Of a DNA stretch of 64,000 bases, positions 1 to 64,000 are shown piece by piece (within the stretch, counting starts at the first letter, position 1; each line of letters starts with the position of its first letter). The notes under the pieces were generated by a model. That model searched no databases. It was given only the letters and a program-made list of their open reading frames with translations, and had not been told where the DNA came from. The stretch is from Cyanobacteria bacterium FACHB-471. Its GTDB lineage: Bacteria; Cyanobacteriota; Cyanobacteriia; Elainellales; Elainellaceae. The stretch covers positions 62,001 through 126,000 of the forward strand of contig JACJOC010000030.1 of NCBI GenBank assembly GCA_014695345.1. Reading direction: 5' to 3'. The position numbers and the translations under genes are program-made.

Positions 1-241
1 TCCGTTAACGCTGGATGAGATGAAGTTGCTAAAAGTAGAGACGATCGCCTATGACCTGATTTATACACCACGCCCTACAACCTTCTTGCAGCTCGCTGAG
101 AAACAAGGAGCGATCGCCATTGATGGTTTGGAAATGCTGATACAGCAAGGGGCTGCTGCTCTCCAACTTTGGCTCGGTCAACCTGTTCCTGTGGAGGTGA
201 TGCGGCGAGCGTTGAAAGAAGTTTTGAGTTTTGAGGTCTGA
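1..241 (+). CDS. aroE: Shikimate dehydrogenase, C-terminal part (cut by window start)
   Basis: The reading frame is open from base 2 and ends at a TGA at 239-241, so only about the last 79 codons are in the window. AroE reduces 3-dehydroshikimate to shikimate with NADPH. The visible part carries the usual C-terminal signature: a YDLIYTPRPT segment, then a GAIAIDGLEMLIQQGAAALQ-like helix with the conserved DGxxMLxxQG pattern, and a WLGQPVPVEVMR end. The N-terminal substrate domain lies outside. Another shikimate-pathway gene, aroA, sits at 60 kb, but the two are not linked. The family call is secure; the N-terminus cannot be judged. Confidence 0.9.
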   Translation, partial: PLTLDEMKLLKVETIAYDLIYTPRPTTFLQLAEKQGAIAIDGLEMLIQQGAAALQLWLGQPVPVEVMRRALKEVLSFEV

Positions 242-258
242 GTTTATCCTCGTTTTTC

Positions 259-921
259 CTATTTCAGCCAGCGCCAGTTATATCGATTCCATTCGTAAAC
301 ACCCTGGATTTCATATTCCATGCCGTTGTCAAAGCGAATCATGCAGTTTGTGTAGGTGCTATAGCTTGCAGGCATGATGCCGTTGCTATCGGAAGCTTGG
401 CTGACGTGAATCACTGTGCAGCCAAACCACTCTCGGCTACAGGGGCCCTCTTCCTGCACCCATTCCCAGAGATTGTTAGACACTTCGATGCGATCGCCCA
501 GTTTCAGCGATACAGCGGTTTCTGCATACTCCGCGACGTGGAAAGGCTGCACTTGCTCTAACCATTGCGGTCCATATAAATCGCGAATAAATTGAATTGC
601 TCCTGACTCACGCCCCTCTAGCCAATCGTTTAGCAGTTGCACCTTCCAAGGAATTCCCTCTTGCTCTTGCATCTGGATAAATTGCAACAAAGCTGTTCGC
701 TGCTCAGGCGTTAGCTCATTTAGCGGATTCTCAGCCTCAATTGGGGGGGAGTCTATTTCACTACTACCGTTCTGTGAAGCTGTCCCTGCCGACTGACTTT
801 GGCTCAGGGCGATCGCTGCCGCCAAAAGAATTTGCTTTTGTTCAGCCTCAAGTGGGTATCCGGCAGCCTCACACTCGCCAAAAGCTGCTTTTAAGACGGC
901 TTCAATTTCGGCTTTGGTCAT
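259..921 (-). CDS. Conserved hypothetical protein
   Basis: I do not recognise a named family. The frame is open to 939, but the better start is the ATG at 919-921 (protein begins MTKAEIEAVLK), giving about 220 residues. The N-terminal 30 residues are helical, residues 45-70 are a Ser/Asn/Glu-rich linker, and the C-terminal 150 residues are a compact Trp/Tyr-rich domain ending in YEWNRYNWRWLK. There is no signal peptide or membrane segment, so a cytosolic location is likely. It is convergent with aroE and appears to be a single-gene unit. Codon use and internal HIP1 sites match the core genome, so it does not look recently acquired. Confidence 0.7.
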   Translation of the reverse strand: MTKAEIEAVLKAAFGECEAAGYPLEAEQKQILLAAAIALSQSQSAGTASQNGSSEIDSPPIEAENPLNELTPEQRTALLQFIQMQEQEGIPWKVQLLNDWLEGRESGAIQFIRDLYGPQWLEQVQPFHVAEYAETAVSLKLGDRIEVSNNLWEWVQEEGPCSREWFGCTVIHVSQASDSNGIMPASYSTYTNCMIRFDNGMEYEIQGVYEWNRYNWRWLK

Positions 922-1200
922 AGCAAATACTAGACACAAATATTGAGCAGATGCAAATGTTAGGCACAGTGCCTATGACTTTTTCTTGAGCTAACTTCAA
1001 TGTAAAAAAACAAACATCCAGCGTTCATCTCAAATTAGGATGATTAACTCTAACTTAACGAATTTATAAACTGCAAAGTCTTCCAGTATGCTCCTCTTTA
1101 GGATGATTTATTGCTGCCCTTCCAGCGTTTCTCAAATCAATTCACGCTAAGCTGAGAAATGTTAGATCACTTCATATATTTGAACTTTAAGGTTGAGTCT

Positions 1201-1635
1201 ATGCAGTCCCGAGTACTAATTGTTGCTATTGTGTCTTGCTGTATTTGGCTGCTGAGCTGGGTTTCAACTCCTGCTGCGTGGGCACTTACTCAGATTAAAC
1301 TGTCTGATTTGTCTTATCACGAATGCCCCGCCGATATCGCAGAAGGAACCGTCACGCCAGGAGGCGCAAGTCGAGCAGCAAACTGCTTTATCATCACTGG
1401 CAAGGCGCAAAACGATTCGGGCAAACCCGTTCTCAATGCCGATATCTTCGGGCGTATCTATGATGCCAATAACAACCCCGTAATGCAGAACCGCACGCGG
1501 CTTGGCTCCATTGAGGAAGTCCCTCCAGGAGCGAGTGACTTTGAACTGCGTGTCACCGTTGCGGCCAATCAGCCTACACCGCTGAAGCTAGAGCAGTTCA
1601 AGGCATCTGGCTTTGTTGGCAAGGTTCGACGATAG
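1201..1635 (+). CDS. Exported hypothetical protein
   Basis: A 144-residue protein if started at the ATG at 1201; an in-frame ATG at 1159 would add 14 residues in front of the signal peptide and is less likely. Residues 1-28 form a signal peptide: a short N-terminus with Arg, a hydrophobic core (VLIVAIVSCCIWLL) and an AWA-like cleavage site. The mature part begins with a short beta-rich segment containing two cysteines (HECPAD and AANCF) that could form a disulfide, and then resembles an extracytoplasmic beta-sandwich (a segment reading DAxNNPV, then RTRLGSIEEVPPG). Function is unknown. A strong hairpin follows at 1681-1711. Confidence 0.7.
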   Translation: MQSRVLIVAIVSCCIWLLSWVSTPAAWALTQIKLSDLSYHECPADIAEGTVTPGGASRAANCFIITGKAQNDSGKPVLNADIFGRIYDANNNPVMQNRTRLGSIEEVPPGASDFELRVTVAANQPTPLKLEQFKASGFVGKVRR

Positions 1636-1680
1636 TTTTTAGTACCTAATCTTCAAGCGGGAAGGGAGTAATAAATAGCA

Positions 1681-1711
1681 AACAGGGGTTTGGCACTGCC
1701 AGACCCCTGTT
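1681..1711. terminator. Bidirectional hairpin between converging genes
   Basis: Arms 1681-1693 and 1699-1711 form a 13-bp stem with a single G-T pair and a 5-nt loop. It lies between the exported protein gene on the plus strand and the YggT gene on the minus strand, where a shared terminator is expected. There is no long T run on either side. Confidence 0.6.
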
Positions 1712-1747
1712 CGCGTTTGCTGTGAATTGTTTGCCGTGAAGCGTTAA

Positions 1748-2038
1748 CTAGTACATTGCTAGTTGTCCGCCACCTGCCAATCCTGTGACTGCTTGAGCAA
1801 CAAAACCAAGCAGAAAAATGGCAAGCATTGGGGACAGATCGATGCCACCCAGCGGGGGAATAAAAGAGCGAAAGACGTTGAGGTAAGGGTCGGTCAGTTG
1901 ACTGAGAATAGAAAATGGAGGATTCATCCAGTTGATGGTAGGAAACCAACTCAACAGGATACGGATGAACAGTAGAGCGATATAGATTCTCAAGAAGATA
2001 CTTATCGGCTCGGCAATCAGAGTAATTGGGTCAGTCAT
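1748..2038 (-). CDS. YggT/Ycf19 family membrane protein
   Basis: 96 residues with two hydrophobic segments (about 15-35 and 70-92) joined by a loop carrying the family signature: LLSWFPTINW, then LTDPYLNVFRSFIPPLGGIDLSP. This is the YggT/Ycf19 pattern of cyanobacteria and plastids, where members are small inner or thylakoid membrane proteins linked to cell division, osmotic balance or complex assembly. Length is normal. The start is the ATG at 2036-2038. The glycine-rich end (GLAGGGQLAMY) is short and unremarkable. The exact role here is not inferable. Confidence 0.85.
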   Translation of the reverse strand: MTDPITLIAEPISIFLRIYIALLFIRILLSWFPTINWMNPPFSILSQLTDPYLNVFRSFIPPLGGIDLSPMLAIFLLGFVAQAVTGLAGGGQLAMY

Positions 2039-2183
2039 GGATACTGCGCTTTCCTAAACTATAGGAACTTGTTGGCTAAAGGTATGAATAACCTAGACAT
2101 GAATTCAGTCTAACGGATACCTGTAGCCTCAGGATGAATCAATCAGTACAACTCTGAAGTTCAAGTAGCTTGACGGGAAGGGT

Positions 2184-2262
2184 TAGAGCGGGGGTTAGGG
2201 GCGAGGGGAGAAAAGCATTTCACCTCATCCTTCATCCCTTCTTTGTTGCTCCTAATCTCTGG
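2184..2262. repeat. G-rich dispersed repeat (copy A)
   Basis: A low-complexity stretch reading GGGTTAGAGCGGGGGTTAGG, then GAAAAGCATTT and a CCTCATCCTTCATCC tract. The same three-part order (G-rich tract, GAAAAGCATTT, pyrimidine-rich tract) recurs at 26288-26396. G-rich or C-rich parts alone recur near 23881, 25258, 32600, 45050 and 49065. Confidence 0.5.
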
Positions 2263-2578
2263 CGATCGCCCGCTCTCCTCCCTCATGCTTAGGCATACCG
2301 TTGGTGCTACTGAGTTGCTGACGCACATCATCAATTGCCTCATTCAGTTCAGCAATTTTGCCTTCTAATCCACGGCGGGCCGCTTCAATGCTCTGCTCAG
2401 TGGGAGGGCTAAATGGACGCCTGCGGACTGCTTTATTTTTAAGCTTAGGAAAATCCTCAGATGAGGTTTCGTCCTGGGTGAGCTTAGAGCTAACCACTGC
2501 GCCTAAGACGCCACCTACTACACCGCCGACAACAGTTCCTAGTAAAAACCCGCCAAGAAAACTATCACGCTGACTCAT
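2252..2578 (-). CDS. Small YtxH-like membrane-anchored protein
   Basis: About 108 residues from the ATG at 2576-2578 (MSQRDSFLGGFL); the frame stays open upstream to 2626, but that extension lacks similarity to anything recognisable. Residues 8-30 are a glycine-rich hydrophobic segment (GTVVGGVVGGVLGAVV), as in YtxH/gas-vesicle-like small proteins. A basic linker (KAVRRR) and an amphipathic helix near the C-terminus (SIEAARRGLEGKIAELNEAI) follow and could form a coiled coil. It is probably membrane-attached with a cytosolic coiled coil; the role is unknown. Confidence 0.65.
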   Translation of the reverse strand: MSQRDSFLGGFLLGTVVGGVVGGVLGAVVSSKLTQDETSSEDFPKLKNKAVRRRPFSPPTEQSIEAARRGLEGKIAELNEAIDDVRQQLSSTNGMPKHEGGERAIARD

Positions 2579-2742
2579 AATTAACCACTGAAAGAAACTC
2601 GGAGTGATCTCTGATGACTCCCTCACAGCTTACTCGCTAGAAGAGGAGGTTGCCCACCAAAAAGTTGCCTACAATGCTGACGTTTAGGCTCAGAAGAAAA
2701 TTCTATCTTTACCTATGTTGATCTAGGTTTGAGCATGAATAT

Positions 2743-3393
2743 TTAGGTGCCAAAGGTGCGATCGCCTGCATCTCCCAACCCGGGAACAATGTAGCCCTTG
2801 TCGTTTAGCCCTTCGTCAATTGTGGCTGCATAAATATTCAATCCTGGATAAGCAGCACCCAGTTTTTGTAAAGCTGTAGGTGCTGTGACCACCGAAATAA
2901 TACGCACTAGTTCTGGGTCGGCTCCCCGTTTTACCAACTCAGCCATTGCTGCCAGACTGCTTCCGCCCGTTGCCAGCATCGGCTCGCTAACCAGAATTCG
3001 GGTTTGGGGTGCAAATTGCTCTGGGAGCTTGTTTAAATAGCAGGTTGCTTCCAGCGTTTCCTCATTCCGCACCAGACCGAGGTGATAAACCGAAGCAAGC
3101 GGCAACAACGCCTGTGCTCCCTCCAAAAGAGCTAACCCAGCACGTAGAATAGGCACCACCGCAACTGGAATTTCTGGATTAATAAACGTTGCTGGGCAGG
3201 ACGCAAGCGGAGTTTGCACCGTTGTTTCCACAATAGGTAGCCAATCGCGAATTGCTTCGTAGGTTAACCAGCGCCCCAGTTCAGTCATAGCGCTGCGAAA
3301 GAGAACGGAGGGAGTCGATTCATCACGAGCAACAGCTAGCCAGTGTCTAATCAGCGGGTGAGGTGGAACGTGAACGCGCAGTTGGGGAGCCAT
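2743..3393 (-). CDS. upp: Uracil phosphoribosyltransferase
   Basis: 216 residues, the normal length. It converts uracil and PRPP to UMP in pyrimidine salvage in the cytosol. The PRPP-binding loop is visible as VSEPMLATGGSS about residue 135. The N-terminal HPLIRHWLAVARDESTPS and VPILRAGLALLEG segments and the C-terminal uracil-binding region (GYIVPGLGDAGDR) are typical. The start is the ATG at 3391-3393. It is divergent from the crtISO gene with about 390 bases between them, which contain a promoter and a terminator-like hairpin. Confidence 0.95.
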   Translation of the reverse strand: MAPQLRVHVPPHPLIRHWLAVARDESTPSVLFRSAMTELGRWLTYEAIRDWLPIVETTVQTPLASCPATFINPEIPVAVVPILRAGLALLEGAQALLPLASVYHLGLVRNEETLEATCYLNKLPEQFAPQTRILVSEPMLATGGSSLAAMAELVKRGADPELVRIISVVTAPTALQKLGAAYPGLNIYAATIDEGLNDKGYIVPGLGDAGDRTFGT

Positions 3394-3569
3394 TGCCAGA
3401 AAAAATGACGGTAGTTATGCAGAAATTTGCCCTAATCATACTCTGTTCTTGTGAGGCAATATTCAGCATTGCTCAAACTCGCTAGCTTCCACAAAGTCCA
3501 TCTATCTAGTCAGCCCAGCCAGCATGCCCTTAGAAAAAGCAGGCTTATTGAAAGTCTTTTGCATTAGTG

Positions 3570-3598
3570 TTGACATTGATTTGCAATAAGCTTATATT
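3570..3598 (+). promoter_or_regulatory. Sigma-70-type promoter in the upp-crtISO gap
   Basis: TTGACA at 3570-3575 and TATATT at 3593-3598 are separated by 17 bases, a near-consensus arrangement. The predicted transcription start is about 3605, roughly 175 bases upstream of the crtISO ATG and only 30 bases before a terminator-like hairpin. Confidence 0.6.
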
Positions 3599-3604
3599 GT
3601 TTTC

Positions 3605-3668
3605 AGTGTTCTCCTCTCAAAGGATCGGCAGGTGGGGTTGGTCAGCAGACTAATCCCCCTTTTTTTGT
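3605..3668 (+). ncRNA. Putative short RNA or attenuated leader upstream of crtISO
   Basis: The segment from the predicted start (about 3605) to the T tract is about 63 nt. Its 3' end is a stem of 10 pairs (3634-3643 with 3648-3657, tetraloop AGCA, two G-T pairs) followed by CC and seven T, a good intrinsic terminator. The unpaired 5' part contains a pyrimidine-rich CTCCTCTC stretch that could pair with Shine-Dalgarno sequences. The layout resembles the cyanobacterial sRNA Yfr1, but the diagnostic Yfr1 motif (ACTCCTCACAC) is not present. Alternatively this is an attenuator in the crtISO leader. Confidence 0.4.
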
Positions 3669-3780
3669 CTATGCCTTGTTCCAGAATCCGACGCTAGAAT
3701 CCTGGCAAATCAAGCAATCCAGAGTGGGATACACTGAAGAGTAGAATTTTTCAGCTAAACGCCTTACTCCAACTGCCTTT

Positions 3781-5382
3781 ATGCCTGCTACTTCTGAACC
3801 TTTTGAGCAATCTACTGCTACACATCCATCCACGTCTCAAGATTCTCACGCCCCGACAACTGCAAGAGTGGACGCAAAGGTTAATTCGGCAGACAGTTTT
3901 GATGTGATCGTAATTGGCTCCGGAATTGGTGGACTAGTCACTGCAACCCAGCTAGCGGCTAAGGGTGCGAAGGTGTTAGTGCTAGAGCGCTACGTAATTC
4001 CAGGAGGTAGTGCGGGCTATTTTGAGCGCTCGGGCTATCGTTTTGATGTTGGCGCATCAATGATTTTTGGTTTTGGCAAACAGGGAACCACAAACCTCTT
4101 GACTCGCGCCCTAGAGGCAGTGGGGGTCAGTTTAGAAACAATCCCCGATCCGGTACAGATTCAGTACCATTTGCCGGATCAGCTAGAGCTAAAAGTTCAC
4201 CGAGACTACGAGAAGTTTTTGCAAGAATTAACTGCTCGGTTTCCCCATGAGCAGCAGGGCATTCGTCAATTTTACGATGAATGCTGGAAGGTATTTAACT
4301 GCCTGAACGCAATGGATCTGCTGTCGCTTGAAGAGCCTCGCTACCTGACGCGGGTGTTTTTTCAGCATCCGTTTGCTTGTCTGGGCTTAGTGAAGTATTT
4401 ACCCCAAAATGTGGGTGATCTTGCTCGCCGCTATATTCAAGATCCGGAGTTGCTCAAGTTTATTGACATGGAGTGCTACTGTTGGTCGGTGGTTCCGGCA
4501 GACCTAACTCCCATGATCAATGCGGGAATGGTGTTTTCCGATCGCCACTATGGCGGCATCAATTATCCCAAAGGCGGAGTCGGTCAGATTGCTCAAAAGT
4601 TGGTCGAAGGACTGGAAAAAGCGGGCAGTCAGATTCAGTACAAAGCCAGAGTGACAGAAATCATTCGTGAAAAAGGGCGGGCGATCGCCGTTCGCTTAGC
4701 ATCTGGACAGGTCTATTGGGCAAAACGAATTGTTTCCAATGCCACCCGTTGGGATACCTTTGAAAAACTGTTGCCCAAGTCAGATATGCCTCGTGCCGAG
4801 CAAAAATGGCAGCAGCGCTATCAAAAATCCCCCAGCTTCTTCAGTTTGCATTTAGGTGTAAAGGCAGATGTGCTGCCTCCTGGTACAGAGTGCCACCACA
4901 TTTTGCTAGAAGATTGGAGCCGCATGGAAGATGCAGAAGGAACCATTTTTCTGTCTATCCCAACCCTGCTTGACCCCGATTTGGCTCCATCTGGGCATCA
5001 CATTCTGCATACCTTTACGCCAAGCTGGATTGAAGACTGGCAGGGCTTGTCTCCCAGCGAATATCAGCAAAAAAAAGACAAGGTGGCAGACCAGATTGTC
5101 AGTCGCTTAGAAAAACTATTTCCTGGATTGTCTGCTGCGCTGGATTATCAAGAAGCGGGAACTCCACGCACTCATCGACGCTTTTTAGGACGAGATGATG
5201 GTACTTATGGCCCCATTCCTACCCGCAAGTTGCTGGGATTGTTAGGCATGCCATTTAACCGTACTGCCGTCCCCGGACTTTACTGTGTGGGTGACAGCAC
5301 CTTCCCAGGGCAAGGCTTAAACGCGGTTGCTTTTTCTGGTTTTGCCTGTGCCCACCGGATCGCTGTTGACTTGGGTTTATAG
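3781..5382 (+). CDS. crtISO: Prolycopene (carotenoid) isomerase CrtISO
   Basis: 533 residues. CrtISO/CrtH isomerises poly-cis-lycopene to all-trans lycopene on the cyanobacterial carotenoid route, with FAD, at membranes. The FAD-binding Rossmann motif is [11 protein letters not shown] at residues 42-52, followed by [13 protein letters not shown] and the [13 protein letters not shown] segment typical of CrtISO rather than bacterial CrtI. The C-terminal FAD-contact region reads [17 protein letters not shown]. The first 38 residues are Ser/Thr-rich and look like a variable extension. The gene stands alone; a hairpin at 5448-5476 separates it from the convergent next gene. Confidence 0.92.
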
Positions 5383-5447
5383 TGCTATCCACTTCGGTTA
5401 GGACAAGAAAGAGAGGTAGGGCGAAACTCTGGCTCTTAGAGAAATAA

Positions 5448-5476
5448 ACCTCCTCTAGCTAATCGCTGGAGGAGGT
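5448..5476. terminator. Hairpin between crtISO and the FAH-family gene
   Basis: Arms 5448-5459 and 5465-5476 (ACCTCCTCTAGC / GCTGGAGGAGGT) give a 12-bp stem with one G-T pair and a 5-nt loop. It is placed between two convergent genes. Confidence 0.65.
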
Positions 5477-5664
5477 CGTTTATGTTATACACGCGTCCTT
5501 TTGCAGTGTGATCTAGAACTGGCTCGGAATTTCCAAAGCAACTAAACCACAGCGCGGACACATCTACTAGATTATTTAGCCAGTAGTTTTATGACTTCTA
5601 TCAGGAGGTCGAAAATTCAACTGCTCTATTTGGAATCCAGATATTACTTTTGGATCAGTATCAC

Positions 5665-6462
5665 TTAACTGATTGTCATTTCGCTGGGTTGTCGGACCGC
5701 AACGGTATTCTCCAGACAGCCAATTCCTTCAATTTCAATACGGACGCGATCGGCAATTTGCAAGGGTCCGATGCCTTCTGGTGTTCCAGTTAGTACCACG
5801 TCTCCAGGCAGTAAAGTCATCACTTGGCTGATGTACGATACTAAAACATTAGGAGCAAATACCATTTCGCTGGTTAATGCAGACTGCACGGGGTCAGGAT
5901 CTTCATTTAGAAAAGTTTGGAGCTGTGCGCCTACACTTAGCTCTCGCACAATCCACGGTCCTAGCGGACAGAAAGTATCAAAGCCTTTTGCTCTCGTCCA
6001 TTGCCCGTCTCGCTTCTGCAAGTCTCGTGCAGTCACGTCATTGGCGATAGTGTAGCCCCAGATTTTGGATTGAGCCGCTTCAGCCGTGCAGTCTACACAG
6101 CGATCGCCAATCACCAGCGCCAATTCTCCTTCATAGTCTACCCGTTGGGACTGAGGAGGATAGTGAATCAGGGATTCTGGTGCCGTGATAGCGGTAGATG
6201 GCTTAATAAATAACAGCGGCTCCTTAGGCACTTCTCCTCCCATTTCGGCAGCGTGCTTCATGTAGTTCTTGCCAACTGCGACAATCTTTGAGGGCGCACA
6301 AGGGGCTAAAAGTTGATAGTCCTCTGGCGCTATCTCCTGATCTGTTGGCTGTCCTCTCAGCCAGGGGGGAGCATCTAACACTTGCACCCGCCGATCGAGG
6401 TGCAATAAACCATAGTAAAGTTTCCCTGTTAAAGTCTGAATTCGGACGTAGCGTTGCGCCAT
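5665..6462 (-). CDS. Fumarylacetoacetate hydrolase (FAH) family protein
   Basis: 265 residues, typical for bacterial FAH-fold enzymes (acylpyruvase/oxaloacetate decarboxylase type). The metal-binding pattern is visible: YEGELALVIG (two acidic ligands) at about 108-117, then IANDVTARDLQ, and KGFDTFCPLGPWIV further on. The C-terminal segment LLPGDVVLTGTPEGIG is the conserved substrate-side loop. The start is the ATG at 6460-6462. The enzyme probably cleaves or decarboxylates a small acylpyruvate or oxaloacetate; the substrate cannot be read from the sequence. No tyrosine-catabolism genes are nearby, so fumarylacetoacetate itself is unlikely. Confidence 0.85.
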   Translation of the reverse strand: MAQRYVRIQTLTGKLYYGLLHLDRRVQVLDAPPWLRGQPTDQEIAPEDYQLLAPCAPSKIVAVGKNYMKHAAEMGGEVPKEPLLFIKPSTAITAPESLIHYPPQSQRVDYEGELALVIGDRCVDCTAEAAQSKIWGYTIANDVTARDLQKRDGQWTRAKGFDTFCPLGPWIVRELSVGAQLQTFLNEDPDPVQSALTSEMVFAPNVLVSYISQVMTLLPGDVVLTGTPEGIGPLQIADRVRIEIEGIGCLENTVAVRQPSEMTIS

Positions 6463-6707
6463 AATCGGTAAATTAATGAATATCTAAAAATTTTTACGAG
6501 TCAATCAGTCAATCAAATCAATCAATAAAGCAGATGTGGGTAGATTGGTAACAACTAGGATATGATCGTAATTCCTTGCTTCTGGTCGAAAAGCCTAATG
6601 GAACGAGGTAAATGTGACGAGGTGAGTAAGCTTACCTACTCCTCCATTTTCCCCAGTCGGGTCAATTTTGCAACCAGAAGCCACTAGTCCACAAGGAGAT
6701 TATCGAC

Positions 6708-7037
6708 ATGAACTATATCTATGAAACCATGTATATTCTGCGTTCTGATCTAGGAGATGAACTAACCGATCAGGCGATTGAGAAGTACCAAAGCCTGCTG
6801 CGGGAGCAGGGAGCGCAGGATGTTGAAACCCAGCACCGAGGCAGACGGCGTTTGGCTTACGAAATCCAAAAGCAGCGGGAAGGAGTCTATATTCAAATGA
6901 ATTACAAAGCTCCTGGCGAAGCAGTTGCAATTTTGGAACGGGCAATGCGTTTGAGTGATGAGGTGATTCGCTATCTCACTACCAAGCATGAAGTGCCTGC
7001 TGCGGAAGTTGAAGAGGCGATCGCCGCTGAAGTTTAA
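6708..7037 (+). CDS. rpsF: 30S ribosomal protein S6
   Basis: 109 residues. S6 binds 16S rRNA in the platform of the small subunit with S18. The sequence begins [15 protein letters not shown] and contains the [14 protein letters not shown] strand and the YKAPGEAV segment, all typical. A clear AAGGAG ribosome binding site sits just before the ATG at 6708. In many bacteria rpsF is with rpsR; here it is alone, as is usual in cyanobacteria. The hairpin at 7144-7165 ends the unit. Confidence 0.95.
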
Positions 7038-7143
7038 TTACTTAACTCGCTGCTTCTAGCTACTTTACAGGACCACCCGAAATATAGTCAGGTCATCTGA
7101 ATCCTTCCCAGATCAAGAGTGATTAAGTTTCAAGCGCTAGGCT

Positions 7144-7170
7144 GGAGGAAGGATACCCTTCCTCCGTTTT
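7144..7170 (+). terminator. Intrinsic terminator after rpsF
   Basis: Arms 7144-7152 (GGAGGAAGG) and 7157-7165 (CCTTCCTCC) form a perfect 9-bp stem with a 4-nt loop, followed by GTTTT. Confidence 0.75.
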
Positions 7171-7194
7171 AGTGTTCAGCGAATCAGGTGAGCC

Positions 7195-8202
7195 ATGAAA
7201 CTTTCTAAAAAGAACCTGTATGAACGGTCAAACCATCTCTACGACGTGATCATCGTAGGCGGTGGAGCGGGTGGGCTGTCCGCTGCAATTTATCTTCAGC
7301 GCTATCGGCTTTCTTGTCTTGTCATCGAAAAAGGGCGAGGACGTTCTTTCTGGATGCAGGAATTGCGAAATTATCTGGGCTTACCGCCAACTACACCTGG
7401 ACGGGATCTTTTGCAGCAAGGGCAAGACCATCTGCTCTCATTGGGGGGCGACCACCTGCGAGGCTTCGTCGAAGATGTACAGGATGAAGGAGATACCTTT
7501 GCCGTCAAGGTCAAACTGGGTAAGCAAGACAGCATTTATCCTGTGTTTCGTTCCAAATATTTAATTGCGGCTAGCGGACTAATCGACCACCTGCCGCAGC
7601 TTGAAGACATGCAAAACGTGTACGACTATGCAGGCTATAACCTGCACGTTTGCATGATTTGCGATGGGTATGAAATTGCCGATCTCAAATGTGGCTTGTT
7701 TGTAAACACTGAAGCTGCCATCAACACTGCCTTCGTGCTGAATTGGTTTACCCCTTACATCACCGTGTTCACTCAGGGTTTGACAGAGGTGAATCCTGAA
7801 ATGCGGCAAAAGCTCAAAGATTACGGCTATCCGCTGGTTGAAACGCCAATTCGCCGCTTCTTAGGACACGACCACGAGATGACCGGCGTAGAGCTAGCAG
7901 ATAGCTCTATGGTCGAGTTACAAACTGGGCTAGTAGCGATGGGTTCTCACTTTTACAATGAGTACCTGAAAGGGCTGGAGCTTCAGTGGAAAGGCAACAA
8001 TCTAGTAACAGATTCGATGTGCCGAACTTCACATTCTCGCATTTTTGCGGTTGGAGATTTAAAAGACGGTTTAAACCAGGTGTCAATTGCCGTCGCAGAT
8101 GGTACATTAGCTGCAACAGCAATTTGGCGAGACATCCGCCGCGCTTCTCCCCCCCGCCGTTGGGAACAAAATTTGATTGAGCCTATCGGAGCCGTAACGT
8201 GA
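7195..8202 (+). CDS. Thioredoxin-reductase-like flavoprotein (DDOR type)
   Basis: 335 residues. An N-terminal FAD-binding motif (VIIVGGGAGGLSA, 18-30), a CMIC redox pair at Cys153/Cys156 followed by DGYE, and a second FAD motif near the C-terminus (IFAVGDLKDGLNQVSIAVADG-like) give the thioredoxin-reductase architecture. The region where NADPH-dependent enzymes have GxGxxA and HRRxxxR motifs reads LFVNTEAAINTA and has neither. This matches the cyanobacterial diflavin-linked disulfide oxidoreductase family (Synechocystis Slr0600 type) rather than NTR. It likely reduces a disulfide substrate with an unusual electron donor. The downstream gene overlaps it by 4 bases (GTGA), so co-translation is expected. 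Confidence 0.75.
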   Translation: MKLSKKNLYERSNHLYDVIIVGGGAGGLSAAIYLQRYRLSCLVIEKGRGRSFWMQELRNYLGLPPTTPGRDLLQQGQDHLLSLGGDHLRGFVEDVQDEGDTFAVKVKLGKQDSIYPVFRSKYLIAASGLIDHLPQLEDMQNVYDYAGYNLHVCMICDGYEIADLKCGLFVNTEAAINTAFVLNWFTPYITVFTQGLTEVNPEMRQKLKDYGYPLVETPIRRFLGHDHEMTGVELADSSMVELQTGLVAMGSHFYNEYLKGLELQWKGNNLVTDSMCRTSHSRIFAVGDLKDGLNQVSIAVADGTLAATAIWRDIRRASPPRRWEQNLIEPIGAVT

Positions 8203-8750
8203 CTTACTCCCACACTCCTAATCCCGATCTTCAAGCCGAAGCAGCTAGCCTGCGCGAAGAGTTGCAAATGCGCGATCAGCTTGTGCAACAACTTTCTCAA
8301 GAGCTGTTTCGTTTGGTTAAAGGCAATACGGGCTTTATGCCCAGTCCCGAAGTTTCTGAACGCCATCAAGCAGAAATGCGAGCGCTGCGAGAACAGCTTC
8401 AGGGCGTTGAGCAGCAGGTGACGTTTTATCAGGAGCAAATCTCGGATCGAGATAGCGAGATTTATCAACTGCGACAGTCTGTTCAGGAGCTAAACGATCG
8501 CTCTCGAATGCTTGAACAGGTGGTGCAAGAGCTACCGAATATCTATCGGCAAAAGTTTGCTGAACGGATGATTCCAGTGAGAGAAAAGGTGGCTCGAATC
8601 CAGCGAGAAAATCGCCAGCTTCATGCTGAACTGCAAAGTGTTAGCTATCGCCTGGCGGTGAGAAGCCGTCGTTCTAGCCAGATTGATCTGCCTAGCTTTC
8701 CTCGGATTGGTGCTAGCACTAAGTCAATTCCCTCCTTTGGCAATGTCTAG
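8199..8750 (+). CDS. Coiled-coil protein of unknown function
   Basis: 183 residues starting at a GTG that overlaps the previous stop by 4 bases. Residues 10-150 are rich in Glu, Gln, Arg and Leu in heptad spacing (EELQMRDQLVQQLSQEL, then REQLQGVEQQVTFYQEQISD), predicting a long coiled coil. There is no membrane segment. The C-terminal 30 residues are basic and Ser/Pro-rich (RRSSQIDLPSFPRIG). The stop overlaps the next GTG start by one base. It may be a structural or scaffold protein working with the neighbouring oxidoreductase or the following gene. No named family is recognised. Confidence 0.7.
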   Translation: MTYSHTPNPDLQAEAASLREELQMRDQLVQQLSQELFRLVKGNTGFMPSPEVSERHQAEMRALREQLQGVEQQVTFYQEQISDRDSEIYQLRQSVQELNDRSRMLEQVVQELPNIYRQKFAERMIPVREKVARIQRENRQLHAELQSVSYRLAVRSRRSSQIDLPSFPRIGASTKSIPSFGNV

Positions 8751-9496
8751 TGGCGCGAGTTCTAATTCTGGTTGACGCTGCAGATCAACAGGAATGGATT
8801 GAGACTTCTATAGAACTGGTTCAAGGGATAGCTGCGCTGAAGCAGGCGATCGCCGCCTTTCCAGCTGATCCCTCTAGCTCAGTTCGTGTTACGGTAGAAA
8901 CTCTCTCAGCAGCGTCTTTACAGAATTTCTCTTTAGATCAAGCTGATCGGATTTGTCCACTGACTTTGAAACTGCCTGACTCCGTCGCATTTGCGGGACG
9001 CGAGATATATCGTGCTTGCCGAAACATTTCAGATATGCGACGGCATGTTGAGCAGTTGGGTTATTCAACAGGCACAGGGCAGTTTTGGCTGCCTATCGTG
9101 TTGACGGCAAAGGGAACGCTCTATGCAGAAGCGATCGGTACTGAATCTGGAGGGGCTGAAGTAGCTTCATCATCTGCCTTTTTTCAACCACTGCATTTAT
9201 CAGACCGTTGGCGGCAGTCGCTTTACCGGCTGGGTCAGCGGCTGTTGCGATCGCTCTCTGCTCCACCTGCGACCTATCTCATTCGGTTTGGCTTTCGAGG
9301 AGAAGCAATCTGCTTTGACCGCTTGTTGCCGTTTCCGGCAGCGCCAGCGATCGCTAGTCTAGGTGTTCAATCTCCTGATTTGTTTGCCTGCCACTGGCTT
9401 TGTTTGACCAATCAGCCCATTTTGGATTTAACGATTTCGCCCAACGCTGCTCATCGGATTTACGAACCTGAATCTGAAGCAGTCAAAATGGCATGA
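8750..9496 (+). CDS. Conserved hypothetical protein, third gene of the oxidoreductase operon
   Basis: 248 residues from a GTG at 8750 that shares one base with the preceding TAG. I do not recognise a family. The protein has a mixed alpha/beta N-terminal half (VLILVDAADQQEW at the start), a central loop with WLPIVLTAKGTLYAEAIG, and a Pro-rich second half (YLIRFGFRGEAICFDRLLPFP). No signal peptide or membrane helix is seen. The tight overlap with two upstream genes argues that all three are made together, possibly as one complex. Confidence 0.65.
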   Translation: MARVLILVDAADQQEWIETSIELVQGIAALKQAIAAFPADPSSSVRVTVETLSAASLQNFSLDQADRICPLTLKLPDSVAFAGREIYRACRNISDMRRHVEQLGYSTGTGQFWLPIVLTAKGTLYAEAIGTESGGAEVASSSAFFQPLHLSDRWRQSLYRLGQRLLRSLSAPPATYLIRFGFRGEAICFDRLLPFPAAPAIASLGVQSPDLFACHWLCLTNQPILDLTISPNAAHRIYEPESEAVKMA

Positions 9497-9586
9497 AATT
9501 CCTGTAATTCGGTTGATTGACACAATCCTCTGGCATAAGCCAAGATCATGAGAGAGGTTCATAAAACTTTGTGAAGGCTGTATTGC

Positions 9587-10216
9587 ATGTCTTTTGAGCT
9601 GATATCGCTGGAAACCGTAAAGGAAATTGCACATCAATACGGCTATTGGTCAGTTTTTGTCGGAATTATGCTGGAAAATGCCGGAATTCCGATCCCTGGG
9701 GAAACGATTACTCTGGTTGGTGGATTTCTGGCTGGCAGTGGTGAACTAAATTATTGGCTTGTGTTGGGAAGTGCGATCGCTGGAGCTGTAATTGGAGACA
9801 GCTGTGGCTATTGGCTGGGCTTTTATGGCGGTTGGTCGCTCATCACCCGTTTAGGACGTATCTTTCGGATCGAAGAAGCGCAACTTGAAGAAGTCCGCAA
9901 TCAGTTCAGCCAAAACGCAGGCAAAGCCGTCTTTTTAGGGCGATTTATTGCAATCTTGAGAATTTTTGCTGGACCGCTAGCCGGTATTGCCCGAATGCCT
10001 TACTACCAGTTCTTTCTCTGCAACTTGGCTGGTGCAGCAACTTGGGCTTCTGTCACTGTCAGCCTCTCCTACTTTGCAGGTCGTTTGATTCCACTTGACC
10101 AGTTAGTAGGTTGGGCGGCTCAATTTACGATTGTTGCGCTGTTAGTTCTGGTCGCGTGGATTGCAATTCCTCTGGTGCTAGAGTCTCGTAGAAATAAGCT
10201 AAGCGCTAGAGACTAG
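9587..10216 (+). CDS. DedA family (SNARE-associated-like) membrane protein
   Basis: 209 residues with about five hydrophobic segments. The N-terminal re-entrant signature ENAGIPIPGETI and the central FLGRFIAILRIFAGPLAG segment are diagnostic of the DedA/VTT family. Members act as lipid scramblases or undecaprenyl-phosphate/polyprenyl-phosphate flippases in the inner membrane; the substrate of this copy is not evident. The glycine-rich GDSCGYWLGFYGG segment is also typical. The C-terminus is basic, as expected on the cytosolic side. It has its own upstream gap of 90 bases and probably its own promoter. Confidence 0.88.
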   Translation: MSFELISLETVKEIAHQYGYWSVFVGIMLENAGIPIPGETITLVGGFLAGSGELNYWLVLGSAIAGAVIGDSCGYWLGFYGGWSLITRLGRIFRIEEAQLEEVRNQFSQNAGKAVFLGRFIAILRIFAGPLAGIARMPYYQFFLCNLAGAATWASVTVSLSYFAGRLIPLDQLVGWAAQFTIVALLVLVAWIAIPLVLESRRNKLSARD

Positions 10217-10299
10217 AGCGGTTAATTTTTTAGTTTTCCTCACAACATCTCCAACTTGTTCTCCTATAACGAAAGTATCGGGACGTTGGAGGAAACGAT

Positions 10300-10839
10300 A
10301 TGTTTCACAAGATTCTGGTTGCGCTAGACAAGTCTGACATGAGTGCATCGGTGCTTGAAAAGGCAATGTCTCTGGCAAAACAGGCTAACGCTAACGCTTG
10401 TTTGATGTTGCTCCATGTTTTGTCTAGTGATGAGGATGGCAGCCCGGTTTTTCCTGGTTTCTACGGTTTAGAGTACTACCCAGGAATTCATAGTGAGGCG
10501 TTGGATGTTTACCAACATCAGTGGGAAGCTTATAAGCAAGAGGGAATTGACTTCCTGAAGCTACGAGCAGAGGAGGCGATCTCCCAAGGCGTTCCCACAG
10601 AGTTCACTCAGAATGCTGGTAACCCTGGTGTCACGATCTGTACTCTGGCAAGAAATTGGAATGCTGACTTAATCGTATTGGGACGGCGAGGGCGATCGGG
10701 CTTAACGGAGTTGCTCATGGGTAGCGTCAGCAACTACGTTTTGCATCATGCGCCTTGTTCTGTTTTGACGGTGCATCGCTCATCTTGTACGACTTCTGAT
10801 TCTGTCCATTCTGAAGCGGTTCAGGTTGCAGGTCGGTGA
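10300..10839 (+). CDS. Universal stress protein (UspA family)
   Basis: 179 residues, one Usp domain. The N-terminal strand reads KILVALDKSDMS and the ATP-binding loop GRRGRSGLTELLMGSVSN matches the G-x2-G-x9-G-(S/T) pattern, so it belongs to the ATP-binding subgroup. There is a longer insertion after the second strand (GSPVFPGFYGLEYYPG) and a Ser/Thr-rich tail. A strong ribosome binding site (GGAGGA) precedes the ATG. Its function is stress response in the cytosol; the partner is unknown. A perfect 16-bp hairpin at 10892-10926 separates it from the convergent ftsH. Confidence 0.9.
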   Translation: MFHKILVALDKSDMSASVLEKAMSLAKQANANACLMLLHVLSSDEDGSPVFPGFYGLEYYPGIHSEALDVYQHQWEAYKQEGIDFLKLRAEEAISQGVPTEFTQNAGNPGVTICTLARNWNADLIVLGRRGRSGLTELLMGSVSNYVLHHAPCSVLTVHRSSCTTSDSVHSEAVQVAGR

Positions 10840-10891
10840 CAATGAATATTTGCTGAAGATGTGATGTGCAACTGTTTCAAAGCTTATGCAA

Positions 10892-10926
10892 AAAAGCGGG
10901 GTGCGTTACAAACGCACCCCGCTTTT
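10892..10926. terminator. Perfect bidirectional terminator between usp and ftsH
   Basis: Arms 10892-10907 (AAAAGCGGGGTGCGTT) and 10911-10926 form a perfect 16-bp stem with a 3-nt loop, with A and T runs at the ends. It serves both converging genes. Confidence 0.85.
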
Positions 10927-10972
10927 CATTTAGCACTGAAGTAATGCTATCTCGTTAGATGCTAGAGCTTAT

Positions 10973-12814
10973 CTAGGCGATCGCTGCTACTTTCACATCG
11001 CTGGTTGCTAATAGATCCTGAAGTTCTTCAGCATCTACAGTTTCCCGCTCGATCAGCATTTCTGCCAAGCTATCTAGTACATGTCGGTTGTCAACTAGAA
11101 CCGCTTTGGATCGGCGGTAAGCTTGATCGACCAGGTTCCGCACTTCGTCATCGACAGCGGCGGCTGTTTCTTCAGAGAAGTCACGCTCAGAGGCGATATC
11201 TCTTCCCAGGAACATGTTGCCTTGCTGACGACCTAGAGCAACAGGTCCGAGGCGATCGCTCATACCAAAGCGCATGACCATTTGACGGGCTACTCGTGCT
11301 ACCTGCTGGAGGTCATTAGAAGCACCTGTCGTCACTTCTTCTTCACCGAAGATGATTTCTTCAGCGATCCGACCGCCTAGAGCCACTGCCATCTGGTTTT
11401 GCAGATAGGAGCGAGAATACAAGCCAGAGTCCATCCGGTCTTCGCTAGGTGTGAACCAGGTCAAACCACCAGCACGACCACGAGGAATAATGCTGATTTT
11501 CTGTACCGGATCGTAGTCAGGCATCAGTGCGCCGACTAGTGCGTGTCCGGCTTCGTGGTAAGCCACTAAGGACTTGCGCTTTTCGCTCATCACGCGATCC
11601 TTCTTCTCTGGACCAGCCAGAACACGATCGATTGCGTCGTTGACCTCATCCATTGAGATCTCGGTCAGGTTGCGGCGGGCTGCCAAGATTGCAGCCTCGT
11701 TTAACAGGTTTGCCAAGTCAGCTCCAGTAAAGCCAGGAGTCCGACGAGCGATTTTCTCTAAATCCACGTCCTTAGAAAGGGTCTTGCCACGAGCGTGAAC
11801 GTTGAGAATTTCCAAACGTCCGGCATAGTCGGGGCGATCGACCACAACTTGGCGGTCAAATCGTCCTGGACGCAGCAGAGCAGAATCCAATACGTCAGGG
11901 CGGTTTGTTGCAGCAATGATGATGATACCAGTGTTACCTTCAAAGCCATCCATCTCAGTTAGCAACTGGTTGAGGGTCTGTTCCCGCTCATCGTTGCCGC
12001 CACCCAAGCCAGCACCACGCTGACGACCGACTGCATCAATTTCATCAATGAATACGATACAGGGTGCGTTCGCTTTGGCTTGTTCAAATAGGTCACGTAC
12101 GCGGGAAGCACCAACACCCACGAACATTTCTACGAACTCAGAACCAGAGATCGAGAAGAAAGGAACGCCTGCTTCTCCAGCCACAGCTTTTGCTAGAAGG
12201 GTTTTACCTGTTCCAGGAGGTCCGACTAGCAGTACACCTTTAGGAATTTTTGCGCCAACAGCGGTAAAGCGGTCAGCATTCTTCAAGAAGTCCACAACTT
12301 CACTGAGTTCTAGCTTTGCCTGCTCAATGCCAGCTACGTCACCGAAGGTAACCTGGGTCTGCGGCTCCATTTGAACTCTGGCTTTGGATTTACCAAAGTT
12401 CATTGCCTGACTGCCAGGGCCGTTTTGGGCACGTCGCAACACAAAGAACAGTACAACTAGCAGCAAGAACGGAATCAGCAGCGTACTCAGTACCCTCACC
12501 CAAACGCGATCGTCTGTTTGGGGGGAGACTGAAATGTCTACATCGTTCTCAGTCAAAATGTTGAGCAACTCTGGATCGTTAGGCAAGTTCACCATGATCT
12601 TGCTACCGTCTTGAGCAGTCACTTGCGCCTTGGACCGATCAGAACTGATAATCACCTTCTCAACGCGGCCTGCCTGGACTTCGTTGATGAATTGGGGGCT
12701 GTAGCGCCACGTTTCTCTAGTTTGGGGCTGCCGGTCAAACAATGCTGTTGCCAGGAAAAGCACCACTACTACTAAAAGTGCGTACAGTCCCGCGTTTCTC
12801 CACCGCTTATTCAC
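10973..12814 (-). CDS. ftsH: ATP-dependent zinc metalloprotease FtsH
   Basis: 613 residues. It is a membrane-anchored AAA protease that forms hexamers and degrades membrane and soluble proteins, including photosystem II D1 in cyanobacteria. Two membrane segments (8-25 and about 107-127) flank a lumenal/periplasmic domain. The AAA module has GPPGTGKT near residue 200, the pore motif [12 protein letters not shown], and Walker [15 protein letters not shown]. The Zn site is HEAGH near residue 420. The start is a GTG at 12812-12814 preceded by AGGAGGA. The N-terminus ([14 protein letters not shown]) resembles the FtsH1/FtsH3 subgroup of Synechocystis, but I cannot say which paralogue without alignment. 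Confidence 0.95.
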
Positions 12815-12888
12815 TGAGGCGTATCCTCCTACTAATTTGTGATTGTGATGCGAAAACGATTTTTAGATTTAATTATTGTTAACTAATA

Positions 12889-13797
12889 TTAACGTATATC
12901 AGGAATCTGCGCGTTGCTCGCTGAAAATAGCTGTTGCAACTGCTGAAGTGCCTGATGTTTGGGGTCATAGGTCAGATTACCTGTAGAAGAGAGAACGGTG
13001 TGGATTGGGACAACCTGTACTACGCTGTTGCTGTAGGCGATCGCCTCAAAACTTGACACCAACTCTTCACCCCAAGGTTCCTCTCTAATATTCTCATTTT
13101 GGCACTTGAGCCAGGAAATGAGTTGCGATCGCATCAATCCTGGCAAAATTCCTGACTCCAGAGGCGAGGTCCACCAGCAGCCTTGCCCCCATCCCCAAAG
13201 ATTTCCAGTGCTAGATTCGAGCCAACTTCCGTTGAAATCGACCAAAATGGCTTCCTGTGCTCCCTGCTGCTGTGCTGCCTGCCGCGCTAACCAAGGAGCA
13301 AGATAGTTACCCGTTTTGTGATGTGTGAGAGAGCGGTTCGTTTCTGGCGGAGACAGCCAAGCGATCGCTCCGTTCTTCTGCAGAAGCGCCAGATTGTCGG
13401 GTAAGGCGCGTCCGGTGATCCATTCACGCCCATCAAGAAACAGGGTAATTCGCAGCACCGGAAAAGATGAGAGCAAGATTTCTGCTCCGTAGCGGACTCG
13501 CTGCCAGTTGGGAGACTTCCAGCCAAAAGCTTGGAGGGTTGATTGGAGGCGATCGCAGTGTCCTTTCCAGCTCGTTAACGGATCATCTAGAGACTGCCGA
13601 TAAACTCGCAGCGTTGTAAAGGCAGTAGCACCATACAGCAGCCCTGGATCATCGATCGCTAATTCCACCTTGCCGCTGTGAATTAGCTTGCCATCATACC
13701 AGCAGGTTTTAGAGGAACGCGCCTCTGGCTGGTTGTGCTGGGACTGTTTAGGGAAGCTTGAGTTAGAATCATGAGAGTAATACACAAAACTTAACAA
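12889..13797 (-). CDS. pabC: Class IV aminotransferase, probable 4-amino-4-deoxychorismate lyase
   Basis: Up to 302 residues. Fold-type IV PLP enzyme: DPGLLYGATAFTTLR at the N-terminal domain junction, the PLP lysine in THHKTGNYLAP, and the glycine loop SSTGNLWGWGQG. PabC cleaves aminodeoxychorismate to p-aminobenzoate for folate; D-amino acid or branched-chain aminotransferases share the fold, so the substrate is inferred. No ATG lies near the N-terminus. The possible starts are TTG at 13797 or GTG at 13785; the conserved region begins only at WYDGKL. The TTG shares its first base with the start codon of the divergent photolyase-like gene. Confidence 0.75.
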   Translation of the reverse strand: MLSFVYYSHDSNSSFPKQSQHNQPEARSSKTCWYDGKLIHSGKVELAIDDPGLLYGATAFTTLRVYRQSLDDPLTSWKGHCDRLQSTLQAFGWKSPNWQRVRYGAEILLSSFPVLRITLFLDGREWITGRALPDNLALLQKNGAIAWLSPPETNRSLTHHKTGNYLAPWLARQAAQQQGAQEAILVDFNGSWLESSTGNLWGWGQGCWWTSPLESGILPGLMRSQLISWLKCQNENIREEPWGEELVSSFEAIAYSNSVVQVVPIHTVLSSTGNLTYDPKHQALQQLQQLFSASNAQIPDIR

Positions 13798-14612
13798 TGA
13801 AGCGGTTAAGGACAGATTTGGAGGGGAGAGAGGCGATCGCAGATTATCTGCAAGCTGAGTTCTCTTTCCTTGAGAATACGGGTGTTTTGGCTCCTCACCC
13901 GGGTGGGCGATCGGCGGGTCTAGAAAGATTAGAGCAGTTCCAGCTTGAGAAATATGGCAAGCAGCGAAACTTTTTAGACGGAGAGGTAGGACAGCTCTCT
14001 CCCTATATCAGTCGCGGCTGCCTGGAACTGGAAGAAGTACGGCAATGGGCACTGAGGCACGGCAAATCTAACTCGGTGGAAAAATTCGTCTCAGAATTAG
14101 CGTGGCGGGCATTTTTTCATCTGGTTTATGAGGAGGAGGGCGATCGTATCCTCAAGGACATGGAAAAGCCCAAGGTCTCCATGCGCCGTCACCAAACCAG
14201 GCTACCCGAAGACATTGCCAGCGGTGAAACAGGCATTCCTTCAATGGATACCTTCATCGCCATGCTGAAGGAAACGGGATATCTGCACAACCATACTCGG
14301 ATGTATCTGGCAAGCTACATCGTCCACTTTCGCCGTGTTTCCTGGCGAGCAGGTGCAGATTGGATGTATGGTCTGCTGATTGACGGTGACTTTGCCAGCA
14401 ACCATCTTTCCTGGCAGTGGGTCGCTTCCACTTTTTCTCACAAACCCTACATCTTCAACCGAGAAAATCTGGAGCGCTACGCCGGATCTGTGCTGCCTGG
14501 TGATCCGCGTAAAGGAGATCCGTTCAACTATTCCTACGAGGAACTTTCGGAACAGCTATTTGGTAGTGAATATCAGCCGGAACGGAGCCGCACTTCTGGG
14601 AGCTATCGATAA
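13797..14612 (+). CDS. Stand-alone photolyase/cryptochrome FAD-binding domain protein
   Basis: 271 residues, matching only the C-terminal, FAD-binding half of photolyases and cryptochromes (full proteins are 450-500 residues). Visible signatures in order: LSPYISRGCL near residue 68, SELAWRAFFHLVY near 102, TGIPSMDTFIAMLKETGYLHNHTRM near 145-170 (quoted in part), and DGDFASNHLSWQWV near 198. These cover the adenine, isoalloxazine and phosphate contacts. The alpha/beta antenna domain is absent from the N-terminus but is encoded by the next gene, 3 bases downstream. It could be a flavin-based light sensor or a split repair enzyme. Confidence 0.82.
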   Translation: MKRLRTDLEGREAIADYLQAEFSFLENTGVLAPHPGGRSAGLERLEQFQLEKYGKQRNFLDGEVGQLSPYISRGCLELEEVRQWALRHGKSNSVEKFVSELAWRAFFHLVYEEEGDRILKDMEKPKVSMRRHQTRLPEDIASGETGIPSMDTFIAMLKETGYLHNHTRMYLASYIVHFRRVSWRAGADWMYGLLIDGDFASNHLSWQWVASTFSHKPYIFNRENLERYAGSVLPGDPRKGDPFNYSYEELSEQLFGSEYQPERSRTSGSYR

Positions 14613-14615
14613 TCT

Positions 14616-15032
14616 ATGCCTGCTTTAATTTGGTTTAACGAAGACGGCTTGAATCCCCAGCATCAGATGGTACAAGACTACGCTGATGCCCCGAAGGTGT
14701 ATGTGTTTGATGTGAATTACTTAAAGCAGTGGGCGATCGCCAAGCATCGAGTGCAATTCATCTACGAATCGCTTCTAGAAATTCCCAACATCGAAATCTA
14801 CAAAGGAGAAACCGTAGCGACTTTGCGGCAACTCGTCACTGACCATCAAGCCAATGAAATTATCACCACTGAAACACCAAATCACCTGATCAAGTCCTGG
14901 CAGGATGAGTTGCTGAAATACACTAATCTGATTACCTATCCTGAAGTTTATCCAGCCACAGACAGCCGTTCTCCTAGACGTTTTTCTCACTACTGGCGAA
15001 AGAGCGATCGCGCCTGGTTGACCTTAACTTAA
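14616..15032 (+). CDS. Photolyase-type alpha/beta (antenna-domain-like) protein
   Basis: 138 residues. The pattern resembles the N-terminal Rossmann-like domain of photolyases: PALIWFNEDGL at the start (compare the usual VWFRRDLR), then KVYVFDVNYLKQW, RVQFIYESLLEIPN, IEIYKGETVATLRQLV and ANEIITTETPNH. The Arg-Asp-Leu-Arg motif is not kept. It is separated from the FAD-domain gene by only 3 bases and follows it, so the two together would make a photolyase with its domains in reversed order on two chains. The assignment is by fold-level resemblance, not strong identity. A hairpin at 15061-15097 ends the unit. Confidence 0.62.
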   Translation: MPALIWFNEDGLNPQHQMVQDYADAPKVYVFDVNYLKQWAIAKHRVQFIYESLLEIPNIEIYKGETVATLRQLVTDHQANEIITTETPNHLIKSWQDELLKYTNLITYPEVYPATDSRSPRRFSHYWRKSDRAWLTLT

Positions 15033-15060
15033 CCAGGTTTATTTCTTTCTCATTAAAAGA

Positions 15061-15103
15061 TCAGGGACGCAACCTACGCCACAGGATGCATCCCTGATTT
15101 TTA
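15061..15103 (+). terminator. Hairpin after the photolyase-like pair
   Basis: Arms 15061-15071 and 15087-15097 (TCAGGGACGCA / TGCATCCCTGA) form an 11-bp stem with one mismatch, followed by a T-rich stretch. Confidence 0.65.
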
Positions 15104-15267
15104 GTACCTAACTTTTGACTGGGAAGGAAGTAGGTGGAGTAAGAAAAAACAAGAGCTGGTTAAGTGTATTTTGCGTGAACCACAGCAATCTTTCGTAAAA
15201 ATGTTACCTGGGCGGGAACCCTAATAGCAAAACCCATCTAGCTTAGGGCAACGCCAAAGGAGCAACC

Positions 15268-16560
15268 GTGATAACACAGCAGCGTCGCCGTCGCATTGAA
15301 GGTTATCGCGCTGGACAGCGCCCTCAGGATGCAAAATATCATCACACTGGGCGCTTTGAGCAGGAGCAGCTACCACCCAGGGTCGATCTCCGCAAACATA
15401 TGACCGATGTTGAAGAACAGATTGGCAATAGCTGTGTTGCCAATGCTTTCGTTGGAGCATACGAATATCTCGCCAAACGAGATTTGGGTGATTCGGGGGA
15501 TGTGAGCCGCTTGTTTGTTTACTACAACGCTAGGGTGCAGATGGGTGGCGATATCGAAGATGCTGGAACCCAGATGTACTGCGCCATTAATAGTTTGATT
15601 GAGCATGGCGCTTGTTCAGAGGAGATTTGGCCCAACGACGAGAGCTTACTCTGCGAAGAACCTAGCTCGGAAGCTTATGAACATGCAGCCTACTTCACAA
15701 TCACTGAGTCGGAGTTTATTGAAACCGACCTGGATTTGTGGCGACATACTTTGGCAGAGGGCTATCCTATCGTTTTTGCCCTCAATACCTTTGAGTCATT
15801 TGATGGTGCTACGACCAATCGGGGACGCGTGCCACTACCCAAGCAGTCAGACAATGTGCGCGAAACACATGGATGGCACGCCATGCTCTGTGTTGGCTAT
15901 TCCGATAAAGACCAAATGTTTATTATCCGTAACTCTTGGGGACCGGAATGGGGCGATCGCGGCTATTGCTATATTCCCTATCGTTACATCATTCATCAAG
16001 ACTACAATGCTCACGATTCATGGATTATCAAATCTGTCAGCGACCTAGACTTTAGTACTGAATGGGAAGACGAAGAATCGGTTTTTGCAGATGAAAATTC
16101 ATTGCTGCTCCAGGATTTTTACATTCACACTGGTGACTCAGAGGGGTTCATTGAAGACCTAGATCAGCTTTGTCAGAGCTATGTAGAGAGCGAGGAAGAC
16201 TATTACTTTGACTATGAGGAAGAGGAAGACGAAGAAGCCTACACCGTTAGCATCCTCAACTTTGACCTAACCATTGAAGAATCCGACGAATTCCTTGAAG
16301 AGCTAGATTCCCTCTGCCAAAACTACGCAATCGACGAAGACTATAACTTCACCATTGACAGCGAAAGCGAAGAAGGGGAAGGCGAGGAGGAAGACAGCGA
16401 AGAAGAATACGAGGAAGAGGACAGCGAGGAAGAAGACAGCGAAGAAGAATCTGAGGAAGAAGAGGAATACGAAGAGGAGGACAGCGAGGAAGAAGAAGAA
16501 TACGAGGAAGAGGAATACGAAGAGGAGGACAGTGAGGAAGAGGAATACGAAGAGGAGTAG
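15268..16560 (+). CDS. Papain-like (C1A) cysteine peptidase with acidic C-terminal tail
   Basis: 430 residues from a GTG at 15268, preceded by AAAGGAG. Residues about 35-255 are a C1 peptidase: oxyanion Gln51 and catalytic Cys56 in QIGNSC, histidine in THGWHAMLCVGY, and asparagine in IIRNSWGPEWGDRGY. No signal peptide or clear long propeptide is present, so it probably acts in the cytosol. Residues 280-430 are extremely acidic; two related segments (FIEDLDQLCQSY and FLEELDSLCQNY, each followed by an acidic Tyr-rich run) precede a Glu/Ser/Tyr repeat tail built from short EEEDSEEEYEEE units. The tail could bind metal or basic partners or keep the enzyme soluble or inactive; this is inference. 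Confidence 0.85.
   Translation: MITQQRRRRIEGYRAGQRPQDAKYHHTGRFEQEQLPPRVDLRKHMTDVEEQIGNSCVANAFVGAYEYLAKRDLGDSGDVSRLFVYYNARVQMGGDIEDAGTQMYCAINSLIEHGACSEEIWPNDESLLCEEPSSEAYEHAAYFTITESEFIETDLDLWRHTLAEGYPIVFALNTFESFDGATTNRGRVPLPKQSDNVRETHGWHAMLCVGYSDKDQMFIIRNSWGPEWGDRGYCYIPYRYIIHQDYNAHDSWIIKSVSDLDFSTEWEDEESVFADENSLLLQDFYIHTGDSEGFIEDLDQLCQSYVESEEDYYFDYEEEEDEEAYTVSILNFDLTIEESDEFLEELDSLCQNYAIDEDYNFTIDSESEEGEGEEEDSEEEYEEEDSEEEDSEEESEEEEEYEEEDSEEEEEYEEEEYEEEDSEEEEYEEE
16378..16558 (+). repeat. Acidic codon repeat tract (GAA/GAG-rich)
   Basis: About 180 bases of near-repeating GAGGAAGAGGACAGCGAGGA-type units that encode the Glu/Asp/Ser/Tyr tail of the cysteine peptidase. The copies are imperfect and vary in spacing, which favours replication slippage and length variation between strains. 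Confidence 0.7.
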
Positions 16561-16812
16561 TTTGTCTCTGAAAGTGTGATCGCTTATTCCAACTTGAGAC
16601 GTTATCTGTGGGAATAGCGATCGCTGTATGTAGCTAACAATTGCAGCTGGATTATTCTAGGTTTACTGGTTCAGGAATGACCTTGAAAACTAGCTTCACC
16701 CAGTGCGGCATCACTAGATACAAAAGTTCAAATTTTTAGAGAGACTATAATTGCCGGAACAATATTCATCCAAATGTTTTGCTAGTTCATCCAGTCAGTA
16801 TTAGCACTCTAG

Positions 16813-19800
16813 CTAGGACAACTCTGCAGTTAGAGCAGATGTCCAGACTCGCTCAAAGTTGGCTTGTTTTAGGGCATTGACGGTTGCACTGGGGTCTTGG
16901 ACGCGGAATCGGGAACCGAGGCGGACGAATTGGCGCTGGTGGTTATCGGTGACGATCGCCACCACCGGGACTTTTGCCTTAGATTCCTCAGGTGCCTGGT
17001 CTAGCAAAATGGACTTGAGGCGATACTGTTCTTGCCCGTCTCTAGCTTGCTGGCAGTCTAGCTCGACCATCACCATTTGCACGGCTTCGACTGGTTCTGC
17101 GTCTTCGATGATCAGTTGGGCACGGTCGTCACGGCGATCGACTTTGCCCCAGACCATCAGACGAGCATCAACGATCAGGTAGTTGCCAATGCGCTCGAAG
17201 GATTTGGGGAAGACGACGGCTTCGGCTTGCCCAGTCAGGTCTTCCAGCACGAGAATAGCCATGCGATCGCCCTTCTTGGTTGTCACCGGCTTAATCGAGG
17301 AAATCATGGCGATCGCACTCAGCATCACGTTATCGGGCAGTTCGCCCAGATCGCTCAGGTTGATTGGAGCCAGAACTTTAGCTGCTTGCTGAACTGACTT
17401 GAGCGGATGATCAGAAATGTAGAATCCCAATAGCTCTTTTTCTAGCTTTAGCTTTTCTTGGGGCGGAAAGTCCTCGACGGGTGGGGCTTTGGGAACTGCT
17501 TCAAAATTGATGCCGCTGGCTGCAGTGTCGCCCAGCATGTCGAACAAGTTGCCCTGACCGATTGCTCGATCTTTGGCACGGGATTGGGCCCAGTCCAGCA
17601 CATAGTCAAGGTCGTGGGTCAACTGATTGCGATTAGGGGTGAAGCAGTCCAGCGCCCCGCATTGAATCAAGGCTTCTAGGGCGCGGCGGTTGACCGCACG
17701 AGGGTCAATGTTGGGGTCTTCGGGGCAGGTGATGCGATCGCACAAATCCGCTAACGACTCAAACGGCCCACCCTGCTCTCTCACCGCTAGAATGCATTCG
17801 ATCGCCCCCTGTCCGACATTTCGCACTGCCGATAGTCCAAACAAAATGCTGTTTGCTAAGGGAGTAAAGTCCACGCCAGAGCGATTGATGTGGGGCGGCT
17901 CCACCTCGATTCCCATCGAGATGCAGGTGCTAAGGTACTTCTGCACTTTGTCTTGGTCGCCGCTGTTACAAGTCAGCAGCGCTGCCATGTATTCAACCGG
18001 GTAATTTGCCTTCAGGTACGCTGTTTGGAAGGTGACGTAGCCATAGGCGGTTGAGTGGCTTTTGTTAAAGCAATACTCCGCAAACAGCACCATTTGGTCA
18101 AATAGTTCTTCCGCGATTTTGGGTTTGACTCCGTTCTTGGCTGACCCATCCACGAAAATCTCGCGGTGCTTTTGCATCTCCGAGACTTTCTTTTTCCCCA
18201 TTGCTCGACGCAGCAGGTCAGCTTGTCCCAGTGAATATCCCCCCATATCCTGAGCAATTTTCATGATCTGTTCCTGGTAGACCATGATTCCGTAGGTTTC
18301 ATTCAGAATCGGTTCCAGGATGTGGTGCGGGTAGTCAATTTTTTCACGCCCGTGTTTGCGATTGATAAACCGAGGAATTAGTCCTGCATCGAGTGGCCCC
18401 GGACGGTAGAGTGCCAGTACTGAGGAAATATCTTCTAAGCCAGAAGGCTTCAGATCTCGGACAATTTGCCGCATTCCAGACGACTCAAGCTGAAATATCC
18501 CTTCTAATGCACCCTTTGCCAGCAGCTGATAGCTAGCGGGGTCACTCATGGGTAGATTGTCTAGATCGATCGCCTTTTTGTGGGTCTGTTCGATCAAGTC
18601 CACCGCTTTCTGGATCATGGTCAGATTTTTGAGTCCCAGAAAGTCCATTTTGAGTAGACCCAGAGATTCAATATCTTCCATGAAATATTGGGTGAACACC
18701 GCTCCATCAGCATTGCGCTGGAGGGGCACGATTTCATCTAGCGGGTCTGCTGAAATTACGACTCCGGCTGCGTGAATGCCGACGCTCTTGTTGGTGCCTT
18801 CAATCCGCATGGCCATGTCGAGCCAGTGACGTACCTGGGGATCTTTTTCGTATTTCTCTTTAAACTCCGGGGCAGGTGTTTGCTCGGACACCATCACCGC
18901 TAACTTTGTGGGTTTCCCGCGCACAACCGGGATCATTTTTGCCATTCGGTCTGCATCACCGTAGGGAATGTCCAGCACCCGCGCTACGTCCTTTAGCACG
19001 GCTTTGGAGGTCATGCGGTTGTAGGTAATGATTTGGGCAACCCGCTCTGTGCCGTATTTTTCGGTGACGTAGCGAATTACTTCATCCCGGCGATCGATGC
19101 AGAAGTCGGTGTCAATATCAGGCATAGACTTCCGCTCTGGATTAAGGAATCGCTCGAACAGCAAGCCGTGATGTACAGGGTCAATGTTGGTGATTCGCAA
19201 CGCATAGGCAACCAGGGAGCCAGCGGCAGAACCCCGTCCTGGACCAACGGGAATGCGGTGATCTCTAGCGAATTTGATGTAGTCCCACACCACCAAAAAG
19301 TAGGTGGAAAATCCCATTTGCTGCATCATTTTCAGCTCGTATTCCAGTCGCTCTCGATAGACGGAATCGATCTCATCACGAGAAGTGCAGTTGCGGCGTT
19401 CGAGCAGCCCTTTCCAGGTAACTTCTTCGAGGTATGTGTCGGCTGTGTGTCCTGATGGAACGGGATAGTCGGGAATGCGCGGTTCGCCCAGAAGCCCTTC
19501 GTAAGGTTCGATCTTTTCGGCAACTTCTAAGGTGGTGGCGATCGCCTCTTCAATCACCTCATCAGGCAGGTGATCGCGAAATAGCTGCCGCATCTCATCG
19601 GCTGACTTGAGGTATTCCGTGCCGCTATAGCGCAACCGCTTATCTTCGGTAATCAGCTTGCCCGTTTGAATGCAGAGCAGCGCATCGTGTGCCTCTACGT
19701 CAAAGCAGGAAATGTAGTGAGAATCATTTGTAGCAATGATTTTGATGTCTAGCTCACGGGCAATTTTAATAATCTCAACGTTAACAATGCGGTCTTCCTG

Positions 19801-20340
19801 GGAACCGTGATCCTGAATTTCCAGGTAGTAGTCTTCACCAAACAAGTCTTTGTACCACTGCGCCACCCGACGGGCGATTTCTGGTCGGCCCTGCATGATT
19901 GCCTGCGGTACTTCACCACCTAGACAAGCACTCGTAACGATCAGTCCTTCGCGATATTGCTCCAACAGTTCTTTGTTGATGCAGGGGCGAGAGAAGATGC
20001 CCTTTCCCTGAACGCCTTGCAGGTGAGAAACGGTGGTGAGTTTAACTAAGTTTTTGTAGCCCTGCGTGTTTTTTGCCAACACGACCTGATGATAACGAGG
20101 GCGGCGTTCTTGCTTGGTGATGTCGCCGTTAATCACGTACATCTCGTTGCCGACGATGGGCGTGACTCCTTTGCTGCGGCAAACTTTGATTAGCTCGATC
20201 GCCCCATACATGACACCGTGGTCAGTGAGGGCGATCGCAGGCATTCCCAGCTCCACCACCCGGTCCAGCAGTTTGGGCAACTGGCTAGCTCCATCTAGCA
20301 GGCTGTAATCGCTGTGAATATGTAAGCCAACAAAGGACAT
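16813..20340 (-). CDS. dnaE: DNA polymerase III alpha subunit, undivided
   Basis: 1175 residues in one uninterrupted frame. It is the replicative polymerase. The PHP domain ([11 protein letters not shown] at the start) is followed by palm motifs [10 protein letters not shown] and [15 protein letters not shown], a second catalytic segment, a helix-hairpin-helix region and a C-terminal OB fold (about residues 985-1065). In many cyanobacteria this gene is split at an AEY|CFN junction by a trans-splicing intein. Here the sequence runs [18 protein letters not shown] without a break, with the junction between 18072 and 18073, so there is no intein. The start is the ATG at 20338-20340. Confidence 0.96.
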
Positions 20341-20701
20341 AGTTTCTCAAGCCATCAGGATTGAGTTTAGAGTAACGGATTTTAACCGCTATATCTAGCA
20401 CCTTTCATGTAGTTTATAGAGCAGTTTACTCTATTTGTGGAGTAAGGGCGATCGCCACAGTTCATCAGAATTCAACCTGTCGTTCGAGCAAAAAGCCGTT
20501 TGCTAGACCTGAAATTCTTCGATCGAATGTTTAGTTTGTACGGTCTAACCGGGGTTTGCAGTCAGGAAATGGATTCCACAGCAAACCGCTCATCAACCTC
20601 AGCGTTAGAGGTATATAGTACTAATGTATCAAATTAAGCACGCTAAAATCTAATGTTTTCCTGGAAGTTCCCCTAATCTTCAACCCCTAACCTCAACTGC
20701 C
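20341..20701. other. Gap upstream of dnaE, no gene seen
   Basis: 361 bases between dnaE and the pseudokinase gene, both on the minus strand. It should contain the dnaE promoter and the end of the upstream transcript. One HIP1 site is present near 20448. I see no convincing small ORF, RNA or hairpin. Confidence 0.5.
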
Positions 20702-22393
20702 TCACGGCACCGTTATAGGCGGCTCTGGATCAGGTAATGGCGTTGGAGCGATCGCAGCGGGTGGAGGCGAAACTGAGCGAACATTAGGACCGCGATTGGA
20801 ATCTACTGAAGGATAAAGGTTGGGATCAGGCGAGGTGGAAGGTTCTGTCGGCAAGGGATCAATGTCTAGTGGCTCGAACGATTCGACGGGTTCTCGCAGC
20901 GCCTCAACTTTTGGAGGTGGTTCGGACTCGGTTAATGTTGGCTCCTCCGTTAACGTTGGTTCCTCCACTGGCAAAGGTTCTGGTTCGGGTTCCGGATTGT
21001 ATTCCGCGTCGTACTCCGGATCGTATTCTGGGTCATATTCAGGCGTGAAGTTTTCAATCCCATAATCAGTTGGGTCGCCGCTAGCAGAGGGTCGCCTTTC
21101 CACTGGAATATCAACATCCGATTCAAAGTCGTAAGTGTCTGCACCTGGCCAGTCTTCAATGGCTGGAAAGGTTTGATCTCGACCAAACCCGGTTGTGCCG
21201 CTGCTTGTGTCTCCTGGTGCGTCCAGTCGCAGGGCTAATCCAAGTCCTGCTCCGCCAATGCCTGCGATCGCCGCTGTTACTAGCATTGCAACTGGCAACC
21301 AACGCATGGGTTTATGTACGGGTTGAGGCTTCTCTGGCGCAATCGGGCGTGAAACGATCGCAGGCACTCTGGTCAAACCCGCTGCCAGATCGTCAAACTG
21401 GGGCAGGATCGGCTCTGAAGATGGGGGGCGATCGTCCTGGCTGGTTTCAGCAGGTGCGTCCACAAGAGCGTGTTCTAAACAATGCCCATTGGTCTGAGCT
21501 ACTTCCGGTAAGGAAGAGAGACTATCAACAGGTTCAAAGGCTTCAAGAATCAGCGGCTCGGGGTGCAGATTGTCGAGAATGTCTAACCACTCGCTAACGG
21601 ACTGAGGACGCAGGTGGGCAGGCTGTAACCCTTTCAAAATTGCCTGTTCAACACCGGGGCTGAGTTGAGGATGTAGTTGCCGCAGTGCGATTAAAGAACT
21701 TTGGTCGAGCGTCGTCTGGTTGAATGAGACGAAATCAACCGTTCGAGTTGCAGGATGTTGACCCGTCAGCAAATAGTAGAGCGTAGTTGTCAGCGCCTGA
21801 ATATCGGTGCTGGGATCAGGTGGCGGTAAAAAAGCCTCTGCTGCTCCATCAGCGGGTGTCGAGGAGGAGTTCGTTTCAGGAAATTTTATCAGGGGCGATC
21901 GCACCTGATCTACGATTCGAAAACCCGTCAGCACTGCCTCATCCGTTTCGGATTTCAGCACGATATTTTGTGGCTTTACCCGCTGGTGAACCAAACCCTG
22001 CCGATGCAATGCTTGTAGAGCAGAGGCAACTTGGCGAATGTAGCGAACAGCAACAGCTTCCGAAAGTGTTTGGTTTGACTGTAGCTGGTCTGCGAGTGTT
22101 TGTCCCGGTACACATTCCAGTACCGCAAACGGCACGGTGTCTTCTTGAAATACATCCAGCAGGCGAACTAGATGAGGATTGGTGCAATGAGCGAACTGTC
22201 TAGCAGCAGTTAGAAACTGTTGCTGTTGCTCCGGGTCTGCATTAGCTTCCTCAGACAGCGTTTGCAGGATGACGGTCTGGTCTAGCCCAGCGTGGACGGA
22301 CTGATAAACCGGGTCATCGCCCTGACTTGAGACAGATTGGACAATATACTTGCCGCTCTGCAGAACTGCTCCAGCCGCCAAATTCATAAGCAA
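20702..22393 (-). CDS. Membrane-anchored pseudokinase (Hanks-type, degenerate)
   Basis: 563 residues. Residues 12-275 have the Ser/Thr kinase fold: hinge-like AVLECVPGQTLADQL, catalytic-loop region LHRQGLVHQRVKPQNIVL and a C-lobe LTTTLYYLLTGQHP. Key residues are changed: the glycine loop is lost, the beta-3 lysine is Gln44 (VILQTL), the HRD aspartate is Arg138 (HQRVKPQN) and the DFG aspartate is Gly157 (TGFR). Asn143 is kept. A membrane helix follows at about 375-400 (VAMLVTAAIAGIGGAGLGLAL), then an outside tail rich in Pro/Glu with EYDP repeats (DNA 20995-21035). It probably binds a ligand or partner rather than phosphorylating. Confidence 0.82.
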   Translation of the reverse strand: MLMNLAAGAVLQSGKYIVQSVSSQGDDPVYQSVHAGLDQTVILQTLSEEANADPEQQQQFLTAARQFAHCTNPHLVRLLDVFQEDTVPFAVLECVPGQTLADQLQSNQTLSEAVAVRYIRQVASALQALHRQGLVHQRVKPQNIVLKSETDEAVLTGFRIVDQVRSPLIKFPETNSSSTPADGAAEAFLPPPDPSTDIQALTTTLYYLLTGQHPATRTVDFVSFNQTTLDQSSLIALRQLHPQLSPGVEQAILKGLQPAHLRPQSVSEWLDILDNLHPEPLILEAFEPVDSLSSLPEVAQTNGHCLEHALVDAPAETSQDDRPPSSEPILPQFDDLAAGLTRVPAIVSRPIAPEKPQPVHKPMRWLPVAMLVTAAIAGIGGAGLGLALRLDAPGDTSSGTTGFGRDQTFPAIEDWPGADTYDFESDVDIPVERRPSASGDPTDYGIENFTPEYDPEYDPEYDAEYNPEPEPEPLPVEEPTLTEEPTLTESEPPPKVEALREPVESFEPLDIDPLPTEPSTSPDPNLYPSVDSNRGPNVRSVSPPPAAIAPTPLPDPEPPITVP

Positions 22394-22478
22394 GACGAAG
22401 TGAGGATACTAGTTTAAATTCTTCAACTTATACTACCGCCTTCGGGAAAAGTAGTGCGCTTGCCGGGGATCGTAAGGA

Positions 22479-25256
22479 CTACTGGGGAAAATGTTCTGCT
22501 AGAAAAGCAACAGCCTGGTCGCGATCGCTGATCATTCCATCTAGCGTTGCCAGCAACAGCGCTTCTAGAATTTCTTTAAACTGCTGACCCGGCTTATAAC
22601 CCAGAGCTTTAAGGTCATTGCCATCTAGGGGTGCTTTCATCTGTGCCCAAGTCGTGCGATAGCGCCAGATGATTTTACGAATCGAGTGAGGGCTGGCGAT
22701 CGCCACCAGCAACAGCGTTGACCAATCGTACTGACGCAACTGCTGCACCACCTGACTGGGTCGCTCAAGGTTTGGCAAAGTCGCTAGCGCTGCTTCAATC
22801 TGCTCCAGCTGCCAGAGCCGTTGAATACTGTCTGCTGCAAGCTGCAGGTTCTCTGCGACTTTTCCTCGGTCGGCTGGATCAAGTGCCATCAGCAAAACTT
22901 CTAAAAGCATCTGCCAGTGTTCTAGCGAGGCTGCGGGATCAAAACGGTTGAGCCAGCGGTCTGCTAGTTGAAGCTGCTTCCAGAGGCGATCGCTTAACTG
23001 CAAATCGGGGTGAATGCACTGAAGCGCCTCTAACTCAGACAGCAGTTGAATTGCGGCTTTCCAATACGGTGCCTGCAGAATGTACTTTAGCTCTTGCTTT
23101 AATCGAGTCTGTAGAGCAGGCGTTTTATCAACTTCTGTCTGAATGCGCTGGTAGATGCCGCTGGCGATCGCATGGCGAATATAGCCTTCCGTTTGGGGAT
23201 CAATCTGGAAACCCAGCCGCACCGCAAACCGCACTGCCCGAAAAATCCGCGTTGGGTCTTCGATGAAACTATTAGTGTGCAGCACGCGAATTTGCTGTGC
23301 CTGCAAATCTAGCAATCCGCCAAAAAAATCGAGCAGTTCGCCAGAGCGAGGAGCCGTCAACCGGATCGCCATCGCATTGATCGTGAAGTCTCGACGGTAG
23401 AGATCCTGGCGAATCGAACTGGCTTCGACCTCTGGATTTGCTGCTGGATAGGGGTAAAATTCCGTTCGAGCGGTAGCAATATCAATCCACAGAGAGTCAA
23501 GCTGGGAATCATCGTGCCACAGCAGCGCCGCTGTCTGAAACCGACCGTGAATTTGCAGTCGCGCTTCAGGGTACGTCTGCCGCAAATCCCGAGCCAACTC
23601 CACACCAGCCGCTTCATCTGCTGTCCGATGAAAACCATCAACGACCAGATCAATGTCTTGAATCAGCAGCCCCTTCTCAGGTGCCAGCAGCAGATCACGC
23701 ACTGCACCGCCCACCAGGTAAAGCTGCCAACCTCGCTGTTCTGCCAATCTGGCTGTTGCTGCTAACACTTCCCAGAGAGATGGAGTGAGGCGATCGCTCA
23801 GCCAACCTTTTACCACCTCCGGTAGCGGACAAGACCTGACCAAACGACGACCTCGTACAGGGAACTCGGAGAGATCGCCCTTCCCCCTTTGCCCAATCCC
23901 CAACTCCCAATCCCCAACCCCTTGCTCCCCATCCTGCTGCAACTGCCGCAACACATCCGTGCGTGTCACAATGCCCACAAGCTGCTGGTGATCTAGAACG
24001 GGTAGCCGCCCTACGTCATAAGTCACCATGAGGGACTGAATTTCTGATAGAGGCGTGTCGGGGTCGATCGTTTTCAGGTTGGTCGCCATGTAGCCTTTCA
24101 CGGGAGCGTGACTAAAGCCGTGATGCAGGGCAAGGTCAATGTCACGACGAGAAATGACTCCAACTAACTGGTCTTGCTCATCCACAACTGACAGCCCAGA
24201 ATGCCCGTATCGCAACAAGATCCGCTGAGCTTCAGCGATCGTCGTTTCCGGACGGATCGTGCGAACGGGCGATGACATTAGTTCTCTGGCAGTGGGCGGA
24301 TGGGGAATTTCTGCTTTAATCTGCTCCGTTAGTTGTGCGAGAACCACTTCAGGCCCAGAAGTTCTCAAGGTTGCAGCCGCTGCTCTGGAATGTCCACCCC
24401 CACCCAAGGGCTCGAGCAGCTTGCCTAAATTGATCCCCTCAAGTTGAGACGCTGCTGAAGGGCTGCCGTGTAATCGAGCAATAATATTCAGTCGCTTCTC
24501 ACCATCCGTAATGGGAAAGCAAACTGCCAGCAGCAAAATGTTAGTTTCAGTCAGGTCTACCAGGTGGGACGCCAGTTGAGACAAACCCTGTACATATCCT
24601 TCCTGAGGCAATAGCAGTGAGGCGATCGCAATTCCTCGAATTGTTTCAACCTGAATCCGGTTCAGAGCGATGGTGAGCAAATCTTGAAGCTGGGGGGATA
24701 GACCTGGCTCAACATATTCGGCGATCGCTCTCAGATTTGCCCCCTGACCCATCAGCCAAGTCAGCGCTGCCGCATCTCGCACGGTCGTATGGTCAAAGGT
24801 TAGCGATCCCGTATCGACATGAATTCCCAGCGCCATCACCGTTGCTTCTGCTGATGTCAGGCTGATTTGAGCTGCCTGAAGCTGCTCGGCGATTAGAGTT
24901 GCGGTTGCGCCAACTGCTTCGACGTAACGCTTCTCTGTAGCGATGTCCCCCACTGCATCTTGGTGATGGTCATAAACTGTAATGTCTACGTCTGGTAGGT
25001 CAAGCCACTCAGCCGCCTTGCCCAAGCGATCGCGCCATTGCGTATCCACCACGGTCAGCGTTCGAACTTGGTCTTCCCGCACCGCTCGCCGCTCAATTAA
25101 GGCATATTCATCTCGGTGCAGTGCCAAAAACTCTCGCACTGTGGGGTGAGCGCCTCCAGTCAGCACCACCCTGGCTCCCGCCAGCAATCGAGATAAACCG
25201 ATCGCTGCCCCTAATGTGTCGAAGTCTGCAGTCGTGTGGCAGAGAATGAGATCCAT
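22479..25256 (-). CDS. DHH phosphoesterase - CBS - CCA-type nucleotidyltransferase fusion
   Basis: About 925 residues from the ATG at 25254-25256 (MDLILCHTTADFDTLG). The open frame extends upstream to 25526, but that part is a G-rich repeat and antisense to psbZ, so it is not used. Order: a DHH/DHHA1 phosphoesterase (DFDTLGAAIG, DHHQD, GGGGHSRAAAATL), two CBS domains (about residues 320-440), then a class II nucleotidyltransferase (LVGGAVRDLLL, DIDLVVDG, RRDFTINAMA). Cyanobacteria use such enzymes for tRNA 3'-end A- or CC-addition. A G-rich repeat (23881-23935) encodes an odd Gly-rich linker (GVGDWELGIGQRGKG) between CBS and nucleotidyltransferase. Confidence 0.88.
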   Translation of the reverse strand: MDLILCHTTADFDTLGAAIGLSRLLAGARVVLTGGAHPTVREFLALHRDEYALIERRAVREDQVRTLTVVDTQWRDRLGKAAEWLDLPDVDITVYDHHQDAVGDIATEKRYVEAVGATATLIAEQLQAAQISLTSAEATVMALGIHVDTGSLTFDHTTVRDAAALTWLMGQGANLRAIAEYVEPGLSPQLQDLLTIALNRIQVETIRGIAIASLLLPQEGYVQGLSQLASHLVDLTETNILLLAVCFPITDGEKRLNIIARLHGSPSAASQLEGINLGKLLEPLGGGGHSRAAAATLRTSGPEVVLAQLTEQIKAEIPHPPTARELMSSPVRTIRPETTIAEAQRILLRYGHSGLSVVDEQDQLVGVISRRDIDLALHHGFSHAPVKGYMATNLKTIDPDTPLSEIQSLMVTYDVGRLPVLDHQQLVGIVTRTDVLRQLQQDGEQGVGDWELGIGQRGKGDLSEFPVRGRRLVRSCPLPEVVKGWLSDRLTPSLWEVLAATARLAEQRGWQLYLVGGAVRDLLLAPEKGLLIQDIDLVVDGFHRTADEAAGVELARDLRQTYPEARLQIHGRFQTAALLWHDDSQLDSLWIDIATARTEFYPYPAANPEVEASSIRQDLYRRDFTINAMAIRLTAPRSGELLDFFGGLLDLQAQQIRVLHTNSFIEDPTRIFRAVRFAVRLGFQIDPQTEGYIRHAIASGIYQRIQTEVDKTPALQTRLKQELKYILQAPYWKAAIQLLSELEALQCIHPDLQLSDRLWKQLQLADRWLNRFDPAASLEHWQMLLEVLLMALDPADRGKVAENLQLAADSIQRLWQLEQIEAALATLPNLERPSQVVQQLRQYDWSTLLLVAIASPHSIRKIIWRYRTTWAQMKAPLDGNDLKALGYKPGQQFKEILEALLLATLDGMISDRDQAVAFLAEHFPQ
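23881..23935. repeat. In-frame G-rich repeat inside the nucleotidyltransferase gene
   Basis: A run of CCCAATCCCCAACTCCCAAT-type repeats, the complement of the GGGGATTGGG motif that is otherwise found between genes in this window. Here it lies within a coding frame and adds a Gly/Trp-rich linker without breaking the frame. Confidence 0.6.
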
Positions 25257-25257
25257 A

Positions 25258-25300
25258 GGGGGGCTTGGGGCTAGGAATTGGGCACTAGGGGCGTTAGGAA
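25258..25300. repeat. G-rich dispersed repeat just upstream of the DHH gene
   Basis: GGGGCTTGGGGCTAGGAATT-type sequence directly before the DHH-fusion start codon and facing psbZ. It is a member of the same low-complexity family as the repeats at 2184, 26288, 45050 and 49065. Confidence 0.5.
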
Positions 25301-25471
25301 GTAGAGACTCTGACCTTTCGCTACTCCCTTTCACTCCAATCTTGCCAGAGAACTGTTTCGGGGTGTCAATTTCTGATAGCTTACTACTCAGGGCTAGTTC
25401 AGCGCTGGGGGTGGGTTCACCTGAAATGCACATAGCCTCGCTTTTATTGGGAAAAAAGTTGGGAGAAAACG

Positions 25472-25660
25472 ATGTCAATTTTATTTCAGATTGCACTAAC
25501 AGCCCTAGTACTAATGTCTTTTGCAATGATTATTGGGGTTCCAGTTGCCTATGCATCCCCTCGCAACTGGGAGCAGTCTAAGCGGCTGATCTTGCTAGGT
25601 TCAATAGTTTGGGTAGTGCTGGTATTTTTGGTGGGTGGACTCAACTATCTAGTGGTTTAA
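25472..25660 (+). CDS. psbZ: Photosystem II protein PsbZ (Ycf9)
   Basis: 62 residues, the normal length. PsbZ is a two-helix PSII core subunit at the edge next to CP43. The sequence [20 protein letters not shown], then [15 protein letters not shown] and a second helix ending in [11 protein letters not shown] is diagnostic. The ribosome binding site GGGAGAAA precedes the ATG. It is followed 40 bases later by ribH on the same strand, which may be co-transcribed, an arrangement also seen in other cyanobacteria. Confidence 0.95.
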
Positions 25661-25699
25661 GCTGGAGAAGAGTCGATTTATTCCCGTTAGCGAGAAAAC

Positions 25700-26284
25700 A
25701 TGGCAGTTTTTGAGGGTAGTTTTACCCAAGCAGAGTCTTGGCGATTTGCGATCGTCATTGGTCGCTTTAACGACTTGATCACTGGCAAATTGTTGTCAGG
25801 TTGTCAGGATTGTCTAAAGCGACATGGCATTGACCCTGATCCGCAGGGGACGCAGGTTGATTACATTTGGGTTCCAGGTAGTTTTGAGGTGCCGTTGGTG
25901 GCACGTCAGCTTGCTCTAACTCACCGTTATGATGCTGTAATCTGCCTGGGGGCTGTGATTCGTGGGCAGACTCCTCATTTTGACTATGTTGCGGCAGAAG
26001 TGTCTAAAGGAATTGCGGCGGCTGGTTTCCAGACGGGGGTTCCGGTGATTTTTGGCATATTGACTGCTGACACGATGCAGCAAGCGCTGGAGCGCGCTGG
26101 AATCAAGAGCAACAAGGGCTGGGACTATGCCATGAATGCGATCGAGATGGCGAGTCTCATGCATCAGGTAAAAACCGTAAACCCTGACCTTTATAGCAAT
26201 GGGCTTTCGGGTAGCGCCAATCCTCAAACTCTACCTGCTTCGCTGAAGAGTGCGATCGCCCCTGAAACAGCAGAGCAAGGGTAA
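25700..26284 (+). CDS. ribH: 6,7-dimethyl-8-ribityllumazine synthase
   Basis: 194 residues. It condenses the ribityl pyrimidine with 3,4-dihydroxy-2-butanone 4-phosphate in the last but one step of riboflavin synthesis and forms a 60-mer or pentamer. Signature segments: VIGRFND near 21, [11 protein letters not shown] near 60, [15 protein letters not shown] near 84, [16 protein letters not shown] near 115 and [14 protein letters not shown] near 140. The C-terminal 35 residues are a variable tail beyond the usual end of the family. Confidence 0.95.
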
Positions 26285-26287
26285 TAG

Positions 26288-26396
26288 GAATGGGCTAGGA
26301 GTTGGGGGCTAGGGCAAGAAAAGCATTTTTGTTTATCCTTTCTCATCTCTTCTAATTGCCTCAACCCCTAGCCCCCTAGCTTCTACTCCCTAAGTT
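26288..26396. repeat. G-rich / pyrimidine-rich dispersed repeat (copy B)
   Basis: GGGCTAGGAGTTGGGGGCTA, then GAAAAGCATTT, a CATCTCTTC tract and an inverted arm CCTCAACCCCTAGCCCCCTA. The G-rich and C-rich ends are roughly complementary, so the element can fold back. It shares order and central motif with copy A at 2184. Confidence 0.5.
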
Positions 26397-26398
26397 GC

Positions 26399-26430
26399 TT
26401 GACAAACTGCTTGGATTCTGGGACTATACA
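26399..26430 (+). promoter_or_regulatory. Probable tRNA-Gly promoter
   Basis: A consensus TTGACA at 26399-26404. The -10 is less clear: GACTAT with 17-base spacing or TATACA (26425-26430) with 20-base spacing. It is 15 to 20 bases upstream of the tRNA. Confidence 0.5.
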
Positions 26431-26444
26431 TAAAGTCTAATTTT

Positions 26445-26516
26445 GCGGGTATAGCTCAGTGGTAGAGCGTCACCTTGCCAAGGTGAATGTCGCGCGTTCG
26501 AATCGCGTTACCCGCT
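26445..26516 (+). tRNA. tRNA-Gly (anticodon GCC)
   Basis: 72 nt without an encoded CCA. It folds completely: acceptor GCGGGTA/TACCCGC, D-arm GCTC/GAGC, anticodon stem TCACC/GGTGA with loop TTGCCAA, and T-arm GCGCG/CGCGT with loop TTCGAAT. The missing CCA fits with a genome that relies on a CCA-adding enzyme, such as the fusion at 22479. Confidence 0.97.
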
Positions 26517-26806
26517 TCAAAGAACTTTCGAGTCTGTAAGCTGCTTCCAAACTTAGTTTGTGAAGAAGGACTTACTCGTATCGAAAGATTGTGCCTACTG
26601 CAAAGTCAGATGGGTTTTGAGCTAAATTCAGGAGTGTTAGAATCGAACTGACTGAACCCAATCAGCAGTTATTATCTCTGATGAGGTCAACTTCAAGTGC
26701 CCGATAGGTTTCTGTCCCAGCCGTCAAGGATAGGTAATTAGCTACTCCTGGCAATCGATCGCTTTAGTATTCCTAATTCTAAAAACACCTCGCGCCGCCG
26801 CTGCTT

Positions 26807-27214
26807 GTGCAATCTCAGAAGAATCACAAGATTGACCTGAACTCTGACTATCCTTGCCCCTGCCGCCGCCGTGGTCGGCTTACCCCGATCACCCTAACTG
26901 AGGCGTTTGGCTGCAATCGCTGTCAGCAAATATTTGTAGTACAGGAAGGTGGCTATGTAATTGAGCAGCTTTCCACCAATTACCCCTATAAACGAGCTTG
27001 GCGTTGGTCTGGACACCAGTGGAGCATGGCACACTCCAGTTTGGGCAGAGGCTATTTATCGCTGACTCTGGCGATCATTTTTGGATTGGTTTTCCTTCTG
27101 CTGATCACCACCTTGCAGTCACCCCTCAGTACAAGCATCACGTTTCGAGTCATTGCAGCCCTTTTTCTCTCTGTGCTGCTTGTATTTATGCTTTGGATAG
27201 CTTGCAGGCGTTAG
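26807..27214 (+). CDS. Zinc-ribbon membrane protein of unknown function
   Basis: About 135 residues from a GTG. The N-terminal half has two CxxC-like pairs (PCPCRRRGRL and CNRCQQIF) that suggest a zinc ribbon. The C-terminal half has two hydrophobic helices (LAIIFGLVFLLLITTL and VIAALFLSVLLVFMLWI). It ends one base before the proA-like start codons, so the two genes are probably co-transcribed. The family is unnamed to me; the start codon is uncertain. Confidence 0.65.
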   Translation: MQSQKNHKIDLNSDYPCPCRRRGRLTPITLTEAFGCNRCQQIFVVQEGGYVIEQLSTNYPYKRAWRWSGHQWSMAHSSLGRGYLSLTLAIIFGLVFLLLITTLQSPLSTSITFRVIAALFLSVLLVFMLWIACRR

Positions 27215-27217
27215 TTG

Positions 27218-28480
27218 ATGGTAGTGAATTCCTTGAATTCTTCATCTGACGTAGTGACGACCGCTCTTTCCGCTTACCAGTCTTCTCTGGTCTTAGCGAC
27301 GAAGAGGGGAGCAGACCGTAGCCGTGCCCTTCAGGGAATGGCAAAGGCTTTTAATGAGCGACAGGACGACATTCTAGAGGCAAACACGCTAGACCTAGAA
27401 GCCAGCCGGGAAATGGCTGTGCCAGAACTCATTTTGGATTGGTTAAAGCTGACTCCAGAGCGGCTTCAGACGGCAGTACAGATTTTGCAGCGGTTGGGAG
27501 AGCTATCTGACCCAATCCAGCAGGTGCTAAACACACCTTTTCAGGTCGATCAGTGCCAAACTTACTGTCAGCTTATGCCTTTGGGAGTGATTGCACTGAT
27601 CTATGAGGCTTTTCCAGAATTGGCGGCTATCGCCGCGGGTTTGTGTATTCGCACGGGAAACAGTCTGATTCTCAAGGGTGGCAGTGAGGCGAGCCACTCC
27701 AATCAGGTGATTGCTGAGATTTTACAAGATGCGATCGAAGATGCGGGTTTGCCGCGAGACGCTTTGAAGCTACTTCCTGCTGATCAGGGCGATCCCCTTC
27801 GGGAATTGGTGACGCAAGATCAGTACATCAATTTGGTGATTCCCTATGGTCGGTCTAGCCTGGTGCAGCAGGTGATTCGGCAGGCAACGGCTCCTGTCCT
27901 AAAAACTGCAATTGGCAACTGCTGTCTCTACTGGTCGCCTTCAGGCGGCATAGACATGGCTCGTTGGATGATTCTAGACAGCCATCAAAGTGACCCCGAC
28001 CCGGTGAATGCAATCGAAAAGGTGCTAATTCATCGGGGACATAAAGCCTCATCTCTAACCACGCTCTGGCATAGCCTGAAAGAAAAGGGTTTCAAAATCA
28101 AGGGTGACGCAGAACTGGCTGCCCATTTCCCAGAACTAGCTCTGGTGGAACCCGCTGAGTGGGGACGAGCTTATCTGAATCGAACGATCGCCTTTAAGGT
28201 GGTGGATGGTCTGGAGACGGCGATCGCCTGGATCAATCAGCACAGTAGTGGTCATGCTGACTGCCTAGCTACTGAGTCTTACCAAGAGAGCCGCCAGTTT
28301 GCTTTGGGTATCAACAGCGCCATGACTTACATCAATGCTTCACCGCGATTTAGGCGCAATCCAAAGCCCGGCAACCCGATCTCACTAGGAGTGTCTAACC
28401 AGAAGGGACATCGCCGAGGATTAATTAGCTTAGAAACCTTAACTACCGTTAAGTACGTAGTTCAGGGCAATGGACCCTGA
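27218..28480 (+). CDS. Glutamate-5-semialdehyde dehydrogenase paralogue lacking the catalytic Cys
   Basis: About 420 residues from the ATG at 27218 (a TTG at 27215 is also possible). The fold is clearly ProA (gamma-glutamyl phosphate reductase): PLGVIALIYEAFPE, LKGGSEASHSN, VIPYGRSSLV, AIGNCCLYW and the C-terminal QKGHRRGLISLETLTTVKYV. However, the segment that in ProA carries the catalytic Cys (E. coli RPSTCNTVE) reads DPDPVNAIE, with valine at that position. It therefore may not reduce glutamyl phosphate by the standard route. Cyanobacteria often carry two ProA-like genes; this is likely the second one. Its role is unknown. Confidence 0.78.
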   Translation: MVVNSLNSSSDVVTTALSAYQSSLVLATKRGADRSRALQGMAKAFNERQDDILEANTLDLEASREMAVPELILDWLKLTPERLQTAVQILQRLGELSDPIQQVLNTPFQVDQCQTYCQLMPLGVIALIYEAFPELAAIAAGLCIRTGNSLILKGGSEASHSNQVIAEILQDAIEDAGLPRDALKLLPADQGDPLRELVTQDQYINLVIPYGRSSLVQQVIRQATAPVLKTAIGNCCLYWSPSGGIDMARWMILDSHQSDPDPVNAIEKVLIHRGHKASSLTTLWHSLKEKGFKIKGDAELAAHFPELALVEPAEWGRAYLNRTIAFKVVDGLETAIAWINQHSSGHADCLATESYQESRQFALGINSAMTYINASPRFRRNPKPGNPISLGVSNQKGHRRGLISLETLTTVKYVVQGNGP

Positions 28481-28537
28481 GTTGAGCAGGCGATCGCTCA
28501 TCATTCTTGCTTAAAGGTAAACAAATCAAAAAATGCT

Positions 28538-28813
28538 TCATTCCTCTGGCGGCAATTCAGGTTTGGGTGGCTTTGGCTCATCTAACAAACTGCCCTTGGA
28601 TTTTTTTAGTTCTTGCCAAAGCTGCTTGATTTGATTGTATGCATCTTCTGGCGGCACCTTGCCTCCGGTTTCTAAGCCACAAATAAGAGCCACCCGTTGG
28701 GCAAATTCCTGCAAATTAGCATCGAATGCTAAATGCTCAGGAGAAAATTCTCCCCGAAAGCGCGCCCGGGGATAAAGAAACTGCTCGATGTTATCTTCAT
28801 TTTTATCTGCCAT
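28538..28813 (-). CDS. Conserved cyanobacterial small protein
   Basis: About 91 residues from the ATG at 28811-28813; an upstream ATG would add 15 residues without support. The core reads FLYPRARFRGEFSPEHLAFDANLQEFAQRV in pieces, then CGLETGGKVPPEDAYNQIKQLW. I recall this as a small protein conserved across cyanobacteria (possibly DUF7219), with no known function. It is acidic and lacks membrane segments. The Pro/Glu-rich tail is variable. Confidence 0.7.
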   Translation of the reverse strand: MADKNEDNIEQFLYPRARFRGEFSPEHLAFDANLQEFAQRVALICGLETGGKVPPEDAYNQIKQLWQELKKSKGSLLDEPKPPKPELPPEE

Positions 28814-28870
28814 ATCACATTCCCACTTGAAATTACTTACCAGTAACAATCTGCCCACATATTACAAGTA

Positions 28871-28963
28871 ATACCACTTCCAAAATTTAGAGCTACAGAT
28901 GGAAGGGCACCCCGCGACACGGGGTGCCCTTCCATCTGTAGCTTGTTTTTGTAGAAACGGTAT
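28871..28963. mobile_element. MITE-like palindromic element, copy 1
   Basis: The centre is a perfect stem of 24 bp (28891-28914 with 28920-28943) around a 5-nt loop, carrying GATGGAAGGGCACCCC. The outer parts form a second, weaker inverted repeat ending in ATACC at 28871 and GGTAT at 28963. Copy 2 lies at 41708. No ORF is inside. Such elements in cyanobacteria are usually non-autonomous. Confidence 0.6.
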
Positions 28964-29106
28964 AACTACCTGAGAACAGCCTCAAGTAGAGGAGCCTAGA
29001 TTCTTTAGTTTAATTTGCAAGCTCTGGGTGTAGTTGGAGTTTACACCGTAGTTGCCTACTAGATGAGGAATTTACGAGCAATCAAAGCTTTGTTTGACCG
29101 AGAGTC

Positions 29107-30336
29107 TTAAGCAACTCCAACTGCTTCGATCGCAGCTTCTAGAGCGATCGCCACATGCGTCCAGTGCGTTCCGCCCTGACAAAAGACGGTGTAAGGTTCC
29201 CGCAACGGTCCATCTGCCGAGAATTCAGACGTGCTGCCGTCAATGAAGGTACCGCCTGCCATCACCAACTGGCTCTCGTAACCCGGCATCTCGGCAGGAA
29301 CGGGGCTGAGATAGGAACCGATAGGGGAATGCTGCTGGATCGCTGCACAAAAAGCAATCAACTTCTCTGGAGAACCCAACTGCACTGCTTGAATTACATC
29401 ACGGCGTGGTGCAAAGGGCAGAGGATTCACTGGATAGCCTAACTGGTCAAACACAAAGGCTGTTAGGTGATTGCCCTTCATTGCCTCTCCTACCATTTGC
29501 GGTGCTAGAAATAGCCCCTGAAACAGCAGTCGATTTTGATCGAAGGTGGCTCCCCCAGCGCTGCCGATGCCAGGAGCAGTGAGCCGACAAGTGGCAGCTT
29601 CTACCAGGTCTGCTCGTCCTGCTACGTAGCCTCCTGCGGTCACAATGGTGCCGCCTGGATTTTTAATTAGCGATCCAGCGATCAGGTCTGCCCCAACTGA
29701 TGGTGGTTCGCAGTCTTCGATAAATTCGCCATAGCAGTTATCGACAAAGCAGACGGTGCTAGGATTTTGCTGCTTGACTAGGTGAACGATTTTTTCGATG
29801 TCGGCGATCGCTAAACTCTGCCGCCAGGAATAGCCGCACGAGCGTTGAATTAATACCAGACGGGTATTTTCCTGTACCGCATGTTCTAACTCCTGCCAGT
29901 TAAGCGTTCCCTCCGCTGTTAGCTCTAATTGACGGTAAGAGATGCCAAATTCCTTTAGAGAACCTTGACCTTGCCCCCTTAACCCAATGACTTCTTCTAA
30001 AGTGTCATAGGGGGCACCTGCTACGGCTAGCATCTCGTCTCCGGGACGGAGAACTCCATAAAGGGCAGAGGCGATCGCATGAGTGCCTGAGACAAACTGC
30101 ACGCGCACGGCGGCAGCTTCAGCACTCATGACTTCGGCAAAGACCTGATCCAGGATTTGTCGACCTAAGTCGTCGTGCCCATAGCCCGTTACCCCGGTAA
30201 AGTGGTGGACTCCAACTCGATGATGACGCAGGGCAGTCAGCACCCGTTTCAGGTTTCTCTTGACCTGAGCGTCAATTCCAGAAAAAATCTGGGATAGTGC
30301 CTGTTCTGCTCGTCGCAGTCGTTCAACGCTGTTCAT
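29107..30336 (-). CDS. PLP-dependent lyase, aluminium-resistance/methionine-gamma-lyase (YnbB) family
   Basis: 409 residues, normal for the family. A PLP fold-type I enzyme related to cystathionine-gamma-lyases. The N-terminal segment HHFTGVTGYGHDDLGR and the central SGTHAIASALYG are typical; the PLP lysine is in GSLIKNPGG, followed by GGYVAGR. The start is the ATG at 30334-30336. Members are often annotated as aluminium resistance proteins, but the true reaction is not established. It probably acts on a sulfur amino acid. It appears as a single gene, divergent from the desaturase. Confidence 0.88.
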   Translation of the reverse strand: MNSVERLRRAEQALSQIFSGIDAQVKRNLKRVLTALRHHRVGVHHFTGVTGYGHDDLGRQILDQVFAEVMSAEAAAVRVQFVSGTHAIASALYGVLRPGDEMLAVAGAPYDTLEEVIGLRGQGQGSLKEFGISYRQLELTAEGTLNWQELEHAVQENTRLVLIQRSCGYSWRQSLAIADIEKIVHLVKQQNPSTVCFVDNCYGEFIEDCEPPSVGADLIAGSLIKNPGGTIVTAGGYVAGRADLVEAATCRLTAPGIGSAGGATFDQNRLLFQGLFLAPQMVGEAMKGNHLTAFVFDQLGYPVNPLPFAPRRDVIQAVQLGSPEKLIAFCAAIQQHSPIGSYLSPVPAEMPGYESQLVMAGGTFIDGSTSEFSADGPLREPYTVFCQGGTHWTHVAIALEAAIEAVGVA

Positions 30337-30556
30337 GGTTAACCTCCTTGCAAAAATGGGTTGAATTCAGGGATTTTCTAAACCTGCCATCTGATTTCTG
30401 CCGGAGGTTTAATGTCTTGTCCCCCCAATCTTGGGAGAAGATGTCCGTGTTCCACCTGAAGCAATGCTGGCATTACTGTTAGTACTTGCTTTCCCAAGGC
30501 TCACGGAGCTTATTGTCGCGCAGATTGGGCTGCAAAATTCATACTGAGATTACTGC

Positions 30557-31372
30557 ATGACTATTGCAACATCAACCGAACCTCGTATTACCTGGCCCGT
30601 TGTCTTTTTTATGGCAGTGATTCACTTTGGAGCGCTGTTTGCCTTCCTTCCCAGCAACTTTAGCTGGTCTGCTGTCGGTCTTGCAGTGTTTTTACACTGG
30701 GTTACCGGCGGTTTAGGAATCACGCTGGGATGGCACCGCTTGGTGACACACCGCAGCTTCCAAACTCCTAAATGGCTAGAGTATTTGCTGGTTTTTTTTG
30801 GTAGCTTATCGCTTGAAGGTGGCCCAATTGAATGGATTGGGCTGCATCGCCACCACCACATTCACTCTGACCAGGAATTGGATCACCACAATTCTAGTAA
30901 AGGGTTTTGGTGGAGCCACATGAGCTGGATGCTGCATGAAATACCCGCAAAACAAGAAGTTGCTCGATATACAAAAGATATCGCTGATGATCCGGTTTAC
31001 CAGTTTTTAGATAAGTATTTTCTGCCGATTCAGATCGTTTTTGGTGCGATTCTTTACTTGATTGGAGGCTGGCCTTTTGTCGTTTGGGGAGTCTTCTTGC
31101 GGCTGGTTGTGGTCTATCACTGCACCTGGTTTGTAAATAGTGCAACTCATAAGTTTGGCTATCGCACCTATGAGTCGGGCGATCGCTCTACCAACTGCTG
31201 GTGGGTCGCTCTACTCACCTACGGTGAAGGCTGGCACAATAACCACCACGCTTTTCAATACTCTGCCCGTCATGGCTTAAAGTGGTGGGAAATTGACATG
31301 ACCTGGATGACGATCCGGTTTTTGCAAGCAATTGGTTTGGCAACCAAAGTAAAGCTGGCAGAAGCGGAATAA
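30557..31372 (+). CDS. desC: Acyl-lipid delta-9 desaturase
   Basis: 271 residues. It introduces the first double bond at C9 of lipid-bound acyl chains, using ferredoxin, in the thylakoid and plasma membranes. The three histidine boxes are present: HRLVTH near 60, HRHHH near 97 and HNNHH near 230. Several hydrophobic segments lie between (for example near 13-30 and 153-185). The length and the absence of a cytochrome b5 domain are as expected for cyanobacterial DesC. A terminator at 31451-31476 follows. Confidence 0.93.
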   Translation: MTIATSTEPRITWPVVFFMAVIHFGALFAFLPSNFSWSAVGLAVFLHWVTGGLGITLGWHRLVTHRSFQTPKWLEYLLVFFGSLSLEGGPIEWIGLHRHHHIHSDQELDHHNSSKGFWWSHMSWMLHEIPAKQEVARYTKDIADDPVYQFLDKYFLPIQIVFGAILYLIGGWPFVVWGVFLRLVVVYHCTWFVNSATHKFGYRTYESGDRSTNCWWVALLTYGEGWHNNHHAFQYSARHGLKWWEIDMTWMTIRFLQAIGLATKVKLAEAE

Positions 31373-31450
31373 TCAGTTATGGGCAGTTAGCTAACCTTAA
31401 GTACCTAAGCTGGCTAATTGCCCTACTTCTGTTTCTAATTCTTATTAGTC

Positions 31451-31476
31451 AAAGCCTGTTCACGCAGGCTTTTTTA
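31451..31476. terminator. Terminator between desC and wecB
   Basis: Arms 31451-31458 (AAAGCCTG) and 31465-31472 with a 6-nt loop, followed by TTTTATTT. It lies between convergent genes. Confidence 0.8.
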
Positions 31477-31481
31477 TTTGC

Positions 31482-32594
31482 CTAAGCAAAGTAGTTTTCT
31501 ACAATTTTTGAAATTCGCTCAGCCGCGTGACCATCTCCGAAGGGATTAACGGCAGTTGCCATCGTTTGGTAGGCATCGGAATCGCTGAGCAGTTTCATAG
31601 CAGTAGTGACGACTTGTTGGGGATCGGTGCCGACAAGTTGGGCAGTGCCAGCGGCGATCGCCTCTGGTCGTTCGGTCGTTTCCCTCAGCACCAGTACGGG
31701 CTTACCCAGGCTGGGTGCTTCTTCTTGTAATCCACCAGAGTCAGTGAGCAGCAGATAGCAGCGCTGAATCGCTCCCACCAATTCGGCATAATCAAGCGGC
31801 TCAGTCAGAAATACTCTGGGGTGACTGCCCAGCATCGCCTGTAGCGGCTCTCGCACGGTTGGATTGCGATGCAAAGGCAATAGCAAAGCCGTGTCAGGAA
31901 ACTTATCGAGAATCTGCAAGAAGCTTTGGGCAATATCCTTGAGCGGTTCGCCCCAGTTTTCGCGCCGATGTACGGTTGCAAGCAGGGTGCGATATTGGCT
32001 CCAGTCCAGATTAGGAATGGGGCAGGCAGGCTGCCGTTCTGCCATTGACAGCAGCGCATCGATCACGGTGTTGCCCGTGTGGTGAATGTCGCCAACCACG
32101 CCAGATCGCTTTAGATGTTCGACGGAGAGCGTAGTCGGCGCAAAGTGAAGCTGAGTTACCTGGGAAATCAGGCGACGGTTTGCTTCCTCTGGGTATGGGT
32201 TGTATAGATCATCGGTACGTAGCCCAGCTTCGACGTGCCCTACTGGAATTTTTTGGTAGAAGGCGGCGATCGCCGCTGCAAACGCTGTCGTGGTATCGCC
32301 TTGGACTAACACGATTTGGGGCTGAATCTGCTGAAACAAAGTTTCCAGTCCGCGCAAACTGCGACAGGTGATATCGGTAAGCGTTTGCTGATGCTGCATG
32401 ATGTCCAGATCGTGATCGGCAGTCAGGTCAAACAACTGCATCACCTGCTGCACCATTTCTTTGTGCTGTCCGGTGAGGACGACCTGAGTGTCAAAGGCAG
32501 GCGATCGCCGAAACTGCTGAATTACCGGGGCAAGCTTGATCGCTTCCGGGCGAGTTCCGAGGATGATGCAGACGCGGATGGGTTTGGTTGGCAT
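31482..32594 (-). CDS. wecB: UDP-N-acetylglucosamine 2-epimerase (non-hydrolysing)
   Basis: 370 residues, typical. It interconverts UDP-GlcNAc and UDP-ManNAc for surface polysaccharides. Signatures: ILGTRPEAIKLAPV at the start, VQGDTTTAFAAA, HVEAGLRTDDLYNPYPEE-like segment, TVHRRENWG and TDSGGLQEEAPSLGKPVLVLRETTERPE (in pieces). The start is the ATG at 32592-32594. The next gene upstream, purU, is in the same direction 30 bases away, but the functions are unrelated. Confidence 0.94.
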   Translation of the reverse strand: MPTKPIRVCIILGTRPEAIKLAPVIQQFRRSPAFDTQVVLTGQHKEMVQQVMQLFDLTADHDLDIMQHQQTLTDITCRSLRGLETLFQQIQPQIVLVQGDTTTAFAAAIAAFYQKIPVGHVEAGLRTDDLYNPYPEEANRRLISQVTQLHFAPTTLSVEHLKRSGVVGDIHHTGNTVIDALLSMAERQPACPIPNLDWSQYRTLLATVHRRENWGEPLKDIAQSFLQILDKFPDTALLLPLHRNPTVREPLQAMLGSHPRVFLTEPLDYAELVGAIQRCYLLLTDSGGLQEEAPSLGKPVLVLRETTERPEAIAAGTAQLVGTDPQQVVTTAMKLLSDSDAYQTMATAVNPFGDGHAAERISKIVENYFA

Positions 32595-32623
32595 GAAAGG
32601 GATCGGGGATTAAGGGTTGGGGA

Positions 32624-33478
32624 TTAGGCGAAGACGACAGTGCGGTTGCCGTAGACAAGAACGCGGTTTTGCAAGTGGAGTCGGACGGCTCTGGCAAGGA
32701 CGATTCGTTCCAAGTCTTTGCCTTTGCGAATCAGGTCGGTGACTTCGTCACGGTGGCTGACTTGGACAACATCTTGCTCAATAATTGGACCTTCGTCTAA
32801 ATTTTGGGTGACGTAGTGGGCAGTGGCTCCGATGATTTTGACTCCGCGTTCGTAAGCTCTTTGATAAGGATTTGCTCCAGCAAAGGCAGGCAAAAAGGAA
32901 TGGTGAATGTTGATCACTTTGGGAAATTGAGCAATGAAGTCTGGGCTAAGAATTTGCATATATTTTGCCAGCACGACGAGGTCAATTCGGTATTGGCGCA
33001 ATAGTTCTAGCTGGCGGGCTTCCTGCTCGATTTTGGTTTCTTTGGTAATTGGAATGTGGTAATAGTCGATATCAAATTGCTGGGCGATCGCCTCCATCTG
33101 TGGGTGGTTGCTCATCACCAGCGGAATTTCAGCTGTCAGTTCTCCTGATCGCTGTCGCCAAATCAGGTCATACAGGCAATGATCTTGGCGGCTGACCCAA
33201 ATCGCAATGCGGGGAACGGCATCGGAAAACTGAAGTTGCCAGTTTGCTTGTAACGGTTGGGCGATCGCGTTAAATGCTGGACCGATCAGGTCACGCGGCA
33301 AATTAAACCCTTCTAACTGCCACTCGATCCGTGTCAGAAACAGCCCCGCTGCAAAATCGGTGTGCTGGTCAGCATGAATGATATTGCCACCGTTGGAATA
33401 GATGAAGTTCGCAATTTTTGCCACCAGTCCTTTTTGATCAGGACAGGAAATTAATAGAGTTGCAGTGGGGCTGCTCAT
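32624..33478 (-). CDS. purU: Formyltetrahydrofolate deformylase
   Basis: 284 residues. It hydrolyses 10-formyl-THF to THF and formate, balancing one-carbon pools. An N-terminal ACT domain (TLLISCPDQKGLVAKIANFIY) is followed by a formyltransferase domain with INIHHSFLPAFAGANPY, HYVTQNLDEGPIIEQDV and the catalytic Asn/His/Asp set. The start is the ATG at 33476-33478. It lies between wecB and the DUF3352 gene on the same strand. Confidence 0.94.
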   Translation of the reverse strand: MSSPTATLLISCPDQKGLVAKIANFIYSNGGNIIHADQHTDFAAGLFLTRIEWQLEGFNLPRDLIGPAFNAIAQPLQANWQLQFSDAVPRIAIWVSRQDHCLYDLIWRQRSGELTAEIPLVMSNHPQMEAIAQQFDIDYYHIPITKETKIEQEARQLELLRQYRIDLVVLAKYMQILSPDFIAQFPKVINIHHSFLPAFAGANPYQRAYERGVKIIGATAHYVTQNLDEGPIIEQDVVQVSHRDEVTDLIRKGKDLERIVLARAVRLHLQNRVLVYGNRTVVFA

Positions 33479-33520
33479 GCCAGGAGAGTATGGGGTATTG
33501 GGTTAAGGAGTTTGAATTGT

Positions 33521-35287
33521 TTAAGGGCTTTCGGGACTGGGGGAAGCTGGCGGAACAGATGGGGCGGGCAATTCACTGGGGCGATCTGTCTTGTCCAGTA
33601 GAACACGGACATCATAGCGGGTGCTGTGTCGATCTTGAATTGCAGCAGTCACGCCGATCGCCCGAATTGCTTGAATAAACGCTTCGTTGGCTGGGGGCAA
33701 ATTGGGCACGGGAACCGGGCTATCTTCGCTGAGCAGGCGATCGACATTCACAAAAAAGTGTCCGTTGTTGGGATCAAACTCCAGGTCAACCGATTGCTCA
33801 AAGGGTTGGCTCGCGACTAGGGAAGCGTCTGGCTGCGGCAAGATGGTCTGAGCCAAATTTGCCCCAAACGCCAGAAATGCCACATCTCCTTCGAGCCAAC
33901 CACGGGTAATGGTCAACCCGCTCAGGGGAGAAGTCCACTGCACCACGGGCTGTCCCTCAATGTCTGTTTGCTGGACTTGAAAACGATAGCGATCGCCTAC
34001 TACTTCGTCAAGTTCGGCTAGCGTCGCATCGGCAGCAGCGCGATCGCTCGCTTTCACCATGATTAGCACCCCTGCTCGGGTGCCCACGGTTCCGGGCTCA
34101 GCGGGCGGTTCTGCGCTACTTGGTATTTCTATCACGGACAGAGAAAATTCTCCCCCCATCCAGGAAATTAAGTCTTCTTCCAGATCTAACCCAGTCAAAT
34201 TGTTCAACCCTGTCCGCAGATTTTCTGGACTGAGGGGGCTAATTGGATTCATCTCAGCCCGCTGGCTGTAGTCTTGCCAAAACCGCTGTAAATTTCCACC
34301 TGATGCCATCAGCAGCGTTTCTGCTGGGAGCAAGTCCGGTAACTTGTCGTCTCCATTTTTCACCTCGTAGACCGTCTCACTGTCTGGATCTAACCAGGCA
34401 ACTCCCTGAAAGCGCAGTCCCTCTGGCTCAAGGGTGACGGTTGCGGCAATACCGCGATTGTTTTGTAGCGGGGTCAGGTTTTGAGGTGGTAACGCCTGAG
34501 GTGAACCCGCAGAGGCGATCGCCCTGGCAGCGGGTGCATTCACATAAATCCGTGCAAACGGCTGCGGGGCTACAATCTGCCGCAACGCCTGGTTAAATCC
34601 AGGAGTCTGAGCGACAGAGGCTCCTCCCTTTGAGGTGTCGATCACCTGCTCGATTGCGTCACCTGCTGTGGTAATCACCAGTAGCCGATTGTCTAACACA
34701 GCAGCAGAATAGGTTTCACCTGCGCTCTCAAACTCCCGAACTTGCACGCCCTGATAGTCGCGTTCACTCAGGGTTGCGCCTTGTTCAGATTTGGGTTCCG
34801 TGAGAATTTGCTGAGCCCGCGCCGGATCTTCGATCGGTAGAATCATTACAGCAGTTTGAGGATCTTCCTGGGGCTGTAGAATTGGTGGTTCCGATTCCTC
34901 CGATTCCTCCGACTCCTCCCCCTCAACGACTGGACTTTGCGCTGACAAAAATGCGACGGTGATTTCGTCTCCTACCCAGGGTTGGATGTCGCGCTCATAG
35001 TCATAGCCGTTAGCGGTTAGCAGGCGATCGCGCAGGTCTGCCAGAGTTTGGTTGAGCGAAGTCTGAGTTTCGTCCGTGCCAAACTGTCGCAGGGTGCGCC
35101 ACTGCGATTCATCGGTGGAAAAGGAAAGCGTCATTAAGGCAGTTTGTGGCAACACATCCATGCCCACGGGTAGCCCTCCCGCAGGTAAGCGACGAGCTAA
35201 TAGCCAGTAGGCACCAATTCCTCCTGCAACCAGGGCGATCGCTGCTCCCGACAACAGCAGCAGGGTAGACTTTCTTTTCTTAGTCAC
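33521..35287 (-). CDS. DUF3352 domain protein, membrane-anchored
   Basis: 588 residues from a GTG at 35285-35287. An N-terminal membrane anchor (LLLLSGAAIALVAGGIGAYWLL, residues 9-30, quoted as two parts LLLLSGAAIALVAGGI and GAYWLL) is followed by a long extracytoplasmic region. The DUF3352 family is common in cyanobacteria and of unknown function. Visible blocks: the DVLPQTALMTLSF start, a central acidic stretch (EGEESEESEESEPP) and a C-terminal part rich in Pro/Ser. There are few cysteines. The adjacent purU is co-oriented 42 bases downstream. Confidence 0.85.
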   Translation of the reverse strand: MTKKRKSTLLLLSGAAIALVAGGIGAYWLLARRLPAGGLPVGMDVLPQTALMTLSFSTDESQWRTLRQFGTDETQTSLNQTLADLRDRLLTANGYDYERDIQPWVGDEITVAFLSAQSPVVEGEESEESEESEPPILQPQEDPQTAVMILPIEDPARAQQILTEPKSEQGATLSERDYQGVQVREFESAGETYSAAVLDNRLLVITTAGDAIEQVIDTSKGGASVAQTPGFNQALRQIVAPQPFARIYVNAPAARAIASAGSPQALPPQNLTPLQNNRGIAATVTLEPEGLRFQGVAWLDPDSETVYEVKNGDDKLPDLLPAETLLMASGGNLQRFWQDYSQRAEMNPISPLSPENLRTGLNNLTGLDLEEDLISWMGGEFSLSVIEIPSSAEPPAEPGTVGTRAGVLIMVKASDRAAADATLAELDEVVGDRYRFQVQQTDIEGQPVVQWTSPLSGLTITRGWLEGDVAFLAFGANLAQTILPQPDASLVASQPFEQSVDLEFDPNNGHFFVNVDRLLSEDSPVPVPNLPPANEAFIQAIRAIGVTAAIQDRHSTRYDVRVLLDKTDRPSELPAPSVPPASPSPESP

Positions 35288-35630
35288 GATCTAAAACTCC
35301 ATTGAGAGGAAATGAGGAGAGGGCACCTAATTCAGGAACGAAATGTCCTTATCCTCAGCCTTCCAACCGTGAAGCTACCGGAAAAGGACTCAGGAGTAGC
35401 TAACAGCATCCTACCCCTACGATATGTTACCTGCTTCGCGCCCGGATGTAGCCAGAGCTTTGAACTTCAGCAATTGATAATCTGACCGTTTGGGAGTATA
35501 TTTTCTAAGCGCTGGCACAATTCAAAAAGTGACCAAATCATCAAACATTTTCTCGAAAAATAGTTCCAAATAAATTCTATTTGATGTCATCAAAATCCAT
35601 TAAAATCATCAGCAAGCTCTGTTCAAATCC
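35288..35630. other. Divergent regulatory gap upstream of the glycosyltransferase operon
   Basis: 343 bases between the DUF3352 gene (minus) and the GT2 gene (plus). The right half is AT-rich. It holds the promoter listed at 35474-35502; nothing else coding is seen. Confidence 0.55.
35474..35502 (+). promoter_or_regulatory. Promoter for the GT2/GT-C/pentapeptide operon
   Basis: TTGATA (35474-35479), 17-base spacing, TATATT (35497-35502). The predicted start is about 35509, about 120 bases before the GT2 start codon. Confidence 0.55.
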
Positions 35631-36320
35631 ATGAAACTCAGTGTTGTTATTCCTTGCTTTAACGAAGTAAAAACAATTCAAACGGTTGTTAAAGCAGTCA
35701 AAGCATCTCCCATACAAAACTGCGAAATCATTATCGTTGATGATTATTCAACTGATGGCACGAGAGAACTATTGATTTCTGAAATTGAATCCCAGGTCAA
35801 TAAAGTTATCTACCACCCAGCAAACTTTGGCAAAGGGAGTGCATTACGCAGCGGATTTAGCGTGGCAACAGGGGATATCGTTATCATTCAAGATGCAGAC
35901 TTAGAGTACGATCCTCAAGAATATCCTCTGCTGATCAATCCTATTCTGGAAGATAAAGCAGATGTGGTGTATGGCTCTCGTTTCGCTGGAGGCGGTCCTC
36001 ACCGGGTTCTCTACTATTGGCATATGGTCGGCAACAAATTTTTGACCACGCTGTCCAACATGTTTACCAATATCAACCTGACCGATATGGAAACGTGTTA
36101 CAAGGCTTTTCGCCGTGAAATCATTCAATCTGTGAAAATTGAAGAAGATCGGTTTGGATTTGAGCCTGAGATTACAGCAAAAATTGCCAAAAAAGGATGC
36201 CGAATTTACGAAGTGGGAATTTCTTACTATGGTCGGATGTATAAAGACGGTAAGAAAATTGGTTGGCGGGACGGCTTTCGGGCAATCTATTGCATTCTTA
36301 AATACAATTTATTTCGTTAG
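35631..36320 (+). CDS. Family 2 glycosyltransferase, polyprenyl-phosphate sugar transferase type
   Basis: 229 residues, similar to dolichol-phosphate mannosyltransferases without C-terminal membrane helices. It probably makes a polyprenyl-phosphate sugar. GT-A motifs: [12 protein letters not shown] at the start, [15 protein letters not shown] and [12 protein letters not shown] (the DxD-like site), followed by GSRFAGG and [15 protein letters not shown]. The next gene is a GT-C enzyme that would use such a product. The region is more AT-rich than its neighbours. Confidence 0.88.
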
Positions 36321-36389
36321 CTTCTTTAATAGTGATGATTGTCTTTTATTAGCAGCAACACAGTCAGGCATCAATTTAAGCAAACTAAG

Positions 36390-37754
36390 ATGAAATCACA
36401 GCCCATCGACTCACTCAAAAGAATTTGCATTGTGGGTCTGACGCTATTGCTTCTAGTACTCTATATCTACAGTGCAGTAGAGCATTCAAAGCGAATCAAT
36501 TTAGACATTACGCGTGTCGATCAGGAGGCTTATTTAAGCTATACCCGAAGTCTATATGAAACCAACTATAACTTTGTAGGTGGACGCAATCGAATGCCAG
36601 TCTACCCTTTTTTGCAGTCACTTGTTTACGACCCCAACCTCACAGAAAACGAAGCTTTTACCCGTGGTAAATATTTCAATATTGCCCTGTCTGTTGCAAT
36701 TCTGCCGTGCCTTTTTCTGATCTTTCAGAGATTTTTTTCACGCTTACAAGCAATAAATTTGCTGTTGATCACCGCTTTCACAGTATTTCTGTTTAGAGCA
36801 GCCTACTTTCAGGCTGAAATTTTGTTTTATTTTCTTAGCTTTTGCGGATTCCTACTTATGGCTTGGATGCTAAAGAAACCAAGCTGGAAATTGGGAATAG
36901 CAACCGGAGTTTTAATGGGCATTACCCACCTTACCAAAGCTTCAATTCTACCCGGACTGGCATTATTTGTATTGGCTTTTCTAGCGCAATCTATTTATTT
37001 GTTTTATAGCAATTTAAGAAATAAAACTTTTAGCTTTAATGAGGTCAAAAATAATTTCCTGCTACGTATTCTCAGTCTTGCCTTAGTAATTTTTTGTTTT
37101 TTACTGACTATTTATCCTTATATCAGCACCAGCCAAAGAGTTTTTGGACATTACTTTTATAACGTCAATTCGACTTTTTATATTTGGTACGATTCTTGGA
37201 ATGAGGCAAAGCAGGGAACCAGAGCTTATGGAGATGGAAAAGGCTGGCCCGAAATGCCGCCTGAGCAAATTCCTAGTCTAGAGAAGTATTTACAGGAACA
37301 TACCGCTTCAGACATTTTTGAACGGCTTTTCGACGGTTTGAATAAAGTTATAGTAGTTGCCAAGGACTCCTACGGATACTTTAAGTATTTAGTCATTTAT
37401 TTGGCGATCGCCCTACTCACCACTCTGGCAAATCTCCGCAGCCTAAAAATCACTAAAAGCCAAGTATTTCTTCTCTTCTTTTACTTTAGCTACTTCACTG
37501 CTTACACATTGCTCTATGCTTGGTATATTCCCATCGCTAGCGGCAATCGATTTACCCTGGCGCTTTTCTTACCTTTAATGTTTTGCCTCGCTGCAGCCAT
37601 CAATGCTAACGCCTCAGAACGTCCTCAGATTCAATTAGCAGGCAAGCAGTTTTCATGGTTCCATTTATTTAATTTATTTGTGTTAGGCATGATCTTATTT
37701 GAGCTATATCCTATCCTGACTAATCGAATTGTTACAACCTTTGCAGGCACTTAA
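36390..37754 (+). CDS. GT-C (ArnT/PMT-type) membrane glycosyltransferase, putative
   Basis: About 454 residues from the ATG at 36390 (an upstream ATG at 36339 would add 17 residues). It has about 10 hydrophobic segments. The first outside loop carries RVDQEAYLSYTRSLYE with the conserved Asp and the RNRMPVYPFLQSLVY pattern, as in GT-C transferases that use polyprenyl-phosphate sugars. It follows the GT2 gene by 69 bases and precedes the pentapeptide gene. The likely role is transfer of a sugar to a lipid, glycan or protein on the outer face of the membrane; the acceptor is unknown. Confidence 0.75.
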   Translation: MKSQPIDSLKRICIVGLTLLLLVLYIYSAVEHSKRINLDITRVDQEAYLSYTRSLYETNYNFVGGRNRMPVYPFLQSLVYDPNLTENEAFTRGKYFNIALSVAILPCLFLIFQRFFSRLQAINLLLITAFTVFLFRAAYFQAEILFYFLSFCGFLLMAWMLKKPSWKLGIATGVLMGITHLTKASILPGLALFVLAFLAQSIYLFYSNLRNKTFSFNEVKNNFLLRILSLALVIFCFLLTIYPYISTSQRVFGHYFYNVNSTFYIWYDSWNEAKQGTRAYGDGKGWPEMPPEQIPSLEKYLQEHTASDIFERLFDGLNKVIVVAKDSYGYFKYLVIYLAIALLTTLANLRSLKITKSQVFLLFFYFSYFTAYTLLYAWYIPIASGNRFTLALFLPLMFCLAAAINANASERPQIQLAGKQFSWFHLFNLFVLGMILFELYPILTNRIVTTFAGT

Positions 37755-37773
37755 ACCGGCCCTTCAAACCTCA

Positions 37774-38856
37774 ATGAAAGCTCGAAATTGGTTTATGGAA
37801 ACTTGGCGCAAATTAGATTTGAAGTATGACAGAAATCGATTTGTGCAATTGTTGCTCCTTTTTCTACTTTTGATTGGCACTGTATCCTACGCCAATCACC
37901 AGGTTAATCTCAGACGAGAACAATCAGTTTTAGCTGCGTATTTTGACCAAATTACAAATTTATTTACATCAGCAGAGCAGAACGCAGTAACTGCAAAGAA
38001 TGCTCAAAACTTAGCTAGAGCTAGAGCGATCGCAACCTTGCATCAGCTTAGTGGTCAAAGCAAAGGACGACTTCTACAGTTTTTGGCTGAAGCCAATTTA
38101 ATTGCTCGTAATCAAGCCTTGATCGACTTGGAAGGCATGGACTTCAGCAGAGTTGAATTAATTGCAGTTAACTTACCTAATATCGATTTAGATAGAGCTA
38201 ATTTAACTGAGGCAAATCTGCAGGATTCTGTCTTAGCTAGAGCAAGTTTAGAGGAAGCAAATCTGCGACAAGCGACCCTTTCCGAAACAAATTTGAGTAG
38301 GGCTAACTTGAGTCGTGCAGCGCTGATACGAGCTAATCTCTCAGCGGCCGTATTGAAAGCAACTAACCTGTCAGAAGCAAACCTGAGAGGTGCAAATTTA
38401 AGAGGCGCAAATTTGCAACAGGCAAATTTAACAGATGCTAGTCTTGAGGCTGCTCGAATGGAAAGCGCTTTCTTGGAGAATGCACAGGCAGATAGGGCAG
38501 ATCTCAATAACACTATCTTGATTCGAGCAATTCTGAACCAAATTTCTCTAAGAGATGCAAATTTGAGGTACTCAAACCTGAAGGGTGCAGAACTAGAGCG
38601 AGCAATCCTAACGAATATTGATATGAGGGCTTCTATTCTAGAGGAAGCTAGCTTGACTGATGCAGATTTAAGTAATGCAAATCTGACTCGCACTGTTTTG
38701 ATCAATGCAAATATGGATAACATTAACCTCAACGGTACTAATCTAAATTACGCTAACTTGCGCGGTGCAGATGTTAGCAAAAATTCCCTCCGACAAGCCA
38801 TTCTTTGTCACACCGTTATGCCGAATGGAGAAGAAGAGAATCGAGATTGTCCCTAA
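37774..38856 (+). CDS. Pentapeptide-repeat protein with N-terminal membrane anchor
   Basis: About 360 residues from the ATG at 37774. A membrane helix (VQLLLLFLLLIGTVSYANH) lies near residue 25, followed by a helical linker to about 120 and then some 40 pentapeptides of the A(D/N)LxX type (for example ANLTEANLQ, ANLRGANLRGANL), which form a right-handed beta-helix. The C-terminus reads ILCHTVMPNGEEENRDCP, a common end of cyanobacterial pentapeptide proteins. It is 20 bases from the GT-C gene and probably in the same operon, so it may act as a scaffold. Confidence 0.88.
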   Translation: MKARNWFMETWRKLDLKYDRNRFVQLLLLFLLLIGTVSYANHQVNLRREQSVLAAYFDQITNLFTSAEQNAVTAKNAQNLARARAIATLHQLSGQSKGRLLQFLAEANLIARNQALIDLEGMDFSRVELIAVNLPNIDLDRANLTEANLQDSVLARASLEEANLRQATLSETNLSRANLSRAALIRANLSAAVLKATNLSEANLRGANLRGANLQQANLTDASLEAARMESAFLENAQADRADLNNTILIRAILNQISLRDANLRYSNLKGAELERAILTNIDMRASILEEASLTDADLSNANLTRTVLINANMDNINLNGTNLNYANLRGADVSKNSLRQAILCHTVMPNGEEENRDCP

Positions 38857-38878
38857 TTAACTCTATTAACCTGCGCAG

Positions 38879-39961
38879 CTACTGTTTCTTCAGCCTAAAA
38901 ATATCAACAAAGATAGAATCTGAAGTAGCTTTTCTACTAGGGTCAGGTGAGTCATAGACAATTAACAGCCCGTTAGACTGACTAAAACAGGGGAGAAGTG
39001 ACAGACCCTCAGCATGATCGGTTTCCAGGGTAAAAGGAAGATCAAACTCTATCTCTAGCTCTCCTGTGTCCAAGCTTGATAGGCTATCGCTGGAATGGTT
39101 CAATGCATGTTTGAGGCGATAGACTCGCATCGCTCCTTCAATGCTCATTGTTGGGCCTGCCAAGATTAGTAAATCTCTGCCCTGAAAGCACAGCTCTCGA
39201 ATGCCTAACCCCTTGAGATTGATAAAGTGTTTCTTATAAAGCTGCTTATCTTTACCAATTTTTTTCAGAGTAAGGATTCCTGGTTCTGTTTCCTCAACTT
39301 CTATTTCTAAGATGATTGCCCATTGTTGCAGAACGGGGCCTCTTAATCCTAAAAAGATTTTGTGTCCATGAACTGCTAATCCTTCAATGTCAAACCCGTT
39401 TTCTTTTGAAGGGATACAGGGTGAGAAGAATGGTCCTAAATGGCTGTCTTCTTTCAACGCTTCAGTTAGGATATTGCCATCATCTGTTTTTTGAAGACAG
39501 GCAGCTGTATAAGTTTTCTTAGAATTAGTTGGGTGGGGACAAGATTTGTGTAGCTCTCCTTCGGAAAACGGAATGCGAGCAATCAAATAACGGTTTAGTT
39601 CAGTTTTAACTTTTGATAGTTTGCGGATATCTTTTTCAAGATTTTTTCCTTTCGCTTTCTTGCGCTTGGTGCTGTGGGAACCTGTGAACCAAAGGTAGGG
39701 TTCACTATAGTCTAAGCCTTCAATATCGATCTCACTATCCTGGTCAAATAGGTCAACAAAATTACTGATCGCCACTGACTGATGCTTACCAAACACATGG
39801 TGATCAATGGGAAACAAACGCTCAATCGTTGTCAGTTCATCAGAACCGACCCAAAGACTACCATCGGGTGTGAAGGCAACGGCTGACATCTGCCCCAGCA
39901 AGTTGCTGGAGTCATCTCCAAATTGCAGCAATACGCGGCTGAGCAAAAAAGGGCTGATCAT
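38879..39961 (-). CDS. DUF3616 domain protein
   Basis: About 360 residues. The ATG at 39959-39961 (MISPFLLSRVLLQF) is chosen because it is preceded by GGAGGAGCC at good spacing; a TTG at 39979 would add 6 residues. The DUF3616 family has a beta-propeller-like pattern: MSAVAFTPDGSLWVGSDE, DIEGLDYSEPYLWFTGSHS and GFDIEGLAVHGHKIFLGLRG. Function is unknown; members are often next to metal or signalling genes. It is convergent with the pentapeptide gene with only 22 bases between them. Confidence 0.85.
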   Translation of the reverse strand: MISPFLLSRVLLQFGDDSSNLLGQMSAVAFTPDGSLWVGSDELTTIERLFPIDHHVFGKHQSVAISNFVDLFDQDSEIDIEGLDYSEPYLWFTGSHSTKRKKAKGKNLEKDIRKLSKVKTELNRYLIARIPFSEGELHKSCPHPTNSKKTYTAACLQKTDDGNILTEALKEDSHLGPFFSPCIPSKENGFDIEGLAVHGHKIFLGLRGPVLQQWAIILEIEVEETEPGILTLKKIGKDKQLYKKHFINLKGLGIRELCFQGRDLLILAGPTMSIEGAMRVYRLKHALNHSSDSLSSLDTGELEIEFDLPFTLETDHAEGLSLLPCFSQSNGLLIVYDSPDPSRKATSDSIFVDIFRLKKQ

Positions 39962-40062
39962 TTTAGGCTCCTCCGACAAATTAAAGTAAGCGCAGGGACA
40001 AGGTCCCTACGCTTAAGTCTACAGGCAGAAACAATGCCCACGATCGCAACCTAAGTTGCTAT

Positions 40063-40629
40063 CTATGCACGACTGTCAAGCTTGTTAGAAGCATCATCCA
40101 ATGCACGCTGCGTACCTCTAACAGCTTCATTGGTTCTACCTTTTGCATCTTGAACAACATTGCCTGCGCCTTCACGGGCTTCAGCAGCATTGCGACGCAG
40201 GTTGCGGCTGCCTTCTCTAGCACCTTGTTGAAGCTCATTGGTCGTTTGTCTAGCCTGTTCGCCAAGGTTACGGCCTCCCTCTTTGACGTAGCCACCCAGC
40301 ACCTCAGGAGCTTCTCTAACGTCATCAAATCCGCGCTGAATATTGCGCTCTGCATTATCGACCAGACCTTTAGCTTTTGCATCAGCTCGGGTGGTGTTAG
40401 CACGGGGATCAACGTTGCTGTACTCGTTCATGCCGCCTTCATTGGGCTGAACCCGTTTGTAAATCTCCATTTGAGGAGCATTGCCGGTGTAGGAACCTTC
40501 ACCAGATACCTTGGGTGTGTTGGGGCCACTGCTGCAAGCTGTGCTTAACAGCATAGAAACACCTGCTAAGACTACGACTAAAGCTCGCACCAATTGGTTA
40601 CGCTTTAGCCAAGAAAATGCTTTATTCAT
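40063..40629 (-). CDS. Lipoprotein with LEA-like amphipathic helix
   Basis: About 188 residues from the ATG at 40627-40629. It has a signal peptide ending in the lipobox LLSTAC (Cys near 32). The mature part is Asn/Gly/Arg-rich: first a region with ANTTRADAKAKGLVDNAE, then a long amphipathic helix (EQARQTTNELQQGAREGSRN, NAAEAREGAGNVVQDAKGRT) that resembles LEA-type 11-mer repeats. It is probably an outer leaflet or periplasmic lipoprotein involved in stress or membrane protection (inference). The next gene is a similar lipoprotein. Confidence 0.7.
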   Translation of the reverse strand: MNKAFSWLKRNQLVRALVVVLAGVSMLLSTACSSGPNTPKVSGEGSYTGNAPQMEIYKRVQPNEGGMNEYSNVDPRANTTRADAKAKGLVDNAERNIQRGFDDVREAPEVLGGYVKEGGRNLGEQARQTTNELQQGAREGSRNLRRNAAEAREGAGNVVQDAKGRTNEAVRGTQRALDDASNKLDSRA

Positions 40630-40764
40630 GAAAATTGCTCCGTTCATATTGGGTTTGGGGATTTGAATTTCGATTCAAGCAATTCGAACTTCAATTTGAA
40701 TTGTTTGAATTGATAGTCATCGAACTTGTAAATTCGGGCTTATCGATCAGCTTATTGGTCGGAT

Positions 40765-41334
40765 TTATCGATTAAAAGCAGGGTTGCGCTGCATTTCAGG
40801 CTGTTCAGTTGCAGATTCACCCATGTCAGTTAGAAACTCAGAAGCATCCTTAAATGCTTCTTCCGTTCTTTCCAAAATCTTTGCGTTTGGATCACTGCGA
40901 TCGATGCTGAGCTGACGACGAGCGGGAACCTGCTGAGCGTCTCTTTTCAAAATGTCTGAATCTACTGGCCCAATATCAGGATTCTTAGTTTCTGTTGCAC
41001 CTGCACCGGGGTACAGCAAGTCAGAAGCGTTGCTTCCAACGCCGTTGCTTGCTAGAAGCTGATCAAGGCTAAAAGGCAAGCTGGCGCGATCGCCCTGTCT
41101 GTTTTTCTGATTAACTGCGGGATCGTTACTCATGCGATAGTTTGTATAGCCGTCCCCGCCACCCTTATGAGGGTTGTTGTTTCCGCCTAGTTGAACTGGA
41201 GGATTTTGGGGACGCGCACCTTGCATATTGCCAGTGTTGCAGGCGGTAGTCAAAAATAACGCTGCTCCCACAATGAGAACGGATACAATCTGCCGCAACC
41301 TTAACTTTTTGAAAATTGAAAATAGTCTATTCAC
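40765..41334 (-). CDS. Second lipoprotein of the pair
   Basis: 189 residues. The lipobox is LTTAC (Cys near 32) after a hydrophobic core (VLIVGAALFL). The mature part has PPVQLGGNNNPHKGGGDGYT, YRMSNDPAVNQKNRQGDR and a C-terminal helix with ERTEEAFKDASEFL. It shares the overall plan of the previous lipoprotein, with a phrase pattern of Tyr-Thr-Asn / Asn-Pro and a C-terminal helix, but little sequence identity. It is separated from the neighbour by 135 bases. Confidence 0.7.
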   Translation of the reverse strand: MNRLFSIFKKLRLRQIVSVLIVGAALFLTTACNTGNMQGARPQNPPVQLGGNNNPHKGGGDGYTNYRMSNDPAVNQKNRQGDRASLPFSLDQLLASNGVGSNASDLLYPGAGATETKNPDIGPVDSDILKRDAQQVPARRQLSIDRSDPNAKILERTEEAFKDASEFLTDMGESATEQPEMQRNPAFNR

Positions 41335-41707
41335 GAAATGCTCCTTATCGCGCTAACGACACGCTGAGTGGATCAAACAAAGGGCATAATGCTTCTTTTT
41401 ACAAGGTTTTCATGAGATAAAGAAGCGATCGCTTGCTCGACTCAGAATGTCTATTGCTTTAGTCAATTACTTCAACTGACAATTGAGCCACTAACCGTTA
41501 GCTAGTAGCCTTTTTGACAGATGAAGCTGCTTTACAGTTTTCCTGCTACTTTTTCAGTGCAGGAAGAACAACTTTTCTGGTTACCTGATAAAGGTTACGA
41601 ATATAAGAGCGGCTGTTCCCTCTAGCAAAGGTCACATTCATATCTTGTTTTTGGTTTAATTTTCTCTGACTCTAGAGAGACTCTGACAATAATTTGTATG
41701 CTCTGTT

Positions 41708-41798
41708 ATACCAATTCCAAAAACTAGAACTGTAGATGGAAGGGCACCCCCGCCGAGTGGGGTGCCCTTCCATCTACAGTTCTTTTTGGAGAAATATT
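41708..41798. mobile_element. MITE-like palindromic element, copy 2
   Basis: The centre is a perfect stem of 25 bp (41726-41750 with 41759-41783) and an 8-nt loop, carrying the same GATGGAAGGGCACCCC core as copy 1 at 28871. The outer ends (ATACCAATTCCAAAAA at 41708) show the same pattern as copy 1. In the stem, the CTACAG of copy 1 is CTGTAG here, with matching change on the other arm. Confidence 0.6.
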
Positions 41799-41852
41799 GT
41801 TAGCTGCTATTTATATAGGTGGCAATATATGCAATTTCTTAAACAGAAAATA

Positions 41853-41879
41853 AAACAAGGGGACTAAAGCCCCTTGTTT
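41853..41879 (-). terminator. Terminator for the secreted-protein gene
   Basis: Arms 41853-41862 (AAACAAGGGG) and 41870-41879 form a perfect 10-bp stem with a 7-nt loop; on the minus strand it is followed by TTATTTTCTG. Confidence 0.65.
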
Positions 41880-42077
41880 AGTAAGAGTAGACGTAGTCTA
41901 ATGTGAGGAAACTGGTAGGACTAATTTCGTTAAAGCAGCGATCGCACCATGCTTAAGCTAAATAGACTTACTGGTTAATGTGCTAGGGCAGAAATAACCA
42001 GTAAATGGGCTTAATGCTTGTACGACCCTGCTTAGCTGAATTAGGTGCCTGATTGTGTAGAACTAGTTAATATCTAC

Positions 42078-42443
42078 TTAGTCGCGGTTGGTCAGCTTCT
42101 CTAAGCCCCGCTTGAGTTTATCTTCTACCGTGTCAGCGTTCGCATTTTCAGGGGTGTACATATTTTCCTGATTCGCTGAACCCTGAACTTCGTTGATTCC
42201 CTCGTTTGCTTTCTCACGAGTTGCTTCTCCGGAAAGCACACCTCCCCGTAGGGCATCTTCTGAATCTCCGTAAATTTCATTTAGTGGCTCTTCGCCCTGG
42301 TCAGGACGGCTTGAGCTATCTAATGTTAAAGGCTTACTGTAGGCAGGATAAGCATAGGAAAACATCATCAAAACACAAGCAAAAGCGATTACCAGAAAAC
42401 GAACTGGACGCAATGCAGATAAGTTAAAACGAGTCAAACGCAT
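42078..42443 (-). CDS. Small secreted protein
   Basis: 121 residues. The first 35 residues are a signal peptide (basic N-terminus, hydrophobic FLVIAFACVLMMF, AYS-like cleavage). The mature part is acidic and Asn/Glu-rich: SSRPDQGEEPLNEIYGDS, SGEATREKANEGINEVQG and ENANADTVEDKLKRGLEKL. The C-terminal helix pattern (DKLKRGLEKLTNRD) recalls the neighbouring lipoproteins. No named family is recognised. Confidence 0.7.
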   Translation of the reverse strand: MRLTRFNLSALRPVRFLVIAFACVLMMFSYAYPAYSKPLTLDSSSRPDQGEEPLNEIYGDSEDALRGGVLSGEATREKANEGINEVQGSANQENMYTPENANADTVEDKLKRGLEKLTNRD

Positions 42444-42583
42444 ATAAACTCCTCGTTAATTTCAGAAGTGATAGTGTAAGAGCCATTTGAGTTGGTGAAC
42501 TGCAATGAATCTGCATTTCAACAGGCACAAATAGGTCTTAGACCATTGGCTCAAATTTGACCCGTTCCTACATCTACACTCAG

Positions 42584-44479
42584 TTAGATCTCTGTCTGCG
42601 AAAACCCCAAGTAACCCCGTGGGGTAATCATCCAGTCGGCGTAGACGCGGCTGCTTTGATTGCCAATGAGAACAGTGGTTAGCATATCGATGGAGGCTTC
42701 CAGGAAGTGGGCGAGCGTTGTTAATGTGATGTGTTCGTCTTGTCGGTACGCGGAACGGATAAGGGCGACGGGAGTATCGGGGTCTCGATGTTTTAAAAAG
42801 ATTTGTTGAGCGATCGCAATTTGCTCTGTACGAGTTTGCGATCGCGGATTGTAAAGTGCTGTAACAAAGTCTGCCTGAGCCGCAGCCGTCAAACGCTGTT
42901 CAATCACTTCCCAGGGGGTGAGTAGATCACTGAGACTGATTGCACAAAAGTCATGCATGAGCGGTGCGCCGACTCGCGAAGCTGCTGCTTGTAGGGCTGT
43001 AATTCCTGGAAAAACTTGTACGGCGGGTGTTTTGCCGTCCCAAGAGAGCGATCGCAATTCCTCTAGCACCAGTCCTGCCATGCCATAGATGCCGCAGTCG
43101 CCCGACGAAATCACTGCAACCGTCAACCCCCAGTCTGCTAAAGCGATCGCCCGCTTAGCCCGCTGTCGCTCTTGCGTAATCGGCAGTGCTTCGATAATTT
43201 GTCCTGGTCGCAGCAAAGACGACACCAACTCCACATAGAGCGTGTAGCCAATCACCACGTCTGCTTGAGCGATCGCCATTTGCGCCGCTGGAGTGATTTG
43301 GTCAAGCTGACCTGGACCTGTACCGACTAGCCAGAGCTTTCCCGTTCGCCCAATATATTCCTGCTCGGACTGGGCGATCGCCACCGTCACCGCTCCAGGT
43401 TGGTTTTCAGCGCGAACAATTTGCTTGGAGACGCGGAGAGAGGGGGAAAGAGAGGGGCTAGCCCCTAAAACCGCCGCTGCTTCCGCTACGCTCGGAGTCC
43501 CCACTTCTGCCTCAACAACGGCTGAAGGAGTCGGGACTTGGACAGTGCGAAGTTGCTCGGCGGTGAAGCAACGGAGGGGGAAGTGGCGATCGCGGCAAAG
43601 TTCTACTAACCCTACCTCATCGGCTTTCAGGTCGATGGTGGCAATTCCGGCGATCGCCCCTTCTGCCAGGTGATTTGCTTGCAATACTTGCTGAATCGCG
43701 GTTTCGATCAATTGGCGAGAGGTGCCTCGTTCACAGCCGATACCCACCCACAGCACGCGGGGATGCCACTGCACTTTGGGCAAATCGGCTTCTGAGGAAA
43801 ATTTGCGTTGAATGGGACTAATCCACACTCTGGCTTTGGCTGCGGGGAGGTCTTCTTTGACTTCAGCCGTATGTTCAGGGAAGCCAAACTGGAAGGGATG
43901 AGGTTCGGGCAAATGGGACTGCCACAGGGTTGATCCAGCTTCCTGAATGACTTGAATTGGTTCCTGACGGGCGATCGCTGCACTTACCCCCGTCCAGTCA
44001 CCCTCGCCCCGGTGCCAGCCCCAGGGAATTCCTAATACGTCGATTCCAGGCAACCCAGCGCCGTTTGCCGCCCCAGTCAACACAGGAGTTGCACCTATCT
44101 GTAAGGCAATTAATTGGGTGAGGCGATCGGCACCACCCTGATGTCCACTGCACAGGCTAATGACAAATTTGCCCGTTTCGTCAACCACGACCACAGCCGG
44201 ATCAGTCGATTTGTGCTGCAATAGCGGCGCAATCAGACGTACAACTGCCCCTGTCGCTAAACCAAAAACAAAGCTGCGATGCCGTGACCACAACGTTTCT
44301 AAATGAGCGCTGAGGGAACCGCTGTAAACCTGTACCGCTTCCAGATGTTGCAGAGAATCTGGCACCCAAAGGACTGCGTTGGTCGCCTGACAAACTGGGC
44401 GCAGTCGCTTAACCGAAGCAGGGGTGGTGGCGATCGCCACCAAAGGCTGAAAGTCTTGAAACAACAATGGCAAATCCAC
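42584..44479 (-). CDS. cobJ: CbiG-CobJ fusion (cobalamin synthesis)
   Basis: 631 residues from a GTG at 44479. The N-terminal half (1-330) is CbiG-like, which opens the delta-lactone in cobalt-precorrin-5A: GLATGAVVRLIAPLL and CSGHQGGADRLTQLIA. The second half (from about 375) is a precorrin-3B C17-methyltransferase: KLWLVGTGPGQLDQITPAA, VIGYTLYVE, VISSGDCGIYGMAGLVLE and TALYNPRSQTR. Such fusions are usual in cyanobacteria, and they make pseudocobalamin. A low-complexity linker (about 330-365) includes LGASPSLSPSLRVSK. No other cob genes are adjacent, and I saw no cobalamin riboswitch upstream. Confidence 0.92.
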   Translation of the reverse strand: MDLPLLFQDFQPLVAIATTPASVKRLRPVCQATNAVLWVPDSLQHLEAVQVYSGSLSAHLETLWSRHRSFVFGLATGAVVRLIAPLLQHKSTDPAVVVVDETGKFVISLCSGHQGGADRLTQLIALQIGATPVLTGAANGAGLPGIDVLGIPWGWHRGEGDWTGVSAAIARQEPIQVIQEAGSTLWQSHLPEPHPFQFGFPEHTAEVKEDLPAAKARVWISPIQRKFSSEADLPKVQWHPRVLWVGIGCERGTSRQLIETAIQQVLQANHLAEGAIAGIATIDLKADEVGLVELCRDRHFPLRCFTAEQLRTVQVPTPSAVVEAEVGTPSVAEAAAVLGASPSLSPSLRVSKQIVRAENQPGAVTVAIAQSEQEYIGRTGKLWLVGTGPGQLDQITPAAQMAIAQADVVIGYTLYVELVSSLLRPGQIIEALPITQERQRAKRAIALADWGLTVAVISSGDCGIYGMAGLVLEELRSLSWDGKTPAVQVFPGITALQAAASRVGAPLMHDFCAISLSDLLTPWEVIEQRLTAAAQADFVTALYNPRSQTRTEQIAIAQQIFLKHRDPDTPVALIRSAYRQDEHITLTTLAHFLEASIDMLTTVLIGNQSSRVYADWMITPRGYLGFSQTEI

Positions 44480-44714
44480 CTAATCTAATCAACAAGTCAA
44501 ACTCTCAACAGGAAAGTATTAGCATTTCTGATGTGCTGCTGATTGTTTTGCGCCCCGACCATCAAGATTATCAGGGAACGGCCGTCGCAGTTTGGGTGGC
44601 TCAACAGTAATAGAAAGAATGCTTAAGCGTTGGAGCTAAGTTTAGGGCAATGGGGAAGGGGACTTACACTAAAGAAGGATTTATCCAATACCCTGAGCGG
44701 CTTAGAACAAAACA

Positions 44715-45047
44715 ATGGAGCAATATTACAAACCGGAGCATCTGCCCCACTTTGGTCAAATCGGCGAAGGCAGTCCAGAGCTAGCAGAAAAGTTTTTTGC
44801 CTACTATGGTGCCGTTTTTGCAGATGGGGCTTTGTCTGTTAGAGAGAAAGCGCTGATTGCCCTAGCGGTTGCTCATACGGTGCAATGTCCTTACTGCATT
44901 GACGCCTACAGCAAGGAATGCTTGCAGCAGGGGTCAGATTTGGAGCAAATGACCGAGGCGGTGCATGTTGCTACGGCAATTCGGGGCGGCGCATCTCTAA
45001 TTCATGGGTTACAGATGCTTGACCATGTGAAGCAGGTGGCGATGTAA
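44715..45047 (+). CDS. Arsenosugar-associated peroxidase-like protein (carboxymuconolactone decarboxylase fold)
   Basis: 110 residues. An AhpD-like domain with the CPYC pair (VQCPYCIDAYS, residues about 57-67) and the histidine HVATAIRGGASLIHG. Members next to arsS are named arsenosugar biosynthesis-associated peroxidase-like proteins. The CPYC may have redox activity. It precedes arsS by 66 bases in the same direction, which fits an operon. The start is the ATG at 44715. Confidence 0.85.
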   Translation: MEQYYKPEHLPHFGQIGEGSPELAEKFFAYYGAVFADGALSVREKALIALAVAHTVQCPYCIDAYSKECLQQGSDLEQMTEAVHVATAIRGGASLIHGLQMLDHVKQVAM

Positions 45048-45113
45048 GGGTTAAGGGCTGGGGACTAGGGGCTAGGGTGGGCTTGCTAGTCACCGTAATT
45101 CCAGGGAATTTCG

Positions 45114-46262
45114 ATGAAGTTGAAGTGGGAGCGGTTTTTGATGGTTGAGGTGCAATCTGAATCAGTAGAGGAGTTGGAAGGCGTAGAAGCGGGGGCTAAA
45201 CCGACTACTTCGCTGTATCGGCGGCGATCGCCCCTCTCCAGTCCTCAATACCAGATCGAGCGGTTAGCAGCCGTTGACCTATCTCATACGCCGCATCAGG
45301 CAGATTTTGCAAAAACGCTAGCTAGTCAGGGAATTCAGACATTTCGTCCTGCTCGGCTGGAAAATTTTCAGATCAACGTCGGCAAGCTGTGCAACATGAC
45401 CTGTCGCCACTGCCACGTTGATGCTGGGCCAGACCGAGTCCAGGAAAACATGGATCGAGCCACGGTAGACGCTTGCCTGCGGGCGCTTGACCAGACTGAG
45501 GCTCACACCGTTGACCTTACGGGCGGCGCACCGGAGCTAAATCCTCACTTTCGCTATCTGGTTGAGGAATGTGTTGCCCGTGGTAAGCACGTTATCGATC
45601 GCTGTAACCTCACGGTGCTACTTCTGCCCCGAATGCAGGACTTGCCGGAATGGTTTGCTGAGCGAGGCGTTGAAATTATTTGCTCGTTGCCGCACTACCG
45701 CAAGTTCAACACAGATGCTCAGCGAGGAGACGGCACGTTTGAGAAATCAATCGAAGCATTGCGGCGGCTCAATGCAGTTGGTTATGGCAATGGCGATCCA
45801 CAGCGACGGCTGACTTTGATGTCTAACCCTGCAGGGGCATTTTTGGCAGGCAACCAGGCAAAGATGGAACAGGAGTGGAAAGCTGGACTAGAGAAAAATC
45901 ACGGCGTTCGGTTCGATCGCTTGATTGCCCTCAACAATATGCCAATCTCCCGTTTCCTGGAATGGCTGGAGCAGTCCGGCAATTTGCAGCGCTATATGGA
46001 AGTGCTAGTGAATGCTTACAACCCCGCGACTGTTGCAGGTTTGATGTGCCGCAATACTCTCTCGGTTTCCTGGGATGGCAGGCTGTTTGACTGCGACTTT
46101 AACCAAATGCTGGATTTAGAGTGCCAGCTGCCCGGACAACGACCCCACATTCGCGATTTCGACCCCAAGCTTTTAGCCCAGCGCGAAATTGTCACGGGAA
46201 CTCACTGCTTTGGTTGCACTGCCGGAGCCGGAAGTTCCTGTGGTGGGGCAATTGATGCCTGA
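45114..46262 (+). CDS. arsS: Arsenosugar biosynthesis radical SAM protein ArsS
   Basis: 382 residues, or 373 if the ATG at 45141 is used. The radical SAM cluster ligands are in CNMTCRHC (near 97-104), followed by DLTGGAPELNPHFRYL. The C-terminal cysteines (CNRT-like MCRNTLSVSWDGRLFDCDFNQ and HCFGCTAGAGSSCGGAI) are typical. ArsS produces arsenosugar by coupling a deoxyadenosyl radical with dimethylarsinite. The usual arsM methyltransferase is not seen within 15 kb. The gene ends at a strong hairpin (46271-46317). Confidence 0.93.
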   Translation: MKLKWERFLMVEVQSESVEELEGVEAGAKPTTSLYRRRSPLSSPQYQIERLAAVDLSHTPHQADFAKTLASQGIQTFRPARLENFQINVGKLCNMTCRHCHVDAGPDRVQENMDRATVDACLRALDQTEAHTVDLTGGAPELNPHFRYLVEECVARGKHVIDRCNLTVLLLPRMQDLPEWFAERGVEIICSLPHYRKFNTDAQRGDGTFEKSIEALRRLNAVGYGNGDPQRRLTLMSNPAGAFLAGNQAKMEQEWKAGLEKNHGVRFDRLIALNNMPISRFLEWLEQSGNLQRYMEVLVNAYNPATVAGLMCRNTLSVSWDGRLFDCDFNQMLDLECQLPGQRPHIRDFDPKLLAQREIVTGTHCFGCTAGAGSSCGGAIDA

Positions 46263-46270
46263 GGTATTGC

Positions 46271-46317
46271 TCTATAGCCAGGGAGGCAGAGCTTTGCCCT
46301 GCCTCCCTGGCTATAGA
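46271..46317. terminator. Long perfect hairpin between arsS and the DUF2808 gene
   Basis: Arms 46271-46288 and 46300-46317 (TCTATAGCCAGGGAGGCA and complement) give an 18-bp perfect stem with an 11-nt loop. It lies 9 bases after the arsS stop and 5 bases before the end of the DUF2808 frame, so it acts for both. Confidence 0.8.
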
Positions 46318-46321
46318 TGAA

Positions 46322-46903
46322 TTAACGCCATGAAAACGGCAATGACCCACCGGCTTCGTAAAAGTTGAATCGTCCATAGCCCAGGAATTGTCCATAGGCA
46401 GCCTCACCTGACGGAAAGGCCGTTACACCAAATAGGTAAACGCCTTCACTGCGAGGATTTCTTTCTACCTTCAAACCAAGTGTGACTACAGTTCCAGGAG
46501 GCACAGGCGGGTCAAAGGTAATGGAGACTGTTTGGTTTTCCTCGTCTGCTGTTACATTGCCCAAGGTCAAGGCTTCGCCGCGATCGCCCCGTGTTCCAAC
46601 AAAGGCGCGGCTGTCTTCCGGCTCAAATTCAACCCTGCGGACAAAGTTGCTGGCATTTTGTTGAGCAATTTCAATTCGTCCTAGAGGCTCACCCGCATCC
46701 TGGGGCACTTCCAACGTGAAGTAGTAGGTGGGGTTATAGGCAGAAACGCGATTTCGAGTCGTCCCTGAATCGACCAGGCTGGGGGGGCGCTCAAAATAAA
46801 CTCTCCCATCTGAAAGTTGGACTGCCTGAGCAGTAGGGCTGAGGATTGCAGCGAACCCTATCGTTGCGGCGAGGGTTGCGCTTAACCAGGTTGGAGTACG
46901 CAT
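46322..46903 (-). CDS. DUF2808 exported protein
   Basis: 193 residues. A signal peptide of about 27 residues (LSATLAATIGFAAILSPTAQA) precedes a beta-rich domain: VQLSDGRVYFERPPSLV, YYFTLEVPQDAGEPLGRIEI and SITFDPPVPPGTVVTLGLKV. This is the cyanobacterial DUF2808 family of unknown function. The start is the ATG at 46901-46903. Confidence 0.86.
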   Translation of the reverse strand: MRTPTWLSATLAATIGFAAILSPTAQAVQLSDGRVYFERPPSLVDSGTTRNRVSAYNPTYYFTLEVPQDAGEPLGRIEIAQQNASNFVRRVEFEPEDSRAFVGTRGDRGEALTLGNVTADEENQTVSITFDPPVPPGTVVTLGLKVERNPRSEGVYLFGVTAFPSGEAAYGQFLGYGRFNFYEAGGSLPFSWR

Positions 46904-47000
46904 TTTTAATTGAAACTATTTGTTATGGAGGGCTTCCTCCATTCTAATTTTGGCAATTAGGATTGAGGCGATCGCCAGCCTGAGCGAAGCTTCAAAAAAG

Positions 47001-47029
47001 AGGGAGGCGATCGCCAGGATCACCTCCCT
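47001..47029 (-). terminator. Terminator downstream of psbY
   Basis: Stem 47001-47012 (AGGGAGGCGATC) with 47018-47029 has one mismatch and a 5-nt loop. On the minus strand it is followed by CTTTTTTG. Confidence 0.65.
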
Positions 47030-47216
47030 CCCTTAAACTACTTACCTACGCAACGTGCAACTTTCTCAGACTTCTTGTGAGATTGGATATCTTGCCGTCC
47101 GATTAACCAGGCAAGATGCCCACTCCACAACAAGCTCTGGCTTCCAGTTTGGCTTCCAGAACGAGTTACACATCGCTTTACTTGCGACAGAGCGTCGTAA
47201 GGCAGATGCGTTAAGC

Positions 47217-47342
47217 TCAAGCCTGCTTATCAAAAAAGCCCTGAAACTGTTTGAGAGCCGCTTGCCCAATGTTAAAAACAGCCCAGCCAGCAGCTAGCAG
47301 AACTGGAGAAAAAACAACTAGAACGCGCCAGTCAATATCCAT
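47217..47342 (-). CDS. psbY: Photosystem II protein PsbY
   Basis: 41 codons, found by reading the minus strand directly. The ATG is at 47340-47342 and the stop at 47217-47219. The protein reads [20 protein letters not shown], then [14 protein letters not shown] and GFFDKQA, matching the cyanobacterial PsbY pattern of a short D-W-R start, one membrane helix and an A-x-F-N-I segment. PsbY sits at the edge of PSII near cytochrome b559. It is a single-gene unit; GGAGGATCTCG lies just upstream and gives a ribosome binding site. Confidence 0.9.
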
Positions 47343-47410
47343 GTTCGAGATCCTCCCCTAAAGATTTATAAACAAATCTCATCTTTAACATTATTCTGCG
47401 CTGAATTGGC

Positions 47411-47968
47411 TCAATTTTCCAGTTCTTTTTTCATATTTGTTTGCAATACGAATCCCAGATTCGTTCCTTTGCCTGCGTGAACCAGCGCTAGCTGCTCGTA
47501 TTTCCGGGCATGTTCGATTAAATCGGCGGCTTCTTCCTCGGAAACTGGGCGAAAAATTTTTGCAGGAACCCCGACGACGAGCGATCGCGGCGGCACATCC
47601 TTCGTCACCACCGAACCCGCCCCGATAATGCTACCCGCTCCCACTCGCACTCCATTGAGCAAGATTGCCCCAATGCCAATCAAACAGCCCTGCTCAATCT
47701 CAGCTCCATGAATGACTGCCCGATGCCCAACCGTCACATAGTCGTGCAAAATCGTCGGTTGCCCCGGATCGTTGTGCAAAACGGCTCCATCCTGCACATT
47801 CGTGCATTTGCCAATCACAATTCGCTCTACATCCCCACGCAGCACTGCCCCAAACCAAATACTTGCGCCAGCAGCTATCTCTACATTCCCCACAACCGTT
47901 GCAGTGGGGGCAACGAAAGCCGCTTGAGATAAATCAGGAGGTGCCCAAAAGGGTATCGATGAAGTCAT
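47411..47968 (-). CDS. Gamma-carbonic anhydrase family protein
   Basis: 185 residues, a left-handed beta-helix (hexapeptide repeats) of the gamma-CA/YrdA family. Metal-site histidines lie in AVLHNDP, TVGHRAVIHG, with the conserved RGDVERIVIG segment. The product may be a real carbonic anhydrase or a structural member such as the NDH-associated CcmM-like proteins. There is no CcmM C-terminal extension. The start is the ATG at 47966-47968. Confidence 0.88.
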   Translation of the reverse strand: MTSSIPFWAPPDLSQAAFVAPTATVVGNVEIAAGASIWFGAVLRGDVERIVIGKCTNVQDGAVLHNDPGQPTILHDYVTVGHRAVIHGAEIEQGCLIGIGAILLNGVRVGAGSIIGAGSVVTKDVPPRSLVVGVPAKIFRPVSEEEAADLIEHARKYEQLALVHAGKGTNLGFVLQTNMKKELEN

Positions 47969-48092
47969 ATCATGCAGAAGGATTAGTAACTTTTGAGTCT
48001 AATGCCCCTAGAATGGGCATTGAGGGCGCAACCCCCCAGTTATAATAAGGCCACTGGCACTGGTACATAGCGAACATGCTGCCTACAATTTC

Positions 48093-48602
48093 ATGATCAA
48101 TCCGGCCCTACAGTACCCAATCTTCGGACCTGAAATTCAGTGCCCTCACTGTAGACAGACGATTCCGGCATTGACGTTGACCGATACCTACTTGTGTCAG
48201 CGACACGGCGCATTTGAGGCAGATCCTAAGACGACAGAGCTAGTTCATCTTCAGTCTGGACGGCACTGGCGACAGTGGAACAACGAATGGTATCGGCAAC
48301 ACACCCACCCCGATGGCATCCGCTTTGAAATTCACGAAGCGCTCGATCGCCTCTACACGCAGGGCTACCGAGCCACCAAAGTAATCATCGCCCAACGCTA
48401 TCAAGACTTGATTAGCACCTACCTGGAGCGCAGCGCTCCCTGGCGGGGGCAGTCTGACTCGTCTCGTCCACGGCTCTATGGTCTGCCCGTAGAATTCAGT
48501 CCTGACCCTAAGGAAAACCCCTGCTGGGATGTGATCAACTTTGACCTGGAAAAAGAACCTGGCGCGCCTGTAAGGTATCCCTATTTCCGTTTGTTTGAGT
48601 GA
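48093..48602 (+). CDS. TIGR02652 family protein
   Basis: 169 residues. A cyanobacterial family of unknown function with an N-terminal zinc-ribbon-like pattern (IQCPHCRQTIPALTL, YLCQRHGAFEADP). It then reads LQSGRHWRQWNNEWYRQHTH and a C-terminal PRLYGLPVEFSPDP. TATAAT at 48041-48046 could be the -10, with no clear -35. The stop at 48600-48602 is directly followed by the ATG of the next gene, so the two are co-transcribed. Confidence 0.88.
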   Translation: MINPALQYPIFGPEIQCPHCRQTIPALTLTDTYLCQRHGAFEADPKTTELVHLQSGRHWRQWNNEWYRQHTHPDGIRFEIHEALDRLYTQGYRATKVIIAQRYQDLISTYLERSAPWRGQSDSSRPRLYGLPVEFSPDPKENPCWDVINFDLEKEPGAPVRYPYFRLFE

Positions 48603-49043
48603 ATGCACCACGCTTCTATTCGCACGGCTGATATTCATAAAGCGATCGCCTTCTACGAACTATTAGGTTTCACCGTTTGCGAACGGTTCACGGCAGGTAT
48701 TACGTTGGCTTGCTGGATGGAAGGGTTGAATGGTCGTATTGAGCTATTGCAGGTGCCTCGTCCCCGTCCTGCTGCAGATGCGTTTGAGGACGAGCATTAC
48801 ACGGGCTACTATCACCTTTCGTTTGACCTGACCGAAACGGTTGAGGATCTGCCTCAGTGGTTGGAGAATTTGCAAACCAAATTTTCAGATGCAGCGCAGG
48901 AGTCTGAGCAAGTTCAGCCTTTGAAGGTTTTGCTCAAACCGACGCAGCAAATGATTGGCGATCGCGTCTATGAAGTAACTTTTATCGCAGATGCGGACGG
49001 GCTACCGCTAGAGTTCATCCGAAGGATGGGGAATGAAGGATAA
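48603..49043 (+). CDS. VOC (glyoxalase/bleomycin-resistance) family protein
   Basis: 146 residues, one VOC fold with two beta-alpha-beta-beta-beta modules: MHHASIRTADIHKAIAFYEL at the start, RIELLQVPRP, YYHLSFDLTETV and FIADADGLPLEFI. Metal-ligand candidates are His2/His3 and the Glu in LEFI. The ATG follows the preceding stop without a gap. Typical members are lactoylglutathione lyases or dioxygenases; the substrate is unknown. Confidence 0.88.
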   Translation: MHHASIRTADIHKAIAFYELLGFTVCERFTAGITLACWMEGLNGRIELLQVPRPRPAADAFEDEHYTGYYHLSFDLTETVEDLPQWLENLQTKFSDAAQESEQVQPLKVLLKPTQQMIGDRVYEVTFIADADGLPLEFIRRMGNEG

Positions 49044-49054
49044 AGACGTACCTC

Positions 49055-49095
49055 CTGCCCTGTCCCTCAACCCCTAGCTCCTAGCCCCTCTCCAC
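49055..49095. repeat. C-rich dispersed repeat
   Basis: CCTCAACCCCTAGCTCCTAG-type sequence, the complement of the G-rich family found at 26288 and 45050. Confidence 0.45.
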
Positions 49096-49198
49096 TGGCT
49101 GAAATTCCGCTTTTCGGGAAAATTTGTGAATTTTTCCGAATTCCAAGATAGCGTCCTCGTAGTTTCGTTCTAAGCCCCACGCTATTCTGGAGAGCAGT

Positions 49199-50404
49199 AT
49201 GGCGGATATTTTTATTTCCTATTCCCGTAGAGACAAAGAATTCGTTCGCACGCTTCATCAGGCTTTGAGCCAGAGCCAGCGAGATACCTGGGTCGATTGG
49301 GAAGATATTCCTGTTACGGCTGAGTGGTGGAAGGAAATTGAAGCCGGAATTGAGGGAGCTGATACCTTTATTTTTGTAATCAGTCCCGATTCAGTTGCTT
49401 CTAAGATTTGCTATCAGGAAGTTGAACATGCTGCCAAGCTAAACAAACGTCTGTTTCCGATTGTGCGGCGAGAAGGATTTGCCATTGAGCGGGTACACGA
49501 AGCGCTACAGAAGCATAACTGGCTGTTTTTTCGAGAAGAAGATGACTTCGACCACGCCTTTGAGACCCTAATCAAGGCTGTAGACACAGATTTAGATCAT
49601 GTGCGGACTCATACTCGCCTTTTGGTGAAAGCGATCGAGTGGGATGATGCAGGACGCAATGATGCATTGCTGTTGCGTGGCGGCGGTTTGGCGGTAGCAG
49701 AGCAGTGGTTGAAACAATCTGACGGCAAAGCACCACAACCGACTGAACAACACAAGAACTACATTACAAAAAGCCGTCAGGCTGAGAAGGCAATTCGCAG
49801 AACAAAGCTGATGGTAGGTGTAGGGGCTGGCGTGATGGGAGTGATGCTGGCGATCGCCACCACCACCGGACTCCGTGCCCAACAACAGATAGAAACAACC
49901 CGCTCCGAAATTTCAGCCCTGCGACAAGAGAAAGCTGACCTGGAAACCGAAACCAATCGCGCAATCAGAAACCTCCGATTAGCAGAGGCAAAACAACAGC
50001 AAGCGGTTGATGCCGCAAATCAGGCAAACCAGGACTTGCAGGCTGCGGTAAAACGCGAAACCGAAGCACAAGAAAAGGCTAAAGCTGCTCAAACTTTGGC
50101 TGCCCAGGCTCAACAAACTCAGCAACAGGCTGAAACTGCCGCCGCCGAAGCTGAGCGAAAGCAACAAGCTGCCGAAACTGCCGCTGCTGAAGCACAGCAG
50201 TCCAATGTGCAATCATCGACCGCCTACGAAAAAACGCTGGAAGACTTGAGAGAGCAGTGGCAACGAGGCGATCGCCAGGATGCTTTAATTCGACTAGCAA
50301 TGGCTCGTATCTGTCAGCTAGAAGGTCGAGGTGAAGAAGCAGACTTGAGAGCCTGCATCCGAGAAACCCTAGATGTAACGCGATCGCAGATTAGCGAGGA
50401 ATAG
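49199..50404 (+). CDS. TIR-domain protein with membrane helix and coiled coil
   Basis: 401 residues. Residues 1-135 are a TIR domain: DIFISYSRRDKEFVRTLHQA, WVDWEDIP, ADTFIFVISPDSVASKICYQE with the putative catalytic Glu in CYQEVEHA. A short linker and a membrane helix (about 203-222: LMVGVGAGVMGVMLAIATTT) follow, then an Ala/Gln/Glu-rich coiled coil of about 130 residues and a small C-terminal domain (LEDLREQWQRGDRQDALIRL). TIR proteins in bacteria often cleave NAD+ in antiphage defence; here the plan suggests a membrane-bound sensor. GGAGA precedes the ATG. It is upstream of a second TIR gene. Confidence 0.82.
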   Translation: MADIFISYSRRDKEFVRTLHQALSQSQRDTWVDWEDIPVTAEWWKEIEAGIEGADTFIFVISPDSVASKICYQEVEHAAKLNKRLFPIVRREGFAIERVHEALQKHNWLFFREEDDFDHAFETLIKAVDTDLDHVRTHTRLLVKAIEWDDAGRNDALLLRGGGLAVAEQWLKQSDGKAPQPTEQHKNYITKSRQAEKAIRRTKLMVGVGAGVMGVMLAIATTTGLRAQQQIETTRSEISALRQEKADLETETNRAIRNLRLAEAKQQQAVDAANQANQDLQAAVKRETEAQEKAKAAQTLAAQAQQTQQQAETAAAEAERKQQAAETAAAEAQQSNVQSSTAYEKTLEDLREQWQRGDRQDALIRLAMARICQLEGRGEEADLRACIRETLDVTRSQISEE

Positions 50405-50412
50405 AAGAGAGC

Positions 50413-50692
50413 GATCGCCCTTTAACCTCGAAACGTCTTGTTTAGGATAGGAGCAATTCTGTTTTAAACAGGACGTTTCTTGTTTGAAGTAGGAATGATG
50501 CTGTTTTAAGTAGGAGCGATCGCACTTGAAACAGGACGTTTCTTGTTTGAAGTAGGAACAATCCTGTTTTGAACAGAAGCGATCGCTCTTTGAACTGAAA
50601 ACTTGCAGTTCAAACTCAGAAACTTGCAGTTTAGAACTAGAAATGTCGCTCTTTGAGCTGAAAACTTGCAGCTTTAAACTAAAAACGTCGCC
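50413..50692. repeat. 21-bp-period degenerate tandem array
   Basis: Thirteen consecutive 21-base units starting at 50413 (for example 50455-50475 and 50476-50496), with consensus close to NNTCNTGTTTNAANTAGGANN, later drifting to CTTGCAGTTTNAACTAGAAA. The period is exact although single units differ. Two HIP1 octamers fall within it. On the minus strand the array reads as a seven-residue repeat (ETSCFKC, DRSYLKQ). It separates the two TIR genes. A second array with the same period but different sequence lies at 62030. Confidence 0.8.
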
Positions 50693-50771
50693 CATCCGTC
50701 CTAATTGCTGCCGTCTTTGAGTTGGATGTCGAGTTGAATATACTGATGGCAACTCCTCCGAAGCGCGACTC

Positions 50772-53700
50772 ATGACCTCATCGGTGCCCCCGCCCCTTCA
50801 GGTGTTCATCTCTTACTCTCACAAAGATGAAGAGTTGCGAGAAGAACTGGACATTCACCTGGCTAACTTAAAACGTCAGGGCAAGATTCAAGCGTGGCAC
50901 GATCGCGCCATTGAAGCCGGAGACGAGTGGGATGCTGAAATCAAACACCAGCTCGAAACCGCAGACATTATTCTGCTGCTGATTACACCTCGCTTCGTCG
51001 CCTCAAACTATTGCTATGACCTGGAGATGCAGCGAGCAGTGCAGCGCCACGATGAGGGCAGCGCACGAGTGATTCCGATCATTCTGAAGCCCTGTGATTG
51101 GCAAGACAGCCCGTTTAGTAAGCTGCAAGTGCTGCCCAGAGATGCCAAGCCCGTCACCAAGTGGGATGACCGAGATGAAGCCTTTCTCAATGTTGTGCAA
51201 GGAATTCGTCGAGCCGTGGAGACGCTTCAGGCAAAAAAGTCTGAGGGGGTGCCTTTAGAAAAAGAGGCGATCGCCCCCACTCCTCCACTGCTCACGCCTG
51301 CCATCGGTACGGGCGAACGGGCATTGGGTACGAGCGAACGAGCATTGGGTAGGGGCGAACGGCCGTTCGCCCCTACGTTTTCTACCTATAAGGCGGAAAC
51401 CTGGACGGGACGAGCGGAAATTGTCGCTGACCTCACCGACGCTCTAGTTGCCGGATGCCGTCTGTTAATCATTCATGGGATGACGGGCATTGGCAAAACT
51501 GCCCTGGCTGAAAAATTAGCGGCAGATCTGATGGTGAATGGGGCTGATGGCACGAGCGATCGCCTCTTCCTACCGCCCGAAATCAAGTTTCACCGAATTT
51601 CCTTTGACATTGGTACGCCGTCTACCGACTTTACACGAGGGGCGATCGCCATTTTGCAGGCGATCAGTGACGACACTGCCCAACAGTTGCCCGACGAACA
51701 AATTTTGCCCTACCTGCTCAAAGCGTTAGAGCAGCGTCCCTACTGGCTTCAGCTTGACTCGCTAGAATATCTGCTGCGCCAGTCTAGCGATGGCTCTTAC
51801 CAGTTTGCCGATGCCGTCTGGGTCGAGTTTTTTGGGCAACTGCTCAACTCGCCCCGCAGCCAGAGCCGCCTGGTTCTCACTTCCCAGGCTCTCCCCACCG
51901 ACCTGGTAGACCGAATCTACCGCTACGACCAGCTTTGGCACGAATATTCCCTGCGCGGACTGGAAGCTGACCACTGGCTTGACCTGCTCCGCAACTATGG
52001 CATTACGCCATCTACTGATACTGAGCGTGACTATGTTTGTGCGATCGCCAGCTACTTTCAAGGACACCCGCTGATCCTCAAAATGATTGTAGGCGACATC
52101 CGTAGCCGCTTGTTTGGCGGCAGCATCACCAAATATTGGACGGAGTATTACAACTGCCAACCACACAACCCGCGCCAACCCTCCTCAACCCTGCGCCAAA
52201 GCCAGGAACAGCGAGCGCGTCAGTGGGTGAGTCAAACGATTCAACAACTGCCCGACCTGCCCCGCCAAATGCTTCAGCGCTGCGCTGTCTTTCGTCGCCC
52301 CGTTGCCGAATCGTTTTATTTGCAAATGCTGGAAGATGCCTCCGGACCAGAACGCACCGCCGCCCTCACTGCCCTCAAATCGCGCAACCTGGTTGAAGAC
52401 ATCGACATTCAAGCTGGACAAGTCCTAATTCAACAGCACAACCTGATCCGTGACAGCGCCTACGCCCAACTCAAAGCCACCCCTTCTACCTGGGAAACGG
52501 CAGAACGCACCGCCGCTCATCTCTGGCTCACTGCCTACACCTCACCCCCTAACGCTGAGCGCATCGAAATTGTGCGCGGCTACTTGGAGGCGTTTGACCA
52601 CTATTGTGAAGTGGAAAATTGGGAAAATGCTTGCAGGATTCTGGATATTCAAATTGATTCACCCACCCAGGAGCCTTTGCACTGGCAACTAGAAACCTGG
52701 GGATACTACCGCGAGGAGATTGCACTTTACAAAAGGGTCTTACAAAAAACATCGACTGAGAGAGATGTCCTTTGGTTGCGAGGTTTGGGAATTGCATCTG
52801 ATCGTTTAGGAAACTCTACTCAAGCAATTCAGCATCACCAACGAAGCCTGAAACTGGCTCGTGAAATGGGTGCCCTGGGCAGCGCAGCGAAAGCTCTAGG
52901 CAATTTGGGAAATGCGTACAATTCTCTAGGGCAGTATGAGCAGGCAATCGCTCATCACCAGCAAGATCTCACCGTTACCAGGGAAATTGGTGACAGACAG
53001 GGCGAAGGCAATACGTTAGGCAATTTGGGGAATGTGTACTATTCTCTGGGTCAGTATGAGCAGGCGATCGCCTACTATCAGCAATCGTTAGTTGTCAAAC
53101 GGGAAATTGGTAATTGTGCAGGGGAAGGCAATACATTAGGGAATCTGGGGAATGCGTACGATTTTCTGGGTCAGTATGAGCAGGCGATCGCCCACCATCA
53201 GCAATATCTCACGATCGCTAGGGAGACTGGCAACAGGCGAGGTGAGGGTGCTGCGTTAGGGAATCTGGGGAATGCGTACAATTCTCTAGGGCAGTATGAG
53301 CAGGCGATCACCTACCACCAGCAATCTCTCACCATTGCCAGGGAGATTGGTAACAGGCAGGGCGAAGGTATTGTGTTAGGCAATTTGGGGAATGCGTACA
53401 ATTCTCTAGGGCAGTATGAGCAAGCAATCATCTACTACCAGCAATCTCTCACCATTGCTAGAGAGATTGGTGACAGGCAGGGCGAAGGCAATGCGTTAGG
53501 CAATCTGGGATGTGTGTACAATTCTCTGAGGCAGTATGAGCAGGCAATTACCTACCACCAGCAATATCTCACCATTGCTAGAGAGATTGGCGACAAGCGG
53601 GGGAAAGGTATTGCGTTAGTGAACTGGGGAGCAACGCAAATTAAATTACAGCAGTATCCAGAAGCACTGGCAAGCTCTATTGCAGCGTTAGCAATTTTTC

Positions 53701-53885
53701 GAGAAATTGGCGATCGAGCTAACGAAGCTGAAGCCCTGAGGAATTTAGCAGAACTACACCAAAAACTGGGTGAGGCTGATGTGGCGCGAGAATATTGTGA
53801 GCAGGCGTTGGCGTTAGCAACAGAGCTAGGCATTCCGCTGGTGAAGGAGTGTCAAAAACTGTGGGAGGAGTTAGGTTTCCTCTAA
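50772..53885 (+). CDS. TIR - STAND NTPase - TPR protein
   Basis: 1037 residues. Residues 5-145 are a TIR domain (QVFISYSHKDEELREELD, catalytic-type Glu in NYCYDLEMQRAV). A linker at about 155-200 contains an inserted repeat. A STAND/NB-ARC-like NTPase follows, with Walker A GMTGIGKTALAEKL near 236, a sensor-like VLTSQALP, and winged-helix-like parts to about 560. The last 340 residues hold about nine 40-residue TPRs of type NLGNAYNSLGQYEQAI. The plan is like plant and bacterial NLR immune sensors. Starting ATG at 50772. Confidence 0.9.
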   Translation: MTSSVPPPLQVFISYSHKDEELREELDIHLANLKRQGKIQAWHDRAIEAGDEWDAEIKHQLETADIILLLITPRFVASNYCYDLEMQRAVQRHDEGSARVIPIILKPCDWQDSPFSKLQVLPRDAKPVTKWDDRDEAFLNVVQGIRRAVETLQAKKSEGVPLEKEAIAPTPPLLTPAIGTGERALGTSERALGRGERPFAPTFSTYKAETWTGRAEIVADLTDALVAGCRLLIIHGMTGIGKTALAEKLAADLMVNGADGTSDRLFLPPEIKFHRISFDIGTPSTDFTRGAIAILQAISDDTAQQLPDEQILPYLLKALEQRPYWLQLDSLEYLLRQSSDGSYQFADAVWVEFFGQLLNSPRSQSRLVLTSQALPTDLVDRIYRYDQLWHEYSLRGLEADHWLDLLRNYGITPSTDTERDYVCAIASYFQGHPLILKMIVGDIRSRLFGGSITKYWTEYYNCQPHNPRQPSSTLRQSQEQRARQWVSQTIQQLPDLPRQMLQRCAVFRRPVAESFYLQMLEDASGPERTAALTALKSRNLVEDIDIQAGQVLIQQHNLIRDSAYAQLKATPSTWETAERTAAHLWLTAYTSPPNAERIEIVRGYLEAFDHYCEVENWENACRILDIQIDSPTQEPLHWQLETWGYYREEIALYKRVLQKTSTERDVLWLRGLGIASDRLGNSTQAIQHHQRSLKLAREMGALGSAAKALGNLGNAYNSLGQYEQAIAHHQQDLTVTREIGDRQGEGNTLGNLGNVYYSLGQYEQAIAYYQQSLVVKREIGNCAGEGNTLGNLGNAYDFLGQYEQAIAHHQQYLTIARETGNRRGEGAALGNLGNAYNSLGQYEQAITYHQQSLTIAREIGNRQGEGIVLGNLGNAYNSLGQYEQAIIYYQQSLTIAREIGDRQGEGNALGNLGCVYNSLRQYEQAITYHQQYLTIAREIGDKRGKGIALVNWGATQIKLQQYPEALASSIAALAIFREIGDRANEAEALRNLAELHQKLGEADVAREYCEQALALATELGIPLVKECQKLWEELGFL
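51306..51376 (+). repeat. GTAGGGGC-type palindromic repeat inside the TIR-STAND gene
   Basis: Three tandem units (GGTACGGGCGAACGGGCATT, GGTACGAGCGAACGAGCATT and GGTAGGGGCGAACGG) end in the perfect palindrome GTAGGGGCGAACGGCCGTTCGCCCCTAC at 51349-51376, quoted as two arms GTAGGGGCGAACGG and CCGTTCGCCCCTAC. They encode a flexible GERALG linker between the TIR and NTPase domains. Related palindromes are commonly intergenic in cyanobacteria; one lies at 61896. Confidence 0.75.
52900..53620 (+). repeat. Near-identical 120-bp TPR-coding repeats
   Basis: Six consecutive 120-base units share almost identical segments such as TCTCTAGGGCAGTATGAGCA and GGCAATTTGGGGAATGCGTA. The strong DNA identity between units, beyond protein needs, points to recent expansion or gene conversion. 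Confidence 0.8.
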
Positions 53886-53914
53886 GGTATTTTGCATCAA
53901 GACTCGCTCAATGC

Positions 53915-54535
53915 TCAAACACTAGAATGCAAGTTGCGATCGCACAGTCCAAAGAACATCCGCAACAGTCCGAGCAAAATTGACATTTCACCAATGCCAT
54001 ACAGCAACGATTCAGACACTTCACCCCTGGATGCTAGCTGGTAAAACTTCCACCCCTCACCCTTGGTGATAATACCGTAGATATCCATATCCCGCTCCAT
54101 CTGACGGTTCACCCATTGGCAAGTGTGCATTTCTACCAAGCACTGGGCAACGCCTTGCTCGAAGTCATCCTTCTTAGCCTCAATGACGCATCCAAAGGGA
54201 GCTTCCAGATAGGCTCGTCGCTCAGCAATCAGGTAGTCCACATTGCCGCAAACTGTTGCCCCTTCCAGGTAAGCCCCCTTCCACACCTTCAAGCGTTCAT
54301 AGCCCTCCAATCCTTCTTCACAGATGGCATCAATGAGCAGCGTTTTGGATACTTCTAGGCTTTCAAGGTCAAACCGCTGTAGGCGCTCCAACCGCTTGCA
54401 AAAGAAGTCAATGATGGGGGCTGGTTCTGCTGTCAGTTCCCATCGCTTTAGCTCAGTTATTCCCAGATGTTTAAAAGCTTCTCGGTAAGTAAAGCTGGGA
54501 AAAGGACTCTTTCCTTGCTGAGTCGCTTGAGTCAT
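53915..54535 (-). CDS. PD-(D/E)XK-type nuclease-like protein
   Basis: 206 residues. The core pattern GNVDYLIAERRAYLEAPFG, then CVIEAKKDDFEQGVAQCLVEMH, gives the Asp, Glu-x-Lys and following Gln typical of the restriction-endonuclease fold, in a group common in cyanobacterial genomes. The N-terminal part (TYREAFKHLGITELKRW) is helical. The role may be in nucleic-acid cleavage for defence or repair, but no active partner gene is adjacent. The start is the ATG at 54533-54535. It is convergent with the TIR-STAND gene (29 bases). Confidence 0.7.
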   Translation of the reverse strand: MTQATQQGKSPFPSFTYREAFKHLGITELKRWELTAEPAPIIDFFCKRLERLQRFDLESLEVSKTLLIDAICEEGLEGYERLKVWKGAYLEGATVCGNVDYLIAERRAYLEAPFGCVIEAKKDDFEQGVAQCLVEMHTCQWVNRQMERDMDIYGIITKGEGWKFYQLASRGEVSESLLYGIGEMSILLGLLRMFFGLCDRNLHSSV

Positions 54536-54595
54536 AGGTCAATAGGAGAGAACAGGAACCTTTGATAGTAAGGTTGGCAACGAGTGTAAACTCCC

Positions 54596-55372
54596 TCAAC
54601 TTCTAACTGATAAGGGATTAAGCCAGAGCAAAATTGCATCTCTAAGCTGGTTCAAATCCCGGTAAACTTCCTGCTTAAAAAGCTGACCGATCGCATCTAG
54701 CGGCGTGAATATAGAACCAGTTTGCCAGCCAACTTCTTGCCCCAAGGGAGTCAGGTGACTGCCTTTGAGAATTTTTAGAGCAGTCATGTCAGGAAAGCGA
54801 TTGAGCAAAGCTTCCGTCAAATCTTTGGTTTGATCAATGTCGTCGTTGTTGAACTTAATTAGTAGGTTGCGCCGCACCTGATATTGCCGCTCAATCAATT
54901 GGTTAGTTTCCTCAGGAGAAGGAACAAACTCAACCGCAAAGGCAGGTGAGAACTGAGTAAATTGCTCAACTAACGGGATCGATCGCCTTGCTGGAAAGTT
55001 GTTAAACGAGATCAAAATATTCCCAGCTCGTTCCTGCGGATAGAGGCTACCGATCAGTAAATGCAGCTTGCAGCCCATGCTGTGACCGATGCCATAGACG
55101 GGCTGATAACGCTTTTTGAAGACGTTGGTTTGCAGATAGTCTTGGGCGACGATAAAGTTTTGCAGAACTTGGCGGGCGATCGCTGTGTGATCCATCGTGT
55201 TCACAAACGGAGTCGCAACAATGGCGTAGCCCTGACGCGCCAAGTTTTCTAGCAGCCAGCGATAGGTGACTTGAGGAGCCGCTGCTACAAATGCGCCCCC
55301 CAGAAAATGTACGATCGCCGTCGGCCGAGAGGGCACCAGAATCCAATTTCCTGAAACTTCTTGCCAATCCAT
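54596..55372 (-). CDS. DUF1350 alpha/beta-hydrolase-like protein
   Basis: About 258 residues from the ATG at 55372 (MDWQEVSGNWILVPSRP); the frame extends 8 residues further. This is the cyanobacterial/plant DUF1350 family with an alpha/beta-hydrolase fold: the nucleophile elbow is GIGHSMGCKLHLLIG near 97, IVHFLGGAFVAAAP is the oxyanion-side segment, and a histidine near 215 (GSHLTPLG) completes the triad. A lipid or ester hydrolase role is possible. The gene stands alone. Confidence 0.85.
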   Translation of the reverse strand: MDWQEVSGNWILVPSRPTAIVHFLGGAFVAAAPQVTYRWLLENLARQGYAIVATPFVNTMDHTAIARQVLQNFIVAQDYLQTNVFKKRYQPVYGIGHSMGCKLHLLIGSLYPQERAGNILISFNNFPARRSIPLVEQFTQFSPAFAVEFVPSPEETNQLIERQYQVRRNLLIKFNNDDIDQTKDLTEALLNRFPDMTALKILKGSHLTPLGQEVGWQTGSIFTPLDAIGQLFKQEVYRDLNQLRDAILLWLNPLSVRS

Positions 55373-55456
55373 TGCCCCAATCATTCTCCAAGCCAATCAA
55401 CCTTCTTTATCCTAAGTGCTTGGATTGGAGATGTGTAAAGGAGTGACGGGTTGAGG

Positions 55457-56401
55457 CTACACAACCCAAGGATCGGGAATCTCTTCAGGAATAAAAAACT
55501 CCTGGTTGCGTTCAGGCTGGGTAATTTCGAGATAGATGTGTTCTAGCTTTACTGGATAGCGGGAAACGGATTCCAGCGGAATGCCGGCAAATCGATCGAG
55601 GATTTCTTTTAACTCCAGCGATTCTGGTAGCCAGAAGGCAAGATCGCTGCCATAACGTCGAGGGGTGAACCCGGATTCACGGGCACGGGCGATCGCCTCT
55701 TCTTCCTGCACTGTTTGCACCACCACAACTTCCTTAGCGGGAATAGACTGCTGCAACTCCTCCAGGGTGCCTTCTGCCATCAGTTGACCACCTTTAAGAA
55801 TGCCAATGCGCTGACACAGCCGTTCTGCTTCATCCAATAGGTGCGTAGTCAGGAGGACAGTGATTCCCTGTCCCTTAAGCTGGCGAATCAGTTCCCAAAT
55901 TTCGTAGCGGGCTTCGATGTCCAGTCCGGTTGTGGGTTCATCTAGAATGACCAGTTTAGGCTGGTGAACAAGGGCGATCGCCATACTCAGTCTTCGCTGC
56001 ATTCCGCCGCTGAGTGTTTCTGCTGGACTGTTGGCGCGATCGCTCAAATTCACCGCTTCGAGGCAATCTTGCACCTGCTGTCGCCGCTGTGTGCGAGAGA
56101 GTCCATAAATCTGAGCAAAAAAGTTGAGATTCTCGGCACAGGTAAGACTGCGATAGAGCAGATTTTCCTGAGGCGCAACGCCAATCAGTTTCTTTGTTAC
56201 TTCTGAAACTGTTCGTCCGCCAACTTTAACGACTCCGCTGTCTGCCTGCAACAGATTACAGATGATGTTAATCGTGGTGGTTTTGCCTGCGCCATTGGGA
56301 CCCAACAATCCATAGATTTCGCCTGCGTGGATTGATAGGTTCAGGTCTTGCAGAACGGGGCGATCGCCATAGCGTTTGTTGAGATGTTGAATTTGCAGCA
56401 C
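55457..56401 (-). CDS. ABC-2 exporter, ATP-binding subunit
   Basis: About 314 residues from a GTG at 56399-56401, chosen because GGAGA lies 10 bases upstream and because it begins directly after the permease stop; an ATG at 56452 would overlap the permease by 46 bases. Walker A GPNGAGKTT, signature LSGGMQRRLS and Walker B LVILDEPTTGLD are all present. The C-terminal 90 residues are the usual DrrA/CcmA-type regulatory extension. It forms a pair with the permease at 56407. The substrate is unknown. Confidence 0.9.
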   Translation of the reverse strand: MLQIQHLNKRYGDRPVLQDLNLSIHAGEIYGLLGPNGAGKTTTINIICNLLQADSGVVKVGGRTVSEVTKKLIGVAPQENLLYRSLTCAENLNFFAQIYGLSRTQRRQQVQDCLEAVNLSDRANSPAETLSGGMQRRLSMAIALVHQPKLVILDEPTTGLDIEARYEIWELIRQLKGQGITVLLTTHLLDEAERLCQRIGILKGGQLMAEGTLEELQQSIPAKEVVVVQTVQEEEAIARARESGFTPRRYGSDLAFWLPESLELKEILDRFAGIPLESVSRYPVKLEHIYLEITQPERNQEFFIPEEIPDPWVV

Positions 56402-56406
56402 AGATG

Positions 56407-57180
56407 CTAAAGTCTCCTTTCTCGCCAAACCATTCGCCGATAGGCTAGCCAACCACCAGCCACCATCAGCACTGCAAAAATCACCAAAAACCAGAAGTGA
56501 GAGGAAATTTTGCTTATGCCATCACCAATTGCAGAAACACCTGTCAGCGCCAGATTCATGTGGTAAATCGGGTTAAACTCGGCAATTTCCAGCAATGTTT
56601 CTGGAAATAGCTCTGGTGGCAGGAATGCTCCTCCCAAAATCAGCAGCGGCACGCCAAAGGTTGCGACCAGGGCATTCACATCTTCAGTGCGACGGGCGAA
56701 CTGGGTACCTAGGATAAACCCAACTCCGACGTAAGCGGCAATGCTAAGCAGAATGATAGCGATCGCCAATCCCCACGACCCGTTGAACTCTGCACCTAAG
56801 AGAGCGGCGATCGCATACACCAGCAAACTCTGCCCAATTCCAATACAGCTATGAGCCAGAAAAATTCCCAGGAAATAAGACGTACCGCTAAGAGGCGAGA
56901 TAAATAGCCGCTTCAGCGTGTGTTGCTCTCGCTCAGAAACAACCGTGGCGACACTTCCACCCAAACAGCTAAAAAATAAAGCCGCTCCCACTAAAGTTGC
57001 CGGAGCTGCCCGCTCAAACGCATCCCCAGTTGAAAGCTGTGCCCGTTCTGCCAGAATGTAGCCGTTTAACAGCAGCACGGAGACTGGAAAGATTGCCCAG
57101 AAAATTAGCGATCGCCTCCGCCTGCCCAACTCAGTCAAAATTCGCTGCGCGACTGCCAGTGTTTCCCGCCAATACTTCAA
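56407..57180 (-). CDS. ABC-2 type exporter permease
   Basis: 257 residues with six hydrophobic segments (about 25-42, 60-80, 105-125, 135-160, 170-190 and 230-248). It carries the ABC-2 pattern SEREQHTLKRLFISPLSG between the second and third helices. It precedes the ATPase gene on the same strand. The start is the ATG at 57178-57180. A role in lipid, antibiotic or polysaccharide export is possible. Confidence 0.88.
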   Translation of the reverse strand: MKYWRETLAVAQRILTELGRRRRSLIFWAIFPVSVLLLNGYILAERAQLSTGDAFERAAPATLVGAALFFSCLGGSVATVVSEREQHTLKRLFISPLSGTSYFLGIFLAHSCIGIGQSLLVYAIAALLGAEFNGSWGLAIAIILLSIAAYVGVGFILGTQFARRTEDVNALVATFGVPLLILGGAFLPPELFPETLLEIAEFNPIYHMNLALTGVSAIGDGISKISSHFWFLVIFAVLMVAGGWLAYRRMVWRERRL

Positions 57181-57366
57181 CGCCGTGTCCTTACTGACAG
57201 AACCGATGTGATCATAACCTGAACAGTTGATTTAAGAACTTAATTAATTTAGAGGCTTACAATGCGTGATCTTTGTCACAGGCGAAAGAGCATTATTCAG
57301 ACAAAATTAGCGGGTTCTTAATTTAATTAAAGCTTAGAATTTTCCTGCATCATCGAAGTGAGCAGT

Positions 57367-57681
57367 ATGAGTAACTATGAATTGATCAGGGATGCAATCA
57401 TAAATAAAAAGCAAGTGGTTGCTGTCTACAAAGGATACCGACGCGAAATGTGTCCGCATACTCTTGGGTGGAAAGGCAATAAACAACAATGTCTCTTTTA
57501 TCAGTTTGGAGGCGATAGTAGTAGTGGAGCCATTCTTCCGGGATCTGATAGAAACTGGCGATGCATTCTAGTAGATGAACTTGAAGATGTCTTGATCCAA
57601 GATGGTTCTTGGCACACAGCCAAGAATCATATTCGTCATCAAACCTGTGTTGATCATATTGATATAGAAGCTTCCCTCTAA
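57367..57681 (+). CDS. Small protein upstream of the OLD gene
   Basis: 104 residues from the ATG at 57367 (a GTG at 57358 is also possible). The sequence has MCPHTLGWKGNKQQCLFYQF, then WRCILVDELEDVLIQDG and HQTCVDHIDIEAS. The arrangement of short beta strands recalls the WYL-type ligand-binding fold, but I cannot confirm it. It sits in an AT-rich, HIP1-free stretch and is 28 bases before the OLD-like ATPase, so the two probably work together. Confidence 0.6.
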   Translation: MSNYELIRDAIINKKQVVAVYKGYRREMCPHTLGWKGNKQQCLFYQFGGDSSSGAILPGSDRNWRCILVDELEDVLIQDGSWHTAKNHIRHQTCVDHIDIEASL

Positions 57682-57709
57682 AGTTTTTTGCAAATTTCTG
57701 ATTAATTTT

Positions 57710-59560
57710 ATGCTGTTAGAGAAACTTACAGTTCAAAATTTTCGATGCCATGAAATCTTACTGGATTTGCCTATACACAAACTGACTGTATTTATTGGTG
57801 AAAATGACTCTGGAAAAACCGCACTTTTAGACGCTCTATGTATACTTTTAACCTCCAAGCTACCTGTTTTATCGGATTTTAGACAATTAGATGGAGGAGA
57901 TAAATCTGAAGAAATCCTTATCTCTGGAACATTTAGAATTGAAGAACATGATTCAATTCCTAAAGAATTTTGTTCTTTGGATGGCAAAAATTTCATATTG
58001 ACTAAAACCTTCAAAGAGAAGGCTCCTACTTTTGAGATAGACTGTCTCGGTTTTGAGGATGAACGATTTAATTCCTTTGAAAATCAACAAGCTCTTATTC
58101 AAAAGGAATTACTTGAGAGTTTAGGCATTGCACCAGGTAGAAATGCCGCTGAAAGAGTAGCGCAGTTTAAGCAGAAAGTGGATTTGGACGATATACCAAG
58201 AGCAGAATGTAGGAAAGCTATAAATTTCAATCAAATTTCTGAGTACCTTCCACGTTTTGAGTATATTTCCTCGTCGGAGTACAAACAGCCTGATAGTTTA
58301 ATCCAGAGAACACTACAGGGAGTTACTGATTCATTCATGCGACCAATAGATTCAGAAACACAAAAGAGTGAACTCCTCCCTGTACTAGCTGAGATTAAAG
58401 AACACCTTCAAAATGCTCTAAACGAAAAAATTAATGAAATTACAGAGATTCTGAAACGTTTTTATCCTCATCTTAAGTCTGTTCAAGTTAACTCTAATAT
58501 TGATTTTTTGAAGAGTTTTACTACCGCAAGCTTAATGCTTGATTTCGGGGATGGGCCTCAACTCCTCAGCACCTTTGGAGAGGGGACAAAGAAAAAAGTA
58601 TGGATGTGTCTATTGGACTGGGAAAAGCAAGTACAACAGAAAGAGACGAACTCTGTTTTTCGTGTATATGATGAACCTGATATTAATCTTGACTATTCCG
58701 CAGAACGAAAATTGTTTCTGGGAATAATAAATTCTATTAATGTAGAGGGATCACGAATCCAATCGGTAGTATCCACTCACTCAGTTACATTAATAGATCG
58801 TGCGCCTATTGAATCAATTAGACTTATTAAGGTCAAGCCTGAAAATACTAGAGAAGTTGAATTTTTTGACGGGAACATAGCAGAGAACGTAATTCCTTTC
58901 ATATTTAATGTTGGGCATTCAGTTGGAATTTCTAATTCATTAGTTTTGTATGAAAAGGCATTTCTTGTTGTTGAAGGAGAATCTGAGGAGAATGCTCTTC
59001 CAATTATGTACAAACATCTATACAGACGCTCTTTCTTGGAAGATGGAATTGTCTTGGTCAATTTGCATACTTACTCCTCTTGGAAAACAACCTTAAAATT
59101 TCTAGGGCGTTATAGATCTCACATAACAGTAGTTTTATTGGACGAAGATTGCAGAACAACAAGTCCTGGCGCACGTTTGACTGCTGAAGCATTAGAACTA
59201 TTAGATTACCCTGCTGACTTTATCAACTCTAGTTGTTCCTTTATTGGCTCAAAGGAATTTGAAGATGCTTTTCAAAGCGGTGATATCGTCGCAACATTAA
59301 ATAAGTGTTATCCAAGAGATGATTCTAAACCTTGGCAAAATACAGATGTAGATCAATTCCGGGTAGCAGGATGTAAGTTCGGATCTAATCTAGTCGATTA
59401 TGTTCGGAGTAACTGCGTTAGAACCTTGCGCTCATCAATGAGTAAACCTGAGTTTGCTGCAAAACTTGCATATCATTGTTCCACTCCTTCTCAAATCCCA
59501 TCAGCAATTCATAATGTCTTTCAAAAATTAAGGCAAAAGGCAGGAATCATAGATGGATAA
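57710..59560 (+). CDS. OLD-family ATPase/Toprim nuclease
   Basis: 616 residues. The N-terminal ABC-type ATPase has Walker A GENDSGKT (30-37), the signature LSTFGEGTKKKVWM and Walker B RVYDEPDINLDYS with STHS at the H-loop. The C-terminal Toprim domain has FLVVEGESEENALPIM (first Glu) and VVLLDEDC (DxD-like). This fits OLD (overcoming lysogenisation defect) nucleases, as in GajA; no UvrD helicase partner is seen, so it would be a class 1 member. The segment is AT-rich and lacks HIP1, consistent with horizontal gain. Confidence 0.85.
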   Translation: MLLEKLTVQNFRCHEILLDLPIHKLTVFIGENDSGKTALLDALCILLTSKLPVLSDFRQLDGGDKSEEILISGTFRIEEHDSIPKEFCSLDGKNFILTKTFKEKAPTFEIDCLGFEDERFNSFENQQALIQKELLESLGIAPGRNAAERVAQFKQKVDLDDIPRAECRKAINFNQISEYLPRFEYISSSEYKQPDSLIQRTLQGVTDSFMRPIDSETQKSELLPVLAEIKEHLQNALNEKINEITEILKRFYPHLKSVQVNSNIDFLKSFTTASLMLDFGDGPQLLSTFGEGTKKKVWMCLLDWEKQVQQKETNSVFRVYDEPDINLDYSAERKLFLGIINSINVEGSRIQSVVSTHSVTLIDRAPIESIRLIKVKPENTREVEFFDGNIAENVIPFIFNVGHSVGISNSLVLYEKAFLVVEGESEENALPIMYKHLYRRSFLEDGIVLVNLHTYSSWKTTLKFLGRYRSHITVVLLDEDCRTTSPGARLTAEALELLDYPADFINSSCSFIGSKEFEDAFQSGDIVATLNKCYPRDDSKPWQNTDVDQFRVAGCKFGSNLVDYVRSNCVRTLRSSMSKPEFAAKLAYHCSTPSQIPSAIHNVFQKLRQKAGIIDG

Positions 59561-59613
59561 TAGATGGCGAATGGTTTAATTCAAGTTCTGTGGTAGGAAA
59601 AGAGGTTTAGCAA

Positions 59614-59823
59614 ATGAATTCACCGTTAAGATTGCTAGACGTTGTTGCATTACTTGAAAACCTGCCAGAGTTAGGCTTGTATCGTGGGCAGGTTGGAACT
59701 GTTGTTGAAGTGTATAAACCTGGGATATTTGAAGTTGAATTTAGCGATTTGCAAGGAAAAACCTACGCACTAGAAACTTTGACCGATAGACAATTATGGC
59801 GCTGCACCATCAACCTCTTGTAG
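59614..59823 (+). CDS. DUF4926-type small protein
   Basis: 69 residues. The sequence LLDVVALLENLPELGLYRGQ, then GTVVEVYKPGIFEVEFSDLQ and GKTYALETL is the typical DUF4926 pattern, a small SH3-like fold. It lies 53 bases after the OLD gene in the same direction and in the same HIP1-free region. Members are often encoded beside toxin-antitoxin or defence genes; the function is unknown. Confidence 0.8.
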   Translation: MNSPLRLLDVVALLENLPELGLYRGQVGTVVEVYKPGIFEVEFSDLQGKTYALETLTDRQLWRCTINLL

Positions 59824-59919
59824 AAAGAGCTTTGCTTTAATTTAGATCGCTTCTACTCCGGTGAACCCAGCGAATTAGTAGATAGAGAGTGACAGTTTTA
59901 GACTGACAAAACTTCATTG

Positions 59920-61263
59920 CTAACCAACGACTCGCTGCAACGTTGTTGTGAAGTTAGGGTAGGAAATAGCAGCAGCTTCAGCGCGTTGGATGGTGGTGGT
60001 GCCTTTGGCGTTAAGGGCAGCGATCGCCAGACTCATTGCAATCCGGTGGTCAGTGTAGCTATCCACTTCAGCCCCAACTAAAGATGTTCCGCCTGTGATT
60101 TCTAAGCCGTCTGGTAACTCGGTGATTTTGGCTCCCATACGGCTGAGTTGGGTAGCCATGACGGAGAGGCGATCGCTTTCCTTGACCCGCAGCTCTGCGG
60201 CATCGCGGATCACAGTTGTGCCCTGAGCAAATATAGCCGCGACTGCCAGAATCGGAATTTCGTCAATCAGGCGGGGGATTAGATCTCCTGCGATCGTGCA
60301 GGCTTTGAGGGAACTGTGGCGCACGCGCACGTCGGCAACGGGTTCACCTGTGACAGTACGCTGATTCTCCAGAGTGACATCGGCTTCCATCTGGCTCAGC
60401 GCTTCCAGGATTCCGGTACGGGTGGGATTGATTCCCACATTTTGAATCAGCAACTCAGAACCAGGGACGATCGCAGCAGCGACCATCCAGAAGGCAGCAG
60501 AGCTAATGTCTCCCGGCACAACCACCGTCTGCCCTTGCAGTTTTGCCTGTCCTGTCACCGTTGCGCTACAGGTTTCTGGGTCAACCTTCACCGTTGCCCC
60601 AAATGCCCGCAGCATTCGTTCGCTGTGATCGCGAGATAGGGCAGGTTCGGTGACGGTTGTTTCCCCTTCTGCCATTAATCCTGCTAGCAGAACGCAAGAT
60701 TTCACCTGGGCTGAGGCGATCGGGGAATGGTAGTGAATTGGCTTCAACGCCTGTCCTTGAATTGCCAGTGGTGCCAATCCGCCAGAGCGGTGCCAGATTT
60801 GTGCGCCCATTTGCTGCAAAGGCTGAATAACGCGAGACATGGGGCGCGATCGCAGCGACGCATCCCCCGTTACCGTAAAAAATCGCTCTGCATGGGATGC
60901 CAGAATGCCCATCATCAGTCGTATTGTCGTGCCGGAATTGCCTGCATCCAGTACATCCTTTGGCTCCTGAAGCTGTCCTAGACCAATTCCCTGAACCGTC
61001 ACCAGTTCAGAATTAAGCTCTGAGATTTCCGCGCCCATTGCTCGAAAACAGGCAGCAGTGCTGTGCGGGTCTTCCCCCAAGAGCAAACCCCGGATTTGAG
61101 TTTCTCCCTGAGCGATCGCCCCCAGCATCAGCGATCGATGCGAAATGGACTTATCTCCTGGGATTTGAACCTGACCCTGGAGCGATAATCCAGAACTGGG
61201 TGGGGCGATCGTCAGAGAATGGTGATTTTCGTAATGATTCAACGTAATAGTCGCAGTTGCCAT
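59920..61263 (-). CDS. aroA: 3-phosphoshikimate 1-carboxyvinyltransferase (EPSP synthase)
   Basis: About 447 residues from the ATG at 61261-61263; an upstream ATG at 61278 adds 5. It joins shikimate 3-phosphate with PEP in the shikimate pathway. Signatures: [20 protein letters not shown] near 34, [14 protein letters not shown] near 105, RVKESDRLS near 350 and [13 protein letters not shown] near 405. It is the only EPSP synthase in view. It does not adjoin aroE in this window. Confidence 0.95.
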
Positions 61264-61321
61264 TAGATACACTGACATGGAGTGGCGCTAGCCATCCTAC
61301 CGTTTTCTTGCCCCCAAAAAC

Positions 61322-61831
61322 ATGCTCAGCCACCATCCTAGACCTGTTTGTCTTTCGTTTACGGCTTTGGATTTGCCCCTCTGGTCAGTACTGGAAACGT
61401 CGGCAACCCTCTATCAGAGAGAAAACGAACAGTTTCACCTGCTGTTGACGGAGCCTTGGGTGCAGGAGCGGGCCGATATGCCACTTCCAAGAACTTCGTC
61501 TGAAATCACACCTGAAGTGGCAACTTTATCGGGCAACCAAACACCTCGGCTGCTCTGGCTAGAAATTTCTCCCTATCGTGTGATCATGACGATGCAGGGA
61601 AACGGTCAGTTTAGCTATCGCCACTTCTGGGAACAGGGGGTTTACGGCATCAGCCGCTACTGGCTGCAAGGTAACACGAGTGGCAATGAACAGTTGCGCC
61701 TGCGAAACTTTACCCGCAGCTTGAAGCTGATCGGTGGTGAACTGCCCCACCATTTGCGGGTGGAATATGAGCTGTGGTCGGGCAAGGTCCAGCTTGGACA
61801 TTACGTGATGAATGTCGAAATTCGCCATTGA
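61322..61831 (+). CDS. Conserved hypothetical protein, chorismate-lyase-like resemblance uncertain
   Basis: 169 residues from an ATG at 61322. The middle and end read LLWLEISPYRVIMTMQGNGQ, SYRHFWEQGVYGISRYWLQG and VEYELWSGKVQLGHYVMNVE. I do not recognise a definite family. The end has a faint likeness to UbiC-type chorismate lyases (YELWSGKVQLG), not enough for a call. It is divergent from aroA with 58 bases between them. Confidence 0.6.
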   Translation: MLSHHPRPVCLSFTALDLPLWSVLETSATLYQRENEQFHLLLTEPWVQERADMPLPRTSSEITPEVATLSGNQTPRLLWLEISPYRVIMTMQGNGQFSYRHFWEQGVYGISRYWLQGNTSGNEQLRLRNFTRSLKLIGGELPHHLRVEYELWSGKVQLGHYVMNVEIRH

Positions 61832-61895
61832 GCATCTCTTCTCATAATTCCGGCGTTGATGTTGATGTAGAGATTCAGAAGTAGCTATTCCCCCG

Positions 61896-61923
61896 GTAGG
61901 AGCGTTTCGCGAAACGCCCCTAC
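61896..61923. repeat. GTAGGGGC-type palindrome
   Basis: GTAGGAGCGTTTCG and CGAAACGCCCCTAC form a nearly perfect 14-bp palindrome with one mismatch. It belongs to the same family as the copy inside the TIR-STAND gene at 51349. Confidence 0.7.
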
Positions 61924-62029
61924 GAGATTTGCGCTTCTAACCCACAGCTTCTCTAAAGCAGTGAAGTCTTTTTCCTGGAACTGCTCAGCTTTAAGCTAGC
62001 CCAGCAAAGCAAACAGTGAGGTGAACTGG

Positions 62030-62239
62030 GTGAGTAGCGAAGCTAGCTGGGTGATGGGTGAGTCCAGCCTGGCGGGCGATGAAGCTAGTCCGGTGAGCAG
62101 TCAGGCTGACCTAGTGGGTGACGAAGCTAGCTTAGTAGGTAGCGAGGCTAGCCTAGTGGCGGGGGAGGTCCGTCTAGTAAGTAGTGAGGCCAGCTTAGCA
62201 ACGGACGAGGCTAGCCTAACGAGTGACGAAGCTAGCCAG
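62030..62239. repeat. Second 21-bp-period tandem array
   Basis: Ten units of 21 bases, with consensus near GTGAGTGACGAAGCTAGCCTA (shown over its 21 bases as GTGAGTGACG and AAGCTAGCCTA). One frame reads as a seven-residue repeat (SEASLVG, DEASLTS). The array has no HIP1 site, unlike the array at 50413. Confidence 0.8.
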
Positions 62240-62411
62240 ATGTAACGAGGGGACTGGGCTAGTTCAAGAGGTTAGCGTCCTTCCTGGGAATGACTCATGT
62301 CAGTGAACAATAGGCTAGGCTTGAAAAGTGAGTGGCTAACCTCATTTAATAGATGACTTAACGCATCTCTATTACTAAATATCCAGATATAGATATCAAT
62401 ACAGATCAGTT

Positions 62412-63392
62412 ATGAACTTTAGTGCTGCTCTGCCTACCTTTGTCATTACCTTACGCGAAGGGGTGGAAGCTGCCCTGGTAATTGGTATTGTCCTGGCTTA
62501 TTTAAGGAAAGCAAACCAGGAGCGGCTTAATCCCTGGGTCTATAGTGGCGTGGGAGTTGGAATCGTCGCCAGCATCATAGTGGGTGTGCTGTTTACCGGA
62601 CTGGTGCTGGCGGTTGAGTCTGCCAATCAATCCTACGCTCCAGTAGTGAAGCCGCTGCTAGAAGGCTTTTTTGGGCTGTGGGCGATCGCTCTCCTAAGCT
62701 GGATGCTAATCTGGATGACCCGCCAATCCGGTTCTCTGAAGGGAGAAGTCGAACAGTCGGTAACAAAAGCATTGCAAAAGACAGATCATGCAGGTTGGGC
62801 TGTCTTTGGGTTAACGACGATCGCCGTTGTGCAAGAAGGATTTGAAGTTGCGCTGTTTATTAATGCTCAGTTTCAGCAAGGTTGGATGGCAGTGCTGGGG
62901 GCGATCGGAGGGTTAGTCACCGCAGTGGCGATCGGTGTAATGCTGTTTAGCCTGGGCATCAAAATCAACCTCCGTCGCTTCTTCCAAATTTTAGGCGTGA
63001 TGTTGCTGTTAATCGTGTCTGGACTGGTTGTCTCTGTCCTCCGCCATTTAGATGCAGCAGTAGTGAATTTGGTTCAGGTCAATCCTAACTTTGTGCCGCT
63101 TTGCTTTAGCCCCGGTCCATCTTGCATTCTAGGTCCACAGATTTGGGACGCTTCACACGTCTTGCCCGATCGCCAGTTTCCGGGAGTACTGCTTAAAGCA
63201 TTCCTGGGCTACACCCAAAAGCTTTATTTGGCACAAGCAGTAGGCTATGTGATGTTTCTCAGCATCATTGGCAGCAGTTACGTGAAGAGTGCTTTCAACT
63301 GGCAAGGTTTGTTATTCGCTAGCAGCCAGCCTCCGCAAAACTCCACGACCTCTCGCTCCAACCAAGAGGATCTAGAAAAATCCAAAGTCTAG
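62412..63392 (+). CDS. FTR1-family iron permease
   Basis: 326 residues with seven predicted membrane segments. The metal-binding motifs are REGVE (17-21, in ITLREGVEAALV) and a second QEGFE (about 144-148, in AVVQEGFEVALF). The EfeU/FTR1 family imports ferric or ferrous iron across the cytoplasmic membrane. No EfeO or EfeB gene follows. The upstream region from 62350 is AT-rich and could contain a Fur site, but I cannot see a clear consensus. The C-terminal 35 residues are Ser/Gln-rich. Confidence 0.88.
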   Translation: MNFSAALPTFVITLREGVEAALVIGIVLAYLRKANQERLNPWVYSGVGVGIVASIIVGVLFTGLVLAVESANQSYAPVVKPLLEGFFGLWAIALLSWMLIWMTRQSGSLKGEVEQSVTKALQKTDHAGWAVFGLTTIAVVQEGFEVALFINAQFQQGWMAVLGAIGGLVTAVAIGVMLFSLGIKINLRRFFQILGVMLLLIVSGLVVSVLRHLDAAVVNLVQVNPNFVPLCFSPGPSCILGPQIWDASHVLPDRQFPGVLLKAFLGYTQKLYLAQAVGYVMFLSIIGSSYVKSAFNWQGLLFASSQPPQNSTTSRSNQEDLEKSKV

Positions 63393-63561
63393 GGACGCAG
63401 CATTCTTGCAACAAAGGTGGCTCTATCTCAAAGATTAGTTGCTGACTGCTAGCCCATTGCTTAAAAAAATTTGGGCAAAAGCGCTGGAATACAGCGTCTC
63501 TGCCCAAAAAGCTGACCGAAGGAAGTTAGTTTCAACTAAACAGAAGGCGCTGCTCGATTCT

Positions 63562-63804
63562 TTAGACCACGTTGTTGAACAAGGAAGCCCACAAAATTCC
63601 AGCTGTGGCGATCGCCAGCAATAGATTGGTGAAGAATTGACCTGCCTCGGTATTGAAGCCCAATACCTTGTCCTCTTGCCCGGCCGTAAAGAACAGTGAC
63701 CATGCCTGGTTGATGTCCAATACTTCCGCTTGAGCGTTGAAATCAGGTCTAAATACGACAGGTCCAACTAAATACTTGTTAGGAAAATCAAAATCGGTTT
63801 TCAC
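63562..63804 (-). CDS. Hlip-like small membrane protein lacking chlorophyll ligands
   Basis: 80 residues with one helix near the C-terminus (FFTNLLLAIATAGILWASL). Its GFNTEAGQFFTN segment aligns by eye with [12 protein letters not shown] of the true Hlip encoded just upstream, but the Glu and Asn-Gly-Arg that bind chlorophyll are not kept. The N-terminal 45 residues are hydrophilic and unlike the usual Hlip N-terminus. It is 60 bases downstream of the Hlip gene in the same direction, so the two are probably co-transcribed. The assignment is by inference from alignment and context. Confidence 0.6.
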   Translation of the reverse strand: MKTDFDFPNKYLVGPVVFRPDFNAQAEVLDINQAWSLFFTAGQEDKVLGFNTEAGQFFTNLLLAIATAGILWASLFNNVV

Positions 63805-63863
63805 AATAGTTCTCCAAAATACTACGGTTTACCTGCCTAGTCTCAAAAATATCAGCGGCTCAA

Positions 63864-64000
63864 CTAGAAATTAGTTAGCCAGCTAAGGACACCATGTCCT
63901 GTGGTCGCTTCTATAATCAGCGCTGAGGTAAAACCAATCATGGCTAGCCGTCCATTGAGCTTCTCTGCATATTCGTTGAAGCCAAACCGCTGCGTGTCAT
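63864..64000 (-). CDS. High-light-inducible protein (Hlip), C-terminal part cut by window end
   Basis: The last 45 codons are visible, with the stop at 63864-63866; the start lies beyond the window. The conserved core is complete: [20 protein letters not shown], then [18 protein letters not shown]. This is the chlorophyll-binding ExxxNGRxAMxGF motif of Hlips/SCPs, one-helix proteins that protect PSII and pigments under high light. Confidence 0.9.

Follow-up and report, generated by a model that had tools for sequence, protein, structure and literature searches.

A split photolyase-like gene pair in reversed domain order, without iron-sulphur cysteines, in the cyanobacterium FACHB-471

Described relatives and the gene pair in the window

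The closest described system is phr4/phr5 of marine Synechococcus and Cyanobium, in which a gene for a photolyase-type FAD domain comes first and an adjacent gene for an alpha/beta domain second, and which also has a fused form, phr6 (PMC9426592). In the account given there, phr4/phr5 confers protection against UV-C in both Synechococcus and E. coli, Phr7, of the NewPHL type, is closest to Phr4 and Phr6, and it was left open whether phr4/phr5 makes one protein by frameshifting, or two. A second relevant class, the SPLs or NewPHLs, is described as repairing cyclobutane pyrimidine dimers (CPDs) in single-stranded DNA and as having an inverted topology (PMC13274461); an SPL gene is listed in S. 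elongatus (PMC9178010). The reversed two-gene arrangement is thus already in print, as phr4/phr5, and little studied; what we add are unlinked two-chain copies, zero overlap with cryptochrome-DASH (DASH) in the genomes sampled and a loss of cysteines in the family of the organism studied here. Literature searches on slr1343 with photolyase and on split photolyase found no paper and nothing relevant, respectively.

The window, the whole stretch of DNA analysed, comprises 64,000 nucleotides of Cyanobacteria bacterium FACHB-471. On its forward strand the initial annotation had placed two open reading frames (ORFs) of 271 and 138 residues 3 bases apart, FAD domain first, and this arrangement was confirmed: an FAD-domain subunit of the Phr4/SPL/NewPHL type at 13797-14612 (ATG start, TAA at 14610-14612) is followed at 14616-15032 by an alpha/beta (antenna-type) subunit of the Phr5 type, also with an ATG start. 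At the junction (TAA-TCT, 14610-14615, forward strand) the spacer TCT occupies 14613-14615, and both ORFs share a frame in which the TAA is the sole stop between them, whereas PMC9426592 reports a change of frame between phr4 and phr5. Sequence identity of the FAD protein is 48% with its counterpart in Cyanobium M55B138 (L065) and 45% with the one in Synechococcus AG-679-C18 (L084). The 3-base gap and in-frame junction were found in all three genomes of the genus seen (G000, G001 and G002); the recurrence of the same split in two other genomes argues against a sequencing error. The dN/dS against each of the two genus mates is about 0.05 in the FAD gene and 0.09-0.11 in the alpha/beta gene, and both genes are under purifying selection.

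We searched 388 genomes drawn from the window's class with an alignment of the FAD protein (A1, E <= 1e-40; compiled from the window's protein and ten relatives, towards which its hits lean) and one of the partner (A2, E <= 1e-4). The FAD protein was present in 86 genomes and the partner in 89, including all 86. In one of the three partner-only genomes (G105) there was no FAD gene within the 3 kb fetched around the hit; the other two hits were a weak one within a 508-residue frame (G109) and one at a contig edge (G334). The pair also occurs in other phyla, as seen in the best 80 of at least 581 named loci, which span several of them; four of these (L046 to L049) coincide with contigs of G001, G027, G032 and G029, genomes of the window's family. 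A pair conserved in this way, with low dN/dS, is not a chance arrangement, and the lack of conservation that the initial annotation had named as counting against it did not materialize.

A class IV aminotransferase gene (12889-13797, reverse strand) stands head to head with the FAD gene, its predicted ORF starting at the same base, perhaps with a shared control region; this pairing is conserved in G003 as well as in the genus. Directly downstream (15268-16560, forward strand) lies a gene for a 430-residue papain-family protein (Peptidase_C1) with a long, repetitive, Glu/Asp-rich C-terminal tail; of the other 89 loci searched, none had a match to it in its flanks at E <= 1e-8. In 19 of the best 80 of at least 581 named loci (L051, L059, L061, L063, L065, L071, L072, L076, L084, L088, L093, L097, L106, L107, L115, L116, L118, L121 and L125) the flanks hold a second photolyase-like FAD domain (E <= 1e-3), often adjoining, as a photorepair cluster. 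Elsewhere in G000, an orphan ORF of 205 residues (L003, contig C105, 1504-2121) matches only the C-terminal part of the photolyase FAD domain (profile 84-202) and has a tail of its own; the family search listed no N-terminal photolyase part nearby.

The first protein matched Pfam FAD_binding_7 with 92.5 bits (cut-off 27; profile 1-126 of 203), and aligned to photolyase FAD domains, among them 5kcm (Z 17.4, rmsd 3.6, 253 residues), tied with others. The small protein is harder to place by sequence. On its own it fell below the Pfam threshold for DNA_photolyase (E 0.17), and a single-sequence search of the PDB gave hits only at E 0.49 or worse, with no photolyase among them. DNA_photolyase was matched at E <= 0.1 by 31 of the 49 alignment members (best 6e-6; the window's own protein is not among the 31), and the 49-row profile searched against the PDB gave 16 hits at E <= 1, of which 15 are cryptochromes or photolyases (best 3e-4). 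The model predicted for it (pLDDT 86.9), in which five strands and helices alternate, matches the N-terminal domain of E. coli photolyase 1dnp (VIA Z 12.9, rmsd 3.9, 137 residues), other photolyases being tied. This model and its structural matches rule out another fold, the outcome named beforehand as refuting the initial reading. A weak hit to Poly_A_pol_cat (E 0.088) lay below its cut-off and was rejected. The usual RRDLR motif, said at the outset to be lost from this protein, is indeed missing, NEDGLN standing in its place, but this is not peculiar to the gene: the family consensus there is W.HED.L, which makes the absence a family trait.

Residues were counted in 86 of the 89 class-genome rows (the other three are fragments) and in all 81 rows formed by the window and the best 80 of at least 581 named loci. 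Y53, S68, R168, W183, D196, D198, N202, W206 and W208 are invariant in every row having a residue there. Codons 196-202 (14382-14402, forward strand) read DGDFASN, whose D...D...N pattern we take to be the flavin-binding motif. E100 and W103 (codons E100 to W103, 14094-14105, forward strand) presumably occupy the lesion-binding Glu and Trp positions of CPD photolyases: position 100 is Glu in 70 and Gln in 16 of the 86 class rows, and Glu in 72, Gln in 8 and Ala in 1 of the 81 rows of the window and best 80 of at least 581 loci, while position 103 is Trp in 86 of 86 and in 80 of 81 (Tyr in one), respectively. We assign W183 and W206 to the inner pair among the three Trp electron-relay positions; a third relay Trp, sought by eye in the window's FAD protein, was not seen. 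The genome's own photolyase (L001, 658-2100, G000 contig C112) reads DLRRGE at the middle relay position, where the usual photolyase sequence is, we presume, DWRRGE. The flavin-binding role of the D...D...N motif is given in PMC9426592, and the conserved W183 and W206 could form a Trp dyad like that reported for the D. shibae NewPHL (PMC8948257).

We consider it probable that the two genes encode the halves of one light-driven CPD repair enzyme, made as separate chains, of the Phr4/Phr5 kind, which replaces DASH and whose cluster was lost in the window's family. The 271-residue chain would bind FAD and hold the lesion, and light absorbed by reduced FAD would split the cyclobutane pyrimidine dimer; the 138-residue chain would dock on the FAD chain like the alpha/beta domain of a normal photolyase, shield the flavin and possibly carry an antenna pigment. 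Contact between the chains is a prediction that draws on a model of the read-through chain with both domains (pTM 0.88). Class I CPD photolyases are single chains with an N-terminal alpha/beta domain, unlike this pair; the genome holds a separate photolyase in that normal domain order. NewPHLs such as that of D. shibae have reportedly been treated as one chain; R. fascians has another characterised member of the SPL/NewPHL class. The window's FAD protein shares with the SPL/NewPHL class its short length without an N-terminal alpha/beta domain, its inverted topology, here as two genes and not one chain, and a CPD-type Asn at the lesion site. The Phr4-type pair fits this class as placed by its published description, with the difference that SPLs are described as being without the alpha/beta domain (PMC9649867), which in the window is a separate gene.

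Iron-sulphur cysteines and lesion type

In the relatives of the FAD protein, four Fe-S-type cysteines occur, one at the position of S149 (codon 14241-14243, forward strand) and three in a CxxC...C loop corresponding to codons 230-243 (14484-14525, forward strand), which in the window read GSVLPGDPRKGDPF and contain no Cys. All four are found in 76 of the 86 class genomes with the pair; in one of these (G069) they are spread over two pieces of the gene with a frame change. The other ten, which have none of the four, are exactly those of the window's family. Among the best 80 of at least 581 named loci, 57 have the full set, 16, mostly from Alpha- and Gammaproteobacteria, keep only the first cysteine, and 7 are without the set (L059, L108, L113 and the four loci of the window's clade, L046 to L049). 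By analogy with PhrB, and following PMC9426592, where all Phr4 and Phr6 are reported to have the four cysteines, these would bind a cluster in the relatives. The loss of this cluster in the window's family, with the enzyme kept, shares the probability given to the explanation as a whole.

The window's clade is fully supported (100/100) and sits on a long stem of 1.21 changes per column. In an unrooted tree of 66 hand-chosen rows, a supported branch (97/97) places it on one side together with betaproteobacterial rows in which the cysteines are retained, and the AU test (p 0.0065, also unrooted) rejected a single clade uniting all cyanobacterial rows. With so long a stem and no root, its place beside the betaproteobacteria is uncertain; the tree suggests that the clade did not inherit the pair together with other cyanobacteria. 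A first tree, with the genome's own photolyase as outgroup, left out G034, G069, G261, G105 and G334 (broken, partial or without the FAD gene), and its root was not used because the outgroup branch was 10 long; a second also left out L061, L079, L108, L113 and the outgroup, and the third, the 66-row tree above, additionally L080, L110, L123 and L124.

Single genomes contain FAD genes that are broken or misread, with an in-frame TAA (G154, L180), a TGA and a frame change (G034, L229), a frame change (G069, L222) or two TGA (G453); these may be sequencing errors or broken copies. In five genomes of genus g48 an apparent TAG within the FAD gene was discounted: it falls at match positions 255-260, where the match ends, and is read as the normal gene end.

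For the type of lesion, the residue at issue is N165, within codons 164-169 (HNHTRM, 14286-14303, forward strand), at the place where (6-4) photolyases have an essential His. These enzymes are reported to need the lesion-site His, PhrB H366N being without (6-4) repair (PMC4619345). The Asn is present in all 81 rows of the window and best 80 of at least 581 named loci and in all 86 class rows with a residue there, and the genome's normal-order photolyase also has Asn at the equivalent place. The CPD site is nonetheless not fixed across the family, Gln replacing E100 in 16 and Leu replacing M169 in 20 of the 86 class rows. The FAD chain resembles FeS-BCP proteins such as PhrB in its structural match to 5kcm and, in its relatives, in a similar four-Cys pattern; PhrB differs in its normal domain order, its lesion-site His and an N-terminal domain of the Pfam family DPRP, and the window protein has none of the four cysteines and N165 as its His366 equivalent.

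The authors of PMC9426592 favour (6-4) repair for Phr4/Phr5, since the cysteines are present in all their Phr4 proteins and losing phr4/phr5 had consequences after UV-C and none after UV-B. That the pair is such a reversed-domain (6-4) photolyase is, in our assessment, unlikely. Besides these data, it has in its favour that no FeS-type (6-4) photolyase (PF04244) was found at E <= 1e-30 in 23 of 86 genomes with the pair, 17 belonging to family f32. Against it, the window's FAD protein has none of the four cysteines, Asn stands in place of the essential His, which argues against the published guess, and the window's own genome already carries a separate FeS-type (6-4) photolyase with an AHHIQRL His motif and the four-Cys pattern; moreover, such enzymes are similarly frequent in genomes with the pair (63/86) and without it (230/302). 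CPD repair is favoured because of N165, the separate (6-4) enzyme, and a (6-4) proposal that rests on cysteines and UV-C data; the pair would most likely act on CPDs in single-stranded or opened DNA.

Distribution relative to cryptochrome-DASH

Replacement of DASH by a NewPHL is said to have been proposed by the discoverers of the NewPHLs. We called DASH with NCBIfam TIGR02765 (cut-off 317.05), a model against which the window's FAD protein scores 96.4 bits. DASH was present in 224 of the 388 class genomes and in none of the 86 with the pair, where an overlap of 49.6 would be expected with descent disregarded. The window's family (36 genomes) divides into 10 with the pair, 22 with DASH, 4 with neither and 0 with both; of 160 genera, again disregarding descent, the pair is found in 32, DASH in 95 and both in none, while at the level of families the pair is in 9, DASH in 28 and both in 2. 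Given this zero overlap, the pair probably replaces DASH in the cyanobacterial genomes sampled, and separate descent of the window clade's pair would make at least two separate cases of replacement. The two may do the same cellular job, single-strand CPD repair, although DASH is a single chain in normal domain order and the window's enzyme is encoded by two genes in reversed order.

Outside the class, 50 pair genomes taken from 61 loci listed also had no DASH over the cut-off, 23 of them giving weaker matches of at most 264.9 bits. In a Pseudomonadota sample DASH was rare (8/135), a rate at which 0 of 50 would occur by chance with P 0.047, and so was the FAD family (4/135); we confine the exclusion to the class.

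Of the initial annotation's "photoreceptor or repair enzyme", the second is the likelier, given the UV-C protection by the related phr4/phr5 (PMC9426592). A cryptochrome-like light receptor with the small protein as signalling subunit would accord with the blue-light flavin fold, and the missing cluster might point to an altered role; we nevertheless regard it as improbable, since the window keeps the lesion-site residues, exclusion with DASH suggests repair, and the related genes protect against UV-C.

Two separate chains

In 62 of the 86 pair genomes the genes are adjacent, FAD gene first, on the same strand; in 3 they lie 0.9 to 1.9 kb apart, and in the remaining 21 they are far apart, either separated by at least 89 kb within a contig (11 genomes) or on different contigs (10), from which it follows that two separate chains suffice. 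Among the best 80 of at least 581 named loci, 59 are split, 13 are natural fusions and 8 have no partner match in their flanks; of these 8, one ends at a contig end (L120), two have an ORF that runs on into a long C-terminal part without a match (L108 and L113), and the other five are cyanobacterial, where the partner may lie elsewhere. In Calothrix NIES-3974 (L078) a partner was not found within 4 kb. Where a start could be assigned among the split loci of this set, the genes overlap in 41 of 55 cases, by exactly four bases in 21, a length characteristic of translational coupling. In genomes of the window's family the gap ranges from 3 to 52 bases in the eight genomes assigned (3 in the genus, 5 to 52 in the five others) and the frame varies; in G014, outside these eight, the ATG follows the stop directly. 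Unlinked genes, overlaps and variable gaps and frames together indicate that separately made chains are a working and common state in this family. The initial suggestion of a photolyase split into two chains, its domain order reversed, is thereby supported, as it also is by the fold of the small protein, the co-occurrence in all 86 genomes and the fusions.

A single polypeptide, arising in the window through read-through of the TAA or in relatives through frameshifting, could be imagined from the shared frame with its one stop in the window's genus and from the existence of natural fusions. We regard it as very unlikely, in view of the family's varying gap and frame, the overlaps in 41 of 55 assigned split loci (21 by four bases, among the best 80 of at least 581) and the 21 genomes with distant genes, which rule out such fusion as a general mechanism. 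A decaying remnant of a gene split, for which one might cite the lost cysteines, the long stem of the clade and the broken copy in the incomplete genome G034, is highly improbable given the dN/dS of about 0.05 and 0.09-0.11 and the retention of both genes in all ten family genomes having either.

Phage copies were sought and discarded: the 10 records found were all under 60% identity, and none covered 80% of the query.

Because the two genes can lie far apart, they bear on the frameshift question of PMC9426592: two separate chains work in this family. If Phr4 is an SPL, as we suppose, the alpha/beta domain that SPLs are described as being without (PMC9649867) would be another gene in the sampled genomes. 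The Fe-S cluster of prokaryotic (6-4) photolyases is said to be of 'yet unknown function' (PMC12082625), and PhrB with mutated cysteines was either insoluble or failed to be expressed (PMC4619345); a natural clade without all four cysteines, its purifying selection intact, offers a direct test of the cluster's role. More tentatively, the alpha/beta protein might be a free, exchangeable light-harvesting subunit acting in trans, a regulable or swappable antenna of a single-strand photolyase, in which case the Fe-S-free clade would show that the cluster is unneeded for folding or repair. Finally, the zero overlap with DASH in 388 genomes gives the pair a testable role.
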